Assembly (NCBI GenBank): GCA_019347805.1
Contig: JAHWKR010000011.1
Coordinates: 1-64,000, forward strand
DNA: 64,000 nt
Reading direction: 5' to 3'
Source of the DNA: Methanobacteriota archaeon
Lineage (GTDB): Archaea; Thermoplasmatota; E2; JACPAO01; JAHWKR01
Below are positions 1 through 64,000 of the stretch, piece by piece. The position numbers were made by a program, and so were the translations under genes. Numbering within the stretch: the first letter of the stretch is position 1; each line of letters starts with the position of its first letter. The notes beneath the pieces are model-generated. The model had not been told where the DNA came from. It worked only from the letters and a program-made list of their open reading frames with translations, and did no database searches.

Positions 1-52
1 GAGGGGGCGCCGCCCCCTCCCCCCGTGGTGACGGTCACGGGATGGAGGAGGA

Positions 53-1315
53 CTACATGAACGGTATGATAAGGAAGTAGATCCCGGCGGCGGTGATGCC
101 GACGAAGGGCAGCGTGACGGCCCAGCTGAACATGATCTTGCCGATGATGCGCAGGTCGAGGGCAGGGATGCCGCGGGCGAGTCCGACGCCGATGACGCAG
201 CCGACGAGGGTGTGCGTGGTGGAGACAGGGAGCCCGAGGTGGGAGGCGAACAGGATGACCATGGCGGCGGAGATCTCAGCGCTGAAGCCGCGCGAGGGGG
301 TGAGTTCAGTGATCTTCTTGCCGATGGTCTGGATGACGCGGGAGCCGTAGGTGGCGAGGCCGATGACGATACCGGCGCCACCGAGGACGAAGATCCAGAT
401 GGGGACCGCGTTCGCCTGCGCCTCGACGGCGCCGGTCTGGAGGGTGACCCAGACGGCGGCGAGTGGACCGACGGCGTTGGCGACATCGTTGGCGCCGTGG
501 GCGAAAGCGACGGAGGCGGCGGTGGCGATCTGCAGGAAGACGAAGAGCCGCTCGGTGGCCTTGTAGCGTTCGCGGTCCGTGGAGGTCGGTCCCACCTTGA
601 TGCGCCGGAAGAAGGGCACGAAGAGGAGTCCGACGAGGAGGGAAATGGCGAGCGTGTAGAGGAGGGCCGTGTTGAAGGTGAGGTCGAGCTTGAGCTGTTT
701 GAGGCCTTTGAAGAGGGTGGCCATCACAAGCACGAAGACGGTGAGGGCGATGTAGACCGGTCCCCATCTTCGGCTCGCTTCGACGGGGTCGTCCTTGTTG
801 AGGACCGTGATGCGGACGATGTTGAAAATGGCGAGGCCGATGAAGGCGCCGAGGACGGGCGAGATGAGCCAGCCCATCACGATCTCCCACATCTTGGCCC
901 AGTCGACCGCGCTCGTGCCGCCGACCACCATGCCGAAGCCGACGATGGCGCCGACGATGCTATGCGTGGTGGAGACCGGCATCGACCAGAACGTGGCGAT
1001 GGTGAGCCAGATGGCGGCGGCGGCCATGGCGGCGATCATGCCGGCCATGAAGACGTGCGGATCGCCGATGGCCTCAGGGGAGACGATGCCCTTGCGGACG
1101 GTCTCGGTGACCTTGGAACCGACGAGGACCGCTCCGGCGAACTCGAAGATGGTGGCGACGACGATGGCGCCGCCCAAGGTGAGGGCGCCGGAGCCGACCG
1201 AGGTGCCCATGGCGTTCGCGACATCGTTGGCGCCACCGCCCCAGGCCGCATAGAGCGCGAAGATGATGGCGATGATGAGGATGACGAGCGCACCGGTGGT
1301 CAGGCCGAGTACCAT
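53..1315 (-). CDS. pit: PiT-family inorganic phosphate transporter
   Basis: 420 aa polytopic protein with duplicated GANDVANA motifs (AWGGGANDVANAMG and FAHGANDVANAVGP) and VSTTH repeats, typical of PiT. Confidence 0.93.
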   Translation of the reverse strand: MVLGLTTGALVILIIAIIFALYAAWGGGANDVANAMGTSVGSGALTLGGAIVVATIFEFAGAVLVGSKVTETVRKGIVSPEAIGDPHVFMAGMIAAMAAAAIWLTIATFWSMPVSTTHSIVGAIVGFGMVVGGTSAVDWAKMWEIVMGWLISPVLGAFIGLAIFNIVRITVLNKDDPVEASRRWGPVYIALTVFVLVMATLFKGLKQLKLDLTFNTALLYTLAISLLVGLLFVPFFRRIKVGPTSTDRERYKATERLFVFLQIATAASVAFAHGANDVANAVGPLAAVWVTLQTGAVEAQANAVPIWIFVLGGAGIVIGLATYGSRVIQTIGKKITELTPSRGFSAEISAAMVILFASHLGLPVSTTHTLVGCVIGVGLARGIPALDLRIIGKIMFSWAVTLPFVGITAAGIYFLIIPFM

Positions 1316-1372
1316 GGGTTCCAGTCCTGGGGCGACCAGGCCACGGTATTAATCGTTGACCCCAGCAAAACA

Positions 1373-1385
1373 TATAGACTCTATA
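1373..1385. promoter_or_regulatory. Inverted repeat TATAGA-C-TCTATA upstream of pit
   Basis: Perfect 6-bp arms with 1-nt spacer in the A/T-rich segment upstream of the minus-strand pit gene. Confidence 0.4.
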
Positions 1386-1401
1386 GAAAACGGTGGGGAG
1401 T

Positions 1402-2130
1402 TCAGGGGACCATCTCTTCCCACGCTTCCACGACGCGCGGCGCCCGCGGCGGTGACCAGCCATAGACCCGTTCCAGGAGGAGCGCCGTGAGACCGGCGGT
1501 GAACCCCCAGAGCATGGCCGTGCGTCCGGTCTCAGCGCCGGTGAGGGGCCAGTAGTGGACGACACGGTCGACCTCCGGATGTCGCCGCGCCTCGTATCCG
1601 GTCGCGCGGTAGAGGTGGGGCGGTCGACCCGCGTCGCCCGGGATGGTGTTCGGGTCCGCCTCCGGGGTAGGGCCGGCGGCGCGCAGGTCAGCCACCGGCA
1701 CGAGGATCATCTCCGCCACCTCGGCTGGAGAGGCCGCTTCACGGGGGACGGCCGCGAGCGGGACGAGCCCCACGAAGGCGGCCACGGGCCGGTCGCGCGG
1801 GTCGGTGGTGTCGACGAGATGGCCGAGCACCTCGACGTCCTCGGGCGTGAAGCCGATCTCCTCCTCGCTCTCGCGCAGGGCGGCAGCGAGCGGCGACGTG
1901 TCTTCCGGCTCGATACGACCGCCCGGAAATCCGAGATGACCGGCGAAGCGCTCCGGACCGAGCGGCCGTCGTTCGAGGAGCAGGCACATGCCGATGTCGG
2001 TCGGGACGAGCGGTGCCAGGACGGCGCTCGCGCGCCCTGGCAGCGGATCGCCCGCATGCCCGGGCAGGACGGCGCGACGGAAGCGGCGCACCTCGTCCTC
2101 GAACGTGGCGACGGCGTCGTCTTCAGGCAT
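1402..2130 (-). CDS. NUDIX hydrolase (CoA pyrophosphatase-like)
   Basis: Nudix box GGRIEPEDTSPLAAALRESEEEIGF. Confidence 0.88.
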   Translation of the reverse strand: MPEDDAVATFEDEVRRFRRAVLPGHAGDPLPGRASAVLAPLVPTDIGMCLLLERRPLGPERFAGHLGFPGGRIEPEDTSPLAAALRESEEEIGFTPEDVEVLGHLVDTTDPRDRPVAAFVGLVPLAAVPREAASPAEVAEMILVPVADLRAAGPTPEADPNTIPGDAGRPPHLYRATGYEARRHPEVDRVVHYWPLTGAETGRTAMLWGFTAGLTALLLERVYGWSPPRAPRVVEAWEEMVP

Positions 2131-2237
2131 CGGAGACGCTCGGGAGCACGGCCGGCGGTTTGTAGTTCCCGCCCCGGGTGCGTTCGTGAAGGCGGACCAT
2201 GAAGACCCGATCCCCCCTTCCGGTCCACGCTCGAACG

Positions 2238-2253
2238 CAATCTATATAGATTG
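2238..2253. promoter_or_regulatory. 16-bp perfect palindrome CAATCTATATAGATTG overlapping TATA box of the PhoU-like gene
   Basis: Perfect palindrome about 27-40 nt upstream of the GTG start at 2280; contains TATATAG. Confidence 0.5.
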
Positions 2254-2279
2254 GCCACCTGGACCATAGTCCGGGGCGT

Positions 2280-3323
2280 GTGGCCCTTGGAGACCTGTAT
2301 TTGGAACGGCGCAAGGTCCAACGCACCGGTGGCAGCACCTACATCGTCAGCCTGCCCAAGAAGTGGGTCGACGGACACAACATCCAGCAGGGCGACCCGG
2401 TCGACGTCCACTACGATCCGGGCGGCTCGGTGACCATCCATCCCATCGGGACCAAAGGGTCACCGGCGCGCAGCCTGCGCCTCGTCATCGACACCAAGAA
2501 GCCGACGGAGCACCTGGTCCGCCGCATCATCTCCGCCTATCTCGCCGGCTACGAATCGATCCAGGTGCACGCGCCCGAGCGGATCCCGATGGCCCACAAA
2601 CAAGAGATCCGGCGGCTCGGCCAGACCCTCATCGGCATCGAGATCGTCGAGGAGACCCAGTCCAGCATCACGCTGCAGGACCTCCTCGACCCGGTCGATT
2701 TCGACATCACGCGCGGTCTCGACCGGATGCACCAACTGGCCCGCGCGATGGTCGGTGACGCGCTCACCGCACTGACCGAAAAAGACCAGGACCTCGCCGA
2801 CGACGTGCCCCAGCGCGACCCCGAGGTCGACCGCCTCGACTGGATGATCGTCAAACAGTTCCACCTCGTCTCCCGCTCCGGCCCCCTGGCGCGGGCGCTC
2901 GGCCTCGGACCCTCGGAGGCGCTGCACCACCTGCTCGTCTCGCACGCCATCGAACGCATCGCCGACCACGCCTCACGGCTCGCCGAACTCGCCACGCAGG
3001 CACCGACCCTGGAGATCCAGGCGAGCACCCGCGACGCGATCCGCGCACAAGGGCACCGCCTCCTCGAACTCCTCCAAGACTCGTTCCGCGCCTTCCAGGA
3101 CGCCGACTACAACAAGGCCAACGACACCATCACCGAACTCCAGGTGGCGGGACAGGAGGCGCACGCGCTTCTTGCCAAAGGCAAAGGGCTCCCCGCCAAG
3201 ACCCAGGTCAACCTCGCGCTCCTTGTCAAGTCGCTCGAACGGGTCCGATCATATTCCATCGACATCGCCGAGGCCGCGATCGACCACCACCTCATGCGCG
3301 AGATGGCGGGCGCGACCTCCTAG
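2280..3323 (+). CDS. Phosphate uptake regulator: N-terminal SpoVT/AbrB-like domain + PhoU domains
   Basis: 347 aa; N-term RRKVQRTGGSTYIVSLPKKWVDGHNIQQGDPV (AbrB-like swapped hairpin), followed by PhoU-like helical region; divergent from pit block. Confidence 0.85.
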   Translation: MALGDLYLERRKVQRTGGSTYIVSLPKKWVDGHNIQQGDPVDVHYDPGGSVTIHPIGTKGSPARSLRLVIDTKKPTEHLVRRIISAYLAGYESIQVHAPERIPMAHKQEIRRLGQTLIGIEIVEETQSSITLQDLLDPVDFDITRGLDRMHQLARAMVGDALTALTEKDQDLADDVPQRDPEVDRLDWMIVKQFHLVSRSGPLARALGLGPSEALHHLLVSHAIERIADHASRLAELATQAPTLEIQASTRDAIRAQGHRLLELLQDSFRAFQDADYNKANDTITELQVAGQEAHALLAKGKGLPAKTQVNLALLVKSLERVRSYSIDIAEAAIDHHLMREMAGATS

Positions 3324-4423
3324 CGCCGGCTGCGTGTCATGCCGCTGAGTCGCGCCACGAGGGCGGTGGCGAGCGGCGTCGGGTCCCGGGTCGGGGTGTC
3401 GAGCCAGGGAATGAAGCGCAGGGTGGCAAGGCGCGCCAAGAGGACGCCGGAGAAGGCGGCGACGAAGGCGGTCGGAAGCGTCTCGACATCGAGCGGGACG
3501 ATGAGGATGTGGCCATCCACGAGGTGCCAAAAGCCATAGACGGCCGGCGGAGCGGCCGCCGCGGCGGACCACATGCGGGTGCGTGCCGCGAGCGGCGACA
3601 GCCAAGTGAACTCGACGACCAGCGCGACGATGAGGAAGTGGTAAGGCAGGACGGCCGCAGGGAGACCCGACGCGGTGAGGACGTGTTCTGTGACCACGCG
3701 GAGCGCGACATAGCCGCCGAGGACGATGAGCGCGCTCCCACGGAGCCCGGTGCCGAGCCGTACCAGGACGGCCATGAAGAGTCCCACGAAGAGCGACCAA
3801 CCGGGATAGAGCCAATGGGGCAGGCCACCGTAGAGCGGGTCGTCGACGGAGGCGGCGTGCGCCAAGAGCTCCGGGTCGGAGGAGAAAGCGGACGGGTCCG
3901 CCAGATAACCCATCGCGCCGACGACACTGTACTCGGAATAGGTGAGCGGGAACGCGAGGGCCTCGAAGAGCAGGATGAGGAGGGCGAAGAGGCCGGCCCA
4001 GGCGAGCGGCGAAGGCCGTACGGCGCGGATGGGGCGTCCCGAGGACCAGCCGAGGTCCCGGAGCGCCAGGAAGACGACCCCCATCAGGGTGATCGCCGTA
4101 CCGGCGAAAAGCGTGAGGTGGGCCGGCGACCAGGTCGTGATGTCGATCCCGAAGACCCGGTGCCACGCCTCGTCGAACGGGATGGCGAACAGGAAGACCA
4201 GGAAACCGGCGAGGACCAGGTTGAGGGCCCCTTGCCGTTCAGGTGAACGATCGCGCCACTCCAGGATGAACGCCAGGGCGATGAAGAGGAAGCCGACCGT
4301 GTTCGTCACGTGGGCCAGGGAGAGCGTCTCCCGCACCTGCGTGAAATGGAACGCCACGTCCCAGGCCGCCCCGATGAACTTCAGGAGGAGGCCGGTCGCC
4401 CACAAGATCCAGACGCGCCGCAT
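3320..4423 (-). CDS. Polytopic membrane protein, unknown function
   Basis: 367 aa with many hydrophobic segments. Confidence 0.7.
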   Translation of the reverse strand: MRRVWILWATGLLLKFIGAAWDVAFHFTQVRETLSLAHVTNTVGFLFIALAFILEWRDRSPERQGALNLVLAGFLVFLFAIPFDEAWHRVFGIDITTWSPAHLTLFAGTAITLMGVVFLALRDLGWSSGRPIRAVRPSPLAWAGLFALLILLFEALAFPLTYSEYSVVGAMGYLADPSAFSSDPELLAHAASVDDPLYGGLPHWLYPGWSLFVGLFMAVLVRLGTGLRGSALIVLGGYVALRVVTEHVLTASGLPAAVLPYHFLIVALVVEFTWLSPLAARTRMWSAAAAAPPAVYGFWHLVDGHILIVPLDVETLPTAFVAAFSGVLLARLATLRFIPWLDTPTRDPTPLATALVARLSGMTRSRR

Positions 4424-4501
4424 GAGCTTCGCGCTGGATGAGCATACACATGTTCAATATCTTTTTGGTGGACAGGCGAACAGATGAGCGGGGCCGGGGT
4501 C

Positions 4502-6298
4502 TTATCGGTGCGCGTAGACCGCCAACACCTCGCCCCCATCGACCCGCTCGAGCCGGCAATACCCATAGCGCTCGAACTGGACCACCGACCCCGGCTCCGC
4601 CTCAAGGACCGCCCGCTCGACACGGCCGCGGTGCCGCAGCCCCTCGGGCGACTCGTCCGGCTCCGGCCGCAACACGACCATCGGGCAGGTCGCCTCCTCT
4701 GCGGCCGGCAACCATTCGACCACCGCCGCGCGCGCCTTGCGCGCCGCATCGAGCTCCGTTCCCTCCCAGACCACGACCGGGTCGTCCAGCTCGAGCGAAC
4801 GCACGCGGACGTTGCCGAGGTCCTTGAGCCGTACCAGGTCACCCGCATCGAGTTCGAGAAGGTCGCGCCGCGACAGGATGACACGTCCGACACCGCCAGC
4901 GACCGAGAGACGGTTCGTGCGAACACCGCGCTCCGGTCGGTCCGGATGCACCAAGCTCTTCGCCACCAGTTCCCCGACCTCCGGGTCCGGCACCTCCAGC
5001 CGCACCTCGACCGGGTCGTTGACGAAGAAATAGCGGTCCGCGGTCGGTTCGAGGATCTTCGCGCTCTCCGCATAGAGGTTCATGAGACTCGCCGCGACGT
5101 CTTTTTCCGACAATCCCATGCCGACCCAGAACGCGCGCAACGCCTCCGCCTTGATGCCGCGCCGCCTGAGGGCCCGCAGCGTCGGAAGCCGCGGGTCGTC
5201 CCAGCCGCTGTACTTCCCGGCCTCGATGTCGCGCCGCATCCCTGAGGAACTGAACTTCCCCACCTCGTCGATCTGCACGCGACCCCAGTAGAGCGTCTCC
5301 GGATAGGTCCAGCCCATGTGCTGGTAGAGATACTTCTGCCGCCGCGTCGAATCCTGCAGGTCCTTGCCGCGAATGATGTGCGTCACCCCCTGCAGGTGGT
5401 CCTCGACCGCCGACTCGAAGTCGAGCATCGGCCAGACATTGTACTTGTCGCCGACGACCGGGTGCGGCGTCTTGACGATGCGGAACCCGACCCAATCACG
5501 CTGCGCCGGGTCCTTGTGCGCCACCTCGGTCTTGATGCGGAGCGTCGCCGCGCCCTCGGCCATCTCGCCGGCGACCATGCGCGCCCAATCCGCCTTGTCC
5601 TCACCCGTCGGCCGCTCGCGATGCGGACACGGCTTGCCGGCATCACGATACTCCTTCGCCTTCTCCTTGGGACACGAACAGACATAGGCCGCGCCCTTCT
5701 CGATGAGCGCCTCGGCGACCTTGTAGTATTCCTCGTTGCGGGACGAGGCTGCGACGACGCGGTCCGGTTTCTCGCCGAGCCATCCGTAATCCTCCTCGAT
5801 CCACTTGTAGGCCGGCGGATAGGGCGGTTTGACCTGCGGGTCGGTGTCGTCGAAACGCAGCACCAGGACACCCTTCTTCCCGGCTTGTTCGGCGATGCGC
5901 TTGTACTCCGACATCGTCACCATGCCGCGCGAATGGCCGAGCGTGGCCGGACCGTTCGGGTTCGGCGCGAACCGCATCACGATGGTGTCGTGTTCCTCGA
6001 AACGCGGCAACGTCTTGAACGGATGACCCCGCTCGCGCTTCTTCTTCTCCAGGAGCGACGGGTCGAGCGCCTCGAGCTCCGCTTTCTGCGCCACCGCGTC
6101 CATCGCGTTGACGACACCCACCTCGGAATGGATGATGGGCATGACCTCCTTCGAGGCCGCACGGTACTCCGGCGCACCGCCCATGATGCGGCCGACGACG
6201 GCCCCCGGGTTGGCCTTGCCACCATGCTGGACCGCGTTCTGAAGCGCATACTTGCGCGCAAGGGTTCGGACTTCCTGCTCCTGGACCATCACGTGCAC
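4502..6298 (-). CDS. gltX: Glutamyl-tRNA synthetase (archaeal/GlxRS type)
   Basis: 598 aa; APNPNGPATLGHSRGMVTMSEYKRIAEQAGKKGVLVLRFDDTDP and GKFSSSGMRRDIEAGKYSGWDDPRLPTLRALRRRGI. Confidence 0.93.
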   Translation of the reverse strand: MHVMVQEQEVRTLARKYALQNAVQHGGKANPGAVVGRIMGGAPEYRAASKEVMPIIHSEVGVVNAMDAVAQKAELEALDPSLLEKKKRERGHPFKTLPRFEEHDTIVMRFAPNPNGPATLGHSRGMVTMSEYKRIAEQAGKKGVLVLRFDDTDPQVKPPYPPAYKWIEEDYGWLGEKPDRVVAASSRNEEYYKVAEALIEKGAAYVCSCPKEKAKEYRDAGKPCPHRERPTGEDKADWARMVAGEMAEGAATLRIKTEVAHKDPAQRDWVGFRIVKTPHPVVGDKYNVWPMLDFESAVEDHLQGVTHIIRGKDLQDSTRRQKYLYQHMGWTYPETLYWGRVQIDEVGKFSSSGMRRDIEAGKYSGWDDPRLPTLRALRRRGIKAEALRAFWVGMGLSEKDVAASLMNLYAESAKILEPTADRYFFVNDPVEVRLEVPDPEVGELVAKSLVHPDRPERGVRTNRLSVAGGVGRVILSRRDLLELDAGDLVRLKDLGNVRVRSLELDDPVVVWEGTELDAARKARAAVVEWLPAAEEATCPMVVLRPEPDESPEGLRHRGRVERAVLEAEPGSVVQFERYGYCRLERVDGGEVLAVYAHR

Positions 6299-6360
6299 CT
6301 GGCAGGACGCCCGGAGCAGGGCGGGGTTGAAAAAGGGGAGGGTGGAGACTCGCTCAAGTC

Positions 6361-7362
6361 TTACGACTTTCGCTCCACGATATACGCACAGATCTCGGTC
6401 AGCAGGTTGCGGGCCGAGTTCTCCGGCAGCGCCGTCAGGCAGGTGCGCGCATGGCTGGAGAACTCCTTGGCGCGGTCGCGCGTCCAGTCGATGGCCCCGG
6501 ATTTCTTGAGGTACCCGAGGATCTCGTCGATGTTCTCCTTCGACGTGTCCTTCTTCTTGATGGCGTCGATGAGCTTGCGCTTGTCGAACGGGTCGAGGGT
6601 GTCGAGGGCGCGCACGAGCGGCATGGTCTTCTTGCCGCGCATGATGTCGGCATAGATCTGCTTGCCCAACTCGGACTCGGAATCGGAGGCGACATCGAGA
6701 TAGTCGTCCCAGACCTGGTAGGCGAGACCCATCAAGCGACCGGCCTCGCTGAGCTTCTTGACCTGCGACGCGTCCGCGCCGGCGATCTTGGCGCCGTTCT
6801 TCATGGCGACCTCGAAGAGCGAAGCGGTCTTGCGCTCGATCATGTGATAATAATCCATGTCGGCGATCTTGCGCTGGCGCTCGAAGTTGAGGTCGTGGTA
6901 CTGGCCCTCCGAGATCTCGGTGGAGAGCTTGGAGATGTCCATGACGATCTCGCGGTAGAGCGCGGCGTCGACATTGAGCTTGCCGAGCGCCTCGAACGTG
7001 AGGCTGTGAAGGGTGTCGCCGGCCAGAAGACCCACGTGGTCGCCGAACTTCTTGTGCACCGCCTCGACACCGCGCCGCTTGGCATCGTCGTCGATGATGT
7101 CGTCATGGATCATCGTGTAGGTGTGCAACACCTCGATGGAGACGGCGAACGGCATGACCTCGTTGATGTCACCGCCGACCGTCTGGGCGGCGAGGATCGA
7201 CACGATGGGCCGGAACCGCTTGCCGCCCGCGTTCGGGAGGTGACGGACGGCCTCGTACAGCTCCTCGGGTTTCTTCCGGTTCAAGAAACCCTTGAGCTCT
7301 CTGTCGATCTGGTTGATGTAGGGTTGAAGCACATTGTCGAGCTTCATACGGCTTTCCTGCAT
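6361..7362 (-). CDS. Polyprenyl (geranylgeranyl) diphosphate synthase
   Basis: Aspartate-rich motifs MIHDDIIDDDAKRRG and VWDDYLDV. Confidence 0.92.
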   Translation of the reverse strand: MQESRMKLDNVLQPYINQIDRELKGFLNRKKPEELYEAVRHLPNAGGKRFRPIVSILAAQTVGGDINEVMPFAVSIEVLHTYTMIHDDIIDDDAKRRGVEAVHKKFGDHVGLLAGDTLHSLTFEALGKLNVDAALYREIVMDISKLSTEISEGQYHDLNFERQRKIADMDYYHMIERKTASLFEVAMKNGAKIAGADASQVKKLSEAGRLMGLAYQVWDDYLDVASDSESELGKQIYADIMRGKKTMPLVRALDTLDPFDKRKLIDAIKKKDTSKENIDEILGYLKKSGAIDWTRDRAKEFSSHARTCLTALPENSARNLLTEICAYIVERKS

Positions 7363-7459
7363 CTGGGTGACCCTCTATTTGAAAGGCGTGGGGCCGTCAT
7401 GTACCTTTCCCTTGTCAACGGCACGAAAACCGGTGCGGTCGTGCGAGTCTGCTTCCCAA

Positions 7460-8533
7460 TCACACACTGCGCGGGGCCGGCCGCTCGAGCCAGACGCCGG
7501 GCCGACGGAGGGACGCGAGGTCGGCGCTGCCGGTCAGGAACAAGGCGGTCCGCACCTCCTCCAAAACGGCGCGCACCTCGGCGCGGGCGGCGTCCTGGGA
7601 ACGGTCCGCTGCCCGCAGCATCGCACCGGCCATCCCGAAAAGGGTCGCGCCAAGGGCGAGCGCGATGGCACCGTCAAGACCGTGTCGGACGCCGCCGGTC
7701 GCGGCGATCGGGACCTCGGCACCGACCGCGGTGACGCATTCTTCCACCGCCCACGGCGTCGGGACGCCCCAGTCGTAGAACGTCCGGCCGATGCGTTCGT
7801 GCAACGCGTCCTCCTCAGCGAGGGCGCGATGCATCTCGACGGCGCTGAACGAGGTGCCGCCGAGCCCTCCGACATCGATGGCGGCGACGCCGACGTCGAC
7901 GAGACGACGGGCCACGTCACCACCGATGCCGGCACCGGTCTCCTTGACGAGCACCGGGACGTCGAGGTCGTCCACCAAGGCCGCAAGGACATCGGTGACA
8001 CCCGCTCCGAGCGTATCCCCTTCCGGTTGGACGCATTCCTGGAGATAGTTGAGATGCAGCGCAAGGACATCCGCCTCGACCATGGCGATCGCTTCCTCGG
8101 CCTTGGCGAGCGCCGTCTTGGCCCCCCATTCGACCAGTTGGGGCGCGCCGAGGTTGGCGAGGACGAGCGGGACGTCGTGGTCTTTGACGACCTCATAGGA
8201 GCGGCGGAGATCGCGATGCGCGAGGGCGGCGCGCTGGCTTCCCACACCCATCGGCACCCGGTATTCCGCGGCCGCTGCGGCGAGATGGTCGTTGACGTGC
8301 TCCGCCTCGTCGCAGCCGCCGGTCATGCCCGAGATGAGGAGCGGGCCGCCGATATCGGTGCCGAGGAAACGCGTCCGCAGGTCGACCTTGTCGCGGTCGA
8401 CCTCCGGCAGCGCGTCATGGCGCAGGCGATAAGGCCGCCACACGTCGCCCCCGGCCTGCACGTCGTTCTCGAGATGGATGCGCAGGTGGTCGCGCTTGCG
8501 CCCGGCGATGCGCGAAGCGGCGCCGTCGGTCAT
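7460..8533 (-). CDS. fni: Isopentenyl-diphosphate delta-isomerase, type 2
   Basis: Within the 573-aa ORF; start MTDGAASRIAGRKRDHLRIHLE at 8533 overlaps upstream stop (ATGA); motifs GPLLISGMTGG, GVGSQRAAL, VKETGAGI, IAATGGVRHGLD. Confidence 0.92.
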   Translation of the reverse strand: MTDGAASRIAGRKRDHLRIHLENDVQAGGDVWRPYRLRHDALPEVDRDKVDLRTRFLGTDIGGPLLISGMTGGCDEAEHVNDHLAAAAAEYRVPMGVGSQRAALAHRDLRRSYEVVKDHDVPLVLANLGAPQLVEWGAKTALAKAEEAIAMVEADVLALHLNYLQECVQPEGDTLGAGVTDVLAALVDDLDVPVLVKETGAGIGGDVARRLVDVGVAAIDVGGLGGTSFSAVEMHRALAEEDALHERIGRTFYDWGVPTPWAVEECVTAVGAEVPIAATGGVRHGLDGAIALALGATLFGMAGAMLRAADRSQDAARAEVRAVLEEVRTALFLTGSADLASLRRPGVWLERPAPRSV

Positions 8534-9444
8534 GAAGAACCCTCCCGGAGGCGCGCGGCCGCCTCTTCTGGCCCTTCGGCGACCGGCGGCTCGGTGGCGA
8601 GGATCCGCGTCCCCAGGACCGGGTCGCCGCAGAGCCCCGATTCGACCCGACCGCTCTCCAACCCGTTCAGGACGAGGGCGGGGATGCCGAGGTCGGCGAT
8701 CTCCGCGAGTTCGAGGATCTTGTGGACCATGCCGCCCGTGGCGTCGGTGGGGGCGGACCCGTCGGTGAGTCCGGCGGCGAGGCGGCGCAGCTTGCTGGCG
8801 TCTGCCGATCGCACGAGGTCGGCCTTCTTGTCGACCGTCGGGTCGGCGTCGTAGATGCCGTCGACATCGGTGGCGAAGACGACGACGTCGGGCCGGATGG
8901 AACGCGCGAGCGCCAGGACCAACGTGTCTCCGGAGACGATGGCGAGGCCGCGGTGGTGGTCGGAGGCGATGTCGCCGAACGTGACCGGAACGAGGCCGGC
9001 ACCGAGGTAGCGTGTGATGCTGCCGGGATGGAAATCGGTCAGGTCGCCGTCCTCGAGCTCCACCAGGATGCCACCCGGGACGCTCACCGCAGGAAGGCCC
9101 TCCTCCACAAGGGCACCGATGAGTTGGGCGTTCAGGCGCAACATGGAACGCTGCACGGCGCTCGCGCCCTCGCGATGCCATTTCTTGTCGGTGACGACAC
9201 CGGGGCCCGTGCGGGTGCGGCCGCCGTAGAGGTGGTAGACGCGGGCGAGCGGATGGCCGAAGCTTCCGCCGCCGTGCACGATGATGAGCCGGACGTGGTG
9301 GGCGGCGGTGGCGAGTTCCTTGGCGAGGCGCTTCAGGACGTCATGGCGGATCCCGCGCAGGATGCGTTTCTGCGTCAGGATGCTGCCACCGAGCTTGATG
9401 AGGGCAACGCGGTCAGGGACCTCGCCCATCGGTGTGCGCGTCAT
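8530..9444 (-). CDS. Isopentenyl phosphate kinase (amino acid kinase fold)
   Basis: VALIKLGGSILTQK, IIVHGGGSFGHPLA, ATDVDGIYDADP, TDATGGMVHKI; sits in the mevalonate cluster. Confidence 0.9.
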   Translation of the reverse strand: MTRTPMGEVPDRVALIKLGGSILTQKRILRGIRHDVLKRLAKELATAAHHVRLIIVHGGGSFGHPLARVYHLYGGRTRTGPGVVTDKKWHREGASAVQRSMLRLNAQLIGALVEEGLPAVSVPGGILVELEDGDLTDFHPGSITRYLGAGLVPVTFGDIASDHHRGLAIVSGDTLVLALARSIRPDVVVFATDVDGIYDADPTVDKKADLVRSADASKLRRLAAGLTDGSAPTDATGGMVHKILELAEIADLGIPALVLNGLESGRVESGLCGDPVLGTRILATEPPVAEGPEEAAARLREGSS

Positions 9445-10463
9445 CGTTGGACCTCCGCCTCGGTCGCTTCCTCGCCGGCGGTGTGGCGCACACCCTCGGT
9501 GCTTGGCTCGAGGACATACGGGATCCCCCCGGCACGGCCGATCGCTTCCGCGACCCCTTCCGGATCCAAGGTGAGGACCACGACGGAGCCGCCGCCGCCC
9601 GCACCGGTGAGCTTTGCCCCGTAGGTGCCGGGGACGGTGTGGGCGGCGTCGATGAGCCGCTGCAAGGACGGATGGTTCACACCCATCGTGTGCAGGGCGG
9701 TCTGGCAGCGGCCCATGATGTTGCCGAACGTGGCGAGATCCTCGGTGCGGAGCGCGTCGAGGCCTTCCCAGACCAACGTGCCGACGGCCTCCATGGTCTC
9801 CTCACCGAAGCGGCTGCGTTCGACGAAGCGGCGCACCTTGGCGACCTGCTCTCCTGTGTCGCTGCGCACGCCGGTCACGCCGATGACGAGGGCGAGCTTC
9901 GGCAGGCGGGCCCGATGGACCTCCCAAGCGCGGTCGTCGAGCGTGACGGACCAGAGATGCTCCAGGCCGGCGTCGGTGCGCCGTTCCGGGGCGAGCAGGA
10001 TGGCTCCGCCGGCGGTCGCGACGCTCGTGTCGTTCGGCGAACCGCCGCCTTGGGTGGCGCGCTCCGATTCGAAGGCGGCTTGGGCCACCTCGGCGTCGCT
10101 GGCGCCCGCCTGCAGGTCGTAAAGGGTGGCCGCCGCGGCGACGGAGAGCGCGGCGCTCGAACCCATCCCGCTCGAGGACGGGATGCCGGAGCGCGTCGTC
10201 AAGCGGAGCGCGGAAGGATCTTTCCAGACGCGGTCGAGGACCTGCATGAGATAGGAATGATAGCGGGATTCGAGGGGATGGCCGTTGACCGTGGTGGCGG
10301 AGGTGGAACGTTCCGCCGCGACCGCGGTGCGCATATCGAGCGCGACCGAAAGGCAAGGCATCCCGTAGACGACGGCATGCTCTCCGAGCAGGATGCACTT
10401 GGCCGGGGCCGTGGCGCCGGCGCGCATGCCGGAGGGTCGGTCTTCGGGTGTCTCGTGCGCCAT
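9441..10463 (-). CDS. mvk: Mevalonate kinase (GHMP kinase)
   Basis: CILLGEHAVVYGMPCLSVALD, PSSSGMGSSAALSVA, KLTGAGGGGSVVVL. Confidence 0.92.
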   Translation of the reverse strand: MAHETPEDRPSGMRAGATAPAKCILLGEHAVVYGMPCLSVALDMRTAVAAERSTSATTVNGHPLESRYHSYLMQVLDRVWKDPSALRLTTRSGIPSSSGMGSSAALSVAAAATLYDLQAGASDAEVAQAAFESERATQGGGSPNDTSVATAGGAILLAPERRTDAGLEHLWSVTLDDRAWEVHRARLPKLALVIGVTGVRSDTGEQVAKVRRFVERSRFGEETMEAVGTLVWEGLDALRTEDLATFGNIMGRCQTALHTMGVNHPSLQRLIDAAHTVPGTYGAKLTGAGGGGSVVVLTLDPEGVAEAIGRAGGIPYVLEPSTEGVRHTAGEEATEAEVQR

Positions 10464-10544
10464 CTTTTCCCTCCCCGCCCACGCCTCGACAGGGGTCGTG
10501 GCGGCCGAAGTAGGGGGGCTATATCAGGGTTGGGGGGCAGGGTC

Positions 10545-10838
10545 TCTTTAAGAACTCCCTTCTGTTCAACACCAAAGACGTCGACCTCACCCTGGGCCAT
10601 TGCGCGCGCGGCGGCGAATGGGCCCGCTTCGCCGCCGACTCGACGTTGATCGACGAAGTGCCGACGGAGAGCGGCCGCATCGACGCGATGACCTTCGCCG
10701 AGAACGTCGTACGCACCGGCAGCAAGCCAGAACGCCTACCTCTCAGGCGAAGGGACCTGGCGCGGCGGCACGGGCACCCCGGTCCGCATCACCTACACTT
10801 TCGAACCGGCCCTCGACACCTCGGGCGGCGCGCTCTGA
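10545..10838 (+). pseudogene. Possible C-terminal gene relic broken by a frameshift near 10725
   Basis: Frame A encodes FKNSLLFNTKDVDLTLGHCARGGEWARFAADSTLIDEVPTESGRIDAMTFAENVVRTGSKP; another frame continues QNAYLSGEGTWRGGTGTPVRITYTFEPALDTSGGAL-stop (10838). No convincing start; overlaps 3' end of the opposite-strand gene. Confidence 0.35.
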
Positions 10839-13438
10839 CGGCGCCGACGCACACCGCGCACGACCAATCCTGTACCGAGCAGACCACCGGTGCCGATGAG
10901 ACCGTAGGCGATGCTTTCGGTGCCGTCGCCGTCCGCGTCCTCGCCTGATGTCTTGATGAGACCGGTGGCGTTGTCGGCCTGCAGGTCCGCACGCAGCCGT
11001 TCGGCGGTCCGCGCCGTCTCGGAATCCGTACCGCCCTGGCCGCTCGATGCAGTGGCCCATCCCGGCCCCCGTGCACCGGGCGCCGCATGACCCGACGGAT
11101 CCCCGTCGAAACCGTGGACCGATCTGGTGGACGCTTGGGTCGGTAGGACCCGCGCGGTCTGGACCGCTCCGAACGCACCTTCGGCGAGGTTGCCGGCGTG
11201 GTCCGCCACGGCGACATGGAGTTCGAACGGCCCCGCCCATGTGCCCGACGGCGGTCTGACGAGGACGGTGCCGTCCTGGGGTTCGAGGATCCCCTCGGCG
11301 GTGGCCGTGGCGTTGCGCACCCAGACACGCACGCTCGTCATGTTGAGCCCGCTCGTCTCGTCCGAGAGCGTCACCGTGAACGGCTGCGACGTGGACCACG
11401 AGTCGCTCGTGGTCCAGGCGACCTCCGGCGGAGTGGCATCGAGTCCGACACGGACCACGAACGGCGCCTCGTTGCCGGCCTTGTCGCTGACCCGACCGAC
11501 GATCTCGTGGGTCCCGTCGCCGCGGAGCGACACCCGGCGCGCATCGATGCGTCCGGACACCTTGGCGGACTCCGGTTTCTTGTCCACATCGACACGCGGC
11601 CGTTCCTCTGAGCCATCATGCGCCGAGAGGACGACGACATGGCGCGATGCGCGCACCCATCCCGGTTCGGCACCTTCGACATCGAGCCGCGGTGCTTGGA
11701 GGTCCCAACGGCTCGTGTGACGGAACATCGCCACGGGTGCACCGTCCTCACCGGAGCCACCGGTGAGCCGCCAGGTGGCGTTGCCGCTCCGTGGGGTGCC
11801 CGGTGGCGCCTCGACCACGTATGTGGCCTGGCGGGCCGAAGGGTCGAGCGTGCCGGCCGCTGTCACTTCGAACGGGCGCCCCTTTCGGGTGCCGAAGACC
11901 AGCTCGGGTGCGGTCTCCATCGGGCGGTCGAACACGACCACGACCTCGACCGTACCATCACGCGCCAAGACGCGGGCGGCATGGTCCAGGTCATCGCTGG
12001 TGGCGTCCACCGGGACCGCCTCCGGAGGCAAAGGGAACCATTCGGAGGCCGCACTGTTGCCGGCGCGGTCCGTGCCGATGAGGCGATAGGCGCGCGGTTC
12101 GCCAGGGACCCAGCTTTCGTCGGTGTAGGTCGCTGCGTCTCCCCCGAGCGCCGTGCGGCCATGGCTCCAGACACCGGTCGCATCGTCGGCGGTCTCGACC
12201 TCGAGCCTGGAAAGCGGCTCGTCGAACGAGGTCCAGTCGAAGGTAGGGGGCGTCCCGGTGCGGAACGTCACCAGGTCCGGAGCGACCGGCGGGTCGCTGT
12301 CGAAGACGACCGGGCGCTCTCCGCTGACGATGTTTCCGGCGGCGTCCAGAAGATGGATGCGGATCGTGGTGTTCCTGTCATTGACACGGCAATCGACATG
12401 CGGTGCGCCGAACGGTCGGCAGTTCGCCAGTGGTGTGGTCGTGTTGTTGACCACGGCATCTATGCGAATGGCCTGGAGTCCCGCCTGGTCGTCATCCAAC
12501 GTGGGATAGGCGTGCAGGTGTCCTGTGGCGTTGGCGATGACCGGGGCCGTCCCTATCGTGGGTGGTGTGGCGTCGTACCGGAGGACGAACGGGGTCGCAT
12601 CCGGGTGTTCGGAGACGTCGCCGTCCGGTCCTTCGAGGCGGTAGGATCGGTCTCTGTCGAGTGGGCCGATGGTCATGTTCCAGGTCCCTTGCTGTGTCGC
12701 CTCGAACGAATAGGCGGTGCCGTTGTCCAAGACGAGGCTCAGGTTCTGCATCGTCTTTCCGGGCGCGGCATGGAGCCGTGCCGTGAGGGTGGTGTTGCCG
12801 GTGGTCCAGACCGGTGCGAACGGCGCGGGTGCGCTGAGCGTGTGGCCGTTCGCGCCGAGCGTTCCCGTGCCTGTGACGGCCTCCATGCGTTCGAGCCAGT
12901 AGACCGTGAGCGGCCTTGTTCCGGTCGCCGGTCCCTTGTGTCCGGCCCACGGACCGACAAGATGCACCGCTTCATCGAGCAGGTCTGTGGCGTCCCCATC
13001 GGCCGTGTCGGTCCCAAGGATGACGTGGTCCACGATGGTGCCATCCGGGGCGAGAAGTTCCAGTGCGACATCGTTGTTCATCTGGTCGTCCGGATTGAGG
13101 ATGACCAAGCGTCCGCCGGCGGCGATGGTGCCGTCGAGCGATTGGACGATGCGCTTCGAATCCTCCATCACCAGACTCCAGCCGGCGAGGTCTACATCGG
13201 TCACGCCGGCGTTCCACAGGACGACCGTCTCATCCGACACGGTCGCCTTGCCGGAACCGTCCCGGTCCTGCTGCGGGTCGGTCACCACCTGGGCGATCCA
13301 GACCCCTGAAGTGGGCTCCTCCGGACGCACCGTGCCGTCCGCCGCATGACCCGAAAACGTCCAACCACTGGCCAGGAAAGAGGCGATGAGGAAGAGCATG
13401 AGCATCGTTTTCCGTCCGATCCGGTTCCGCATGAGCAC
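10793..13438 (-). CDS. Large secreted/anchored protein with N-terminal lamin-tail-like domain and C-terminal TM anchor
   Basis: 881 aa; signal peptide MLMLFLIASFLASGWTFSGHA; SGVWIAQVVTDPQQDRDGSG...VVLWNAGVTDVDLAGWSLVMED (LTD-like); Ig-like repeats; C-term IAYGLIGTGGLLGTGLVVRGVRRRRQ. Confidence 0.7.
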   Translation of the reverse strand: MLMRNRIGRKTMLMLFLIASFLASGWTFSGHAADGTVRPEEPTSGVWIAQVVTDPQQDRDGSGKATVSDETVVLWNAGVTDVDLAGWSLVMEDSKRIVQSLDGTIAAGGRLVILNPDDQMNNDVALELLAPDGTIVDHVILGTDTADGDATDLLDEAVHLVGPWAGHKGPATGTRPLTVYWLERMEAVTGTGTLGANGHTLSAPAPFAPVWTTGNTTLTARLHAAPGKTMQNLSLVLDNGTAYSFEATQQGTWNMTIGPLDRDRSYRLEGPDGDVSEHPDATPFVLRYDATPPTIGTAPVIANATGHLHAYPTLDDDQAGLQAIRIDAVVNNTTTPLANCRPFGAPHVDCRVNDRNTTIRIHLLDAAGNIVSGERPVVFDSDPPVAPDLVTFRTGTPPTFDWTSFDEPLSRLEVETADDATGVWSHGRTALGGDAATYTDESWVPGEPRAYRLIGTDRAGNSAASEWFPLPPEAVPVDATSDDLDHAARVLARDGTVEVVVVFDRPMETAPELVFGTRKGRPFEVTAAGTLDPSARQATYVVEAPPGTPRSGNATWRLTGGSGEDGAPVAMFRHTSRWDLQAPRLDVEGAEPGWVRASRHVVVLSAHDGSEERPRVDVDKKPESAKVSGRIDARRVSLRGDGTHEIVGRVSDKAGNEAPFVVRVGLDATPPEVAWTTSDSWSTSQPFTVTLSDETSGLNMTSVRVWVRNATATAEGILEPQDGTVLVRPPSGTWAGPFELHVAVADHAGNLAEGAFGAVQTARVLPTQASTRSVHGFDGDPSGHAAPGARGPGWATASSGQGGTDSETARTAERLRADLQADNATGLIKTSGEDADGDGTESIAYGLIGTGGLLGTGLVVRGVRRRRQSAPPEVSRAGSKV

Positions 13439-13584
13439 TGGCGCGCACGCTTGCCTATATGCGGGTTGTGTGGTGTTGTTGGAAAGGTCGAACGGTTCCG
13501 TCCGGTCGTCGCGGGAGATCCAGAGCGGGGGGTCGTCCTGCAGAGACCCATACGTTTTTCTCCGGCCTCTCTACGTCGCATCGC

Positions 13585-14475
13585 GTGCAGACCATCGCCG
13601 CGCTGCCCACCGAATCCGTCGCCCCATTGACACCGGAGGTGCTCGCCAAGCTCGCGCACCTGGAAGCGCTCATCGCCGCGAAGGGCGCCGTCCTCGTCGC
13701 CTACTCAGGCGGGGTCGACTCGGCGCTCATCGCCGCGGCCGGCGTACGCGCCCTCGGAGCCTGGAACGGCGCCGGCCACGGCGCCCTAGGTGTGCTCGCC
13801 GATTCGTCGACACTGGCACGGCACGAACTGCATCTGGCACGCGCCACGGCCGACGCCATCGGCCTCCCCGTCGAGGAACTCACCTACTCCGAGTTCGACA
13901 ACCCCGATTGGGCGGCGAACGACGGCACCCGTTGCTACCACTGCAAGAAGGACCTCGCCGTGGCATTGAACGCGCTCGCACCGCGGCTCGGCCTCGGCCG
14001 CGACCAGATCGCCTTCGGGATCACCACGAGCGACCTCGGCGACCACCGGCCCGGCATCCAGGCGACCCAAGAAGAGGGGGCATGGCATCCGCTCGTCGAG
14101 GCGGAACTCTCCAAACTGGAAGTGCGGGCGCTGGCCCGCCATCTCGGTCTCCCGGTCTGGGACAAGCCGGCGACGCCCTGCCTGTCGTCGCGCGTGCAGT
14201 ACGGCGAACACATCACCGCCGACACCCTACACCGCATCGAACAGGCCGAGGAAGCGGTGCGCGGCCTCGGCTTCCGCGTCTTCCGGGTGCGCCACCACGA
14301 CCGCCTCGCCCGCATCGAGGTACCACGGGACGAGCTGGAACGGGCGCTGTCGCTGCGCGAGGCACTGGTGTCGGCGCTCAAGGCGGTCGGCTACACCTAT
14401 GTCACCCTCGACCTCGTGGGCTTCCGCAGCGGCGCCATGAACGAGGCGCTCGTTCACGACGGCGCGAAGGCGTGA
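13585..14475 (+). CDS. larE: LarE-like ATP-dependent sulfur transferase (PP-loop)
   Basis: VLVAYSGGVDSALIAAAGV PP-loop; DGTRCYHCKKDL; ATPCLSSRVQYGEHIT; likely GTG start at 13585. Confidence 0.85.
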   Translation: MQTIAALPTESVAPLTPEVLAKLAHLEALIAAKGAVLVAYSGGVDSALIAAAGVRALGAWNGAGHGALGVLADSSTLARHELHLARATADAIGLPVEELTYSEFDNPDWAANDGTRCYHCKKDLAVALNALAPRLGLGRDQIAFGITTSDLGDHRPGIQATQEEGAWHPLVEAELSKLEVRALARHLGLPVWDKPATPCLSSRVQYGEHITADTLHRIEQAEEAVRGLGFRVFRVRHHDRLARIEVPRDELERALSLREALVSALKAVGYTYVTLDLVGFRSGAMNEALVHDGAKA

Positions 14476-15239
14476 TCGGGGTCGCTGAAATCGAGCACCG
14501 GCCAGCCGCGCTTCTCAGCGAGCTTGGCAAGCCGCTTGTTCGGATGCACGGCACGGGGATGGCCGACCTTCTCGAGGAGATGCAGGTCGGAGTAATGGTC
14601 GGTGTAGGCGAACGACGCCGCGAGGTCCCAGCCGCGCTCGGCGGCGAGCCGCTCGGCGGCCCGCGCCTTGTCCTCGCCATAGAGTGGCCCACGCACACGG
14701 CCGGTGAGGATGCCGTCCTCCTCTTCCAGTTCGCAGGCGACCACCTCATCGATGCCGAGCATGGCGGCGAAGCGCTCCGCGATGGGGCGCATCCCGGTGG
14801 TGACAAGCACCGTGTGGTGCCCCGCCTTGCGGTGCCGTTCGAGCACGTCGTGCACCACGGGGTAGACGCGCCGGCGCAGGCCGTCGTCGAAGAAGCCGTC
14901 GAGCGCCGCCTCCAGGTGTTCGCGGCGCATCCCCTTGAAGAACGTGTAGGCGGTGCGGACGACATGGCTGCGCTTCATGATGCGCAGCGCATAGAGAATG
15001 CGCGTGTAGGCGGCCTTTGCCACCACCTCGGCGAAGAACATCCGGTACCGAAGCTCTCGCCGCCGTCGCTCCTTCCTCTCGGTCGACTCCACCTCCGCCT
15101 TGGCCAGTCGCAACAGATGGGAGCCGAAAAGGACCCCCGCATCGGCGTCGATGATGGTCTTGTCCAGGTCGAAGAAGGCCGCCGCGCGTGACACATTCCC
15201 GTCGAGGGGCCGCCCGCTCATGGACCCTTGGGTGGACAT
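14454..15239 (-). CDS. HAD-superfamily phosphatase (SerB/HAD-IB like)
   Basis: AAFFDLDKTIIDADAGVLFGSHLL, VLVTTGMRPIAE, WDLAASFAYTDHYSDLHLLEKVGHPRAVHPNKRL. Confidence 0.85.
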   Translation of the reverse strand: MSTQGSMSGRPLDGNVSRAAAFFDLDKTIIDADAGVLFGSHLLRLAKAEVESTERKERRRRELRYRMFFAEVVAKAAYTRILYALRIMKRSHVVRTAYTFFKGMRREHLEAALDGFFDDGLRRRVYPVVHDVLERHRKAGHHTVLVTTGMRPIAERFAAMLGIDEVVACELEEEDGILTGRVRGPLYGEDKARAAERLAAERGWDLAASFAYTDHYSDLHLLEKVGHPRAVHPNKRLAKLAEKRGWPVLDFSDPDHAFAPS

Positions 15240-15247
15240 GGCGCCGC

Positions 15248-16285
15248 TCACTGCTTCGGCGCGACGACCGGCTGGGCGTTCGCCGGTAGGTCGGCGCGCT
15301 TCGTGCTCCCCGGCATGACCTCCGAGAAGAACGACAGGCGCGGCTTGAGGTAGGCGATGATGCGGTCGCAGACCACCTGGCGGCGGCCGTCGAGGAACAT
15401 GCTGTGGCCGCTGCCTTCGATGAGCCACCACTGCTTGGCGCTCGGCACCGCGTCATAGAGCGCGCGCGAGGCACGGTTCGACACCACCTTGTCCTTCGAG
15501 GCGGCGATGATGAGCACCGTCGGGTCCATCACCTTGCGGGCGATCTCCTCGCCGTCGATGGACATGAGCTCCGGATAGTTGTCGATGGGGATGCGGCGTT
15601 CCAGGAACCCGATCTGTTTGGCGTTGTCGCGCGCCCGCGGGTCCTCCAGGATGTCGTGATAATCGACATCGTAGGCGAGGGTCGCCTTGCCCTTCTCCGC
15701 CTTACCGCCCCTGAGGGCGTAGGCGAGGCGGTAGCCGAGTCTTCTGAGCGGTCCGATCTCCTCGGCGATGGTGCGGAACGGGGCGGCGGCGATGACATGG
15801 TCGCCGTTGTAGAGCCCGGTCTGGCCGGCCTTGAGCGCCGCCACCGCGCCCAGGCTGTGGCCGATGAGGCAGAGCTGCTGGGCGTTCAGGTCCCACTGCT
15901 CCTCCATGTTGCGGAGATAGCGTTTTGCCGCCTCGATGTCGGAGACCATGGAATCGAGGGTGAACATGCCACGGGTGCCCTCCGACTTGCCATGGCCCTT
16001 GTGGTCGATGGCGAGCGCACCGAAGCCGGCCTCGGCCAAAAGCCGCGGCAGGTCGCCGAACTCGCGGTGGTCCGAAAGGAGCCCCGGGGAGAGGATGCAC
16101 CAGGCGCGCGGCGGTGCCTCTGGGGCGCCCTCCTTGACCTTGCGCTTCGAATCGGGGTCCTGGGGGAGCGGGTCGCGCTGCCACAGAACGGCATGCAGCT
16201 TGACGCCCTCGGACTCGAGGGTGACCTCTTTGGAGACCACAGGTCGGGTGTCGACATCCGAGCCCGCTTCGGCGCTCTTGGCCAT
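15248..16285 (-). CDS. Alpha/beta hydrolase (monoglyceride lipase-like)
   Basis: IDHKGHGKSEGTRG, LIGHSLGAVAALKAG nucleophile elbow, GSGHSMFLD. Confidence 0.85.
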   Translation of the reverse strand: MAKSAEAGSDVDTRPVVSKEVTLESEGVKLHAVLWQRDPLPQDPDSKRKVKEGAPEAPPRAWCILSPGLLSDHREFGDLPRLLAEAGFGALAIDHKGHGKSEGTRGMFTLDSMVSDIEAAKRYLRNMEEQWDLNAQQLCLIGHSLGAVAALKAGQTGLYNGDHVIAAAPFRTIAEEIGPLRRLGYRLAYALRGGKAEKGKATLAYDVDYHDILEDPRARDNAKQIGFLERRIPIDNYPELMSIDGEEIARKVMDPTVLIIAASKDKVVSNRASRALYDAVPSAKQWWLIEGSGHSMFLDGRRQVVCDRIIAYLKPRLSFFSEVMPGSTKRADLPANAQPVVAPKQ

Positions 16286-16330
16286 GGAGGCCGCCGAAAG
16301 GCGACGGTGTGAAAAACGTTGCCCGGGCGC

Positions 16331-16783
16331 CTAGGCCTTCTTACGCTTGGGGACGGTCTGCCGTGGACGCGAGGGGGCCGGAGCCGAGGCCGTCCGGAAG
16401 GGTCCTGCTTCGCCGCTCTTGGCAGGCGCAGGGGAGGTTTCCGGTGTGTCGTCCGCGGGCGGCAAAGGCGGGCGGGTGCGACCCGCCGGGAAGGCCGGGT
16501 CCGGGCGCACCGGGTTCCAGAGCCCCTGGGTGAAAAGCAGGAAGAGACCGGTGCTGCTTCCCACCCAGACACGCACGAAGAGGCTTCCGACGAGGGGGTC
16601 CGCGGTGAATGTGGCCCAATCATACTCGGTGGTGCTGCGCGTGTCGGAGTCGATGCGCTTCTGTTCCCCGTAGGCGTCCGAGACGACAAGGCCGACGGCG
16701 AGCCAAGCGACGGCGAGCCCGAGGAGGACGGCCGCACCGGCCGACCAGACGATACGTCCGGCCAGGCGGACGAGGTCGGCCAA
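16331..16783 (-). CDS. Small membrane protein, unknown function
   Basis: 150 aa, two hydrophobic segments, Pro/Arg-rich C-terminus; precedes SPFH/NfeD block. Confidence 0.55.
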   Translation of the reverse strand: MADLVRLAGRIVWSAGAAVLLGLAVAWLAVGLVVSDAYGEQKRIDSDTRSTTEYDWATFTADPLVGSLFVRVWVGSSTGLFLLFTQGLWNPVRPDPAFPAGRTRPPLPPADDTPETSPAPAKSGEAGPFRTASAPAPSRPRQTVPKRKKA

Positions 16784-16786
16784 GGC

Positions 16787-18007
16787 CTAGATCTCCTCCG
16801 GTTCCCGCGGCGCCGCCTTGCGCTTGGCGAGGGCGGCGATCTCGGCGGCGGTCTGCTCTTCGGCGGCGGTCATCGCCTCGACCTGTTCGAGCTCGTGCTT
16901 GATCTCCTCATGGCTCGGGATCGGGCCGAGGATATCGTCCGGCTTGCCGATGCTCTTTTCGAGGTCGGCCGAGGACCAGTCCTTTGCGGTGGCCGTCTCG
17001 GGGTCGATGCCGCCGCGGATGTAGGCGCCGGCGCTCCGCATGAGGCTCGAGACCTCGAACGGGAGCACGATCTTGGTCGCCTCGCCCTCGCCGAGTTTCT
17101 TGAGCGCATCGAGCGATAGGACCGTGAGGGAGCGAGCGTCCAGTTCGGCGGAGCCGAGCGCCAGGATGCGCAGACCCTGCGCCTCGCCCTGCCGTTCCAG
17201 GATCTGTTTCATCCGCTCGCCCTGCGCCTCGAGGATCTTCGCCTGGCGGAGACCCTCGGCTTCGAGGACGCGGGATCGCTTGCCGCCCTCGGCCTTGAGG
17301 ATGGCGCTGCGCTTCTCGCCGTCGGCGATGAGGATGGCCGCGCGTCGGGTGCGCTCGGCGGAGGTCTGCTCCTCCATGGCCGCCTTGACACGACCAACGG
17401 GGTCGACCTCGCGGATCTCCACCGCCTCGACCTTGACGCCCCAGCCGTCGGTGGCCTGGTCGAGGATGTCCCGGAGGCGTGTATTGATGGTGTCGCGGTT
17501 GTAGAGGATCTCGTCGAGCTCCATGTCACCCAGGATGCTCCGGAGGGTGGTCTGGGCGAGCGCGACGGTGGCGAGCTTGTAGTTGGCGACCTCGAAGAAC
17601 GACTTCTCCGGGTCGATGATCTTGATGTAGATGACGGCGTCGACGTTGGTGGGCGAGTTGTCCTTGGTGATGACCTCTTGCCGGGGGACGTCCAGGACCT
17701 GTGTGCGCAGGTCGAGCTTGATGACCTGCGAGATCATGGGATAGACCCAGTTGAAACCGGGGTTCAGTTTGTGGCGGTAACGCCCGAGGACGATCCAGAG
17801 CCCTTGTTCGTAGGGCTGGACGATGCGCACGCCGCTGATCAGGATGATGATGATGGCGACGATGAAGAAGATCGCGAGCGTGACGAGGGTCACGTCGACC
17901 TGCATGAGGACCGGATCGAAGAACATGGACACACCTTTGGCGGGAAGAGAGACGAGCGTGATGATAAAGGACGAGAGCTGTGCAGGGAGTGGGAGGGCGG
18001 GGTTCAT
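16787..18007 (-). CDS. SPFH/Band 7 (stomatin-like) protein
   Basis: VRIVQPYEQGLWIVLGRYRHKLNPGFNWVYPMISQVIKLDLRTQVLDVPRQEVITKDNSPTNVDAVIYIKI. Confidence 0.93.
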   Translation of the reverse strand: MNPALPLPAQLSSFIITLVSLPAKGVSMFFDPVLMQVDVTLVTLAIFFIVAIIIILISGVRIVQPYEQGLWIVLGRYRHKLNPGFNWVYPMISQVIKLDLRTQVLDVPRQEVITKDNSPTNVDAVIYIKIIDPEKSFFEVANYKLATVALAQTTLRSILGDMELDEILYNRDTINTRLRDILDQATDGWGVKVEAVEIREVDPVGRVKAAMEEQTSAERTRRAAILIADGEKRSAILKAEGGKRSRVLEAEGLRQAKILEAQGERMKQILERQGEAQGLRILALGSAELDARSLTVLSLDALKKLGEGEATKIVLPFEVSSLMRSAGAYIRGGIDPETATAKDWSSADLEKSIGKPDDILGPIPSHEEIKHELEQVEAMTAAEEQTAAEIAALAKRKAAPREPEEI

Positions 18008-18495
18008 GGTGCCGCCTCCACGGGTGGTGTCTGCAACGGTTCGACGTACGGGCGTACCTTGACGTGGACGCCGCGCGACGCCTCGACCACCACCTTGTTA
18101 CCCTCGGGGATCGGTTCGTCGGCGGTGGCGCTCCAGATCTGTCCCTCGATGCGCACCTTGCCGACCGTGACGTCCGGCTCGATGTGGCGCGTCACCGTAC
18201 CAATCTTGCCGACGAGCGATTGTCCGATGGTCGTGAGCGGTCCGGTCGAGGGCGGAGCGAGCTGGCGGTAGACCCGCAGCGTGATGAACGTGGTCGGGAA
18301 GGCGACGACGATGCCGACGATGGGCGCCCAGACGCTGAAGAGGAACTCCTCGATGATGAGCCCCAACGTGCCGAGCAGGATGAGCACGGTGGCGGGCACG
18401 GCGATGAAGAAGCCGGGCTGGCTGAGTTCCCAGAGATAGAGGACGACCCCGGCGATGACGAAGCCCATGGGCAACCAGAACGTGACGTCCGGCAT
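18004..18495 (-). CDS. NfeD-like membrane protein
   Basis: TM segments then OB-like VGKIGTVTRHIEPDVTVGKVRIEGQIWSATADEPIPEGNKVVV; stop/start overlap with SPFH gene. Confidence 0.85.
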   Translation of the reverse strand: MPDVTFWLPMGFVIAGVVLYLWELSQPGFFIAVPATVLILLGTLGLIIEEFLFSVWAPIVGIVVAFPTTFITLRVYRQLAPPSTGPLTTIGQSLVGKIGTVTRHIEPDVTVGKVRIEGQIWSATADEPIPEGNKVVVEASRGVHVKVRPYVEPLQTPPVEAAP

Positions 18496-18597
18496 CGAGG
18501 CGGGGAAACGGTCGGGGCCTTTAAACCGTCGGCTTGGCGACGGCGGGCATCGCGGGCGTCGGGCCGACGTCTCAACAGGAGTGCGGCACCTGTATCG

Positions 18598-19341
18598 TCA
18601 GATGATGCGGCTGCCTTCGAACTCCACGACACGCGCATAGACGAGCGCGAAGACGATGAGCCAGGCGACGACGGTCCAGGCGAGAAAGAGCGCAGCACCC
18701 GCAATTGGCCCCCTTACGCCGTGGCGTGCGGCATACCACGCGGTGATGGCGAGCGCGGTCGTGCCGAGGAGGACGAAGAAGCCATGGATGCCCGTCAGCC
18801 AGTAATAGAGCGAGCCAGCCGGCCCCTCCCACGGAACGAAGCCCTCTGCCGCGAGGCCCGCGACGTGGACACCGAGCGTGACCAGATGCGCGAGCGCGAA
18901 CAGGACGGCCACCATGGGAGCGATGACACCACCGATGCGCCATGCCGCCCATACCGCCACACCGGCGGCCAGCATGATGACGGTCGAGGCGAGGGTCCAG
19001 ACATTGACGAGGTCACTGGCGACGGCCGGCCACGTCGCCTGACGCAGGAGATCGTGGGCGACAATCGAGCGCAATGCCGCGGCGTAGAAGAGCGACGACG
19101 CCAGGACGAGCGCTCCGGCGAGCACCACGTGCGTCCCCGAGACGCGCTGCGTCCGTTGCTGTGGCACGGTGGCGTCGCGGATCCATCCGACCGCGGCGAT
19201 CGCCATGAGACCGAACGCGACGAAGAGCATGGGCCGCCACGCCACGGCCCCCCAGGCGAGGAAAGGGGCCGAGAGGCCGGCGATGGCGGGCCAACCGCTC
19301 CAGGGCCAGGAATCGGGCCTGTGCGGCCGTGTCTCCGTCAT
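18598..19341 (-). CDS. Heme-copper oxidase subunit III-like
   Basis: Multi-TM; LYYWLTGIHGFFVLLGTTALAITAWYAARHG; start overlaps subunit I stop (TGA/ATG overlap at 19338-19341). Confidence 0.75.
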   Translation of the reverse strand: MTETRPHRPDSWPWSGWPAIAGLSAPFLAWGAVAWRPMLFVAFGLMAIAAVGWIRDATVPQQRTQRVSGTHVVLAGALVLASSLFYAAALRSIVAHDLLRQATWPAVASDLVNVWTLASTVIMLAAGVAVWAAWRIGGVIAPMVAVLFALAHLVTLGVHVAGLAAEGFVPWEGPAGSLYYWLTGIHGFFVLLGTTALAITAWYAARHGVRGPIAGAALFLAWTVVAWLIVFALVYARVVEFEGSRII

Positions 19342-20993
19342 GCGGCCTCCTCCGTGCCCGTGCGAGGGCTTGGGCGCGTCGCCGTCCCTCGGTCCGCCTC
19401 TGCTTCCTCCCACGGGTCGTCCCTTCCCGGTCGACCCCGCACCAGGGTCACAGCGAGGTTCGCGAGGAAAAGGAGCTGTGCGACGGCGGTGATGAACGCA
19501 CCGACGGTCTCGGCCATGTTGACCCCACCCCAGGCGGCATCGTAGTCATGGATGCGGCGCGGCATCCCCTGCAACCCGAGATAATGCATCGGGAAGAACG
19601 TCAGGTTGATGCCGACCACGGTGAGCCAGAAATGCCACTTCCCGAGCGGCTCAGACAAGCGTCGCCCGAACGCGATGGGGAAGTAATAGTAGATGGCCGC
19701 GAAAAGGCCGAGCACGGTCCCCCCGAAGATGATGTAATGGAAATGGGCGATGACCCAATAGGTGTCGTGCGCATAGACGTCGAACGGCAGGAACGACAGG
19801 AAGACACCGTTCGCCCCCCCGACCGTGAACATGAGGATGAAGCCGAGCGCGAAGAGCATCGGTGTCGTGAAATGGATGCGCCCCCAACGCAAGGAAGCGA
19901 TCCAACTCAGGATGACGACGCCGGACGGCAAGGCGACCGTCCAGGTCATCGCGACGGCGAAGAGACCTGCCGCCGACGACAGTCCGGTCGTGAACATGTG
20001 ATGCCACCATACCAGGAGCCCGAAGAGGGCGACCCCCGCCATGCCCATGATGACGGTGAACGTCGACAGGACGGAGCGGCCCGAGAAGCGATGCAGTACT
20101 GCCGAGAGGAAACCGAACGCCGGGATGATCATGACATAGGTGGCGGGATGGGAATAGAACCAGAAGAGGTCTTGCCAAAGAAGCGGCCCCGGCAAGGTCT
20201 CCGGCGCGAAGAACCAGGTACCGAAGTTGCGGTCGAGCCAAAGGAACCCGAGCGCCGTGAGGAGGAACGGACCGGCGATGACGACCAGCACCGAGGAGAA
20301 CAGGATGCCCCACACCGGGATCGGCATCGACCTAAGCGGTACGTCGGGTGAACGGCTGCGCAGGATCGTGGCGAGGAAATTGCCACCCGCCATGGTCGCG
20401 CCGAACGTCTCGAGACCGACGGCCCAGATCCACCAATCCTGCCCCAAGCCGGGCGAGAAACCGCCGAGCGACAGAGGCGGATAGGAGGTCCAGCCCGCGA
20501 TCGGCTTCTGTCCGAAGAGGAAGCCCAGTTCGAGGATGGAACCGCCGAGCAGGATGAGCCACAGGTCGAGCGCGTTGAGACGCGGGAAGGCCATGTTGTT
20601 GGCCCCGATGAGCCGCGGAACCACCGCGCTGCCGATGCCGAAGAAGACGACCACCGCGAAGAAGAAGATCATGAAGGTCCCATGCAACGTGAACCAGCCC
20701 AGATATTCCTCCGGCCCCATGATGGTGCGACCCGGCGCGGCCAGTTCGGTGCGCATGAAGAGCGCCGCGAGGCCGCCGAAGAAGAAGAACAGCATCGAGG
20801 CGGCGATCCACAGGACCCCCGCGCGGACCGGGTCGGTCGTGAAGACCCAGGCACGAACGGCCCGCCAACGCCTGTTCCACTCACCGTCCGCAGCTCCATC
20901 GGGTGCCGCCACGATGCCCACCACCGAAGGTTCCGGCAAACCAGATGGCATTGCGGCGATGTGGGCCCCGTGCATCAGGTTTAGGGAGAGCAT
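19338..20993 (-). CDS. Heme-copper oxidase subunit I
   Basis: WWHHMFTTG, FWFYSHPATYVMIIPAFG, HDTYWVIAHFHYIIFGG; true N-terminus near MLSLNLMHG (20993), not the 871-aa ORF start. Confidence 0.92.
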   Translation of the reverse strand: MLSLNLMHGAHIAAMPSGLPEPSVVGIVAAPDGAADGEWNRRWRAVRAWVFTTDPVRAGVLWIAASMLFFFFGGLAALFMRTELAAPGRTIMGPEEYLGWFTLHGTFMIFFFAVVVFFGIGSAVVPRLIGANNMAFPRLNALDLWLILLGGSILELGFLFGQKPIAGWTSYPPLSLGGFSPGLGQDWWIWAVGLETFGATMAGGNFLATILRSRSPDVPLRSMPIPVWGILFSSVLVVIAGPFLLTALGFLWLDRNFGTWFFAPETLPGPLLWQDLFWFYSHPATYVMIIPAFGFLSAVLHRFSGRSVLSTFTVIMGMAGVALFGLLVWWHHMFTTGLSSAAGLFAVAMTWTVALPSGVVILSWIASLRWGRIHFTTPMLFALGFILMFTVGGANGVFLSFLPFDVYAHDTYWVIAHFHYIIFGGTVLGLFAAIYYYFPIAFGRRLSEPLGKWHFWLTVVGINLTFFPMHYLGLQGMPRRIHDYDAAWGGVNMAETVGAFITAVAQLLFLANLAVTLVRGRPGRDDPWEEAEADRGTATRPSPRTGTEEAA

Positions 20994-21113
20994 CAGCCTG
21001 CCGGAGGGCGTGAGGTCGACGACGGAGCGTCGGCGCGTCCGCCGCACCGCGCCCGAGGCCCATCTTTCGGCCGACCGGCCGCTGCCGCACATGGTGGACA
21101 TGGGCACGTCGGG

Positions 21114-22541
21114 GTGTCGGGGCGGGTGGTGCCGTTGACACGACCGGGCATCTTCGCACGATCCGGTGACCTCCATCGGCTTGTCGTCGTCACGCTCCTC
21201 ATCCCGTTGTGGGTCGTTCTCAGACCGCACCCGGTGATGGACCTCTTGACGCCGCAGACCGAGACGATGCTGGGACGCCTCATCCTCGTCGCTTTCCTCG
21301 CCTGTGTCGTGCGCGTGGCCTGGAACCTGCGCGGACCACAGGGCGTTTTGCCTGCGACGCGACGGGGATGGGCCGCATCGCTCGCGCTCGTCGCCACCAC
21401 GACCCTCTTGTACACGGCAGCCGCCGGTGCCTTCTTGGAAAGGAACATACCAAGAGTGGCGTCGACATCCGTCTACGGGCCGCTCGTCCCGTGGCCCGGC
21501 CTCGAAGCACCCCTCATCGGCGGCGGGTCGTTGCGGCTCGGCCTCGGCCATATGCTCGTCGCGCTCGTGGTGGCGCTCATCGTCTCCGCCACCGTCCTCC
21601 GTCTCCTCGCGCTGCCACGGCGCCCATGCCGAGGCTCTGCCGCGACCGGTCCGCCCGCGCTCCTTCTCGGCGCCACCTGTCCCGGCTGTCTGCCGCTCTT
21701 CCTCCTGCCGCTCGGTGCGCTCGCGCCACTCGCCTGGCTCACCGACCCGACCTCCCCCGCCTCGACGCTCTTCGTCGTCGGGGCGCCGCTCCTCGCGCTC
21801 CATGGCCTCTGGCGCACGGCCCACACCCCCATATCCGTCTTCCCGTCCATCTTCCGGTCCCACGACACCTCCATCGACCTCACGCTCGTCGCGTTGCCAC
21901 TGGCGTACGCCGGACTGCCGCGCGGCGCCTCCCCCCAACAAGACGGCGTCCATCTCGTCTACATCCTGGCGCTGGTCGGTGCGCTCCTTCTCGTCGGTGC
22001 GGTCTTCATCGCGCTCTTCTACTACCTCATCAAATATCGTGCATCACGCCCAGACGCCGATCGCGATGTCGACAAGGAGATCGGTCCCGCCGCCCGCCGT
22101 GTCCTCATCGCCCTGTTCCTGATCATCCCGGCCGGCCTCATCTTCGGCATCGGCATCTACAGCCAGATGGTCGTCCTCGACGGCATGCGAGAGGTGCCGG
22201 AAGACGCCTTGGAGGTGGATGTGACCGCCGCCCAGTTCGCCTGGACGTTCCAATACCCCGACGGCAACAGGAGCTTCGATGAACTGACCGTCCCTCACGG
22301 ACGCGGCGTCGTCCTCAACGTCACGAGCCGCGACGTCATCCACAGTCTGTTCATCCCGGAGATGGGCATCAAGATCGACGCCACGCCCGGGCGTGAGAAC
22401 CAGGTCGTGTTCCAACCGCTCCGCAGCGGGACGTTCCAAGGACGATGCGCCGAACATTGCGGCGTCGGTCACACCGACATGCTGTTCACGCTCACGGTAC
22501 TCGACAAGGGCGAGGCACCGCCGTACGAGAACGGTTCATGA
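21114..22541 (+). CDS. Fusion: polytopic N-terminal domain + heme-copper oxidase subunit II (CuA)
   Basis: 475 aa; C-terminus DVIHSLFIPEMGIKID and CuA motif CAEHCGVGHTDM; N-terminal about 280 aa polytopic with CPGC. Confidence 0.82.
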   Translation: MSGRVVPLTRPGIFARSGDLHRLVVVTLLIPLWVVLRPHPVMDLLTPQTETMLGRLILVAFLACVVRVAWNLRGPQGVLPATRRGWAASLALVATTTLLYTAAAGAFLERNIPRVASTSVYGPLVPWPGLEAPLIGGGSLRLGLGHMLVALVVALIVSATVLRLLALPRRPCRGSAATGPPALLLGATCPGCLPLFLLPLGALAPLAWLTDPTSPASTLFVVGAPLLALHGLWRTAHTPISVFPSIFRSHDTSIDLTLVALPLAYAGLPRGASPQQDGVHLVYILALVGALLLVGAVFIALFYYLIKYRASRPDADRDVDKEIGPAARRVLIALFLIIPAGLIFGIGIYSQMVVLDGMREVPEDALEVDVTAAQFAWTFQYPDGNRSFDELTVPHGRGVVLNVTSRDVIHSLFIPEMGIKIDATPGRENQVVFQPLRSGTFQGRCAEHCGVGHTDMLFTLTVLDKGEAPPYENGS

Positions 22542-22744
22542 TCTTTCGACGACGCACCGACCGCACAAGTCCAGACGACGGGATCGCAGTGCGTCGGGTC
22601 ACACAGATCGATGCGACGCGGTCGGTCAGGATGTGAAGCGGGATGAGGTGACGCGACAACATCGCGCCGTCGGTCGACCGCCATCGTCACGCGCACGTCA
22701 GGCGTCGAGGGTCGCGCTTGCGCGCGTCAAGAAATGAAGGGAAA

Positions 22745-22821
22745 AAGGAAGGGTTGGCTGGCCTCCGAAGGAGGGGATGGGATGCACTCTACAACAACTA
22801 CCAGCCAATGGCCTCTTCCTT
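22745..22821 (-). ncRNA. Candidate structured small RNA
   Basis: AAGGAAG (22745-22751) pairs CTTCCTT (22815-22821); TTGGCTGG (22754-22761) pairs CCAGCCAA (22801-22808); inner hairpin CCTCC-GAA-GGAGG (22762-22774); on the minus strand preceded by GCATATATATGC and followed by a T-run. Confidence 0.4.
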
Positions 22822-22999
22822 CGAATCGTGCATGTGGCCACTGGCATATATATGCATTGTCTGATTGGACATGTATAAACCCCTGCGCATAGGTCGTGCC
22901 GTTTCCTGGAGGCGTCCAGGAGGGGTGGACCGGTCCAGGTCTGCGGCTTGGGCGCACGGCGCAGGTGGAAGGAGGGTGCGGGTGCGGCCGCGCGGCGCC

Positions 23000-23218
23000 C
23001 TATGCGGGTGCGAGCGAGACGACGTTGTTGCCGCGCAGGACGAGCATGCCGAGCGATCGGCGTGTCCCGTCACGGCTCGCCTCCTCGGCCTCTTCCAGGA
23101 CGAGGTTCATGTACGGGTCGAAGCCGGCGAGCTTGCCGGTGATCTGGCGTCCGTCCTTGAGGAGCAGGCGCACGGGGGAGCCGACATGCTGTTCCATGAG
23201 GTCGAGGGGCTTGACCAT
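23000..23218 (-). CDS. LSm (Sm-like archaeal) RNA-binding protein
   Basis: VRLLLKDGRQITGKLAGFDPYMNLVLEEAEE (Sm1) and LGMLVLRGNNVVSLAP (Sm2). Confidence 0.93.
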   Translation of the reverse strand: MVKPLDLMEQHVGSPVRLLLKDGRQITGKLAGFDPYMNLVLEEAEEASRDGTRRSLGMLVLRGNNVVSLAPA

Positions 23219-23262
23219 CCGGATGACGGGAGCCGACCGGTGATGAAAAGGATATCGCAGGG

Positions 23263-25428
23263 CTACGCTTCCGGACGTCCGAGCCATTCGGTCATGAGCT
23301 CGGCGATCGTCTCGTCGTCTCCGAGCCGTTCGAGTCGTTCGAGTCCTCCGGCGTAGCGGCGGTAGCGTTCGTCGAGCAGGAAGACGATGCCTTCGTCCTT
23401 GGCGTCACGGATGACGCGCCCGATGGTCTGCAGGACACGACGGAAGGTGGGCGCCTCGACGGCATAGTCCCAACCGCGGCCGAAGCGCAGGTCGGCGAAG
23501 CGGACGAGCGCGCGTTGGCGGGCCGTGGGACGCGGATACGGGACACCGACGAGCGCGGCGGCCTGCAGGGCGCGGCCGGGAAAATCGATGCCTTCGGCGA
23601 GGCGGCCGCCCATGACACCGACGACCGCCGCACCGCTGCCGCCTTCTTCGGTGGCGTCGCCGAGCGCGCGGAAGCGTGTGACGGCGCGCACGAGGGCGTC
23701 CTGGTCCATGCCTTTTTCTTCGACGAAGAGCGGGCGGTCCGGCGTGGTATCGATGCCGAGTTCGAGCGCGTTCTCGAGCATGGCGTGGCTCGGGAAGAAG
23801 ACGGCGCTGTTGAGGCCGCCGACGGAGAGGAACGATTCGACGTGGCCGATGAGCCGGTCCATGACCTCGGGGTCGCTCGTGCGGGCGGCATAGCGGGTCG
23901 TGATATCGTCGACAAGGACGAGCCGGAGGCGGTCCTTGGCGAACGGGCTCGGCAGGTGGAGCGTGCGCGTGTCGCGGCCGAGGCCGAGGAGGTCGCGGTG
24001 CTGGTCGAACGGCCTCAGGGTCCCCGAGATGTGGACCGCGGCGTGGGCGTCCCTCAGGAAACCGGTCCCTTGGGCGGGGTCGAGGCAGAAGAGGACGAGC
24101 ATCGGGCCGTCCTTGGTGGTGATGATGGGGACATGCGTCTCGGAGTCGTGGCGGAACCAGGCGGCGAGGAAGGCACCGAGCGCGCCGAGATAGGAGCGCG
24201 GCAACCGTCCCTGTTGGGCCAGGCGGCGGCGCAGCGACTCGCCGGTCTCGAGCAGGATGTCGGCGGCGCGGAGGAGCGTCGGAGTGTTGGTGCGGAGCGG
24301 CGCGAGCAGTTCCGTTGTGAGGTCGTCGTCGGCAAGCAGCCATTCGTCCTCGCCTTCGGGTATGCGTTCCTTGGCGAGGGTCGCCATTGCGGCGACGAGC
24401 GTGTCGATAAGGCGTGTCGCCCTGATGCCGCTTGCCAGCGGTGGGTCGCCGAGTCCGTCGGCCTCGGCCCGGGCACGTTCGAGGGAATGGAGCGTCAATT
24501 CGGGCGAGAGCAGACCGCGCAGGTAGTCCGGGAGGTTGTGCGCCTCGTCGACGACCACCAGGCATTCGGAGAGGGGGACACCGATCCAGTCCGAGAGGGC
24601 GCGGCCGAGCGCTGGGTCGGCGAGGTAGATGTATGGGGCGACGACGAGGTCGGCGCGACGCAGGAGCGCCTTCACGGCTTCGTACGGACAGACGTGGGCG
24701 GCCGTGAGGCGTTCAGCGAGCCGCTCGCTCGGCACGGGGTCCTGGGTCAGGGTGTCGTGCAACGTGTCGAGGTCGGTCTGCAGGAGGCCTTGGAAGTAGG
24801 AGCAGCCGGCGGCGCTGTCGGCGGTGACCGGGAGGGGGAGGCGGAACCGGTCATCTTTCGGCGTCGGTCTCCCGGCGTCCTCGTCCGGGTCTGCCTGGAG
24901 CCCGCCGAGGATGTCGCGGTCGTCCTGTCGGCCCCACCATTCCTCGGCGCTCTGGACACCCATCGCTTCGAGGGTCTTGCGTTTCAGGCCGCCGCAGAGC
25001 CTGGCGTACTCCTCGGCGTTGGCGCCGACGTAGCGCGCGTCGCTGCGGAGTTCGGGGCAGAGGTGGGCGCGGCCCTGGAGGGCGAGGGCAAGGGGACGTT
25101 GGCCTTGGCGATCCTTGGTGAGGGCGCGGAACTCGCGCACGACCTGCGCTTGCTGGGTGTTCGTGCGTGTGAGCCAGACGATCTTGCGGCCGGTCGCCTC
25201 GGCGGAGCGGAGGGCAGCGGCGAGGACCGCGACGGTCTTGCCGGTGCCGGTGCCCGCTTCAAGAAGGGCTTGTCCGCCTGCTTGGAAGGTGTCGAGCGCG
25301 GCGCGCACCAGCTCGTTCTGGCCGGGCCGGGGCGTGTAGGGGAGCGGGGGGAGGGTGTCCGGGCCCGCCGGCTCAGTGATGGCACCGGTCACGGCGCGGG
25401 TCGGGGGCGGGCCGGGCGCGGGGGCCAC
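23263..25428 (-). CDS. XPD/DinG-like Fe-S helicase
   Basis: Walker A LLEAGTGTGKTVAVLA; DEAH (VVVDEAHNLPDYL); four Cys between motifs Ia and II (CPELR, ARLCGG, GCSYF, HVCPYE); QTIGRVIRDAKDEG. Confidence 0.9.
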   Translation of the reverse strand: MAPAPGPPPTRAVTGAITEPAGPDTLPPLPYTPRPGQNELVRAALDTFQAGGQALLEAGTGTGKTVAVLAAALRSAEATGRKIVWLTRTNTQQAQVVREFRALTKDRQGQRPLALALQGRAHLCPELRSDARYVGANAEEYARLCGGLKRKTLEAMGVQSAEEWWGRQDDRDILGGLQADPDEDAGRPTPKDDRFRLPLPVTADSAAGCSYFQGLLQTDLDTLHDTLTQDPVPSERLAERLTAAHVCPYEAVKALLRRADLVVAPYIYLADPALGRALSDWIGVPLSECLVVVDEAHNLPDYLRGLLSPELTLHSLERARAEADGLGDPPLASGIRATRLIDTLVAAMATLAKERIPEGEDEWLLADDDLTTELLAPLRTNTPTLLRAADILLETGESLRRRLAQQGRLPRSYLGALGAFLAAWFRHDSETHVPIITTKDGPMLVLFCLDPAQGTGFLRDAHAAVHISGTLRPFDQHRDLLGLGRDTRTLHLPSPFAKDRLRLVLVDDITTRYAARTSDPEVMDRLIGHVESFLSVGGLNSAVFFPSHAMLENALELGIDTTPDRPLFVEEKGMDQDALVRAVTRFRALGDATEEGGSGAAVVGVMGGRLAEGIDFPGRALQAAALVGVPYPRPTARQRALVRFADLRFGRGWDYAVEAPTFRRVLQTIGRVIRDAKDEGIVFLLDERYRRYAGGLERLERLGDDETIAELMTEWLGRPEA

Positions 25429-25806
25429 GGAGTCGGGACGGGGCCGGGGTTTGATACAGGTGTCGTGGGGGTGACCGGAAGTAGTGGTCGTTTTATCTCG
25501 ACAAGTGGCCGACTCCCCGTTCTTCCACTTGACATATTGACGATTCTTGCGCCAAATATTTCAACACGCCTGAAAATGGGAATCCCATCCGATGGCGGCA
25601 CTTCGGCCATCGGAGTCATCACCTCTGGCCTCTGCCCTGGCGCGGTCGGACCCTGCCCGGGTCGATCTCGATCGCGCCGGGCACCGCCCCTTTTCTCTCG
25701 CGCTGCGGAAGACGGCCCACGCTCGTGACGCATAGAGCGCACGCTGACGACATCTGGAGCGAAAAAACGCGGAAAGAGCAGCAGGTAGAGACCGTGTGGC
25801 GCCCGT

Positions 25807-26193
25807 CTAGAGCCGGCGGGAGCCCCAGAGGTCGTCCGGGAGGTTGTTGTAGAGGTCCTCTTCGGAGGCGGGCGCGCGGCGCTTCCTGACGCGGCCGCGC
25901 TCGTCCTCGGCCATCTGCTTGATGGCCTCTTTCTTGAACAGCCAGTAGTGGGTGCGCCACTCGCGGCCGTCGTAGAGGGTCGTCTCCTCGCGCTCGGTGG
26001 TGAGCATGCCCTCCTCCTCGAGGATGTAGAAGAGTTGCCGGTCCTCCGGCTCAAGGACGTTGTCGATGACCCGATCGTCGAAGCCGAAGATGTCCATGAC
26101 GAAGTTGGCGTCGCGGAACGCATCGTCCTCCGTGAGGCCGATCCTGTTCCCGATGGCCATTGCCAGGTCTTCCAATGTGACGACTTCTACCAT
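25807..26193 (-). CDS. Small archaeal protein (DUF6015-like)
   Basis: MVEVVTLEDLAMAIGNRIGLTEDDAFRDANFVMDIFGFDDRVIDNVLEPEDRQLFYILEEEGMLTTEREE; family name from memory. Confidence 0.65.
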   Translation of the reverse strand: MVEVVTLEDLAMAIGNRIGLTEDDAFRDANFVMDIFGFDDRVIDNVLEPEDRQLFYILEEEGMLTTEREETTLYDGREWRTHYWLFKKEAIKQMAEDERGRVRKRRAPASEEDLYNNLPDDLWGSRRL

Positions 26194-26437
26194 GCGAAGA
26201 GCCTCCAGACGATATGGTCCGACGCGCCCTCCCAAGGAGCGTCAGTATGTTGTTTTGTGTTACACGGAGTATTAAGACTTGTCGAGCAGCCCGGACTTTT
26301 GGACGTTTTCCAGGGGGATGCGCGACAGGTCTTCGGTCTTCCAGTGGGGACAGCCCGGGCGTGGCCGGACCGGTATATATGGCTGACGGCCCCCTCCGGA
26401 CCGGTACTGTATGCGCCTTTTTCGGGCGACATGTACA

Positions 26438-27100
26438 CTACTTCGCCTTCTTCGCCGAGCCGTGCTTGAGACGGGTGACCTCGGCCCGGTCGTTGTCGGT
26501 CATGCCGAGCATCTGGCGCACCGCCAGCGGCGGCTCCTTGAGGTAGGTGCCGAAGACATAGTCTTCTCGTTTCTTGCCGAAGACATGCCCCTCGACCTCG
26601 CGATGGGTGAAGACACGCGAACGGCCGCGGGCGATGTGCATCTCGTAGGGCATCGCGCCCTTGTAGATGCCGAAGTTGAGCTCGGCGAGCTTTCCGCGCG
26701 CCGAGGCGCCCGCCTTTCCAAGGAGCCAGAACGCAGCGACGAGCGGCGCGATGAGTTGAAGGATGGGCTGCAGGCGGTCGAGCCACTCGTTGCGCTCGTG
26801 TTTGGCCTGCGGGGTCGCCTCCGGGTCGGGGGTCTCCTGACCGGGCCGCGCGAAAGCGGGGACACCGCCCGGGGTGACGCCGACAGTGACCGGCTTGCGT
26901 TCCGGCTCCGGGATCTCGAAGCCCTGGCGGTTGGGCGCGGTGACGGTCTCGGACGTCAACTGGATGATGACGGCGTAGAGGATGGCGAGGGCGACGGCGG
27001 CGACGATGATCTGGACGCGCCGCTCGGCGAGGAGACGCTTGCGCGCCTTCTCATGCCCGTACGGGGTCCACACATCCTTGTCGCGCCGTTTCAACCGCAT
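26438..27100 (-). CDS. Membrane protein, unknown function
   Basis: 221 codons including stop, start MRLKRRDKDVWTPYGHEKARKR; two TM segments. Confidence 0.65.
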   Translation of the reverse strand: MRLKRRDKDVWTPYGHEKARKRLLAERRVQIIVAAVALAILYAVIIQLTSETVTAPNRQGFEIPEPERKPVTVGVTPGGVPAFARPGQETPDPEATPQAKHERNEWLDRLQPILQLIAPLVAAFWLLGKAGASARGKLAELNFGIYKGAMPYEMHIARGRSRVFTHREVEGHVFGKKREDYVFGTYLKEPPLAVRQMLGMTDNDRAEVTRLKHGSAKKAK

Positions 27101-27114
27101 TCCTTGGTCGTCTC

Positions 27115-27336
27115 CTATTTGCCGAGGCGAAGGTCGTCGAGGCCACGATAGCTCGGCCACCGGACGCCGTCCGCTCCTTTCACACGGCGGCGCCGCTGCG
27201 GCACCGTGCGCGTCGCCGCGACCACCGTGTGGATGCGCTCCCTGAGCGCGAACATGGCGCGGGCGCGCTCGACGGCGGCGACGGTCTCTTTGTCTTCACT
27301 GAATCCTGCGATCTTGATGTCTCTACCCGTGATCAT
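27115..27336 (-). CDS. Small protein, unknown function
   Basis: 73 aa MITGRDIKIAGFSEDKETVAAVERARAMFALRERIHTVVAATR; preceded by AAGGGTAGGACCTTCC. Confidence 0.5.
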   Translation of the reverse strand: MITGRDIKIAGFSEDKETVAAVERARAMFALRERIHTVVAATRTVPQRRRRVKGADGVRWPSYRGLDDLRLGK

Positions 27337-27382
27337 GGAAGGTCCTACCCTTCTCCCCCTGACGCGAGGGATGTTTCCTACC

Positions 27383-28015
27383 CTAGATGCGCGGTGCCTG
27401 GCATGGCAGGCAACGCTTCTCCGGATCCTCTCTCAGGAACCAGAGGTCGATCTGTCCCTCGCGCGGCCCTTCCGGGTCGCCCGAGTCGCTCGTGAAGCCG
27501 TCTACCTCGGTGGCCAGCTTCGTGACATCGACGACGACGACGAAGTTGTAGTCCTGGCCGGAACCGCTGTCGGTGGTCACGGCGCCCGTGTGGACGGTCC
27601 AGACGTGGACCTTGACCGTGAGGCGTTCCGTGGCGAGGTGGTTGCCGAGCATGTACTGGACCTCTTTCGGCTCGAGGTAGTACCACTCACGGACACTCCA
27701 GCTCGCGCCGTTGTCGTCCGTGAACGCGTACGTCTCCCCTGTGGGGAAGAGGTTCTTGCCCGACGGGTCGCCCGTCCCTTTCGGGACCGCGTAGACCCAG
27801 CCCTGGCTCGCCTTGTCGAGGACGACCACACCGTCGAACCAGCTGGTCTGTCCTGTTGCGAGCCCTGCGACGGCGGCCAGGTCCGGGTCGTACTTGGTGA
27901 GGTCGAAGAGGATCATGCGTCCCTCGACGTCCTCGGTCCGGACCTGTCCGGTCGCCGCGGCGAACGGGATGGAGCCGGCGATGATGATGACGGCGACGAT
28001 CGTCCTGAGCCTCAT
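27383..28015 (-). CDS. Secreted protein, tandem paralog family member A
   Basis: Signal peptide MRLRTIVAVIIIAGSIPFAAATG; VEGRMILFDLTKYDPDLAAVAGLATGQTSWFDGVVVLDKASQGWVYAVPKG; C-terminal CLPC. Confidence 0.75.
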   Translation of the reverse strand: MRLRTIVAVIIIAGSIPFAAATGQVRTEDVEGRMILFDLTKYDPDLAAVAGLATGQTSWFDGVVVLDKASQGWVYAVPKGTGDPSGKNLFPTGETYAFTDDNGASWSVREWYYLEPKEVQYMLGNHLATERLTVKVHVWTVHTGAVTTDSGSGQDYNFVVVVDVTKLATEVDGFTSDSGDPEGPREGQIDLWFLREDPEKRCLPCQAPRI

Positions 28016-28262
28016 GAGGCCACCTCCGTGGCCATCGGGTGCAGGGCGTACCGGGTCTCCATCATGATGTCGTTCCACCTCGTGGCAGGTGAACGATGGG
28101 TTGTGGATAGAAAAGGCTGTTTTCAGACTTCGTTTTCTGGAAAAGGGCGCGCTGGCGGTGGCGCTTCCAGAGGCGAACAGCCGCGAGGGGCCGGAAAAGC
28201 GGATGTTGTACGGGCGTCGGGATCGTGTGACGAAACGGCTGTTTCAACGGCTTTTGCGTGGT

Positions 28263-29048
28263 TCAGCGCTCGAGCCGCTTCGCAGGTCCCTTGGCGGGGT
28301 CGTCGACCGCAAGAAGCGCGGGGACCCGGTTGAGACCGAAGACCACCGTTGGTGGGTCCCTCATGGCGTCCGCTCCCATCTCCCGCACGACCGGGTCGGC
28401 GCCGGTCTGGACCGGTTCCAGAAGGGCACCCGCAACGGGCGGCGGAGAGACCGCGGGCACCGCCGGGGTCGGTTTGGCGACGATGCCCTCCGGGGTCGCC
28501 TCGAAACGGTCGGGGAAGAGACGGTCGAGGCGGTAGGTGATGGCCCAGTTGTAGCTGCCCTCGATCCCTGCCGGAGCGGGTTGGTGGGGGTCGATGTCAT
28601 GGATTTCTCCGACGCGCACCCCATAGGCGAAGTGGCTGGTGGGGGCGCCGAAAGTGCCGACGCCCAGATACTGGAACTCGTAGACGGTCCAGAGGACGCC
28701 GTAGCGGTCACGCACCTGGGCGAAGTCGCCGCTCGGGACGAGGGAAGGACTTATCCGGGGGTCTGGGTGGTCCGAATTCCACGCGAAGACCATACGACCG
28801 TCACGTTCGTCCAAGGCGCGGGAGGACGCGAACGCTCCGAAGAGATACGTCTCTCGTTGTGTGGACAAGCCATAGTCTACGGGTGGTGGAAGGGGCATCC
28901 CAGCCGCCGACGGCTCGATGACGGCGCGCAAGTAGGCCGAATGGCCCGCCACCAGGGCCGCCTCTTCTGGAAAACCGGCCGCCACTCCTGTCGACACAAG
29001 GGCCGAGACGACGACGAAGACACCGATCAAACGCACGGTCCGAAGCAC
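28263..29048 (-). CDS. Secreted protein, tandem paralog family member B (divergent)
   Basis: GTG start; signal peptide LIGVFVVVSALVSTGVAAG; ALVAGHSAYLRAVIEP matches ALVTGHTVYAKFVIDA of member C. Confidence 0.65.
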   Translation of the reverse strand: MLRTVRLIGVFVVVSALVSTGVAAGFPEEAALVAGHSAYLRAVIEPSAAGMPLPPPVDYGLSTQRETYLFGAFASSRALDERDGRMVFAWNSDHPDPRISPSLVPSGDFAQVRDRYGVLWTVYEFQYLGVGTFGAPTSHFAYGVRVGEIHDIDPHQPAPAGIEGSYNWAITYRLDRLFPDRFEATPEGIVAKPTPAVPAVSPPPVAGALLEPVQTGADPVVREMGADAMRDPPTVVFGLNRVPALLAVDDPAKGPAKRLER

Positions 29049-29440
29049 TTACGCGCACACTCGAACCGGTCCCATCGCTCAGGTCCGGTCATGAAGGCGC
29101 CCATCCTGGACGGATATGGTATGGTTAACTAGGGAAACCTTGGGCCGATGAGCCGGAGAGGGCCACCATATCCACCCTAAATGGAATTGGTGGAAGTAAC
29201 ATCATCCACTTTTCGAGGGGCGGAACGGTCGGCGGGGCCACGAGGTGGGCGGTCGATCGCCAGGGCGAGACAAAACGTCCCGTAGGTCAGGAGACAGGGT
29301 CGGCGGAGCTCGATCGAGACGCCGAAAAAGCGCCCCTCCGCCCATGCATCAGCGTGGATCGGAGGAGGAGGGGGACAAGGATGGGAAGAGAGGGACCGGC
29401 CGAAGCCGGTCATTCACCCGATTCAGTAGGCTTTCGCCGA

Positions 29441-31024
29441 CTAGGGGTACCCAGCGGGCGCCGTGGTGGTCGTGGCCGGCGTGGTGGGCGCGGTACCCTT
29501 CGTGTGAAGGGCCCACTGGCCACCGGTCGGGTCACTGAGGTACACGTAGAGATCCACGAAGGCGGTCTTGTGGTCCTCAGGGTAACAGTCCGGTCCGGTG
29601 GTACCCGAGCCGCTGGGCTGGCGGTTGTGCGGCCAGTCGAGGTTGTCGTCACGGCAGTTCTCACGGTGCTTGAGGACCGTGGTGTTGTCGTCGAACGAAT
29701 TACCCCGCATGATCTCCTCGGTCGTGGTCGGCGGTGCCGAGTGGACCGTCCGCCCGCGGAAGGTGTCGTCGAAGCTGAACGACGAACCGTCCGTGCAGAG
29801 GTCCACGAGTTCGACCGGAGTACCGATGCCGACTGGATCGAGGGCCGTGTGGTACGCACTGACCGCTGCCTCTCCGATGCCACCGCCGATCGGGTAGACC
29901 GACGAGTTGTTCAGGTTCTGGTCGGTCTGCTTCCCGAAGGCCTCGTAGATGTTGAGACCGGCGCAGGTGTCGACCTGAAGGGCGAACGTGTAGTACTCCT
30001 GGATCGTCGCGTCGTACTGCGGCGCGTGGATCTGGGTGATCCAGAGGCGCTCCTTGAAGAGGTCCTGGATGCTCCCGTTGCACTTGTGGCCGAGGTCGAA
30101 GCTGCCGGGGGTCACGGTCGAGTTGGCCGGGGAGGTCGTGTTGGCGACGACTCCGGTGTTGTCCGCCGGCGTCGCGTAGACCTCGCAGCCGTTCTCGTTC
30201 TGGGGGTCCGTGTAGGTCCACGGGAACAACTGGTTGACGATCCCCGAGACGGCCGTGCTGACACCGACAGGGGTGTGGGTGCCGGGTTGAACGTCGCCGC
30301 GGTCGGCTCCGACGAGCTCCTTCGGGAGGTCGAGGAGACAGTTGTAGTCGTACTCCTGGACCTCATGGTAGATGCCGTTCGGGTCGAGGAAGTCGAGGTG
30401 ACCGCGGTAGCGGAAGTTGCTGCCGTGGGCGGGGTCACAGTCGCCCTTCTCGACGGCGACCGCGTAGGCGCCGAGGATGTACGTCGTGTTGTATGGGGTA
30501 TCGGGGTCGATGTATCCATATCTTGCGAACTCGGACGCACAGTGGTCGATGTCCCGGTCGAAATCATAGTCCTGTTGCGCATCGTCGTACGGCGCGGCCT
30601 CGTCCTCATCGGACGGGTGCGCGCCCACCGTCTGGTCCAGGTTCTGACCGTTGAACCACACGACGCACTCGCGCTGGGCGGCGACATCCTTGATGACATC
30701 GATCTCGATATCGATATCGGGCTTCGTGTCGTTCACGACGAAGTAGCCGGCGATCGCGGCGAAGTCGGTCGGAAGACCGAGCGTGTTGTTCACGTCCGCT
30801 TGGAGTCTCAGGTCAATACTGAGCGCGTCGATCACGAATTTCGCGTAGACGGTGTGCCCAGTCACAAGGGCCGGGGGTTCACCAGTGGCGTTCGGTTTTC
30901 CGCTGCAAGTCGTCAGGTAGCCGGTCTGGTAGTTACAGTCCCCGAACTTCCAACCGTACGATGCGTAACCGGCTGGGATGAGTACGAGGATCCCGACCAC
31001 CGCGGCCAAAATCTTAGCGTTCAT
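29441..31024 (-). CDS. Secreted protein, tandem paralog family member C
   Basis: 527 aa; ALVTGHTVYAKFVIDA, CVVWFNGQNL, AVEKGDCDPAHGSNFRYRGHLDFLDPNGIYHEVQEYDYNC; SD-like GGAGGT before ATG. Confidence 0.75.
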   Translation of the reverse strand: MNAKILAAVVGILVLIPAGYASYGWKFGDCNYQTGYLTTCSGKPNATGEPPALVTGHTVYAKFVIDALSIDLRLQADVNNTLGLPTDFAAIAGYFVVNDTKPDIDIEIDVIKDVAAQRECVVWFNGQNLDQTVGAHPSDEDEAAPYDDAQQDYDFDRDIDHCASEFARYGYIDPDTPYNTTYILGAYAVAVEKGDCDPAHGSNFRYRGHLDFLDPNGIYHEVQEYDYNCLLDLPKELVGADRGDVQPGTHTPVGVSTAVSGIVNQLFPWTYTDPQNENGCEVYATPADNTGVVANTTSPANSTVTPGSFDLGHKCNGSIQDLFKERLWITQIHAPQYDATIQEYYTFALQVDTCAGLNIYEAFGKQTDQNLNNSSVYPIGGGIGEAAVSAYHTALDPVGIGTPVELVDLCTDGSSFSFDDTFRGRTVHSAPPTTTEEIMRGNSFDDNTTVLKHRENCRDDNLDWPHNRQPSGSGTTGPDCYPEDHKTAFVDLYVYLSDPTGGQWALHTKGTAPTTPATTTTAPAGYP

Positions 31025-31421
31025 GTTTCTGCTACACCTCCTTATTCACTTCGGATGAGCGGGAACGCTTTGGGCCGGTCTTGATCGACGTCCTCGGGTT
31101 CTTCGAACCCGAAGCGCCAGGTCTTGGTAGCCAGCTTCCGTGCGTCCACACCTCTCTCCTCCTTAGAGCAAGCTTTCGTCAAGGGAACAGTGGTTCCCGA
31201 ACGGAAAGTCTGCACTTTGTGAGAAGAGAGCTGGAGTATATATCGATTTCGTCAATTTAAGAGGTGTAACAGGAAATGAGTGGCTATTGTGACAAGTCAG
31301 CGAGGGGAATCAGAGTCTAATTCTGTCCCACCCACAGACTTGTCATCACTTCTGTTGAGTATATACCTGAAGCTAGATTGACACTATACTTACCTCTGAA
31401 AACAAATGGGCACTAGGAGAC

Positions 31422-31443
31422 ATTTGCCATCCCTATGGCAAAT
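31422..31443. promoter_or_regulatory. Inverted repeat ATTTGCCAT-CCCT-ATGGCAAAT beside GGTATATACC
   Basis: 9-bp perfect arms, 4-nt spacer; TATA-like palindrome begins about 6 nt away. Confidence 0.45.
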
Positions 31444-31973
31444 CTGTGGTATATACCGCGATTTAGGTGATGAACCTTCTCACCTTCAGAAGTTCCGGGA
31501 GATCCCACCGGGTCGACCGCGCCACTTCATGACCCGGCGGAGCCGGACAGAAGGAGCCGAGCTCTCCACCCTCATGGACAGAAAGTGGGGCGACCGGTAG
31601 CAAGTCGGCAGCGATCGTCGGTATGCGGACCACCCGGACGCAGTCGCGGAGAAAAGCCGGGCGCGCACGGCGACCAAGACCCTCGGTCGGGGACGGTGGT
31701 CCAGTAGCGAGTCGACGAGCGGTCCCGATCCGGTGTCGAAACCCGCGCGGCCAGGTCGACAGCGGAAAGACCGGGACCGAAAACAGACAGCGCGACGGCA
31801 CGCGACCAGCGCGATTTGTCGGAGCATCGACAAAAGATCGATCGGACCCCTTCCAGCGAGACGACATCAGAAGGGACACGAAAAGAAACAGCGAAAAAAG
31901 ACGCGGGTGACCCTTTCCAGACAAGAAAAGGGGGGAGAGAGAACGGGGGGAGAGAACGGTTGAGGGTCAGGGT

Positions 31974-32852
31974 CTACTGGCCGGCCCAGACCTCGAACTT
32001 GGTCTTGTTCGGGTCGCTGACGTGGGCGCAGTAGGGGTCGTTCGCGCATTCCTCTTCCGTGCCGTGGAAGGGGGTGCCGTCCGCGTAGGTGGTGCCGAAC
32101 TTGGTGAAGTTGCCGCGGTCCTCCTTGTCGTAGTAGAGGTCCACCTCGAAGGTGTTGTGCTCGTGCAGCGTGTCCTCGCCCGCCTTGAGGCCGGAGGAGC
32201 CGTTACAGACGTGGTCGCTCTCCGAGGCACAGTAGGAGTCGCCGTTGTTGACCTCGTCCGTGGTGCCGCCACCGGTGCCCTCGTGGGTCGTGGTGCCGCG
32301 GCCGCCGCCGAGGAGGAGGTTTCCGCTCTTGTAGTACCAGGTGTCGATGCCGGTCGCGAAGTTGTAGATGCGCCCGGGGTCGAAGGCCTGGATCGGCGGG
32401 TCCTGCACCCGGGCGTGGGTCGGGGTGACCCAGACATGCTTCGTCTCGTTGAGACCGAGGTAGCCGTCCAAGACCGTCTCGGTCTTGAGGCCGGACCCGC
32501 ACGAGTACGTGTAGTGCGCGATGATGTGCGTCACGTTGTTGGGGTCACGGAAGGCGATCTTGTAGTCCTGGAACTCGAAGTTCTCGCCGTCGCGCGGGTC
32601 GCACTGGCCCTTGGCGACCGTATAGATGAACCCGTCCTGGACGGTGTTCAAGACGGTCATGCCGTTGAACCAGACGACCTTCGACTCCACGATGCCCGCG
32701 ATGAGCGCGACATCCGGGTCGAAGCCGCCCATGTTGGCGTACACCGTGTGACCGGTGACGACGGTCTTGTCCTGTAGCGTGGTCGCGGCGGCGGCCATCG
32801 GAAGTCCGACGACGCCAGCGATTATCAGAGCGATCAGTTTCTTGTTCATCAT
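31974..32852 (-). CDS. Secreted protein, tandem paralog family member D
   Basis: Signal peptide MNKKLIALIIAGVVGLPMAAAA; VVTGHTVYANMGGFDPDVALIAGIVESKVVWFNGMTVLNTVQDGFIYTVAKGQCDPRDGENFEFQDYKIAFRDPNNVTHIIAHYTYSC. Confidence 0.75.
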   Translation of the reverse strand: MMNKKLIALIIAGVVGLPMAAAATTLQDKTVVTGHTVYANMGGFDPDVALIAGIVESKVVWFNGMTVLNTVQDGFIYTVAKGQCDPRDGENFEFQDYKIAFRDPNNVTHIIAHYTYSCGSGLKTETVLDGYLGLNETKHVWVTPTHARVQDPPIQAFDPGRIYNFATGIDTWYYKSGNLLLGGGRGTTTHEGTGGGTTDEVNNGDSYCASESDHVCNGSSGLKAGEDTLHEHNTFEVDLYYDKEDRGNFTKFGTTYADGTPFHGTEEECANDPYCAHVSDPNKTKFEVWAGQ

Positions 32853-32858
32853 CGTTCT

Positions 32859-33005
32859 CTACTCCATTCCCTTTTCTTGTGCGAACAGAAAGTCGACGGA
32901 GCCTTGTGCCCCGCCGAGGCCGAGACGGCCAAAGGACCCGAGACCCCGCCCAATGCAGGCGCCGCCGAGGCGGCCGGATGCGCTGGTTCGGGGGTTCGTG
33001 GTCAT
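32859..33005 (-). CDS. Candidate small upstream ORF (48 aa) before family member D
   Basis: ATG at 33005 preceded by AAAGGGTAGGACCTTTCC; reads MTTNPRTSASGRLGGACIGRGLGSFGRLGLGGAQGSVDFLFAQEKGME-stop, ending 6 nt before member D. Confidence 0.3.
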   Translation of the reverse strand: MTTNPRTSASGRLGGACIGRGLGSFGRLGLGGAQGSVDFLFAQEKGME

Positions 33006-33212
33006 GGAAAGGTCCTACCCTTTGTTCCGGAACGCCGTGTGACGCTCCAACCTGAACGATGGATTGTGGGATAATAACGGGTTCTCAAGCCCTTGGCCGG
33101 CGGACAGACATCGCCGAGCGGAAAACCAAGATTGTACGGGAGGGGCCCCAACAGGAGGGGAACGGGTCATCTGAGGCGGTCTGGCGGCGTCCGGACGCGC
33201 CGTCGGGACCCT

Positions 33213-33977
33213 ATGAGCGGTCTCGAAGGGCCTCTCTCGGCACCCCGTCCGGGCATCTGTAGGACCCGTCCACCCTGCCACGTCCCACCCCGCAATCTTC
33301 AAACGACCTCCAAGGCTCGACAGGTCGGTCCTTTGGCCCCCCAAAAGCGCCGCCCACGACACACCTCGCCCCTTGGCGCCCGCCCCGGGGCCTTCATCAA
33401 CCTCTCCGCCAACCTGCGCTTCGCCCGCGCCGGCTACCTCGCCTCCATGGACGCCGAACTGGCCGGCCTCCCGGCGCTCCCGGCGACACGCGACCTCCTC
33501 GCCGCCTTCCACCCCGTGCTGTTCCACTACTTCTCCCACCGCGCCGGGATCCCCGTCCCCGACCTCCACGTGGTGGAGGACCCAGAAGACCTCGAGGCCC
33601 CCTGCCGACTCCTGGCGGCCCACCCCTACATGTGGGAACACAAGGACGCCAAGACCCTCATCGGTGCCAAACGCGCCTTCAAGTCGGTCTCCATGGGAGG
33701 TGGCCTTCCGGTCGCCATGTTCGCCGCCCACGGCAAGCCCTTCGTCTTCCGCGCCTTCCTCGGCATGACCCTCGCCAAGGGCCGCGAAGAACTGGCATGG
33801 AACATCTGGGAGCGCTTCCACCTGCCACTCATGACCGTCTACGGCTTCGACCGTGAGGAAGGCCCCGCCGTGACCCACATCGAGCCCTTGGAGCTCTCGG
33901 AGCTGACCGAACGGGACCTGCGTTACTTCCAGGAGGTGAGCGAACGACCGTACTCGGCTGTTTCCTGGACAGCGTGA
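33213..33977 (+). CDS. RimK-like ATP-grasp N-terminal (RLAN-like) domain protein
   Basis: FINLSANLRFARAGYLASMDAELAGLPALPATRDLLAAF...; stop overlaps start of the downstream ATP-grasp ORF; start codon uncertain. Confidence 0.6.
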   Translation: MSGLEGPLSAPRPGICRTRPPCHVPPRNLQTTSKARQVGPLAPQKRRPRHTSPLGARPGAFINLSANLRFARAGYLASMDAELAGLPALPATRDLLAAFHPVLFHYFSHRAGIPVPDLHVVEDPEDLEAPCRLLAAHPYMWEHKDAKTLIGAKRAFKSVSMGGGLPVAMFAAHGKPFVFRAFLGMTLAKGREELAWNIWERFHLPLMTVYGFDREEGPAVTHIEPLELSELTERDLRYFQEVSERPYSAVSWTA

Positions 33978-34834
33978 AGACCGGGAAGGACCTGGACAAC
34001 CAAGCCCTCCTGCGCTTCGAGAAGGCCGCCGAGGACCTCGGTGCGCGCTTCGAGCGCTTCTACCCCAAAGACGTGCACCGGATCCCCGAGTACGACGCGG
34101 TGTTGATCCGCGCCGACACGCACGCCATGAACATGACCTACACCGTGGCCCGATTGGCCGAATCGGAAGGCATCCCGGTCCTGGATGAACCCGACTCCAT
34201 CGCCACCTGCGGCAACAAGATCCACATGGGCCGCCTCATGGAACGCCACGCGGTCCCCACACCCCCCACGCTCTACCTCCTCAAGGCGGACGCCCAGAGC
34301 ATCGAACCGGAACGGCTCTTCGAGGAACTCGGCAGCCCTCTCGTGCTGAAAGCGCCCACATCCGCGTTCTCCGCCTATGTGGAGAAGGTCTCCACCCCCG
34401 AGGAGTTCAAGAAAGAGTCCAAGCGGTTCCTCCGCCTCACCGACGGCCTCGTCGTCCAAGCGTTCATGCCGACCACCTACGACTGGCGCGTCGGTGTCCT
34501 CGACGGCCGCATCCTCTACGTCGCCCGCTACCACATGCCCAAAGGCGCCTGGCGCGTCTACGACAAGGAAGAGGGCAGCGGACAGAAGAAATGGGGCCGC
34601 GTCGAAGCCGTGCCGCTCGGCGAGGCGCCCAAGGACCTTCTCAAGGTGGCCAAGCAAGGCACCGCCGCCATCGGCAACAGCCTGTACGGCTGCGACATCA
34701 AACAGAGCGGCGACAGCTTCTACGTCATCGAGGTCAACGACAACCCCACCATCTATCCCGGCTACGAGGACAGCCGCGCGCCCCACCTCTACGAGGACAT
34801 CGTGCGCCACCTCCTGGAAGGGGGCATCGGGTGA
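33974..34834 (+). CDS. RimK-family ATP-grasp ligase
   Basis: KIHMGRLMERHAVPTPPTLYLL, PLVLKAPTSAFSAYVEKV, YVIEVNDNPTIYPGYED (ATP-grasp metal-binding END-like motif). Confidence 0.85.
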   Translation: MKTGKDLDNQALLRFEKAAEDLGARFERFYPKDVHRIPEYDAVLIRADTHAMNMTYTVARLAESEGIPVLDEPDSIATCGNKIHMGRLMERHAVPTPPTLYLLKADAQSIEPERLFEELGSPLVLKAPTSAFSAYVEKVSTPEEFKKESKRFLRLTDGLVVQAFMPTTYDWRVGVLDGRILYVARYHMPKGAWRVYDKEEGSGQKKWGRVEAVPLGEAPKDLLKVAKQGTAAIGNSLYGCDIKQSGDSFYVIEVNDNPTIYPGYEDSRAPHLYEDIVRHLLEGGIG

Positions 34835-35274
34835 GCCGACTGCGGCGTGCCCGCGAGCGGGACGTCGCCGAGCTGGACGCACTGGACCGCTCGCTCTACA
34901 CGAGCGACATCGTCGACGCCGCCGAATGGCGCGCCCGGCTGAAACGGCGCACCAACGAGGTGTGGGTCGCCGAGGACGAAGACGGCCTTGTCTGTTCACT
35001 TCTCCTTGTGCACGGCAAGCAGAACACGCGCGTCGAGGGCATCCAGGTCGCCAAGCGCGTGCAGGGACAAGGCTGGGGACGACGACTACTCCGGCACGCG
35101 GTCCGCCGGGCCGAGGCGTTGGGGAAAGAGCGGGTCACGCTCGAGGTGGCGAGCCGCAACACCCGCGCCGAACAGGTCTACGCCTCGTTCGGGTTCAAGA
35201 GGCGGGGGAGCATCCCCGGGTACTATGAGGACGGGGACTCGGCGATCCGGATGACGTACGAGCTCGCCGACTAG
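34831..35274 (+). CDS. GNAT-family N-acetyltransferase
   Basis: GTG start overlapping upstream stop; VEGIQVAKRVQGQGWGRRLLRHAVRRAEALGKERVTLEVASRNTRAEQVYASFGFKRRGSIPGYYEDGDSAIRM. Confidence 0.88.
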   Translation: MSRLRRARERDVAELDALDRSLYTSDIVDAAEWRARLKRRTNEVWVAEDEDGLVCSLLLVHGKQNTRVEGIQVAKRVQGQGWGRRLLRHAVRRAEALGKERVTLEVASRNTRAEQVYASFGFKRRGSIPGYYEDGDSAIRMTYELAD

Positions 35275-35411
35275 CGTCGGCTCGTCGCACGTCCAGTCGC
35301 GCTGGCGCGCTCGAAGACACTCGAACTCGGTCAACAGAGTTGACCTCTTCGATGGCTGCCCACCTTCGGTTCCACGGAAGGCATTTAAACCTCCAATCCA
35401 CCGACGGCACC

Positions 35412-36461
35412 ATGGTCCCCGGTCGCACGTCCAAACGGTCTTCGACATGGGTCTATGCGCTCGGGCTCCTGGTCTTGGCTTCGGGTTGTCTTGCTGTCGA
35501 ACCAGACTCCGATCCCGAACCGGGGGCCGACCGTCCACCTTCTCCCACCGAATGGACAGTCGGTGAGAAATGGTCGAACGCCACATGGACCACCCAGTGG
35601 GACGGCGATCTCGCGGTCGCGGTCCAGCTCAATGCCTCGGAGGCCGTAGAGTGCCAAGTGATCTGGGCGGCGTGGGGAGTATCAGACCATCTTCGCCCCA
35701 CGTTCGGAATCATTGTTCAGCACTCGGATGGTCTCTTCGTTGACCTCGGTCGCGGCCAAAGCAATTTTGATCCGAGCGTCCACATGCATGCTGGCGGGAC
35801 CATCGACCACGAAGTGTTTCCAGGAACCTACGGTTGGACTGACTTTGTGAACCGGACGTTCCCCCTCACACCGGAATCACCCCTTGAGATCACAGGCTTC
35901 GCGATCGGGCTCCGATCACAAGACCCCGACGGGCTGAGACCCACCTCCTGGGTTCTACCAAATGCTTGGGAAGACGACAGCGCCCTACTGCGGATCTCCT
36001 GTAATCGCGATGTGGATGTCGCCGCCCTGGGGTTGGGTACAACAGTCGACGTGTTTGACGAATCTGGATTCCGAGGAGGTGCGGGTGCCCACGCTCACGC
36101 CGTCTTCGATCCTTCAGGTGCCACGATCGCGTCACGAGTCGAAAGGGAGGTGGCCCACGAAAACGCCCTCGTCGCCATCGACCTCTATGGCGACCTGCTT
36201 CTGAACCACCTGGCGGTCGGCGTGGTAGAGATCGACCATCCCGATGGTTCCGAGACCCTTATCGACTATCCTTCAGAACTACTGGTCGGATGTATCACAG
36301 GTCTCGCGTGTCCGATCACGACCTATCTGCACGAATCAGGTGCGGGCACCTATGGTGTGACCGCGACCTATGCCTCCGTAGAGATAACAGGGATCCTGAG
36401 AGGGGTGATCCTTGGGCACGACCCGACGGATTCCTTACCTATGGGCGACTCGGCGAACTAG
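35412..36461 (+). CDS. Secreted lipoprotein, unknown function
   Basis: Lipobox LVLASGCLAVEPDSDPEP. Confidence 0.65.
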   Translation: MVPGRTSKRSSTWVYALGLLVLASGCLAVEPDSDPEPGADRPPSPTEWTVGEKWSNATWTTQWDGDLAVAVQLNASEAVECQVIWAAWGVSDHLRPTFGIIVQHSDGLFVDLGRGQSNFDPSVHMHAGGTIDHEVFPGTYGWTDFVNRTFPLTPESPLEITGFAIGLRSQDPDGLRPTSWVLPNAWEDDSALLRISCNRDVDVAALGLGTTVDVFDESGFRGGAGAHAHAVFDPSGATIASRVEREVAHENALVAIDLYGDLLLNHLAVGVVEIDHPDGSETLIDYPSELLVGCITGLACPITTYLHESGAGTYGVTATYASVEITGILRGVILGHDPTDSLPMGDSAN

Positions 36462-36559
36462 CTCCTTGGTGACCGGTCCATCCGAGAGTCGCTCAGCCCC
36501 ATTCTAGCGACGACCCGGCTTCCCCAATCCTTATCAATCCCCACCCGGACGCGTCTCTC

Positions 36560-38140
36560 ATGCAGGCCCTTCGTGCGTGGCTCGTCCTCCCCCTCGCCCT
36601 GGTCGCCCTCTCGGGTTGCCTCGGTGACGAGGAGACGGTCGAGACGGTAGACCCAGACCCCGGAACGCTGGCCCCTCTTTGGATCCTTGACGCGGCCCGG
36701 AACAACCTCACGGCAGCGGACTTTTCCGAGACGGTGCCGTCGTTCGAACTGGTGAAAGCGAGCGACCGCATCAGCGGCGAGCCCACCATCGGCATCACAC
36801 GCCAAGGCACGATCTTCTATCCGGCCATCGACTTCGACGCCGTCCGGGGCCTGCCCAAGACGGTCTACATGCGCAGCACGGACGGCGGGAGCACGTGGGA
36901 GGAGACCTCGCCGAAGATGGCGGGCGTCGAGACCCACCCGACGAGCTTCGACCCCTACGTCTACGTCGACCCGACCACCGGCCGCGTCTTCGCCATGGAC
37001 ATGGGCCCCCACGTCGCCTGCAACAAGGTCAGCTGGTCCGACGACGAGGGCGAGACCTGGGTGACCCGCGACGGCGCCTGCATCCCGGGCATCAACGACC
37101 ACCCGACCATCTTCGCCGGTCCCGCGACCGCCGCGACGAACACGGCTGTCTACCCGAACCAGGTCTACATCTGCACGAACCAGATCACCGACTCCATCTG
37201 CTACCAGAGCCCGGACGGCGGCATCAACTGGATCGCCACCGCCCCGGCCTACCTCGGCTACGACCCCGAACGCTGGCAGCCTCCGAGCGAACCGTCCGAG
37301 GCAGGAGTGGTGCGCTCCGTGTTCTCCGGTCTCTGCGGCGGCCTCCACGGACACGGCCACGCCTCGTGGGCCGACGGCACGGTCTACCTGGGCCGCGACT
37401 GGTGCGGAGAGCCGAGCGTCGCCGTGAGCCACGACGGCGGCCTCACGTTCACCAAGGTGCGCATCTCGGACGACCCGAAACACAGTCCGTCCGAGCACGA
37501 TGTCTCCATCGGCACCGACACCGCAGGCACCGCCTACGCACTGTGGCTCGGCGACAAGGCACGCAGCGCCTATCTTTCGGTCAGCAAGGACAAGGGCCTC
37601 ACCTGGTCGGAACCAGCCAACGTCACCGCGCCCGGGGTCACCGCGATGAAGTTCCCGAGTCTCGTCGCCGGTTCCGAGGGCCGCATCGCGTTCCTCTATG
37701 TCGGCACCGAGAACCCGTACGGCAACGATGCCGGGAAGCTGCGCGAAGGCTGCATCGACCGCTCGAAGAGCTATTGCTACGAGTATCCCGACGCCTACAA
37801 CAACAGCACCTGGAACGCCTACGTCGGCATCTCGCTCAACGGCGACAGCGAAGAAGCGGTGTTCGTGACCACCATGGCGAACGCGGCGGACGAACCGCTC
37901 AAGCGTGGCACCTGCTCGGGCCGCTGCTTCGGCGACAAAGGCGGCATGTACGACTTCCTCGACATCGACATCGACCCGACGAGCGGTTCGGTCTATCTGG
38001 CGCTCGTCGATGTGTGCTCAGGCGAGTGCGACGGCCCCGGGAAGGGCAAGTTCGACGTCCAGGAACACTCCGTCGGCACCGTGGCGCGCCAACTCGGTGG
38101 CGTCACGCTCCTTGCCGAGCCCCTCGCCGAGCGCAAGTAG
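36560..38140 (+). CDS. Lipoprotein with Asp-box (BNR/sialidase-like) beta-propeller
   Basis: Lipobox LVALSGCLGDEE; Asp boxes MRSTDGGSTWEE, SWSDDEGETW, SVSKDKGLTWSE, AVSHDGGLTF. Confidence 0.78.
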   Translation: MQALRAWLVLPLALVALSGCLGDEETVETVDPDPGTLAPLWILDAARNNLTAADFSETVPSFELVKASDRISGEPTIGITRQGTIFYPAIDFDAVRGLPKTVYMRSTDGGSTWEETSPKMAGVETHPTSFDPYVYVDPTTGRVFAMDMGPHVACNKVSWSDDEGETWVTRDGACIPGINDHPTIFAGPATAATNTAVYPNQVYICTNQITDSICYQSPDGGINWIATAPAYLGYDPERWQPPSEPSEAGVVRSVFSGLCGGLHGHGHASWADGTVYLGRDWCGEPSVAVSHDGGLTFTKVRISDDPKHSPSEHDVSIGTDTAGTAYALWLGDKARSAYLSVSKDKGLTWSEPANVTAPGVTAMKFPSLVAGSEGRIAFLYVGTENPYGNDAGKLREGCIDRSKSYCYEYPDAYNNSTWNAYVGISLNGDSEEAVFVTTMANAADEPLKRGTCSGRCFGDKGGMYDFLDIDIDPTSGSVYLALVDVCSGECDGPGKGKFDVQEHSVGTVARQLGGVTLLAEPLAERK

Positions 38141-38302
38141 GGTGCCCGGCAATTCTTCTCCCCTCCCTTCTCCTTCTCGTCCCTTCCCTGTCGTCCATCC
38201 GGCGAACCGCGGCGCCGTCGTATCGCCGGGGGACGACAACCGCTTCGCTCGGACATCGGAGGCCGCGACCGAGGCCGCGGAGGCCCTGAGGCAAAAGTCG
38301 GA

Positions 38303-38626
38303 CTAGGAACCCTGCCGGAGCACGAAGCAGCGGCTCGGGGTGATGTCCATCTGTCCGGACTGGCTCATCAGGATCTTGACAGCGTCCGCGACCCGGGTGA
38401 CATAGATGGTCCGGAGGTCGGTGAACATGCGCTCCCCTTCGCCGCGCAGCTCGGGGTTCTGCTTGGCCACGACGAGCGCGTCGGAGCAGGTGGGATTCAC
38501 GAGGACCGCGTGGTCGTGGGCGTAGCGGTCGATGGTCTCCACCAGGAGCTCGTTCCGGTCGAGGTCGTAGTCCTCGAGGAAGCTCTTGCGCTTTTCCTTG
38601 TTCGAGAGCAGGACGCGTGCGTTCAC
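38303..38626 (-). CDS. Conserved-looking small protein, unknown function
   Basis: 107 aa MNARVLLSNKEKRKSFLEDYDLDRNELLVETIDRYAHDHAVLVNPTCSDALVVAKQNPELRG. Confidence 0.6.
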   Translation of the reverse strand: MNARVLLSNKEKRKSFLEDYDLDRNELLVETIDRYAHDHAVLVNPTCSDALVVAKQNPELRGEGERMFTDLRTIYVTRVADAVKILMSQSGQMDITPSRCFVLRQGS

Positions 38627-38880
38627 GATAACCCAGTATGATAAGGAGTGGCAACCCTTTATGCCACTTCCGGTGAGGACGTCGGAATCGTAAGGGTAGA
38701 GGGGTCAAAGTCCGCCGGTTTCCTTCTGTAGAAAGAAGGAATTCGCAAAATCGGCAAGTCTCCAATATATAACACGAAGTATGTGCCGGAAGCGGCGTCG
38801 CCAACACGCCGGGTGCACCCGACACGGCGAAAAAGAGAATCAAGGTAGAGATGTCAGGGTGGAGAAAGGGTCCGGCAAGA

Positions 38881-39333
38881 CTACTCGAAGACCCACTGGT
38901 CCTCGGAGCGCTCCCAGTCGACGAGGTCGTCGCCGAACCAGAGCGCGATCTCGCTCTTCGCGGTCTCCGCACCGTCCGACCCGTGGATGAGGTTGCGACC
39001 GATGTGGGACGACAGGTCGAAGCGGATCTCGCCCGGCTTGCCGTCGACCGGGTTCGTGGCGCCCATCAGCGAGCGGGCGACCTTGATGACCTCCTCGCCC
39101 TCGAGCACCATGGCGACCACAGGGCCCGAGGTGATGAACCCGACGAGCCCCTTGTAGAACGGGCGCTCCTTGTGCACCGCGTAGTGCTTCTCCGCGAGCT
39201 CCTGGCTCACGTTCATGAACTTCATGCCGATGATCTTGATGCCCTTCGCTTCGAAGCGGGAGACGATCTCGCCGATGAGACCGCGCTGCACCCCGTCGGG
39301 CTTGATCATGGCGAACGTGCGTTCGATGGCCAT
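38881..39333 (-). CDS. ndk: Nucleoside diphosphate kinase
   Basis: [45 protein letters not shown]. Confidence 0.96.
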
Positions 39334-39388
39334 AACGTCACTTCCAGAAAGTGGAGGAAAAGGGGAGAAAGATCGGATGGACGGGCGA

Positions 39389-39571
39389 CTACGCCTGGCG
39401 CTCGAAGTGCTGGCTCCAGCGGACCCGGCGGGGCACACGCTTGAGCTCGAGCATGTTCTTGCGGCACTTGGAAGTGCAGAACATGAGCACCGTGCCGTCG
39501 CGCTTGATGTACATCATCCCGGTGCCGGGCTCGACATTGTTGCCGCAGAAACTGCAGACGCGGGTCTCCAC
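39389..39571 (-). CDS. rpl24e: 50S ribosomal protein L24e
   Basis: [40 protein letters not shown]. Confidence 0.95.
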
Positions 39572-39573
39572 GC

Positions 39574-39789
39574 CTACCGCCTCCCACCGAGCTTGCGCGC
39601 CTCGCGCTCCGTCTCGCGCAGCATGAGCACGTCGCCCGGCTGCACGGGACCCATCACGTTGCGGGTGATGATACGTCCCTTGTCGCGACCGTCGAGCACG
39701 CGGACCTTGACCTGGGTGGCTTCACCCGTCATACCGGTCCGCCCGATGATCTCGACGACCTCGGAGGGGATCCCTTCAAATTCGGCCAT
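39574..39789 (-). CDS. rps28e: 30S ribosomal protein S28e
   Basis: [56 protein letters not shown]. Confidence 0.95.
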
Positions 39790-39812
39790 GGTGGTTCAAT
39801 TCCTCCGCTCGA

Positions 39813-40214
39813 CTATTCCGCGGTCGCGGCGGCCTCGGTCTTGCCACCGGGGCTGTGGATGTTGTTGATCTTCTTGACGAGGTCCTCGAGGGTCTCTCCC
39901 GAGGCGCCGGCGTCCAGGACGGCGACGGCCGCGGTGCCGACCGAGAGGCCGGCCGACTGGCCGAGCTCGCTCTTCGAAGGCACGTAGGAGTAGGTGATCC
40001 CCTTCTCCTCGCAAAGCAGCGGGATGTGTGCAAGGATCTCCTCGGGGGTGACGTCCTCGGCCATCACGACGAGCTTGGCGGCGCCGCGCTCGACCTGCTT
40101 GGTGACCTCGTTGGTCCCCTTGGACACCTTGCCGGTGTCCTTGGCCTTCTCGACGACGTCGTAGGTCTGCTTCGCGAGTTCCTCAGGGATCTCGAATCGG
40201 ACGAACATGGGCAT
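39813..40214 (-). CDS. rpl7ae: 50S ribosomal protein L7Ae
   Basis: KVSKGTNEVTKQVERGAAKLVVMAEDVTPEEILAHIPLLCEEKGITYSYVPSKSELG. Confidence 0.96.
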   Translation of the reverse strand: MPMFVRFEIPEELAKQTYDVVEKAKDTGKVSKGTNEVTKQVERGAAKLVVMAEDVTPEEILAHIPLLCEEKGITYSYVPSKSELGQSAGLSVGTAAVAVLDAGASGETLEDLVKKINNIHSPGGKTEAAATAE

Positions 40215-40454
40215 TTTTGGTCCTCCATCGGCCCGCGGGGGGCTTCATGGGTCATTGGAACCCGGACCGGAAACCGGCTCGGGCAGGGGGTGTCGAACCC
40301 GGATTGCTTTTAAACGTTTTGGGGACGCCGGAACGTCCCGGCACGGGAGTGGAGAGAAAGCGGCAGGAAGAGGTCACAAAAGGCGGCCCCCGGGAAGCTC
40401 GGCACGGTGGCCCGCTGATCTTGACAAGCCCGCCGAGACGCGCCCGCCCACGGC

Positions 40455-40844
40455 CTAGGACGCCGCGACGATCATGCGCATCCCGCCGTCCGGCGAACCG
40501 TGATAGCGGCAATAGACCGTGTAGTCGGTCTGCCGGTCAATGGACATCGAGGTCTCCTGACCCGGCTCCAGCTCCGTGTCCTTCCGGATGTTGTCGTCGC
40601 CCGCGATGACCACCGTCACCGTGTGCAGCCTGGAGCCATCGTTGACGAAGCGGACCGTGTCTCCGACATCCGCGGTGACCTGCGACGGCGAGAACGTGTC
40701 GTCACGGAGCGTCACCTTGTCGGTATCCGAATCGATGCCCGTGTCGTCCGGGCCGGGCTCTGCTGAATACTCGGTCTCGACACAGCCGGCGAGCCCGAGG
40801 GAGACAAGGGAGAGGAGGATGGCGACGGGGACGCGCGGGGCCAT
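40455..40844 (-). CDS. Plastocyanin-like cupredoxin lipoprotein
   Basis: Lipobox LGLAGCVETE; FSPSQVTADVGDTVRFVNDGSRLHTVTV and YCRYHGSPDGGMRM (His, Cys, His, Met ligand pattern). Confidence 0.82.
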   Translation of the reverse strand: MAPRVPVAILLSLVSLGLAGCVETEYSAEPGPDDTGIDSDTDKVTLRDDTFSPSQVTADVGDTVRFVNDGSRLHTVTVVIAGDDNIRKDTELEPGQETSMSIDRQTDYTVYCRYHGSPDGGMRMIVAAS

Positions 40845-40979
40845 GCCGACGGCGAGGCGGCCGGACGGAAAAACGGGTCCGGTCGCGGCGAGACGTCCCA
40901 CCCACATGTCGGCCCCCTCGTCCCACGCCACCCGCCAGGACCCGTCAACGAAAAATACCGCCACCGGCTCGCGCGCCCC

Positions 40980-41897
40980 ATGGGCCGCCCCGTCGGACGC
41001 CCCGTCGTCCTCCAGACCGACCTCCCGTTCCCGAAGCGGCAGGGCAAGGTGCGCGACATCTACGAGGTCGACGACCGGTTGCTCCTCGTCGCGAGCGACC
41101 GCATCAGCGCCTTCGACGTGGTGCTCCCGAACGGCATCCCCGACAAGGGTGCGACGCTGACCCAGATCTCCAATTTCTGGTTCGACAAGATGGCCGACCT
41201 CGTGCCGAACCACCTCATCGCCACCCAGGTGGATGATTATCCGGCGGCCCTGCAGGAACATCGCGAGGTGCTCGCCGACCGTTCGGTCCTCGTCGAGAAG
41301 GCGCGCCCCCTCGGCGTCGAATGCGTCGTCCGCGGCTACATCATCGGCTCCGGCTGGAAAGACTACCAGAAGACCGGCAAGGTGTGCGGGATCGAGCTGC
41401 CGAAAGGACTGCGGCAGGCGGAGGCGTTGCCGGAGGCCATCTTCACCCCCGCGACCAAGGCCGAGCTCGGCGCGCACGACGAGAACATCACCTTCGAAGA
41501 GGCTTGCGCCATCGAGGGCGCCGAGATCATGGAAGAGGCGCGCCGCATCAGCCTCGCCATCTACGGACGGGCGCACACGTTCGCGCGTGAGCGCGGCATC
41601 ATCCTCGCCGACACCAAGTTCGAGTTCGGCCGGCGACCTGATGGTACGCTCGTGTTGATCGACGAATGCCTCACACCCGACAGCTCCCGCTTCTGGCCTG
41701 CCGAAGAATACGCGGTCGGCATCTCGCCGCCCTCCTTCGACAAGCAATACGTGCGCGACCATCTCGAGACCCTCGACTGGGACAAGACCCCGCCCGGGCC
41801 GGTGTTGCCCGACGAGGTCGTGGAAGGGACCTCGGCGCGCTACAAGGAAGCGTTCAAGCGCCTCACCGGGAAGGATCTCGAGACGGTCCTCGAGTGA
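40980..41897 (+). CDS. purC: Phosphoribosylaminoimidazole-succinocarboxamide synthase
   Basis: RQGKVRDIYEVDDRLLLVASDRISAFDVVLPNGIPDKGATLTQIS; VRGYIIGSGWKDY. Confidence 0.95.
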   Translation: MGRPVGRPVVLQTDLPFPKRQGKVRDIYEVDDRLLLVASDRISAFDVVLPNGIPDKGATLTQISNFWFDKMADLVPNHLIATQVDDYPAALQEHREVLADRSVLVEKARPLGVECVVRGYIIGSGWKDYQKTGKVCGIELPKGLRQAEALPEAIFTPATKAELGAHDENITFEEACAIEGAEIMEEARRISLAIYGRAHTFARERGIILADTKFEFGRRPDGTLVLIDECLTPDSSRFWPAEEYAVGISPPSFDKQYVRDHLETLDWDKTPPGPVLPDEVVEGTSARYKEAFKRLTGKDLETVLE

Positions 41898-42553
41898 ACG
41901 CGATGGACCTCTCATGGACCGTCCTGGCGCTCGGTTTCGCCCTCGGCGCCTCGCTCGCCGCCCCACCCGGTCCCATCCTCGTCCTCTCGGCCGACCGGAC
42001 GGTGCATCGCGGCTTTTGGGCCGGGCTCATCGTGCCCATCGGGGCCATCCTGGGTGACGCGACGCATGCGCTCCTCATGGGTTACGGCGTCCTGCCGCTT
42101 GTGGCGCGCGTGCCGCATCTTCTCGACCTCTTCGCTGTCGGTGGCGCCCTACTCCTCCTCTTCTTCGCCCGGGACGCCTGGCAGAAGGCGCGCCGACCCC
42201 CGGACCTCGCCCATGCCGAAGGCGACGACCATGGCTGGAGCGCCCGTCACGGCATCCTCCTCGGAGGTCTGGCGGCCGGCTATATATTCGCGCTCTCGAG
42301 CCCGTTCAACATCGGCTGGTGGCTCTCTGTCGGGGCGACCCTGTTCCAGGACCATGGACCGGCCGTCTTCGTCGGCTTCTTCGCCGGCCTCTTCGTTGTC
42401 GTCCTCGCCTATGTCGGAGGGATCCGTTTCGCCGCCACAAGGATCACCTGGGCGGTCAAGGCGGTCTCCTACACCAGTGCCGTGCTGCTCGTGGCGTTCG
42501 CCGGCCTCGTGTTGTGGACCGGGCTTGATGGGCTCCTGACCGGCTTGGTGTGA
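41894..42553 (+). CDS. LysE/RhtB-family exporter-like membrane protein
   Basis: APPGPILVLSADRTVHRGFWAGLIVPIGAILGDATHALLMGYG; GTG start overlapping purC stop (or ATG at 41903). Confidence 0.78.
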   Translation: MNAMDLSWTVLALGFALGASLAAPPGPILVLSADRTVHRGFWAGLIVPIGAILGDATHALLMGYGVLPLVARVPHLLDLFAVGGALLLLFFARDAWQKARRPPDLAHAEGDDHGWSARHGILLGGLAAGYIFALSSPFNIGWWLSVGATLFQDHGPAVFVGFFAGLFVVVLAYVGGIRFAATRITWAVKAVSYTSAVLLVAFAGLVLWTGLDGLLTGLV

Positions 42554-42637
42554 CCAGGACCCATCCCCTCCAGATGCGGGCCGGACTTGATGTGTCACCG
42601 CTGCTGAACTGCCGTCATCACCACCTAGAAATAGGAA

Positions 42638-42652
42638 TAGGAATAGTTCCTA
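42638..42652. promoter_or_regulatory. Operator-like inverted repeat TAGGAA-TAG-TTCCTA
   Basis: Perfect 6-bp arms ending 8 nt before the Fur-family ATG at 42660; flanked by an extra GGAATA half. Confidence 0.5.
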
Positions 42653-42659
42653 ATTGAGA

Positions 42660-43070
42660 ATGACTCCTAGTCTCCAGGGCGAAGCGGTCCGCGACGCCCT
42701 CCACCGGCTCGACCACCCGACCGCCGACGAGGTCTTCACCGAGGTGCGCAAACACCTCCCCCGCGTCGCACTCGGGACGGTCTACCGCAACCTCGACCAA
42801 CTGGTCGCCCACGGCGAGGCCGCTGTCCGCTCCATCGGCGGACAACGCCGCTACGACCCCAACACCGACCGTCATGCGCACCTGCACTGCGACCGGTGCG
42901 ACCGCCTCTTCGACCTCGACTACGCCGACGAAGACCTCGACCGGCTGCGTCAAGCCGCCGAGAAGGTGGGTTTCCAGGTCGATGCGCGCGTCGTGGAACT
43001 GCAAGGTCTCTGCCGCGCGTGCAACGAGGAAAAACCGGAACGGCCTCCGCCGCCCACCCCACCGGTCTGA
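42660..43070 (+). CDS. Fur/PerR-family metalloregulator
   Basis: HPTADEVFTEVRKHLPRVALGTVYRNLDQLV; HLHCDRCDRLFDLD and CRACNEE zinc CxxC pairs. Confidence 0.88.
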   Translation: MTPSLQGEAVRDALHRLDHPTADEVFTEVRKHLPRVALGTVYRNLDQLVAHGEAAVRSIGGQRRYDPNTDRHAHLHCDRCDRLFDLDYADEDLDRLRQAAEKVGFQVDARVVELQGLCRACNEEKPERPPPPTPPV

Positions 43071-43151
43071 ACGACCACCGATCCACACCATCCCCCTCAC
43101 CACCGGACACCGTCCGGCCCTCTATCCTCGAACCAGGAGAGAACCCCCACC

Positions 43152-43589
43152 ATGAAACTCGACGGAACCAAGACACTCGAGAACCTCAAGGCCGCCTTCG
43201 CAGGCGAATCCCAGGCCAACCGCCGCTACCTCTACTTCGCCGAACAGGCCGACACGGAAGGCAACACCGACGTCTCGGAACTCTTCCGCAGCGTCTCGAA
43301 CGGCGAGACCAAGCACGCCTTCGGCCACATCGGCTACCTCGACGTCGACCCCGTGACCGGCGAACCCATCGGCGATTCCGAGAAGAACCTCAAGGCCGCC
43401 ATCGCCGGCGAGGTCTACGAGTTCACCGAGATGTACCCCGGCTTCGCCCGCGTCGCCCGCGACGAAGGCCACGAAGAGATCGCTGAATGGTTCGAGGTCA
43501 TGGCCAAGGCCGAGAAGGTCCACGCCGGCCGCTTCGAAGAGGCGCTCACGAAACTCACAGGAAAGAGATCAGGCATGATCCCCGCCTAG
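43152..43589 (+). CDS. Rubrerythrin (no rubredoxin domain)
   Basis: [27 protein letters not shown]; two ExxH-type metal motifs; ends without CxxC rubredoxin. Confidence 0.9.
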
Positions 43590-43597
43590 GAGCCCAC

Positions 43598-44167
43598 ATG
43601 GCCACCACCCAAGCGGTCCCACCCGTCACCTCCGACGACCTCGAGGACGCCGAGCGCTACGAGGCGGGACGCAAAGAGGCGCTCGTCGCCATGAACCGGC
43701 ACAAGAACGCCCGGCGCATCGCGCTCGCCGACGACATCAGCCTCCTCTTCGAGGACCGACGCACATTGAAGCACCAGGTGCAGGAGATGGTGCGCATGGA
43801 GTCGGACACCGTCGACGAGGTCCTCAAGCACTACACCGACCTGCAACCGGACCCGCGCGACCTCGTCGCCACGCTCTTTGTCGAAGTGCAGCGGAGCGAG
43901 GAGATCAGACCGCGCCTCAGCCACTACGCCGGCATCGAGCGGAGCATCCGACTCCGCATCGGCGACCTCACCGTCAAGGCCACCCCCGTCGGCGACTTCG
44001 GCGACGACCAAGCCGCGACCGCGGTCACCTACATGCGCTTCCGCTTGCCGGACGAAGCATGGGACCGCCTCCCCACCACGGAAGTGGTCCTCGACCATCC
44101 CAACGCCAAGGCGACCGTCCCGCTTCCCGATGCGGTCGTCGCCGACCCGCACGGCGTACGGTCGTGA
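43598..44167 (+). CDS. DUF3501 family protein
   Basis: MNRHKNARRIALADDISLLFEDRRTLKHQVQEMVRMES; downstream of Fur and rubrerythrin. Confidence 0.82.
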   Translation: MATTQAVPPVTSDDLEDAERYEAGRKEALVAMNRHKNARRIALADDISLLFEDRRTLKHQVQEMVRMESDTVDEVLKHYTDLQPDPRDLVATLFVEVQRSEEIRPRLSHYAGIERSIRLRIGDLTVKATPVGDFGDDQAATAVTYMRFRLPDEAWDRLPTTEVVLDHPNAKATVPLPDAVVADPHGVRS

Positions 44168-44797
44168 TCAGCGCCCGCGGCGGTCCAACTCGTCGTGGAC
44201 GAGCGTCACCACCTGGTGCCCCTGCAGCCATTCCGGCCCCACCGAGACACGGCGGCCTTCCGCGACCCGGAAGGCGTCGTCGTGCTCCTCCTGCGCAAGC
44301 GGCCGATGGTCCGAGAGGACGAAACCGGGCGCGCCGCCCGTCATGCCGAGCGTCTCGTCGGCGGCCGCGCGCAGGTCCTCCCCTTCCCGGTCCAAGAGCA
44401 CGACCGGTCCCGCCTCGGAGAAACGCACCACCGCCTCGCTGTACGGCATCTCCGCCACCGAGACCCCCGGATGCGCCGGCTCGAAGACGCCGTTCGGGAC
44501 GACGTCGACCGCGAGCGCCTTCTTGACGAGCGCCGCCGCCGACCGTTCGTCCGGGTTGAGGTTGCGCACCGAGGCGCCATCGAAACGGACGGTGCGCGGC
44601 CCTCTTTCATCGTCCCCGACAAGGGCCAGCCACACCTCGGTGTCGGTGCGCACGCCGTGCGAGACGCACAAGGCGTTGGTCAAGACGCGCACCAGGACAT
44701 CCATACGACCCGCACCGCCGGCGAGGTCGCCGAGCGAGAAGGACGGGTCGACGGTGGCGTCATGGCCAAGGACGAGGAACCGGCGCCGCACGGCCAC
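44168..44797 (-). CDS. trmY: tRNA (pseudouridine(54)-N(1))-methyltransferase
   Basis: WLALVGDDERGPRTVRFDGASVRNLNPDERSAAALVKKAL; GFVLSDHRPLAQEE. Confidence 0.87.
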   Translation of the reverse strand: MAVRRRFLVLGHDATVDPSFSLGDLAGGAGRMDVLVRVLTNALCVSHGVRTDTEVWLALVGDDERGPRTVRFDGASVRNLNPDERSAAALVKKALAVDVVPNGVFEPAHPGVSVAEMPYSEAVVRFSEAGPVVLLDREGEDLRAAADETLGMTGGAPGFVLSDHRPLAQEEHDDAFRVAEGRRVSVGPEWLQGHQVVTLVHDELDRRGR

Positions 44798-46138
44798 CTA
44801 AGGCCCGCCGCCCTGGAACTTGAGCTGCCGCATCAGGTTGCGCTGCGCCTTGCGGTTCGACCCGAAGCCCTTCATCATGCGCTTCGTCATGTCGTAATAC
44901 TTCAAGAGGTCCTTGACCTCCTGCACATCGGCGCCCGCTCCGCGCGCGATGCGGCGCTGACGGCTCGACTTGATGAGGTTCGGCGCCTCCATCTCGGCCT
45001 CGGTCATCGAGTCCATGACCACCTTGAAGCGACGCATCTTGATCTGCGACTGCTCCATCTCCGCCCCCTGCAGCTTCTGCCCCATGCCGCCCGGGAGCAT
45101 CTGGGCCACCTTGCCGAGCGGCCCCATCTTGTTCAGCATCTCCATCTGGGAATACATGTCGTGGAGGGTGAACTTGCCGGACATCATCTTGCGCGCCGAC
45201 TTCTCCATGTCCTGGCCCTCGGCGGCCTCCTGCGCCTTCTCGAGGAGCCCTTCGATGTCGCCCATGCCGAGGAGGCGGCCGATGAAACGGTTGGCGTCGA
45301 ACTGCTCGAAATCGGCGATGTGCTCCCCGGTCCCGATGAAGACCACGGGCGCCTGGGTCTCCGCCACCGCGGAGAGTGCACCGCCACCCTTGGCCGTACC
45401 GTCGAGCTTGGTGATGATGACCCCGGTCACACCGACCGTGTCGTTGAATGCCTTCGCCTGCGGACCACCCTGCTGACCGACCGAGGCGTCGATGACCAGG
45501 AACTTCTCGTCCGGCTTGACCGCCTCGAAGATGGCGCGCATCTCCTGGATGAGGTCGTCGTCCAGCTTGTGGCGACCCGCCGTGTCGACGATGACCACAT
45601 CGGCCGATTTCTTGAACTTCTCAAGACCGCGCGTGACGATCTGGATCGTGTCCTTGTTGTCGGTCTCACCATAGAACGGCGTGTTCGTCTGCTCGGCGAG
45701 CGTCCGCAACTGGTCGACCGCGGCGGGCCGATGGACGTCCCCCGCGATGAGCGCTGGCCGCAGGCCCTTCTTCTGGAAATATTTCGACAGCTTGCCCGCC
45801 GTCGTCGTCTTCCCGTTGCCGTAGAGACCGACCAGCATGATGACCTGCTTCTTGAGCGGGATGCGGCGGTCGTTGCCGAGGATGGTGGACAGTTCCTGGT
45901 GGACGATGTTGACGACATGCTCACGGGCCGACATGCCGGCCGGCGGCTTCTCCTCAAGGGCGCGCCGCTCGATCGACTTGGTGAGCTGCAGGACCAGCTT
46001 GACGTTGACGTCGGCCGAAATCAGCGCCCGCTGGATCTCACGGACGACCTCCTTGATGAGCTGGGGGTCGATGTGCTTGGCGTTCGCGATGCGCTTGAGC
46101 GTGCCGCGCAGGCTCTCGCCCAGGTTGTCCAGGACCAT
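44798..46138 (-). CDS. srp54: Signal recognition particle 54 kDa protein
   Basis: VMLVGLYGNGKTTTAGKLSKYFQKKGLRPALIAGDVHRPAAVDQL; VDTAGRHKLDDDLIQEM; IITKLDGTAKGGGALSAV; Met-rich M domain; start MVLDNLGESL at 46138. Confidence 0.96.
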   Translation of the reverse strand: MVLDNLGESLRGTLKRIANAKHIDPQLIKEVVREIQRALISADVNVKLVLQLTKSIERRALEEKPPAGMSAREHVVNIVHQELSTILGNDRRIPLKKQVIMLVGLYGNGKTTTAGKLSKYFQKKGLRPALIAGDVHRPAAVDQLRTLAEQTNTPFYGETDNKDTIQIVTRGLEKFKKSADVVIVDTAGRHKLDDDLIQEMRAIFEAVKPDEKFLVIDASVGQQGGPQAKAFNDTVGVTGVIITKLDGTAKGGGALSAVAETQAPVVFIGTGEHIADFEQFDANRFIGRLLGMGDIEGLLEKAQEAAEGQDMEKSARKMMSGKFTLHDMYSQMEMLNKMGPLGKVAQMLPGGMGQKLQGAEMEQSQIKMRRFKVVMDSMTEAEMEAPNLIKSSRQRRIARGAGADVQEVKDLLKYYDMTKRMMKGFGSNRKAQRNLMRQLKFQGGGP

Positions 46139-46475
46139 AGGGGGGTCGGCCCATCCGCCCTTGCCTTTCAAAGCCTTTCTGTACGCGGGCGACCCCTGAA
46201 ACGGGACGACCCGGCCAGAACGGCCGCCGGGACCGGCACGCTCGCTGGGGTCCCCGACGACCCTGACGTCGCCCTGCTTGCACCAAGGTACACCAAGCGG
46301 CGGCCATCCTGTCCTCAGACGATCCTGCGGGTGGATGTCACCGTGCCCCCTCCCGAAACAGGAAAAAGCCCCCACCTCCCTTCGATGCACCGCAGATGGG
46401 CCGGAGAAAGCTATTTGACCTCCATCACGGCAAGCGTCTTCTTTGGCCAGACCACACATGCAGCCGGGCCCGACC

Positions 46476-46841
46476 ATGATCCCGAAACAGGAGGCGCTGT
46501 CAAGCCGGCTCTCCGACCTCAACGCCACGAAGGGCGTCCGCGGAAGCGCCGTGGTGACCCGCGACGGACTCCCGCTCATCGGCGCCCTTCCCCATGGGAC
46601 CAATCCTGAGACCTTCGCCGCCATGGTGGCGACGACGGTCGGCGCCGCCGAGACCGCGGCCGCCGAGATGGACCCGACGAGCGCAAAGACGGTCACCGTG
46701 ACCTTCGAACGGATCACGCTCGTCGTCGTCGACGCCGGACCCGAACTGGTGCTCGCCACCGTCCTGGAAAGCGATGTGGCGCCTGACACCCTCCTCGACC
46801 GCCTGCACGGCCTGGCGAAAGAGGTCCAAGAGATCCTCTAG
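46476..46841 (+). CDS. Roadblock/LC7-domain protein
   Basis: LNATKGVRGSAVVTRDGLPLIGALPHGTNPETFAAMVATTVGAAETAAAEM. Confidence 0.78.
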   Translation: MIPKQEALSSRLSDLNATKGVRGSAVVTRDGLPLIGALPHGTNPETFAAMVATTVGAAETAAAEMDPTSAKTVTVTFERITLVVVDAGPELVLATVLESDVAPDTLLDRLHGLAKEVQEIL

Positions 46842-46900
46842 GCCGCACGTCGAAGGACCGCCCAACAGCGATTTCTACGAGCCGCGCCGTCGACCCTCCG

Positions 46901-47578
46901 TTGTCCTCGACGCGCGACGCCGCCGTCACCCTCACCAAGGCCGACCTCGGCCACGGCACGCGACGCGTCCTCCAGGGCGTCGACCTCTCGGTCGCACGCG
47001 GTGAACGCATCCTTCTTCTCGGCCCGAACGGTTCTGGCAAGAGCACCCTGCTCCAGACCTTGGCGGGATTGCTGCCGGTCCACGGCGGCACCGTGCGCGT
47101 CCTCGGCTTCGACCCGCTCCGCGACCGCCTCAGGCTGCATGAACGGGTCGGCCACCTCGGACACCAGGACCCCCTCTACCCGGAACTCACCGGCCGCGAG
47201 AACCTCACCCTGCACGCGCGATTGCGCGGGATCGGACCCGATGCGGTGGAGCGGCTGCTGGGTGAAGTCGGATTGTCCGCGGACGCCGACCGGCGCACCG
47301 CGCAATGGTCGCGCGGCATGAAACGCCGGTTGGGATTGGCCAAGGCGCTCCTCGGGACGCCTGAGTTGCTCTTGCTCGATGAACCCGAAAGCGGCCTCGA
47401 CAGCGACGGACAGGCGTGGTTGGCGGAAATGCTCAGCCGTCCTGGACGCACAGCGGTGGTGGCGAGCCACAGACCCGAAGCGTTCGCCGGACGCTTCGAC
47501 CGGGTCCTCAGGCTCGATCCTGCGACACGGCGACCGGTCGAAGTCGCCACGTCCACCCATGCGGAGGTGTCGCCTTGA
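46901..47578 (+). CDS. ccmA: Heme exporter ABC ATP-binding protein CcmA
   Basis: LLLGPNGSGKSTLLQTLAGLLPVHGG; AQWSRGMKRRLGLAKALLGTPELLLLDEPESGLD; upstream of ccmB/C. Confidence 0.85.
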   Translation: MSSTRDAAVTLTKADLGHGTRRVLQGVDLSVARGERILLLGPNGSGKSTLLQTLAGLLPVHGGTVRVLGFDPLRDRLRLHERVGHLGHQDPLYPELTGRENLTLHARLRGIGPDAVERLLGEVGLSADADRRTAQWSRGMKRRLGLAKALLGTPELLLLDEPESGLDSDGQAWLAEMLSRPGRTAVVASHRPEAFAGRFDRVLRLDPATRRPVEVATSTHAEVSP

Positions 47579-48237
47579 GCTTCGGCGTCCTCGTCCGGAA
47601 AGACCTCCTCGTCGAAGCGCGCGGCCGCGACGCCTTCGCCGCCTTACTCACTGTCGCCGTATTGGTGGCGCTCGTCGGCAACGTCGCCTTCTCGGGTCTT
47701 GCCACCGCCCCGGTGCGCACCGCCGCTGTCCTGTGGACCGCGATCGCCTTCGGCGCCCAGGTGGGCCTTGCGCGAAGCTTCGTCGTCGAACGGGAACAAG
47801 GCACCCTGGAAGGACTCCTTGCCGGCCCCGTCGCCGCGAGCGCGATGTTCTGGTCCAAGCTCGTCGCCAACCTCCTCGTCCTCGTCCTCGTCGGCATCGT
47901 CACACTGCTCGCCGCCGCCATCTTCTTCGCGCTCCCCCTCGACGTCCGCCTGTTGCGCGTCCTCGTCCTCCTTGTTCCCGGCGCGATCGGCATCGCGCTC
48001 GTGACGACGCTCGCCGCCGCCATCGCCGTCCACGGCCGCAACTGGATCCTCCTCGTGCCCCTGCTTGCGCTCCCCGCGCTCTTTCCGGTCATCGCCGTCG
48101 CCGTCCCCGGCAGCGCCCTGGCGCTCGGCGAGGCGCCGCTGGTCGCCCTGCTCCCTCACCTGCGTCTGGTGCTCGCCTACGACGTGGTGATGGCGGCCGC
48201 CGCGTGGGTCCTCGTCCCCTTCCTCTTGGAACCATAG
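47575..48237 (+). CDS. ccmB: Heme exporter membrane subunit CcmB
   Basis: TTG start overlapping ccmA stop; VRKDLLVEARGRDAF...FVVEREQGTLEGLLAGPVAASAMFWSKLVANLL. Confidence 0.85.
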   Translation: MSFGVLVRKDLLVEARGRDAFAALLTVAVLVALVGNVAFSGLATAPVRTAAVLWTAIAFGAQVGLARSFVVEREQGTLEGLLAGPVAASAMFWSKLVANLLVLVLVGIVTLLAAAIFFALPLDVRLLRVLVLLVPGAIGIALVTTLAAAIAVHGRNWILLVPLLALPALFPVIAVAVPGSALALGEAPLVALLPHLRLVLAYDVVMAAAAWVLVPFLLEP

Positions 48238-48314
48238 CCCATGCCGCAAAAGACAGGAACCCGGAACGATTCGGCCGCACCCACCGTGGTGTCGACCCCC
48301 TGGAGCCCCACTAC

Positions 48315-49079
48315 ATGAGCCTCGTCTCACAAGACGCCGACCGTCGCCTCGTCGGGGCCATCCGGCTCTTCGGATACCTCGCCGGCTGGTTGCTGCTCTT
48401 CACCGTCGGCATGGCCGCGCTGTGGGCGCCCGGCTTGCCCGATTGCGACGACTTTGTCACCGCCCAGGCGGCGCCCGACAACTGCCAGACCAGCCCCTTG
48501 GCGGCCAAGCTGCTCTTCTTCCATGTCCCGGTCGCCTTCGGCGCCTATGCGATGTTCCTCGTCCTCGCCTATTCCAGCTGGCGCTACCTCGCCCGCGCCG
48601 ACCGCGCGTGGGACGAAGCCGCCGGAGCCGCCGCCGAAGTGGGTGTGCTTTTTTCTGCCCTGACACTCGTCTCTGGTTCCCTCTGGGGCCACCTGGAATG
48701 GGGCGAACAGTTCGGCTATTGGCGCAACTCGGACATCAAGCTCGTCCTGACCCTGGTCATGTTCCTCGTCTACGCCGGCTACCTCGTCCTGCGCAAGCAG
48801 GTGTCCGAACCCCGCAGACGCGGTCGTGTCGCCGCGGTCTACGGCCTCCTTGGTTTCGTCACCGTGCCGCTCTCGTACGCCGCGCAACGCATCTGGCAAG
48901 CCCAGAGCATCCATCCCACCATCTTCCGCGCCGGCGACCCGAGCGCCGGTATCGTCACCGAAGGCTGGTCCGAGACCTTCCTGGTCGGCGTCTTCGCCTT
49001 CCTCGCACTCGCCGCCTTCTTCTTCGCCGCTCGTCTGCGGCTCGCCATCCACGACGCCGAGCGGGAGGTGGAAGAATGA
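48315..49079 (+). CDS. ccmC: CcmC-like heme handling protein with divergent tryptophan-rich motif
   Basis: LLFFHVPVAFGAYAMF, GSLWGHLEWGEQFGYWRNSDIKLV, SIHPTIFR; position after ccmB. Confidence 0.8.
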   Translation: MSLVSQDADRRLVGAIRLFGYLAGWLLLFTVGMAALWAPGLPDCDDFVTAQAAPDNCQTSPLAAKLLFFHVPVAFGAYAMFLVLAYSSWRYLARADRAWDEAAGAAAEVGVLFSALTLVSGSLWGHLEWGEQFGYWRNSDIKLVLTLVMFLVYAGYLVLRKQVSEPRRRGRVAAVYGLLGFVTVPLSYAAQRIWQAQSIHPTIFRAGDPSAGIVTEGWSETFLVGVFAFLALAAFFFAARLRLAIHDAEREVEE

Positions 49080-49183
49080 TCCACACCGATGCGGAGACCC
49101 TGCATGTCTTGGGGGCGCTGCTGTCCATTTTCGGCGGGGCGTTGCTCTACGCCTGGTGGCTGTTGGTGCGGGGTCGTCGCTGA
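49076..49183 (+). CDS. CcmD-like single-TM micro-protein
   Basis: 35 aa MIHTDAETLHVLGALLSIFGGALLYAWWLLVRGRR; ATGA overlap with ccmC stop. Confidence 0.6.
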   Translation: MIHTDAETLHVLGALLSIFGGALLYAWWLLVRGRR

Positions 49184-49264
49184 GCCGCCATGCGGCCCCG
49201 GCGCACCCAGGCCCTCAAGCTCGGCACCACAGGTTTTATATTCCGCCCGTGAAGCCGGTCCATC

Positions 49265-50770
49265 ATGCGCGTGGTCCTCCTCGTCCTCATGCTCGCTCTC
49301 TCGACCGTCCTCGCCGGTTGCGTCTCCGATGACCGGGTCACCGACGACACCGACGAGGCCCTTCTCGACCCGCTCGTGCCTGAGGGCCTGGCGCGTCATT
49401 TGCCGGTGCCGTCGTTCGAGCCGACCATCGGCATCACCTCCTCCGGCGCGATGTTCATGACCGCCGGCGCGGGCGGACGCGGACCCGACATGGAATCTGT
49501 GTACCGCTCCACCGACCAAGGCCGCACGTGGGAGGACGTCACCCCCAACATCGCCGGTGCGACCAATTTCCCGCCCAACTCCAACGACCCGTTCCTCTTC
49601 GTCGACCGCGACACCGACCGCCTCTACGACTTCGAGATGCAGGGCCTCTCGTGCAACACGCTCAGCTATTCGGACGACGAGGGCAAGACCTGGACCATCA
49701 TGCCGCTCGGCTGCACCCCGACGCAGGGCCTGCAGGACCATCAATCGATCTTCGCCTCCAAGCCCCGCGCCCACGATACGATCGGTTATGACAACGTGCT
49801 CCACTATTGCGTCAACCGCGTCGCCGACTCCGCGTGCGCGTTCAGCCTCGACGGCGGCCTCACCTGGGGCCCCATGCGCCCGCTCGTCTACGACGGCGTG
49901 CACGACGATCGACTCGCCTCGCCCCCGCTCCCCACAGAGGGCGTCGACCCCCTCTGGTTCGTCTGCTCCGGCCTCGCCGCCCACGGCCAATCGGCCCCCG
50001 ACGGCACCATCTACCTCCCGCGCGGCGACTGCGGTGGCATCCCCACCGTGGCCATCTCCAAGGACGACGGTCTCACCTGGACGCACAGCATCATCAGCAC
50101 CGAGGTGCGCACCTTCAACGCCGACGGCGGTGTCCCCTACCACGAGGTGAGCATGGCCATCGACGAGGCCGGCAACGCCTACGCCACCTGGAAAGGCGAA
50201 GACCGGCGCGTCAAGTTCGCCCAGAGCCTCGACGGCGGTGAGAGCTGGGAAGACGCCATCGACATCACCCCCGAGGGCGTCAACATCACCGACTTCCCGA
50301 CCATCGCCGCCGGCTCCGAAGGCCGCGTCGCGGTCGCCTTCATCGGCACCGACGCCCACAACAACAAGACCTACGGCGAGATGGAGATCGACGACGACTG
50401 GCACGCCTGGCTCGTGGTCGGCACCGAGTTGCACACGGCGAACGCCACCTGGTACGACGTCCAGACCACGCCGGCCGACGACCCCATCGCGCGCGGCATC
50501 TGCGGCGGCACCCGCTGCCAAGCGAGCGGCGGCGGTCTCGGTGACTTCATCGACATCGAGATCGACGCCGAGGGCCGCCCCTGGGCCGCCTTCGTCGACG
50601 TCTGCCACGACGACTGCCGCGCCGCCCAATGGATCCCCGAGGGCAGCAACACCGTGAACGACAAGGCGCTCGCCTTCGTCGGCACCCTGCGCGCCGGGCC
50701 CGCCCTGCGCGGAGAGCTGGTGGCGCTGCCGGTCATCGTCGACGGTGCGATCGAGGACACCACCGCATAA
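49265..50770 (+). CDS. Lipoprotein with Asp-box beta-propeller (paralog of 36560-38140)
   Basis: Lipobox STVLAGCVSDD; YRSTDQGRTWEDVTPNIAG, SYSDDEGKTW, AFSLDGGLTW, DDGLTWTH; PSFEPTIGIT shared with paralog. Confidence 0.8.
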   Translation: MRVVLLVLMLALSTVLAGCVSDDRVTDDTDEALLDPLVPEGLARHLPVPSFEPTIGITSSGAMFMTAGAGGRGPDMESVYRSTDQGRTWEDVTPNIAGATNFPPNSNDPFLFVDRDTDRLYDFEMQGLSCNTLSYSDDEGKTWTIMPLGCTPTQGLQDHQSIFASKPRAHDTIGYDNVLHYCVNRVADSACAFSLDGGLTWGPMRPLVYDGVHDDRLASPPLPTEGVDPLWFVCSGLAAHGQSAPDGTIYLPRGDCGGIPTVAISKDDGLTWTHSIISTEVRTFNADGGVPYHEVSMAIDEAGNAYATWKGEDRRVKFAQSLDGGESWEDAIDITPEGVNITDFPTIAAGSEGRVAVAFIGTDAHNNKTYGEMEIDDDWHAWLVVGTELHTANATWYDVQTTPADDPIARGICGGTRCQASGGGLGDFIDIEIDAEGRPWAAFVDVCHDDCRAAQWIPEGSNTVNDKALAFVGTLRAGPALRGELVALPVIVDGAIEDTTA

Positions 50771-50954
50771 GTCCAGAAGCCATCGCAGAAGGCCGGGGCA
50801 GCCCGCGCCGCCCCGGTCTTCCTGCGCACCGCTTGCCGCCACCCCAAAGCACCCCGGAAGGTCGTGCCAGCAGGAGGCCGACGGCCCGTTCGCACGTCGA
50901 ACGACCGACGATAAACATTAAACAGGAGGACCAAGTCGGTCTCCCGAGGCCCCC

Positions 50955-51347
50955 GTGCAGACACGCTATCAAGTGGCGATCGCCCTCGTCGTGATCCTCG
51001 CAGCGACCGTCTGGGCCATCTCCGGCACCGCCCAGGGCGACCCCTACCGGGAAGTGCACCAGGTCCTCGACGATCCCGATCGCTTCGGCGCCAACATCGT
51101 CTCGGTGCCCGGCGTCGTCGTCGCCAACACGACCGAGGTCATCGGCGACGTCATCCATTTCACCCTCGCCGACCAGAGCGGGGACCCGGCGCACGAGAAC
51201 AAGACCATCGAGGTCACCTACACCGGGGTCCTCCCGGACGGCTTCGGACCCAAGAAAGTGGTCGCGAGCGGTGTGCTCGTCCAGAACGTGGACGGCTGGG
51301 TCCTGCAAGCGACGGACATCAAGGTCGGATGCTCCTCCAAATATTGA
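50955..51347 (+). CDS. ccmE: CcmE heme chaperone, CXXXY variant
   Basis: Single TM then OB-like fold; KVVASGVLVQNVDGWVLQATDIKVGCSSKY with CSSKY in place of HxxxY. Confidence 0.85.
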   Translation: MQTRYQVAIALVVILAATVWAISGTAQGDPYREVHQVLDDPDRFGANIVSVPGVVVANTTEVIGDVIHFTLADQSGDPAHENKTIEVTYTGVLPDGFGPKKVVASGVLVQNVDGWVLQATDIKVGCSSKY

Positions 51348-51358
51348 CCGGGTGACCC

Positions 51359-53547
<2,189 letters not shown>

Positions 53548-53551
<4 letters not shown>

Positions 53552-54321
53552 CGCACAGAACCGCGACGACCCCCCACGCGCCCCGCCATGTACGCCGAGC
53601 GCCGGCACTCGTCATCCTCGCTCTCGTCCTCGTCGTCCCCTTCGTCGCACTCCCGAGCGCCGGTCACCACGGCACGAGCGCGCCGCACGACCTCGTCCGC
53701 GTGCGCATCATCGAGGACCCGACGAACGGCACGAACCTCCTCGAACTCGGCTTCCATGGCACTTTGCGCGTCCAGGACGACGCTGAAGGACGGCATCTGC
53801 GCGTCGTCCTCCCGCACGATGTCGAAGTGATCGCGTTCGCACCCGAGAACGGCACTGCCCCTGGCCGCGTCACGACGACGACCGAAGGCGGCGAACCGGT
53901 GGCGCGCTACTTCTTCCCCGACGACGCGCCCGCGGCCGGCACCGCGGTCGAAGAGGTGCGCCTGCACGCCCGTCGCACCATCGACGACAAGGCCAACGTA
54001 CCCCTCGACTGGAAACGCCCCGGCTCCGGCGTCCTCTTCGTCGAAGTGCGCGGCACCGAGTCGTACGCGCTCTCACAGGACCTCGGCCTCGTCCAGCAGG
54101 TGCACGGCCGCAGCGGCGCCCGCGACCATGCCTGGATCCTCTCCAACCTCACCGCCCCACGGCTCGAGATGACCTTCCGCTACATCCCCGACGGCCCCGA
54201 GGCCGCCCACGCCGTCCCCCCGCTCCCAGGCCTCGGCTGGCTGGCGCTCCTCGCCCTCGCCGCCCTCGCGGGCGGCGTCTGGTACCTCGGCTTCCGCAGC
54301 GAACGAGGGGAAGGTCCATGA
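53548..54321 (+). CDS. Membrane-anchored secreted protein in ccm operon, unknown function
   Basis: 257 aa; N-terminal signal, C-terminal TM LGWLALLALAALAGGVWYLGF; ATGA overlap with ccmF. Confidence 0.65.
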
Positions 54322-54683
54322 CCGCAAGGGCCCTGGCCGCGGCGATGGTCCGGCAGGCCGGCGACCCGCGCGTCCGCTACATCGGCTTCAGGATCGACCA
54401 GGACGGCGTCTCGCGCAACCGCCTCATCGAAGAGATCCGCCGCACCGGCCGCGCCATCGACCCGCAGGGCTTCGAGGCCGCCTCCCCCTGGTTGACGCGT
54501 TACGACGGCACCCATGGCATCGTCCGCTGCACCCACACCGGGGTGGCGGTGACACGGCGCATCCTGGAGACCATCCGGTTCGACGAGGGCCAGATCGAGA
54601 CCGTGGGGACGAGCGGGACCATCCGGGGACTCGTCAGCAAACACCTACCGCAGCTCGCCGAGCGCGACGACACCCGCCCTTGA
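54318..54683 (+). CDS. Ribonuclease P Pop5/Rpp14-like protein component
   Basis: VRYIGFRIDQDGVSRNRLIEEIRR; LTRYDGTHGIVRCTHTGVAVTRRILETI; TVGTSGTIRGLVSKHLPQL. Confidence 0.72.
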   Translation: MTARALAAAMVRQAGDPRVRYIGFRIDQDGVSRNRLIEEIRRTGRAIDPQGFEAASPWLTRYDGTHGIVRCTHTGVAVTRRILETIRFDEGQIETVGTSGTIRGLVSKHLPQLAERDDTRP

Positions 54684-54730
54684 GGTGATCGAGCGGACAC
54701 TTTTTGGGGGACCCGCCCATCCCGGTGGCG

Positions 54731-55309
54731 ATGGCGCGCATCTACACGCGATCCGGCGACAAGGGCGACACGAGCCTCTTCTCGGGCGATCGCGTCTCGA
54801 AAGCGACGCTCCGGGTCGAGGCCTACGGCACGGTCGACGAACTGAACAGCGTCCTGTCGCACGCGCGGCTCGCGTCGGCCCATGACGACGTCCGGAAGCA
54901 CGTCCGGGACATCCAGCGCTTCCTCTTCATCCTGGGGGCCGACCTCGCCACCCCGCCCCCCGACCCGGAGGACGTCCCCGACGCACCCGAGAAGGACCTC
55001 GCCGTGCGCCGCGTCTCCGACGGTGAGGTCAAGCAATTGGAAGAATGGATCGACGCCTACTGGGCCAAGCTGTCACAGCTCGACCGGTTCGTCGTCCCCG
55101 GGGAGACCGAGGCCGCCGCCTGGTTCCATGTCGCCCGTACGGTCTGCCGCCGCGCCGAGCGCCTGGTCGTCGCCTTGGCCGAGGACGACAAGGTCGGGGA
55201 GCCGGTCCTGCACTACCTGAACCGCCTGTCCGACCTGCTCTTCACCTGGGGCCGCTATGAGGACGAAGGGGTCGAGGAAGCGGACCAGATCGCTGGTCTC
55301 AGGGCCTGA
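54731..55309 (+). CDS. Cob(I)alamin adenosyltransferase (PduO type)
   Basis: MARIYTRSGDKGDTSLFSGDRVSKATLRVEAYGTVDELNSVLS; FVVPGETEAAAWFHVARTVCRRAER; YLNRLSDLLF. Confidence 0.93.
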   Translation: MARIYTRSGDKGDTSLFSGDRVSKATLRVEAYGTVDELNSVLSHARLASAHDDVRKHVRDIQRFLFILGADLATPPPDPEDVPDAPEKDLAVRRVSDGEVKQLEEWIDAYWAKLSQLDRFVVPGETEAAAWFHVARTVCRRAERLVVALAEDDKVGEPVLHYLNRLSDLLFTWGRYEDEGVEEADQIAGLRA

Positions 55310-55396
55310 GCGGCGTGGGTCCAGGGTGGATAGATCCTCGACACGAGCCCCCGGCTGCAACAATACTTAAGTAGCCGCACGCAGGCGTCCGGTCCC

Positions 55397-56542
55397 ATGC
55401 GCGGCGTCCTCTTCGCCATCCTGTTCGTCGTCTCGACCGTCCTTGCCGGCTGCATCTCAGAGGGCGATGCCCCCCAGACGACCTCTGTCGCAGAAGAGGA
55501 GATCATCAAGGACGACGGCAAGATCAAGGTCAAGGACATCAAGGTCGACCTGGACCGGGTGCCGAGCCTCGACGAACCGCCGCAATGGCGCCTCGGCCAG
55601 TGGTGGAAGTACCGCATGACCGATTCCTTCACCCAACAGGAGACCATCTTCTACCGGGTCGTCGCCGGACAGGAGAACGACACCGGCAGCTATCTCGTCG
55701 GCATGCCGACACACGGATTCTCCAACGCCGTCATGGTGCTCCACATCCCCGGCTTCGGCCAGATCGACCGCCAGACCCTCGGTTTCGAACTGCACGACTG
55801 CATGCTCGACCCCCTGAAGTTCCCCATCGAGGACGGGGCACAATGGGAGAGCGAGTTCGAGTGCGGCGACGTCCAGATCACCGCCACCGTCACCTCCGAC
55901 ACCACCGCCGAGTTCGTCATGGCCCCCCACGACCCCGAAGGCGATGGCGGCGGCGGCCGCGGCGGCACCTACAGCTACGACGCCGAGATCGGCGTCATCA
56001 ACAAGATGACCATCAACAACTATGCCCAGTTCGAGGTCATCGAACACGGCCACGACTTCCACCTCGTCGAGGGCTGGGAGGGCAACGTCACCGTCCCCTA
56101 CGCGCATGATGTGATCTTCATGCACGGCCGCATCGGCATGGCCCTCAAGGTGAGCCCCGACGGCATCGCACCCGGCACAGAGCCATGGGACGAAGTGGTC
56201 GTCCCCGAGGGCTACGACCGCGTCTCGTTCGCCATCATCCTCGGCGACGCGCTCAACCTCCTGACCCAGGGCCAAGCCAAGGGGATGGGCCACTACACCG
56301 AACGCGCCACCGCCCCCGACGACGAGGTCTACTACCTCGAATACACCGGCGACGGCATCCGCACAGTGGCCTACAAGAACGACAACCCGAGCGGCACATG
56401 GCGCTTCGAACACCTCACCGCCGGCCCCGGCATCGCCATGGCCGAAGGCATCGCCTACTCGGTCTTCGACATCCAGTTGCCCATCGGCAAGCGCATCGAA
56501 GGCGTCCTCGAGCATGAACACCCGGACGGAAAGGGACACTAG
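55397..56542 (+). CDS. Secreted lipoprotein, unknown function
   Basis: Lipobox STVLAGCISEGD. Confidence 0.65.
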   Translation: MRGVLFAILFVVSTVLAGCISEGDAPQTTSVAEEEIIKDDGKIKVKDIKVDLDRVPSLDEPPQWRLGQWWKYRMTDSFTQQETIFYRVVAGQENDTGSYLVGMPTHGFSNAVMVLHIPGFGQIDRQTLGFELHDCMLDPLKFPIEDGAQWESEFECGDVQITATVTSDTTAEFVMAPHDPEGDGGGGRGGTYSYDAEIGVINKMTINNYAQFEVIEHGHDFHLVEGWEGNVTVPYAHDVIFMHGRIGMALKVSPDGIAPGTEPWDEVVVPEGYDRVSFAIILGDALNLLTQGQAKGMGHYTERATAPDDEVYYLEYTGDGIRTVAYKNDNPSGTWRFEHLTAGPGIAMAEGIAYSVFDIQLPIGKRIEGVLEHEHPDGKGH

Positions 56543-56602
56543 CGCGCCGGGGTAGACCGGTCGGCCACCGCCATTATCAGGGCGGCCCCCGTTGCCCGCG
56601 GC

Positions 56603-57013
56603 ATGGCCGACTGTGTCTTCTGCAAGATCGCCGCCGGCGACATACCCGCCGCCATCATCGACGAGGACGACCACGCCTTCGCCTTCCTCGACATCCGGCC
56701 GCTCACCCGGGGGCACATGCTCGTCGTGCCGAAGGAGCACGTCGCCCGGCTCGCCGACCTGAAAGAGACCCCGCGTCGCTCCCTGTGGGACCTTGTGCAT
56801 GGACTCGTGCCACGCATCGAAGAGAGCGTGTCCGCCGACGGCATGACGGTCGCCGTGAACGACGGCAGCGCGGCCGGCCAAGAGGTCCCACACGTCCATG
56901 TCCACCTCGTGCCCCGCAAGAAAGGCGACGGGTATGGTCCCATCCACGCACTCTTCGGCACACCCAAGGAGGCCGACAAGAAGGAGCTCGGCATCCTCGC
57001 CGAACAGATCTGA
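56603..57013 (+). CDS. HIT-family hydrolase (copy 1)
   Basis: CVFCKIAAGDIPA; HVHVHLVPRKKGDGYG. Confidence 0.93.
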   Translation: MADCVFCKIAAGDIPAAIIDEDDHAFAFLDIRPLTRGHMLVVPKEHVARLADLKETPRRSLWDLVHGLVPRIEESVSADGMTVAVNDGSAAGQEVPHVHVHLVPRKKGDGYGPIHALFGTPKEADKKELGILAEQI

Positions 57014-57112
57014 GCACCCGGCGACCGGCCGGCAGGTCGTCGAATACAAGCGGGCCCGGCCGACACCCTCCGCCGAATCTTTTTTCCCCCCACGCCGCGT
57101 CTTCAACGGAAG

Positions 57113-57541
57113 ATGCGCGACCCCAATTGCATCTTCTGCAAGATCGTCGAGGACAAAGTGCCGAGCGTCAAGGTCTACGAAGACGAACACGCCGTCGCCT
57201 TCCTCGACATCGCCCCCCTCGCCAACGGCCACACCCTCGTCATCCCGCGCAACCACGCGCACAAGATCGAGGACCTCTCCGAGACCGACAACCGCGGCGT
57301 CTGGGAACTCGTGCGCATCGTCGTCCCCCGCCTCACCGAAGCCATGGCCGCAGAAGGCATGACCGTCGCCGTCAACAACGGAGAGGCCGCCGGACAAGAG
57401 GTCCACCACGTCCACGTCCACCTCATCCCCAGGAGACGCGACGACGGCTACGGACCCATCCACTCGCTCTTCAAAGGACGCCGGCCCGAGGTCACGATCC
57501 CCGAGCTCGAGGCTATTGTCCACCGTATCCGCGCCATCTAG
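57113..57541 (+). CDS. HIT-family hydrolase (copy 2)
   Basis: CIFCKIVEDKVPS; HHVHVHLIPRRRDDGYG; tandem paralog of copy 1. Confidence 0.93.
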   Translation: MRDPNCIFCKIVEDKVPSVKVYEDEHAVAFLDIAPLANGHTLVIPRNHAHKIEDLSETDNRGVWELVRIVVPRLTEAMAAEGMTVAVNNGEAAGQEVHHVHVHLIPRRRDDGYGPIHSLFKGRRPEVTIPELEAIVHRIRAI

Positions 57542-57617
57542 GCGCGGTCCTGGACGACGGTGAGCCGAGCCGCCACGCGGCGAGACGAACATCGTGCACC
57601 GTATTCGTGCCATTTAG
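57528..57617. repeat. 90-bp direct repeat copy 1 with stop-codon-containing hairpins
   Basis: TCCGCGCCATCTAGGCGCGGTCCTGGACGACGGTGAGCCGAGC...CGAACATCGTGCACCGTATTCGTGCCATTTAG; near-identical to 57723-57812. Confidence 0.85.
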
Positions 57618-57629
57618 GCACGAATACGG
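57599..57629. repeat. Perfect 13-bp stem, 5-nt loop hairpin
   Basis: CCGTATTCGTGCC-ATTTA-GGCACGAATACGG. Confidence 0.9.
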
Positions 57630-57722
57630 CACGTTATGAGGCGAGCCGGCAAGGCGAGCCGAATATCGTGCACAGGAGAGCGCAGCGACTCTGAGCCGAG
57701 CCGTGGAGCGGCGAGGTGAAGT

Positions 57723-57812
57723 TCCGCGCCATCTAGGCGCGGTCCTTAACGACGGTGAGCCGAGCGCCGAAGGCGGGAGGCGAACATCGTGCACCGTATT
57801 CGTGCCATTTAG
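57723..57812. repeat. 90-bp direct repeat copy 2
   Basis: TCCGCGCCATCTAGGCGCGGTCCTTAACGACGGTGAGCCGAGC...CGAACATCGTGCACCGTATTCGTGCCATTTAG. Confidence 0.85.
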
Positions 57813-57916
57813 CGTCGAAGGCGACAGAAGAGGTGCCGCGGTTCCCGGCCGCTCTTACGGTCGAGCGCCGGCGCTCGGCCTTGTTCGCGGTCAGGGCAAG
57901 ATGCATGAGTGGGTCC

Positions 57917-57947
57917 CTGGGGGAGGGGACCGCGTCCCGTCCCCCAG
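57917..57947. terminator. G/C-rich imperfect hairpin just downstream of aglB
   Basis: CTGGGGGAGGGGA...TCCCGTCCCCCAG, 3' of the minus-strand aglB stop. Confidence 0.4.
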
Positions 57948-57959
57948 ACCCCCACCCCG

Positions 57960-60900
57960 CTAAGGTTGCGGACCCTGCTCTACCTCGACCTCTTCACGCT
58001 GGAGCTCGATGACCCCGACGTCGATGTCGTCCTGCCCGCGCTGCACGTCGAAGCGGACCGGCTCGGCGGTGAAGTACCGGTAGAGACGTCCATCCTCTTC
58101 CTTCTCGTGCGAGACGGTCAGATTGTACTCACCCGGTGGGAGGGGCTGGCTCCAGGTGCCGTTCTCCCCCGAGGACGCGATCTGCTGCGTGCCCTCGTCG
58201 CCGACCGGCAGGAAGACGATGTCGAGACCCGACACTCCGGTCCCGTCGTGCTCCAGGGTACCGCTCACGGTGATCGGCCGCTCCGTCATGGAGATGTTGC
58301 GGGTCGTGGTCGTCTCCGACCGGACACCGACCTGCAGCAGCACGTCCTCGAAGCCCTCGCGCGTCACGGTCACGTTGTAGGCGCCCGGGACGAGCGAATT
58401 GAACCGGAACGAGCCGTCCGGACCGGTCGCGACCGGCGTCTGGCCCTCGAGCGCCACGGTGGCGTTCCCGAGCGCGCGGTCCTCGGCCGGCTCATAGGTC
58501 TGGTTGGCGTTGCGGTCCTGGAAGATGAAGCCTGCGAGGTCGCCCGGCGTGAGCCGGAGCGGTTCGCTGAGGGTGATCTCCGCGCCCGTCATCGCCTCCT
58601 CGTCGCTGACGCTGAACTCCTGGACGGCGAGCGTCTCGCCACCCACGGTGACCGCGAGCTGGTTCGGGCCCACTCCGGTGTAACGATGGCCGGGGCCCGT
58701 GTGCTCTGCCTTGGCCGCCTCATGGGTCTCGGTGAGGTCGGTGGAGAACGGCGCGATGAGACGGAACGTGCCGTCCGCACCGGTCGTTCCCGAGTCGTGC
58801 GGGATGCCGAAGTTGTCGCGCACCTCGACCTCGGCGCCCGCGACCGCTTCGCCGTTGTGGTCGACGACGCTGCCGGTGACGATGGCCCCATCGTAGTACT
58901 TCAGGATCTGGACACCCTTGTCATAGCCGACGTTCGAAAGCGGTCCGCACAGGACCTGGGCGTTCATGTCGACCCGCGTCGTGGAATGGACGAGCCGGAA
59001 GTGCTTGAGCCCGTAGCCCGGGGCGAACTGGTCGGCGAGCGGCAACGGGATGCCCGCCGCCTGCGGCTGGGGACCGATCCAGGCGCGGTAGAGGAGCGAG
59101 TTGTAGAACACGTCCTCATAGGTCAATGCGGTCCGGGCGATCGGGATGCCGTCTGCGGAGCGCGGGTCCCCATAGTCGATGTTCCCCTCAGGGCCCATGG
59201 GGTAGATCGCCGAGCCACCGAGCACATAGCGGTTCTTGAGCGCGTCCTGGACGTAGGGCTGGTCGATCTGACGGGAGCCGTTGTCGGCGGTCGACTCGTA
59301 GATGCGCTGCGTGTACTGGGTCCCGGAGGCGTCCGTGTAGGTGGTCTTGACGAAGTCGTCCGGGTTCTTATCGGCGAGGAAGACCGGCGCGTAGAAGATG
59401 CTCGAGGCGTCGATGAACGATTGGGTCCTCGGGTCGTCGCACGGGAACATGCGGCCGTCGAGCGTGAAATAACGGATGTCATGTCCGGTCGCCTGGCGCA
59501 GGTCACGATAGAACGAGACGACGCTCTCGTCGTCGGGCTGGCTCGCGCCGGTCGGCGTCAAGACCGAAGAGAGGACATCGTAGGCGGTGTTGTAGTCGCG
59601 CGAACCGAGGGCGTTCCAGAGCCTGTCGGAGGCGTCCTGTCCGCCGCGTTCGGCGACCAGGCTGAACGCCGCGCCGTCCTGGCTGCCGCGGATGCGCTCC
59701 GCCTCGAGGAGGCGGATGCTGAACCAATTGATGGCCTCCTCCTCGCTCTGGCTCGCGATTGCGCGCCCGGAGATCTGGTAGCCGAACTGGAACGGATCCG
59801 CGACGGTCGGGTGCGCGCCGCGTTGGGCGGCGTAGAACCCGTAGTCCCACCATGCCATGAAGGCAGGACGTTCGGCGGGGTCCTCGATGTCCCGGTCCTG
59901 CGCCCGCAGGTAGGCCATCGCGGCGATCCAATGGGACGAGAGGAAGTCCTGGCCGAAGGCGCCGGTGCGCAACTGCCAGAAGTCGTCGCCCTCGTCGGCG
60001 CCCTGGATCTTTTCCTGGCGATACTCCTGCGGGATCCCGGCGTCGACGGCGAGCCAGAAGTTGGGCAGGAGGACGAGGAAAGCGATGAAGACCGCAGCGG
60101 CGACATGACGGAAGCTCACGGCCTGGCGGGAACTCTTGACGAAGCCTGTCCCGGCGCTGCGCACGCTGCGCCAGGTCTTGGAGACCTCACCGAAGCGGAT
60201 CCAGTCGATGAACCGCACCATGACCCAACCGGCGAGGAGGGCGATGGCGGTCGTCGCGTTGAAGACGAAACGGGACGCGGTGAAGGCCATGAAGAGACCG
60301 ACGCCGGCCCACGCCAGGATGAAGAGGTGGTCGTCGCGCTTGTTGCGGATGAAGCTCGCGAGCGCGAAGAACATCCCGGCGAAGGCGAAGAAGAACGGCA
60401 CGACGCCGACACTGAAGACGAGGAAGCCCAGGTCGGTGCGTTGCGCCTCCGCGATGGTCGAATAGAGCTTCGACTGCACGAAGTAGCCGAGACCGGTGAA
60501 GAACAGGTCGCCGACCTCGGTGAAGACGAACATCAACAGGAGGATCCCGAGGATGAACGCACCGAGGGTCACCGGCAACACCAGGATCGGAGGCAGGTGC
60601 CGGGTCGGGACGAAGATGACGCTCACGACCACGACGCCCACCAGGATGTAGATGAGCGGATAGACCGCCGACTCGAGACGTCCGACCGCCGCATAGTAGG
60701 GCCAGATCATCAGGAGGGCGACGAGGAACGGCAGGACGCCGATGACGAAGATGCCGGAGGAATCACGGCCACGCAGGTGGTTGGCGATGAGCTGAAGACC
60801 GAACCACACCGCGAAGACGGCGAAGGCGTACGGATACCCCTTCCAGGTCAGCGCCATGCCGGCGAACGAGGCGCCTGTCAGGAGTGAATAGATGACGGCG

Positions 60901-61565
60901 AGCCTGTTCTCCCGGAAGAAACGGGAATATCCGGAGCCGACGCCGCCGCGACGATAATCGTCGACATAGACGGCCTCGGTGTCCATACTGCGCAAGGCGC
61001 GCACGAAGAACATGGCGCCGAGAACGAAGAAGAACAGGATGGTCCCGTCGTGGTCAAGCGCACCGAAGTTGGAGCGTTGCATGTGCGCCGCGGTGATGGC
61101 GAGGAAACCGGCGGCCCACAACCCGGCGCGGCGGCCGAAGGCGGACTTGCCAAGGAAGTAGAGCGGGAACACCGTGGCCGCGCCCCAGACCGCGGGAGCG
61201 AACGCGAGGGCATAGCCGGTCGATGTGGCGACACTGCCGCCGAAGAGCGGTGCCAGGAGACCGCCTATGGCGGCGATGGTCCAGACGAAGAACGGCGGAC
61301 GCGGATTGACCGCGCCGACCGGGTAGTTGATCATCTTGTCGAGCTGCAGGAACTCGCCGGTCTCCTGGATGTGCTCGACCACGCGCTCGTGGTAGTAGCC
61401 GTCCGTACCGGACCAGAGGAATTCACCGTCGTTGACCGACGCGTCGAAATTGAAGTATGAGCGCAGGAAAAGCGCGAGCGCGAAGATCAGGAGAAGCCAG
61501 AGGGCGGTCCTCCAAGCGGGGGCCTTCTCTTCGCGGGCGGTGCCTGCACGGGTGCCGTCTGCCAT
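57960..61565 (-). CDS. aglB: Archaeal oligosaccharyltransferase AglB (STT3) with C-terminal beta-sandwich repeats
   Basis: Multi-TM N-terminus, FMAWWDYGFY motif, then carboxypeptidase-regulatory-like repeats; likely start MADGTRAG at 61565. Confidence 0.9.
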   Translation of the reverse strand: MADGTRAGTAREEKAPAWRTALWLLLIFALALFLRSYFNFDASVNDGEFLWSGTDGYYHERVVEHIQETGEFLQLDKMINYPVGAVNPRPPFFVWTIAAIGGLLAPLFGGSVATSTGYALAFAPAVWGAATVFPLYFLGKSAFGRRAGLWAAGFLAITAAHMQRSNFGALDHDGTILFFFVLGAMFFVRALRSMDTEAVYVDDYRRGGVGSGYSRFFRENRLAVIYSLLTGASFAGMALTWKGYPYAFAVFAVWFGLQLIANHLRGRDSSGIFVIGVLPFLVALLMIWPYYAAVGRLESAVYPLIYILVGVVVVSVIFVPTRHLPPILVLPVTLGAFILGILLLMFVFTEVGDLFFTGLGYFVQSKLYSTIAEAQRTDLGFLVFSVGVVPFFFAFAGMFFALASFIRNKRDDHLFILAWAGVGLFMAFTASRFVFNATTAIALLAGWVMVRFIDWIRFGEVSKTWRSVRSAGTGFVKSSRQAVSFRHVAAAVFIAFLVLLPNFWLAVDAGIPQEYRQEKIQGADEGDDFWQLRTGAFGQDFLSSHWIAAMAYLRAQDRDIEDPAERPAFMAWWDYGFYAAQRGAHPTVADPFQFGYQISGRAIASQSEEEAINWFSIRLLEAERIRGSQDGAAFSLVAERGGQDASDRLWNALGSRDYNTAYDVLSSVLTPTGASQPDDESVVSFYRDLRQATGHDIRYFTLDGRMFPCDDPRTQSFIDASSIFYAPVFLADKNPDDFVKTTYTDASGTQYTQRIYESTADNGSRQIDQPYVQDALKNRYVLGGSAIYPMGPEGNIDYGDPRSADGIPIARTALTYEDVFYNSLLYRAWIGPQPQAAGIPLPLADQFAPGYGLKHFRLVHSTTRVDMNAQVLCGPLSNVGYDKGVQILKYYDGAIVTGSVVDHNGEAVAGAEVEVRDNFGIPHDSGTTGADGTFRLIAPFSTDLTETHEAAKAEHTGPGHRYTGVGPNQLAVTVGGETLAVQEFSVSDEEAMTGAEITLSEPLRLTPGDLAGFIFQDRNANQTYEPAEDRALGNATVALEGQTPVATGPDGSFRFNSLVPGAYNVTVTREGFEDVLLQVGVRSETTTTRNISMTERPITVSGTLEHDGTGVSGLDIVFLPVGDEGTQQIASSGENGTWSQPLPPGEYNLTVSHEKEEDGRLYRYFTAEPVRFDVQRGQDDIDVGVIELQREEVEVEQGPQP

Positions 61566-62049
61566 GTCGCTCACCAGCGGAACGTCCCGCCTATGACGGG
61601 CGCGCTCATCCGGCCAGGTATATGAGGAAGAGCCTCGGGACCAGCCGGTCGTCGGGGGGTTCTTCCTGGGAAGCCTGGCCTTGGGGTCGTTGCGAACCAA
61701 GGTGCCGTTTATGAAGGTTCTGTATAGGTCTACCGTGGAGGCGGGGCCGGAAAGGGACCCGGCCCCCGCGAGCCCAAAGCAAGGAGGCGGTCACGCGAGC
61801 CGTTGTCATATTCGGTCTTTGATGTATACTATTGTGTAACAAGGTATATCTTTGTCTGTGTGGACCCGGTATGGCTCTTGGCGGCCGCTCGGCGGACGCC
61901 CCTCGCCCCCCTACACAACCGCCATCAAGACCGAGCCGCTCGGGGGGCCGGCCGGGTCGGCCGAGGCGTGGTCTGGACCGGTCCGGACCGAACCAAGTCG
62001 ACCCGGCCAGATCTCCTCCCTCGACCCGGCCATCCGAATCCGAAAACCC

Positions 62050-62077
62050 GGGGGAGGGGGCTTCGCCCCCCTCCCCC
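62050..62077. repeat. 11-bp G/C palindrome in trpE leader
   Basis: GGGGGAGGGGG-CTTCGC-CCCCCTCCCCC, about 14 nt upstream of trpE ATG. Confidence 0.6.
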
Positions 62078-62091
62078 GTACCCCCACCCCC

Positions 62092-63543
62092 ATGCTACTT
62101 CACTCCTTCCCCGCCGAGATCCCACCCCACCTCCTCTACCGGAGACTCGAGCGCCGCTTCGGCAACACCTTCCTCCTCGAATCGGCCGAAGGACCCGAAC
62201 GACTGGCCCGCTACAGCCTCATGGGGTTCAACCCGCGCGGCCTCGTCGCCATCAAGCAGGGCCACATCCAGGTCATCGGCGACCTCCCCCTCCCGGACGC
62301 CTCTGACTCCCCCGCCGACTACCTCCGCCTCGTGCTGCGCGACACCGTCGACCGCCACGAAAAACCGACCCCCGAGGATTTCCAGGTGCCCTGGAACGGC
62401 GGCCTCGTCGGCTACTTCGGCTACGACTACGTCCGCTACGTCGAAGGACTCCCCGACACCCAGGACGACGACGAAGGCTGGCCTGATGCCCAGTTCGGCC
62501 TCTACCTCGACGGCCTCATCCTCGACCACCGCGCCCGCACGCTCCACTACTTCAGCCACGACGACGACCGCTCGGAAGCGGTCCTCGCAGCGATGGAGGC
62601 GACCCCCCGCCCGTCACGACCCCTCGAGGTCGGCGAACTGGTCCCCAACATGACCCAGGAAGAGTTCGAAGCGGGGGTGCGCACCATCCAGCACCACATC
62701 CGCGAAGGCGACGTCTTTCAGGCCGTCCTGTCGAAACGGCTCTCGGCCGAATACCGCGGCGACGTCACCGCCTTCTACGAAGCCCTGCGCACGACCAACC
62801 CCAGCCCCTACATGTACCAACTCACCCTCGGCGAACGACACCTCATCGGCGCGAGCCCCGAGATGCTCATCCGGGTCGAGACCGACGCCTGGAGATACCG
62901 CGACGGCGGACGGCCGGACCAAGAAGGTCCCCTCACCGACGGCGGCGCCACCATCGAGACCTTCCCCATCGCCGGCACCCGCCCCATCGGCGCCACCGAG
63001 GCCGAGACCCGCGCCTACGCCGAAGAGCTCCTTGCCGACCCGAAAGAGAACGCCGAACACGAAATGCTCGTCGACCTCGCCCGCAACGACGTCGGCCGCG
63101 TCGCCGACTACGGCACGGTCCGCGTCCCCGACCACCGCACCGTCGAACGCTACTCCCACGTCCAGCACATCGTCTCCCGTGTCCGCGCCCGGCTCGCCCA
63201 CGGCATGGACGCCCTCGACGCACTGGCCGCGGTCTTCCCCGCCGGCACCGTATCGGGCGCCCCGAAGGTGCGCGCCATGGAGCTCCTCGAACGGCTCGAA
63301 CCGACCCGCCGCGGACCTTATGCGGGAGCGGTCGGCTACCTCGCATTGAACGGCAACATGGACACCGCCATCACGATCCGCACCCTCACCGCCACCCACC
63401 GCCGCGTCTCGGTGCAAAGCGGTGCCGGCATCGTCGCCGACTCCGACCCGACAAGGGAATGGAACGAGACGGAACAGAAAGCGCGCGCCTTGGTGCACGC
63501 ACTGGGCAAGGAACGCGCCGTGGTGCAGGAGGCACGCCGATGA
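62092..63543 (+). CDS. trpE: Anthranilate synthase component I (chorismate-binding)
   Basis: GDVFQAVLSKRLSAEY; IAGTRPIGATEAET; AEHEMLVDLARNDVGRV; FPAGTVSGAPKVRAMELL. Confidence 0.93.
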   Translation: MLLHSFPAEIPPHLLYRRLERRFGNTFLLESAEGPERLARYSLMGFNPRGLVAIKQGHIQVIGDLPLPDASDSPADYLRLVLRDTVDRHEKPTPEDFQVPWNGGLVGYFGYDYVRYVEGLPDTQDDDEGWPDAQFGLYLDGLILDHRARTLHYFSHDDDRSEAVLAAMEATPRPSRPLEVGELVPNMTQEEFEAGVRTIQHHIREGDVFQAVLSKRLSAEYRGDVTAFYEALRTTNPSPYMYQLTLGERHLIGASPEMLIRVETDAWRYRDGGRPDQEGPLTDGGATIETFPIAGTRPIGATEAETRAYAEELLADPKENAEHEMLVDLARNDVGRVADYGTVRVPDHRTVERYSHVQHIVSRVRARLAHGMDALDALAAVFPAGTVSGAPKVRAMELLERLEPTRRGPYAGAVGYLALNGNMDTAITIRTLTATHRRVSVQSGAGIVADSDPTREWNETEQKARALVHALGKERAVVQEARR

Positions 63544-64000
63544 GCGAAGAGAGACCCGTCGTCGACCCTGTCACCGGCAAGCCGCTCCCGGATTCGGTGC
63601 GCATCGAACCGCTCCCCGGCGGCCGACGGCCCCGCATCCTCGTCATCGACAACTACGACTCCTTCACCTACAACCTGGTGCAATACCTCGGCGAACTGGG
63701 CGCCGATCCGATCGTCCACCGCAACGACGCCATCACATTGGACGAGGCGATCGCATTGAAGCCGGACGGCATCGTCATCTCACCCGGGCCCGGCAACCCG
63801 AAAGTGGAACGCGACTTCGGCGTCTCCGGACCCATCTTGACCGGTCTGTCGCGCACGGTCCCGACCCTCGGCGTCTGCCTCGGCCTCCAGGGCTTCGCCT
63901 GGCTCTACGGCGGCGACGTCGCCTACGCCCCCCGCATCATGCACGGCAAGACCTCCGTCATCGACCATGACGGAAAAGGCGTCTTCGCCGGCGTTCCCTC
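63540..64000 (+). CDS. trpG: Anthranilate synthase component II (glutamine amidotransferase), truncated by window end
   Basis: ILVIDNYDSFTYNLVQYLGELG; GIVISPGPGNP; GVCLGLQGFAWLYGG; ATG overlaps trpE stop. Confidence 0.88.
   Translation, partial: MSEERPVVDPVTGKPLPDSVRIEPLPGGRRPRILVIDNYDSFTYNLVQYLGELGADPIVHRNDAITLDEAIALKPDGIVISPGPGNPKVERDFGVSGPILTGLSRTVPTLGVCLGLQGFAWLYGGDVAYAPRIMHGKTSVIDHDGKGVFAGVP

Follow-up and report, generated by a model that had tools for sequence, protein, structure and literature searches.

How the D- and K-channels of heme-copper oxidases gate chemistry and pumping is a long-standing question, which has been studied almost solely with designed mutants. In the R. sphaeroides oxidase, the substitution S197D lowers activity without eliminating it and abolishes pumping, and pumping is restored in the D132N/N139D double mutant. 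About two protons reach this enzyme via the K path and six via the D path, and in the N139D or N207D mutant the added carboxylate leaves the enzyme active but uncouples its pumping (PMC6934443). The slow turnover of D132N enzymes has been ascribed to proton back-leak from the outer or exit side (PMC4321873), and in B-type oxidases one proton path is enough (PMC6934443). That family A enzymes can lose the K-channel is already known; an archaeal origin of this family would imply about seven independent losses (PMC8239418), and in the iron-oxidation oxidases of Acidithiobacillus both channels are affected, as D132 is replaced by N or T and K362 by I or V. For the Thermoplasmatota, all coxA have been placed in the A1 subfamily, which has D- and K-channels (PMC9287336). 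In the open-access literature, we found no description of an enzyme in which D132, E286, K362 and the subunit II residue E101 are missing together.

The enzyme described here lacks all four. It is encoded in a window of 64,000 nucleotides (positions 1 to 64,000 of contig JAHWKR010000011.1, assembly GCA_019347805.1) from a Thermoplasmatota genome of 2.94 Mb in 81 contigs with a completeness of 90.9%. The oxidase locus (18598-22541) comprises a cox3-like gene and cox1, both on the minus strand, and a plus-strand cox2, which is transcribed divergently from cox1 and points away from it, an arrangement that is frequent in other Thermoplasmatota oxidase loci. cox1 (19338..20951, minus strand) encodes a subunit I of 537 amino acids (PF00115, E=2.4e-126). 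The first-pass annotation had drawn this gene from 19338 to 20993; the stop at 19338 stands, but the ATG at 20951 is the more likely start, with 20993 as a possible alternative upstream start, and the frame is free of stop codons and open as far as 21953 on the minus strand. The cox3-like gene (18598..19341, minus strand), which likely starts near 19341 within a longer frame reaching 19413, is very divergent and scores 18.8 bits against PF00510, under the gathering score of 23.8. It matches, at 1.1e-10, the cox3 adjoining the closest relative of our cox1, termed L044, and that neighbor passes PF00510. Immediately downstream of cox3 and on the same strand, a Stomatin (Band 7) and NfeD pair is located (16787-18495). 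Heme A synthase is encoded in the same genome, as is a second oxidase on contig C70, a canonical A1 enzyme accompanied by its own cox2 and reading IGAKD, FFGHPEVY and IPTGIK, so that D, E and K are all present. This paralogue has its own peculiarities, namely a GMPRG motif, with Gly for the second of the propionate Arg residues (R482), and HAITM where HGTTM is expected at the heme a His.

Pfam, PDB matches, Foldseek and the phylogenetic tree all identify the subunit I of the window as a family A heme-copper oxygen reductase. Among PDB entries, aa3 enzymes match best (down to 3.5e-113), ba3 reaching only about 1e-10, and the alignments run gap-free across the D and K sites, in agreement with the unbroken spacing to the K position noted earlier. 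The first-pass annotation had allowed that a structure comparison might move the Asp and Lys equivalents elsewhere; Foldseek searches with an AlphaFold2 model (pLDDT 85.9, pTM 0.87) instead keep the protein on the aa3 oxidases, the K362M and D132A mutant structures included, at TM 0.84-0.88. Against TIGR02891 (CtaD), 533.5 bits are reached, which is below the curated cut-off of 670.75 and leaves the protein outside the CtaD equivalog. R. sphaeroides numbering was taken from a 406-residue segment matched to PDB 1m56_A (query residue 1 = residue 120). The motifs IGANNMAFPR, FWFYSHPATYV, LPSGVVILSW and WWHHMF are read, and the retention of the heme and CuB histidines and of the cross-link Tyr, as previously claimed from motifs, is borne out by this alignment: H268 (H284), H317/H318 (H333/H334), H403 (H419), H405 (H421) and Y272 (Y288) are in place. 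H90, the heme a ligand H102, precedes the mapped segment and was assigned by motif, completing the six metal-ligand histidines of family A. H395/D396 (H411/D412) and R465/R466 (R481/R482) are likewise kept, and thus the heme, CuB, Mg-site and propionate-Arg residues are all retained.

The changes are found in the proton channels. At the mouth of the D-channel, the conserved amino-terminal TTDHK reads TTDPV, which places P41 (20829..20831, minus strand) at the position of H26, where 74 of 81 family A rows have His; as this residue precedes the anchored segment, its number is given by motif. S108 (20628..20630, minus strand) aligns with N121 of the R. sphaeroides chain, and N119 (20595..20597, minus strand) with D132 (bovine D91) in both the PDB and the R. 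sphaeroides alignments. In helix VI (YSHPATY, 20136..20156, minus strand), Y266-S267 occupy F282/G283, A270 replaces E286, T271 replaces V287 and Y272 is the cross-link Tyr. The replacement of bovine D91 by Asn, the loss of E242 and the Tyr-Ser pair resembling A2-type oxidases had all been read from the sequence before, and the alignments uphold each of them. Further inside, S200 and S201 are exchanged for G184 and A185, and the equivalents of N139 (N126) and N207 (N191) are kept. Two new acids appear in the lumen: D129 (20565..20567, minus strand) at the S142 position and E181 (20409..20411, minus strand) at the S197 position, the latter common to L044 and L094. H26, S142 and S197 are listed as D-channel residues, S142 and S197 as lining ones (PMC10341450). 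In short, the alignments show a D-channel that is deprived of its mouth (H26, N121, D132) and of the E286 carboxylate and that carries new carboxylates deeper, at the S142 and S197 positions. Given these acids at other lumen positions, the D-path seems to have been re-plumbed and not just lost, which qualifies the earlier statement that canonical D- and K-residues are lacking: the loss itself holds, but it overlooks the acids elsewhere in the D-channel lumen and the extension of the K-channel loss into subunit II. Other new charged residues in the membrane part include E141 and E481. The H-pathway was considered as a substitute and rejected, as the relatives are at least as polar at most of its positions, the only unusual ones being E481 (497, bovine S454) and H468 (484, bovine S441).

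In helix VIII, S343 to V346 (19914..19925, minus strand) combine T359S with K362V, as had been proposed for bovine T316 and K319, and S365 is kept as S349. The counterpart of this loss lies in subunit II (cox2, 21114..22541, plus strand; PF00116), where Ile332 (22107..22109, plus strand) takes the position of the K-channel entry Glu, R. sphaeroides subunit II E101, which was recognized by the motif xE(I/V)xWT. Judged by the aligned residues, both subunits have given up the K-channel. In all family A pairs that could be scored, K362 and E101 are present or missing jointly; in the thinned set both are present in 17 pairs and both absent in 8, with no mixed case. These figures reflect few independent events, as the tree shows 2 changes and does not firmly reject one K-less origin (p-AU 0.069), and the independent-pairs test, with just 1-2 pairs available, has no power. 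In the K-lacking pairs the E101 position is occupied by Ile (window), Asn (L044), Ser (L071), Val (L008), Phe (L030), Pro (L116) and Thr (L119), and L034 was read by eye from Acidithiobacillus relatives, because the automatic alignment had misplaced their subunit II rows onto helix 1. With the same reserve as to the number of events, the counts suggest that loss of the K-channel involves both subunits together. A Glu about 10 residues upstream of Ile332 could provide an alternative K-channel entry, which would count against the explanation preferred below.

Among K-containing family A relatives of the thinned set, 72 columns are near-invariant, 11 of which line the D- or K-channel. In subunit I, 5 of these 11 are altered (H26, N121, S201, V287, K362), compared with 6 of the remaining 61 columns (Fisher test, post hoc and with kinship ignored, p=0.009). 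Chance explains poorly that channel columns are altered more often; it is the channels rather than the catalytic core that have diverged. Subunit II keeps an intact CuA motif: it scores 158.4 bits against TIGR02866 (CoxB), above the cut-off of 147.7, and its CuA ligand set is complete (DVIH and CAEHCGVGHTDM). Its fused N-terminal multi-helix domain (21114-21900), for which Pfam gave no usable match, contains a CPxC motif (CPGC at 21678) and may be a domain for copper or thiol assembly. The Cox2 partner of L044 (L073:6779-8716, minus strand) carries the same fused domain with the motif CPAC, the two proteins being 34% identical over 342 columns, CPxC domain included.

In an IQ-TREE phylogeny of 39 family A and B rows from which the trait columns had been removed, subunit I and L044 pair (100/99) inside family A, on long branches of 0.86 and 0.97 that could be a sign of relaxed constraint. 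A placement among B-type enzymes, which the first-pass annotation had left open, did not hold up: these are set apart by a branch of 2.17. A family B (ba3-type) enzyme with a K-analogue was likewise rejected, since helices VI and VIII are unlike those of the B-type rows L096-L115, and alignment and tree both speak against it. L044, an uncharacterized enzyme of another Thermoplasmatota class (genome G117), is the only close relative in the sample, at 48% identity. Both enzymes share FYSHPATY, Glu at 197, V287T, G312S, the loss of K362 and of subunit II E101, the CPxC domain on subunit II and a cox2 divergent from cox1-cox3; in L044, however, K362 is replaced by Leu and E101 by Asn, D132, N121, H26 and S201 are kept, and there is no acid at 142. 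The simplest order of events would be that E197 and the K loss came first, followed in the window lineage by the loss of the D-channel mouth and the gain of D129. The idea that relatives might share the Asn/Val pair found no support, L044 combining Asp with Leu and others Asp with Ile or Leu; no close homologue with this combination was found in 80 genomes of the class, 390 of the phylum and a second phylum draw, nor was the combination seen among 35 loci of a named-genome scan.

Loss of K is not unique to the window enzyme, since it is common to other Thermoplasmatota and Acidithiobacillus oxidases. A K-less family A clade of Thermoplasmatota (L008, L030, L031, L071, L086, L094, L116, L119) likewise lacks K362 and, where scored, E101 of subunit II, but is separate in the tree, retains E286 and mostly retains D132. 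By their aligned residues, the window enzyme, L044 and this clade contradict the placement of all Thermoplasmatota coxA in the D- and K-channel subfamily (PMC9287336). L094, a member of the clade, combines D132R, N139E and S197E. Outside the window, E197 occurs in 2 of 81 sampled family A rows (L044 and L094); K is missing from all three E197 enzymes and D132 from two of them, which is suggestive although the sample is small. K-less family A enzymes of the Thermoplasmatota family f36 (L086-L093 and L095) carry Glu at N207 and Arg at S197, another rearranged D-channel. The Acidithiobacillus oxidases (L034-L038) resemble the window enzyme as natural family A members without D132 and K362, in which, as far as subunit II could be read, an entry Glu was not seen either; they differ in that identity is about 30%, E286 is kept, acids are absent at 142 and 197, and Y and L stand in for N121 and N139, respectively. 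With A2-type oxidases such as Thermus caa3 (PDB 2yev) and the bacterial L009, L010 and L012, the enzyme has in common the YSHP-A-Y helix VI, a CuA subunit II and the heme and CuB ligands. The sampled A2 relatives, however, keep otherwise complete channels, with D132, K362 and, where subunit II was read, E101, all three of which the window enzyme lacks. It also groups in the tree with L044 alone and not with other YS enzymes, and as these are scattered through the tree, YS does not mark a clade among the rows sampled.

The earlier suggestion of another proton route or altered pumping appears reasonable. In our estimate it is about an even chance that the locus encodes a working, A2-like family A cytochrome c/cupredoxin:O2 oxidase with a re-plumbed D-type path, whose pumping would probably be altered or absent. 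Electrons would enter via CuA, and O2 reduction would draw its protons through the re-plumbed path, in which D129 and E181 might take over the relay roles of D132 and E286, assisted by the YS pair near the active site and by N126/N191; the side-chain orientation and water access of E181 and D129 are predicted by homology. As the K path is without both titratable residues (V346, Ile332), the D-type path is the likely source of all protons. We put forward more tentatively, at somewhat worse than even odds, the full scheme in which all proton uptake runs via the rebuilt path with gate acids at 142 and 197, the K-channel and the D-mouth having been given up. A functional enzyme of this kind would be in line with the open frame, the kept metal ligands, Tyr, Mg site, Arg pair, CuA motif and cox3, and also with the heme A synthase and the canonical A1 paralogue in the genome; it would fit less well with the lack of D129 in L044, the long branches and the small number of K/E101 loss events. 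The joint loss of K362 and E101, the lumen positions of both new acids, E197 in the K-less L044, the D132R/N139E/S197E set of L094 and the more frequent change of channel columns also speak for the preferred explanation. Since acids inside the channel uncouple the R. sphaeroides oxidase (N139D, N207D), the enzyme probably pumps less or not at all, or its pumping is gated in another manner.

Alternatively, the relocated carboxylates D129 and E181 might restore a D-type channel that carries all protons in a fully coupled, still pumping enzyme. The acids do sit at lumen positions, N126 and N191 are kept, a single path suffices in B-type oxidases and moved carboxylates are said to restore pumping in some R. 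sphaeroides double mutants, but the mouth residues and S200/S201 are lost and carboxylates put inside the channel uncouple (PMC6934443), which makes this reading unlikely. We regard as doubtful a non- or weakly electrogenic oxidase drawing its chemical protons from the outer (P) side, as in NO reductases and as proposed for D132N, whose slow turnover is thought to use an exit-side back-leak (PMC4321873). Key residues are indeed missing from both N-side entries, but the new lumen acids would then be without a role, and no recognizable P-side channel was identified. Equally doubtful is a decaying or regulatory paralogue that is losing function while the canonical A1 oxidase on contig C70 carries respiration: this would accommodate that paralogue, the long branch and the very divergent cox3, but stop codons are absent, the catalytic residues, CuA and three subunits are all kept, the changes are coherent across two subunits, and the same unusual features are kept by the sister lineage in another class. 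NO reductases are not known to possess D- or K-channels, and a NO reductase or other terminal reductase derived from family A would need no such channels on the N side, but with the cross-link Tyr, the three CuB His and CuA all kept and aa3 oxidases as the closest folds this is very improbable.

Should the full scheme with gate acids at 142 and 197 be true, evolution would have produced in this enzyme a decoupled or re-coupled oxidase that parallels the R. sphaeroides channel mutants in nature. Like D132N, N139D, N207D and S197D, it has the same channel altered and acids moved inside, whereas those are single laboratory changes made with E286 and K362 present, and the window enzyme is also without E286 and the K-channel. 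Its resemblance to mutants with stopped or altered pumping means that it could serve to test coupling. The natural combinations on offer are K lost together with subunit II E101, and D132 lost together with acids at 142, 139 or 197; as they occur in intact respiratory loci, the replacement of D132 or E286 by a moved carboxylate becomes testable. Elsewhere in the window, the region 27383-32852 encodes several predicted secreted proteins, apparent paralogues that are alike at their starts and share recurring motifs such as VVTGHTVY.

Follow-up and report, generated by a model that had tools for sequence, protein, structure and literature searches.

TrmB-type regulators (PF01978) control sugar transport and metabolism in the clusters where they are known, and usually sense cytoplasmic sugars. 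ZnuA-type zinc-binding proteins (PF01297) are secreted or extracytoplasmic, carry a His-containing loop and adopt a two-lobed fold. Multi-domain archaeal surface proteins are built from TSP3, RCC1, Ig or PKD domains. We compared these systems with a minus-strand gene cluster from a Thermoplasmatota archaeon, in which the genes A to D encode members of one putatively secreted family; the window below is the whole 64,000-nucleotide stretch of DNA that was analysed.

Like ZnuA, A to D are predicted to be extracytoplasmic, the family has a His-containing loop, and one relative in another genome (G092) adjoins znuA/znuB-like and NikR genes; however, none of A to D matches PF01297, and the structure model of A is antiparallel beta. 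In a second class of the phylum, family genes are interleaved with TrmB genes, but here TrmB would act on genes for secreted proteins, and the window cluster lacks TrmB. A paralog in the same genome carries TSP3 and RCC1 repeats, and Ig-like or PKD proteins lie near some family clusters, whereas A to D consist of the new domain alone.

The secreted family, together with a co-inherited membrane protein that we named WTPYG after its N-terminal motif, looks like a real, undescribed cell-surface system. We tentatively regard binding of a ligand or metal at the surface, with WTPYG as membrane partner, as the best explanation of it. If this role is true, the genes would make up a surface module in little-known Thermoplasmatota archaea, some of them from hypersaline settings. 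What is new here is the two families and the module that they form, and deeper remote-homology searches could yet tie the family to a known fold.

Family membership and distribution of A to D

The genes of the cluster, which run in the order D, C, B, A, WTPYG, and the D–C gap are as follows:

31974..32852, minus strand: gene D, 292 aa, ATG start, 6 Cys in the mature part
31025..31973, no strand assigned: D–C intergenic region, 949 bp, 56% GC (about 49% at 31000-31499)
29441..31024, minus strand: gene C, 527 aa, ATG start, the long member, 12 Cys
28263..29048, minus strand: gene B, 261 aa, GTG start, a divergent member
27383..28015, minus strand: gene A, 210 aa, ATG at 28015, the short member
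26438..27160, minus strand: WTPYG protein, 220 aa from the likely ATG at 27100, the single-copy partner

The first-pass annotation had described A to D as four consecutive minus-strand open reading frames with hydrophobic N-terminal signal sequences, and the coordinates, lengths and motifs it gave were all borne out; the signal peptides were called by eye, not with a dedicated predictor. Its description of C and D as Cys-rich agrees with the counts of 12 and 6, and the CLPC that it noted in A, near the end of the protein, holds its 2 Cys. The mature part of B has zero Cys.

We built a profile from nine relatives in other genomes, with the window sequences excluded, and scored the four proteins against it. 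A, D, C and B reached 116.1, 106.2, 44.4 and 20.7 bits, respectively, while shuffling each mature part 1000 times gave maxima of 9.0, 11.2, 9.4 and 2.9 bits. Since the scores lie far above the shuffle maxima, the observation of related genes is real. Direct phmmer matches gave 44-46 bits between A and D and 28-32 bits between C and D; B joins only through the external profile and a weak match to A (8 bits), and is the least certain member. By these comparisons, A to D are paralogs of one archaeal family of proteins with predicted signal peptides, which suggests that they are exported and located at the cell surface.

The four proteins had been reported as having no recognised function, and searches of Pfam, NCBIfam, PHROGs, PADLOC and the PDB returned no known family that would change this; a profile match to a characterised family, named beforehand as refuting the observation, did not appear. 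With E values of up to 1 allowed, A to D still matched nothing in Pfam; the NCBIfam hits were noise (best E 0.08, far below cut-off), and no PHROGs family was hit. Ten D-type relatives likewise matched nothing in Pfam, and eight C-type relatives had no Pfam match over the cut-off and one below it. In the PDB, neither the sequences of C and D nor a D-type profile found a significant match; the best match of the D-type profile was ZnuA, at a non-significant E of 0.6 over 29 columns of a His-rich loop. An AlphaFold model of A residues 22-202, made from a hand-picked alignment that combined window and named-locus sequences, had a mean pLDDT of 69 and an antiparallel beta core at about 85-90. Foldseek found no significant relative of it in the PDB or among viral models, with TM-scores all low and no ZnuA among the listed matches. 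The model of D reached a mean pLDDT of only 45 and was therefore unfit for a fold search. A role in anti-phage defence was rejected, as PADLOC models match neither A to D nor WTPYG; so was a phage or plasmid origin, as searches of viral contigs and of plasmids, at their given sensitivity, returned no relative.

Of 393 genomes of the phylum that were searched with a profile, 9 carry the family, and a single genome can hold up to 10 matches. Seven of the nine carriers are all seven sampled genomes of one other class, including Thermoplasmatales archaeon SW_10_69_26, Thermoplasmata archaeon CSSed11_322R1 and MAG107; the remaining two are the window genome and G003, from the same order. The family thus spans two classes and extends beyond tandem arrays, which departs from the lineage-specific tandem array first proposed. 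MAG107 (JAIVGT010000207.1) is labelled Halobacteriales, a label that is probably wrong; its contig matches a contig of G113, which belongs to the class of SW_10_69_26. Genomes outside the phylum were covered by pattern-based scans of a genome collection only, in which D alone gave no match and the alignment gave three named loci.

The window genome has two further C-like genes side by side on another contig (C6). In the first (L010:5805-8786, about 990 aa), a C-type domain is fused to TSP3 and RCC1-like repeats; the second follows it directly and ends at 10338. A serine-recombinase-like gene lies on the same contig at 2738-3895 (L010). The tree places C firmly with the two C6 copies (100/99); D attaches to this group with weak support (87/87), A is weakly paired with a gene of G003 (85/62), and B, on a long branch, has no certain position. 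The C-type genes of the other class are likewise well supported as a group (98/99), separate from the first, and long C-type proteins may therefore have arisen twice. As for the proposed expansion by duplication, the genes are paralogs of one family, but the tree and identities of 18-33% point to old duplications, and a recent tandem duplication of all four was rejected on these grounds. Only C and its two C6 copies appear as a well-supported recent expansion.

The WTPYG protein and the cluster neighbourhood

The WTPYG gene, which the first-pass annotation had missed, lies downstream of A, 222 bp from it as annotated. The protein has two hydrophobic segments with a Pro-rich loop between them and a conserved NFGIYKGAMPYEM...FGKKR tail, which suggests a two-TM topology with the tail facing inward. 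Just downstream, at 25807-26235, is a gene for a DUF6015 protein (PF19479), a stretch of which weakly resembles TFIIE-alpha.

A WTPYG profile found one copy in each of 8 of the 393 genomes. All eight are among the nine carriers of the secreted family, and in 8/8 the gene lies inside the family cluster. The assembly of the ninth carrier, G003, has a completeness of 79%, and the contig with its family gene measures just 1.6 kb. Co-occurrence across the 393 genomes gave a Fisher's p of about 7e-16, but this value is inflated: seven of the eight genomes belong to a single class, and independent events are few. The linkage hints that WTPYG may be a physical partner of the secreted proteins. Under the ligand-binding explanation, it would hold or receive them at the membrane, with the conserved tail on the cytoplasmic side.

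In the second class, the gene order is TrmB, D-type, TrmB, one or two C-type genes, WTPYG. This order was seen in G092, G118, G108 and G122 (with an extra small gene ahead of WTPYG), and it holds in G100, where the second TrmB, overlooked by the gene caller, was recovered by tblastn. In G113 it is spread over split contigs, and in G081 both TrmB genes stand around D and WTPYG lies between two C-type genes. Pfam confirmed the TrmB identity (PF01978). Three genomes have a double-HTH regulator close to the cluster, and in three the cluster is preceded by a large Ig-like surface protein. A large protein with nine PKD domains (L051:2117-6241) and a relative of it (L054:17393-19001) also lie near clusters, together with DUF2070 membrane proteins. 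In the window, a tblastn search of positions 20000-41000 found no TrmB near the cluster, and the genome's own TrmB genes are located elsewhere. Because the neighbourhood is conserved, the module can be studied as a unit and not as isolated hypothetical genes; it brings together two families, the secreted one and its WTPYG partner, that are absent from the libraries searched. We found no paper linking the second class with TrmB plus secreted proteins or surface glycoproteins.

We wondered whether this arrangement could reflect outside-in sensing, in which the secreted proteins would be the ligand-binding parts and WTPYG the membrane part of a receptor that reports to the TrmB or HTH regulators. 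The position of the TrmB genes, flanking the D-type and preceding the C-type genes, the nearby double-HTH protein in three clusters and the predicted inward-facing WTPYG tail would fit such a receptor. However, the window cluster has no regulator, domain searches with WTPYG found no recognised signalling domain, and the sugars that TrmB proteins sense are as a rule cytoplasmic; we hold sensing to be unlikely. A fuller version, in which a variable set of disulphide-bonded secreted paralogs that bind a ligand, perhaps a metal, would signal through the one two-TM protein to the paired TrmB, with site-less paralogs as decoys or structural parts, is decidedly unlikely. Under the preferred explanation, surface ligand or metal binding, the TrmB pair within the second-class cluster would instead tune expression.

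Motifs, cysteines and candidate functions

Alignments of the family revealed the conserved motifs GH(T/S), WFN(D/G), DPNG..W..EY, YNF..VD, and HxH ahead of VD(L/I). GH occurs in nearly all members, and the majority of D- and C-type members have HxH before VD(L/I). D carries VTGHTVY, WFNG, DPR, DPN, YNF and HEH...VDLY, with the residues of interest encoded as follows:

32748..32750, minus strand: codon of D His35 in the G-H-T motif, from the alignment and motif table
32157..32165, minus strand: codons of D HEH, residues 230-232, followed by VDL at 237-239; putative metal-binding HxH-VD motif

The motif table of the window genes shows that D has both GH and HxH-VD(L/I). C retains GH, and EDHKTAFVDLY stands where HxH-VDL would be. 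B retains GH (VAGHSAY) without HxH-VDL, and A has neither. The His that corresponds to His35 of D, present in nearly all members, is absent from A, where GR takes the place of GH; as HxH is missing as well, the putative site in A seems degraded. The two His motifs and the Asp suggest a putative metal site, intact in D, partial in C and lost from A and B.

The number of Cys in the presumed mature part was even in 29/29 members and in 6/6 further ones, i.e., 35/35 with zero treated as even. These are not 35 independent trials, since the members are related to one another. The even counts suggest that the proteins contain disulphides and are probably fully disulphide-bonded outside the cell.

One neighbourhood offers a possible link to metals. 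In G092, genes for ZnuA, an ABC-3 permease and a NikR-like protein (L068:4325-8714, contig C83) adjoin a C-type member, which lies 85 bp from the convergent znuB-like gene. We treat this as a lead only, because the other solitary family members have unrelated neighbours.

Family membership, neighbourhood, WTPYG co-occurrence, cysteine parity and the conserved motifs were all computed directly. The mechanism that we propose goes beyond them. A to D would leave the cell by the Sec route and fold outside, with their cysteines paired, into beta-rich, disulphide-stabilised proteins that bind a ligand at the cell surface. An outside location fits the C-type domain that is fused to TSP3 and RCC1 repeats. 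The ligand would probably be a metal ion, held at G-H, HxH and VD(L/I) in the members that keep the motif (D, and C in changed form), and A and B, without the site, would be structural or accessory. The metal idea draws on the conserved residues and the one convergent neighbourhood, and metal binding by family members is put forward as a faint suggestion of the sequences. Against the mechanism as a whole stand the two site-less members, A and B, and the lack of a fold or sequence relative of known function.

A close rival is that the proteins are structural parts of the envelope (S-layer-associated, sheath or adhesin-like) that bind no ligand, with WTPYG as assembly factor or anchor. The variable long inserts, the N-glycosylation sequons in C and D (10 in C), the Thr-rich C-terminus of C and the predicted disulphides would all suit such a role, as would the TSP3–RCC1 fusion and the large Ig-like surface protein adjoining the cluster in three genomes. 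Yet a scaffold would not need a pattern as specific as GH/HxH-VD, the pairing with two regulators suggests a regulated and not a bulk role, and neither a sortase-type nor a TM anchor was seen in A to D. On balance we regard a purely structural role as possible but doubtful.

The same His/Asp motif, together with secretion and the many diverged copies per genome, could also indicate extracellular enzymes with a metal centre, such as hydrolases, with the inserts setting the substrate of each paralog. Searches matched no enzyme family or fold, however, and A and B would be inactive, which makes this the least probable of the readings considered.

The D–C intergenic region

The gaps between the four genes had been described as long, A/T-richer and structured, unlike the rest of the window. 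From the results, the D–C gap alone is unusual in composition, and the window has four longer gaps. A 500-nt stretch of the D–C gap folds well relative to shuffles (z = -6.7), but 146-nt pieces gave z between -0.8 and +0.4, and in an Rfam search no family reached its gathering score. A structured RNA was rejected as unsupported on these two results; since the signal is gone in the shorter pieces, the z of -6.7 is best read as the effect of mixed AT-rich and GC-rich blocks.

The gap is also rich in one short motif. The window contains 6 copies of TATATAC where 0.13 would be expected; 5 of them are in the D–C gap, at 31236, 31359/31360 and 31449/31450, two of the sites being palindromic GTATATAC. 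These sites may be promoter or operator elements, and the one at 31233-31244, some 210 bp upstream of the C start, is a candidate TATA box. The separate gaps and the TATATAC before C are compatible with the individual regulation that had been suggested for the four genes, and prove nothing. The sixth copy of the motif lies at 26373, ahead of the DUF6015 gene.
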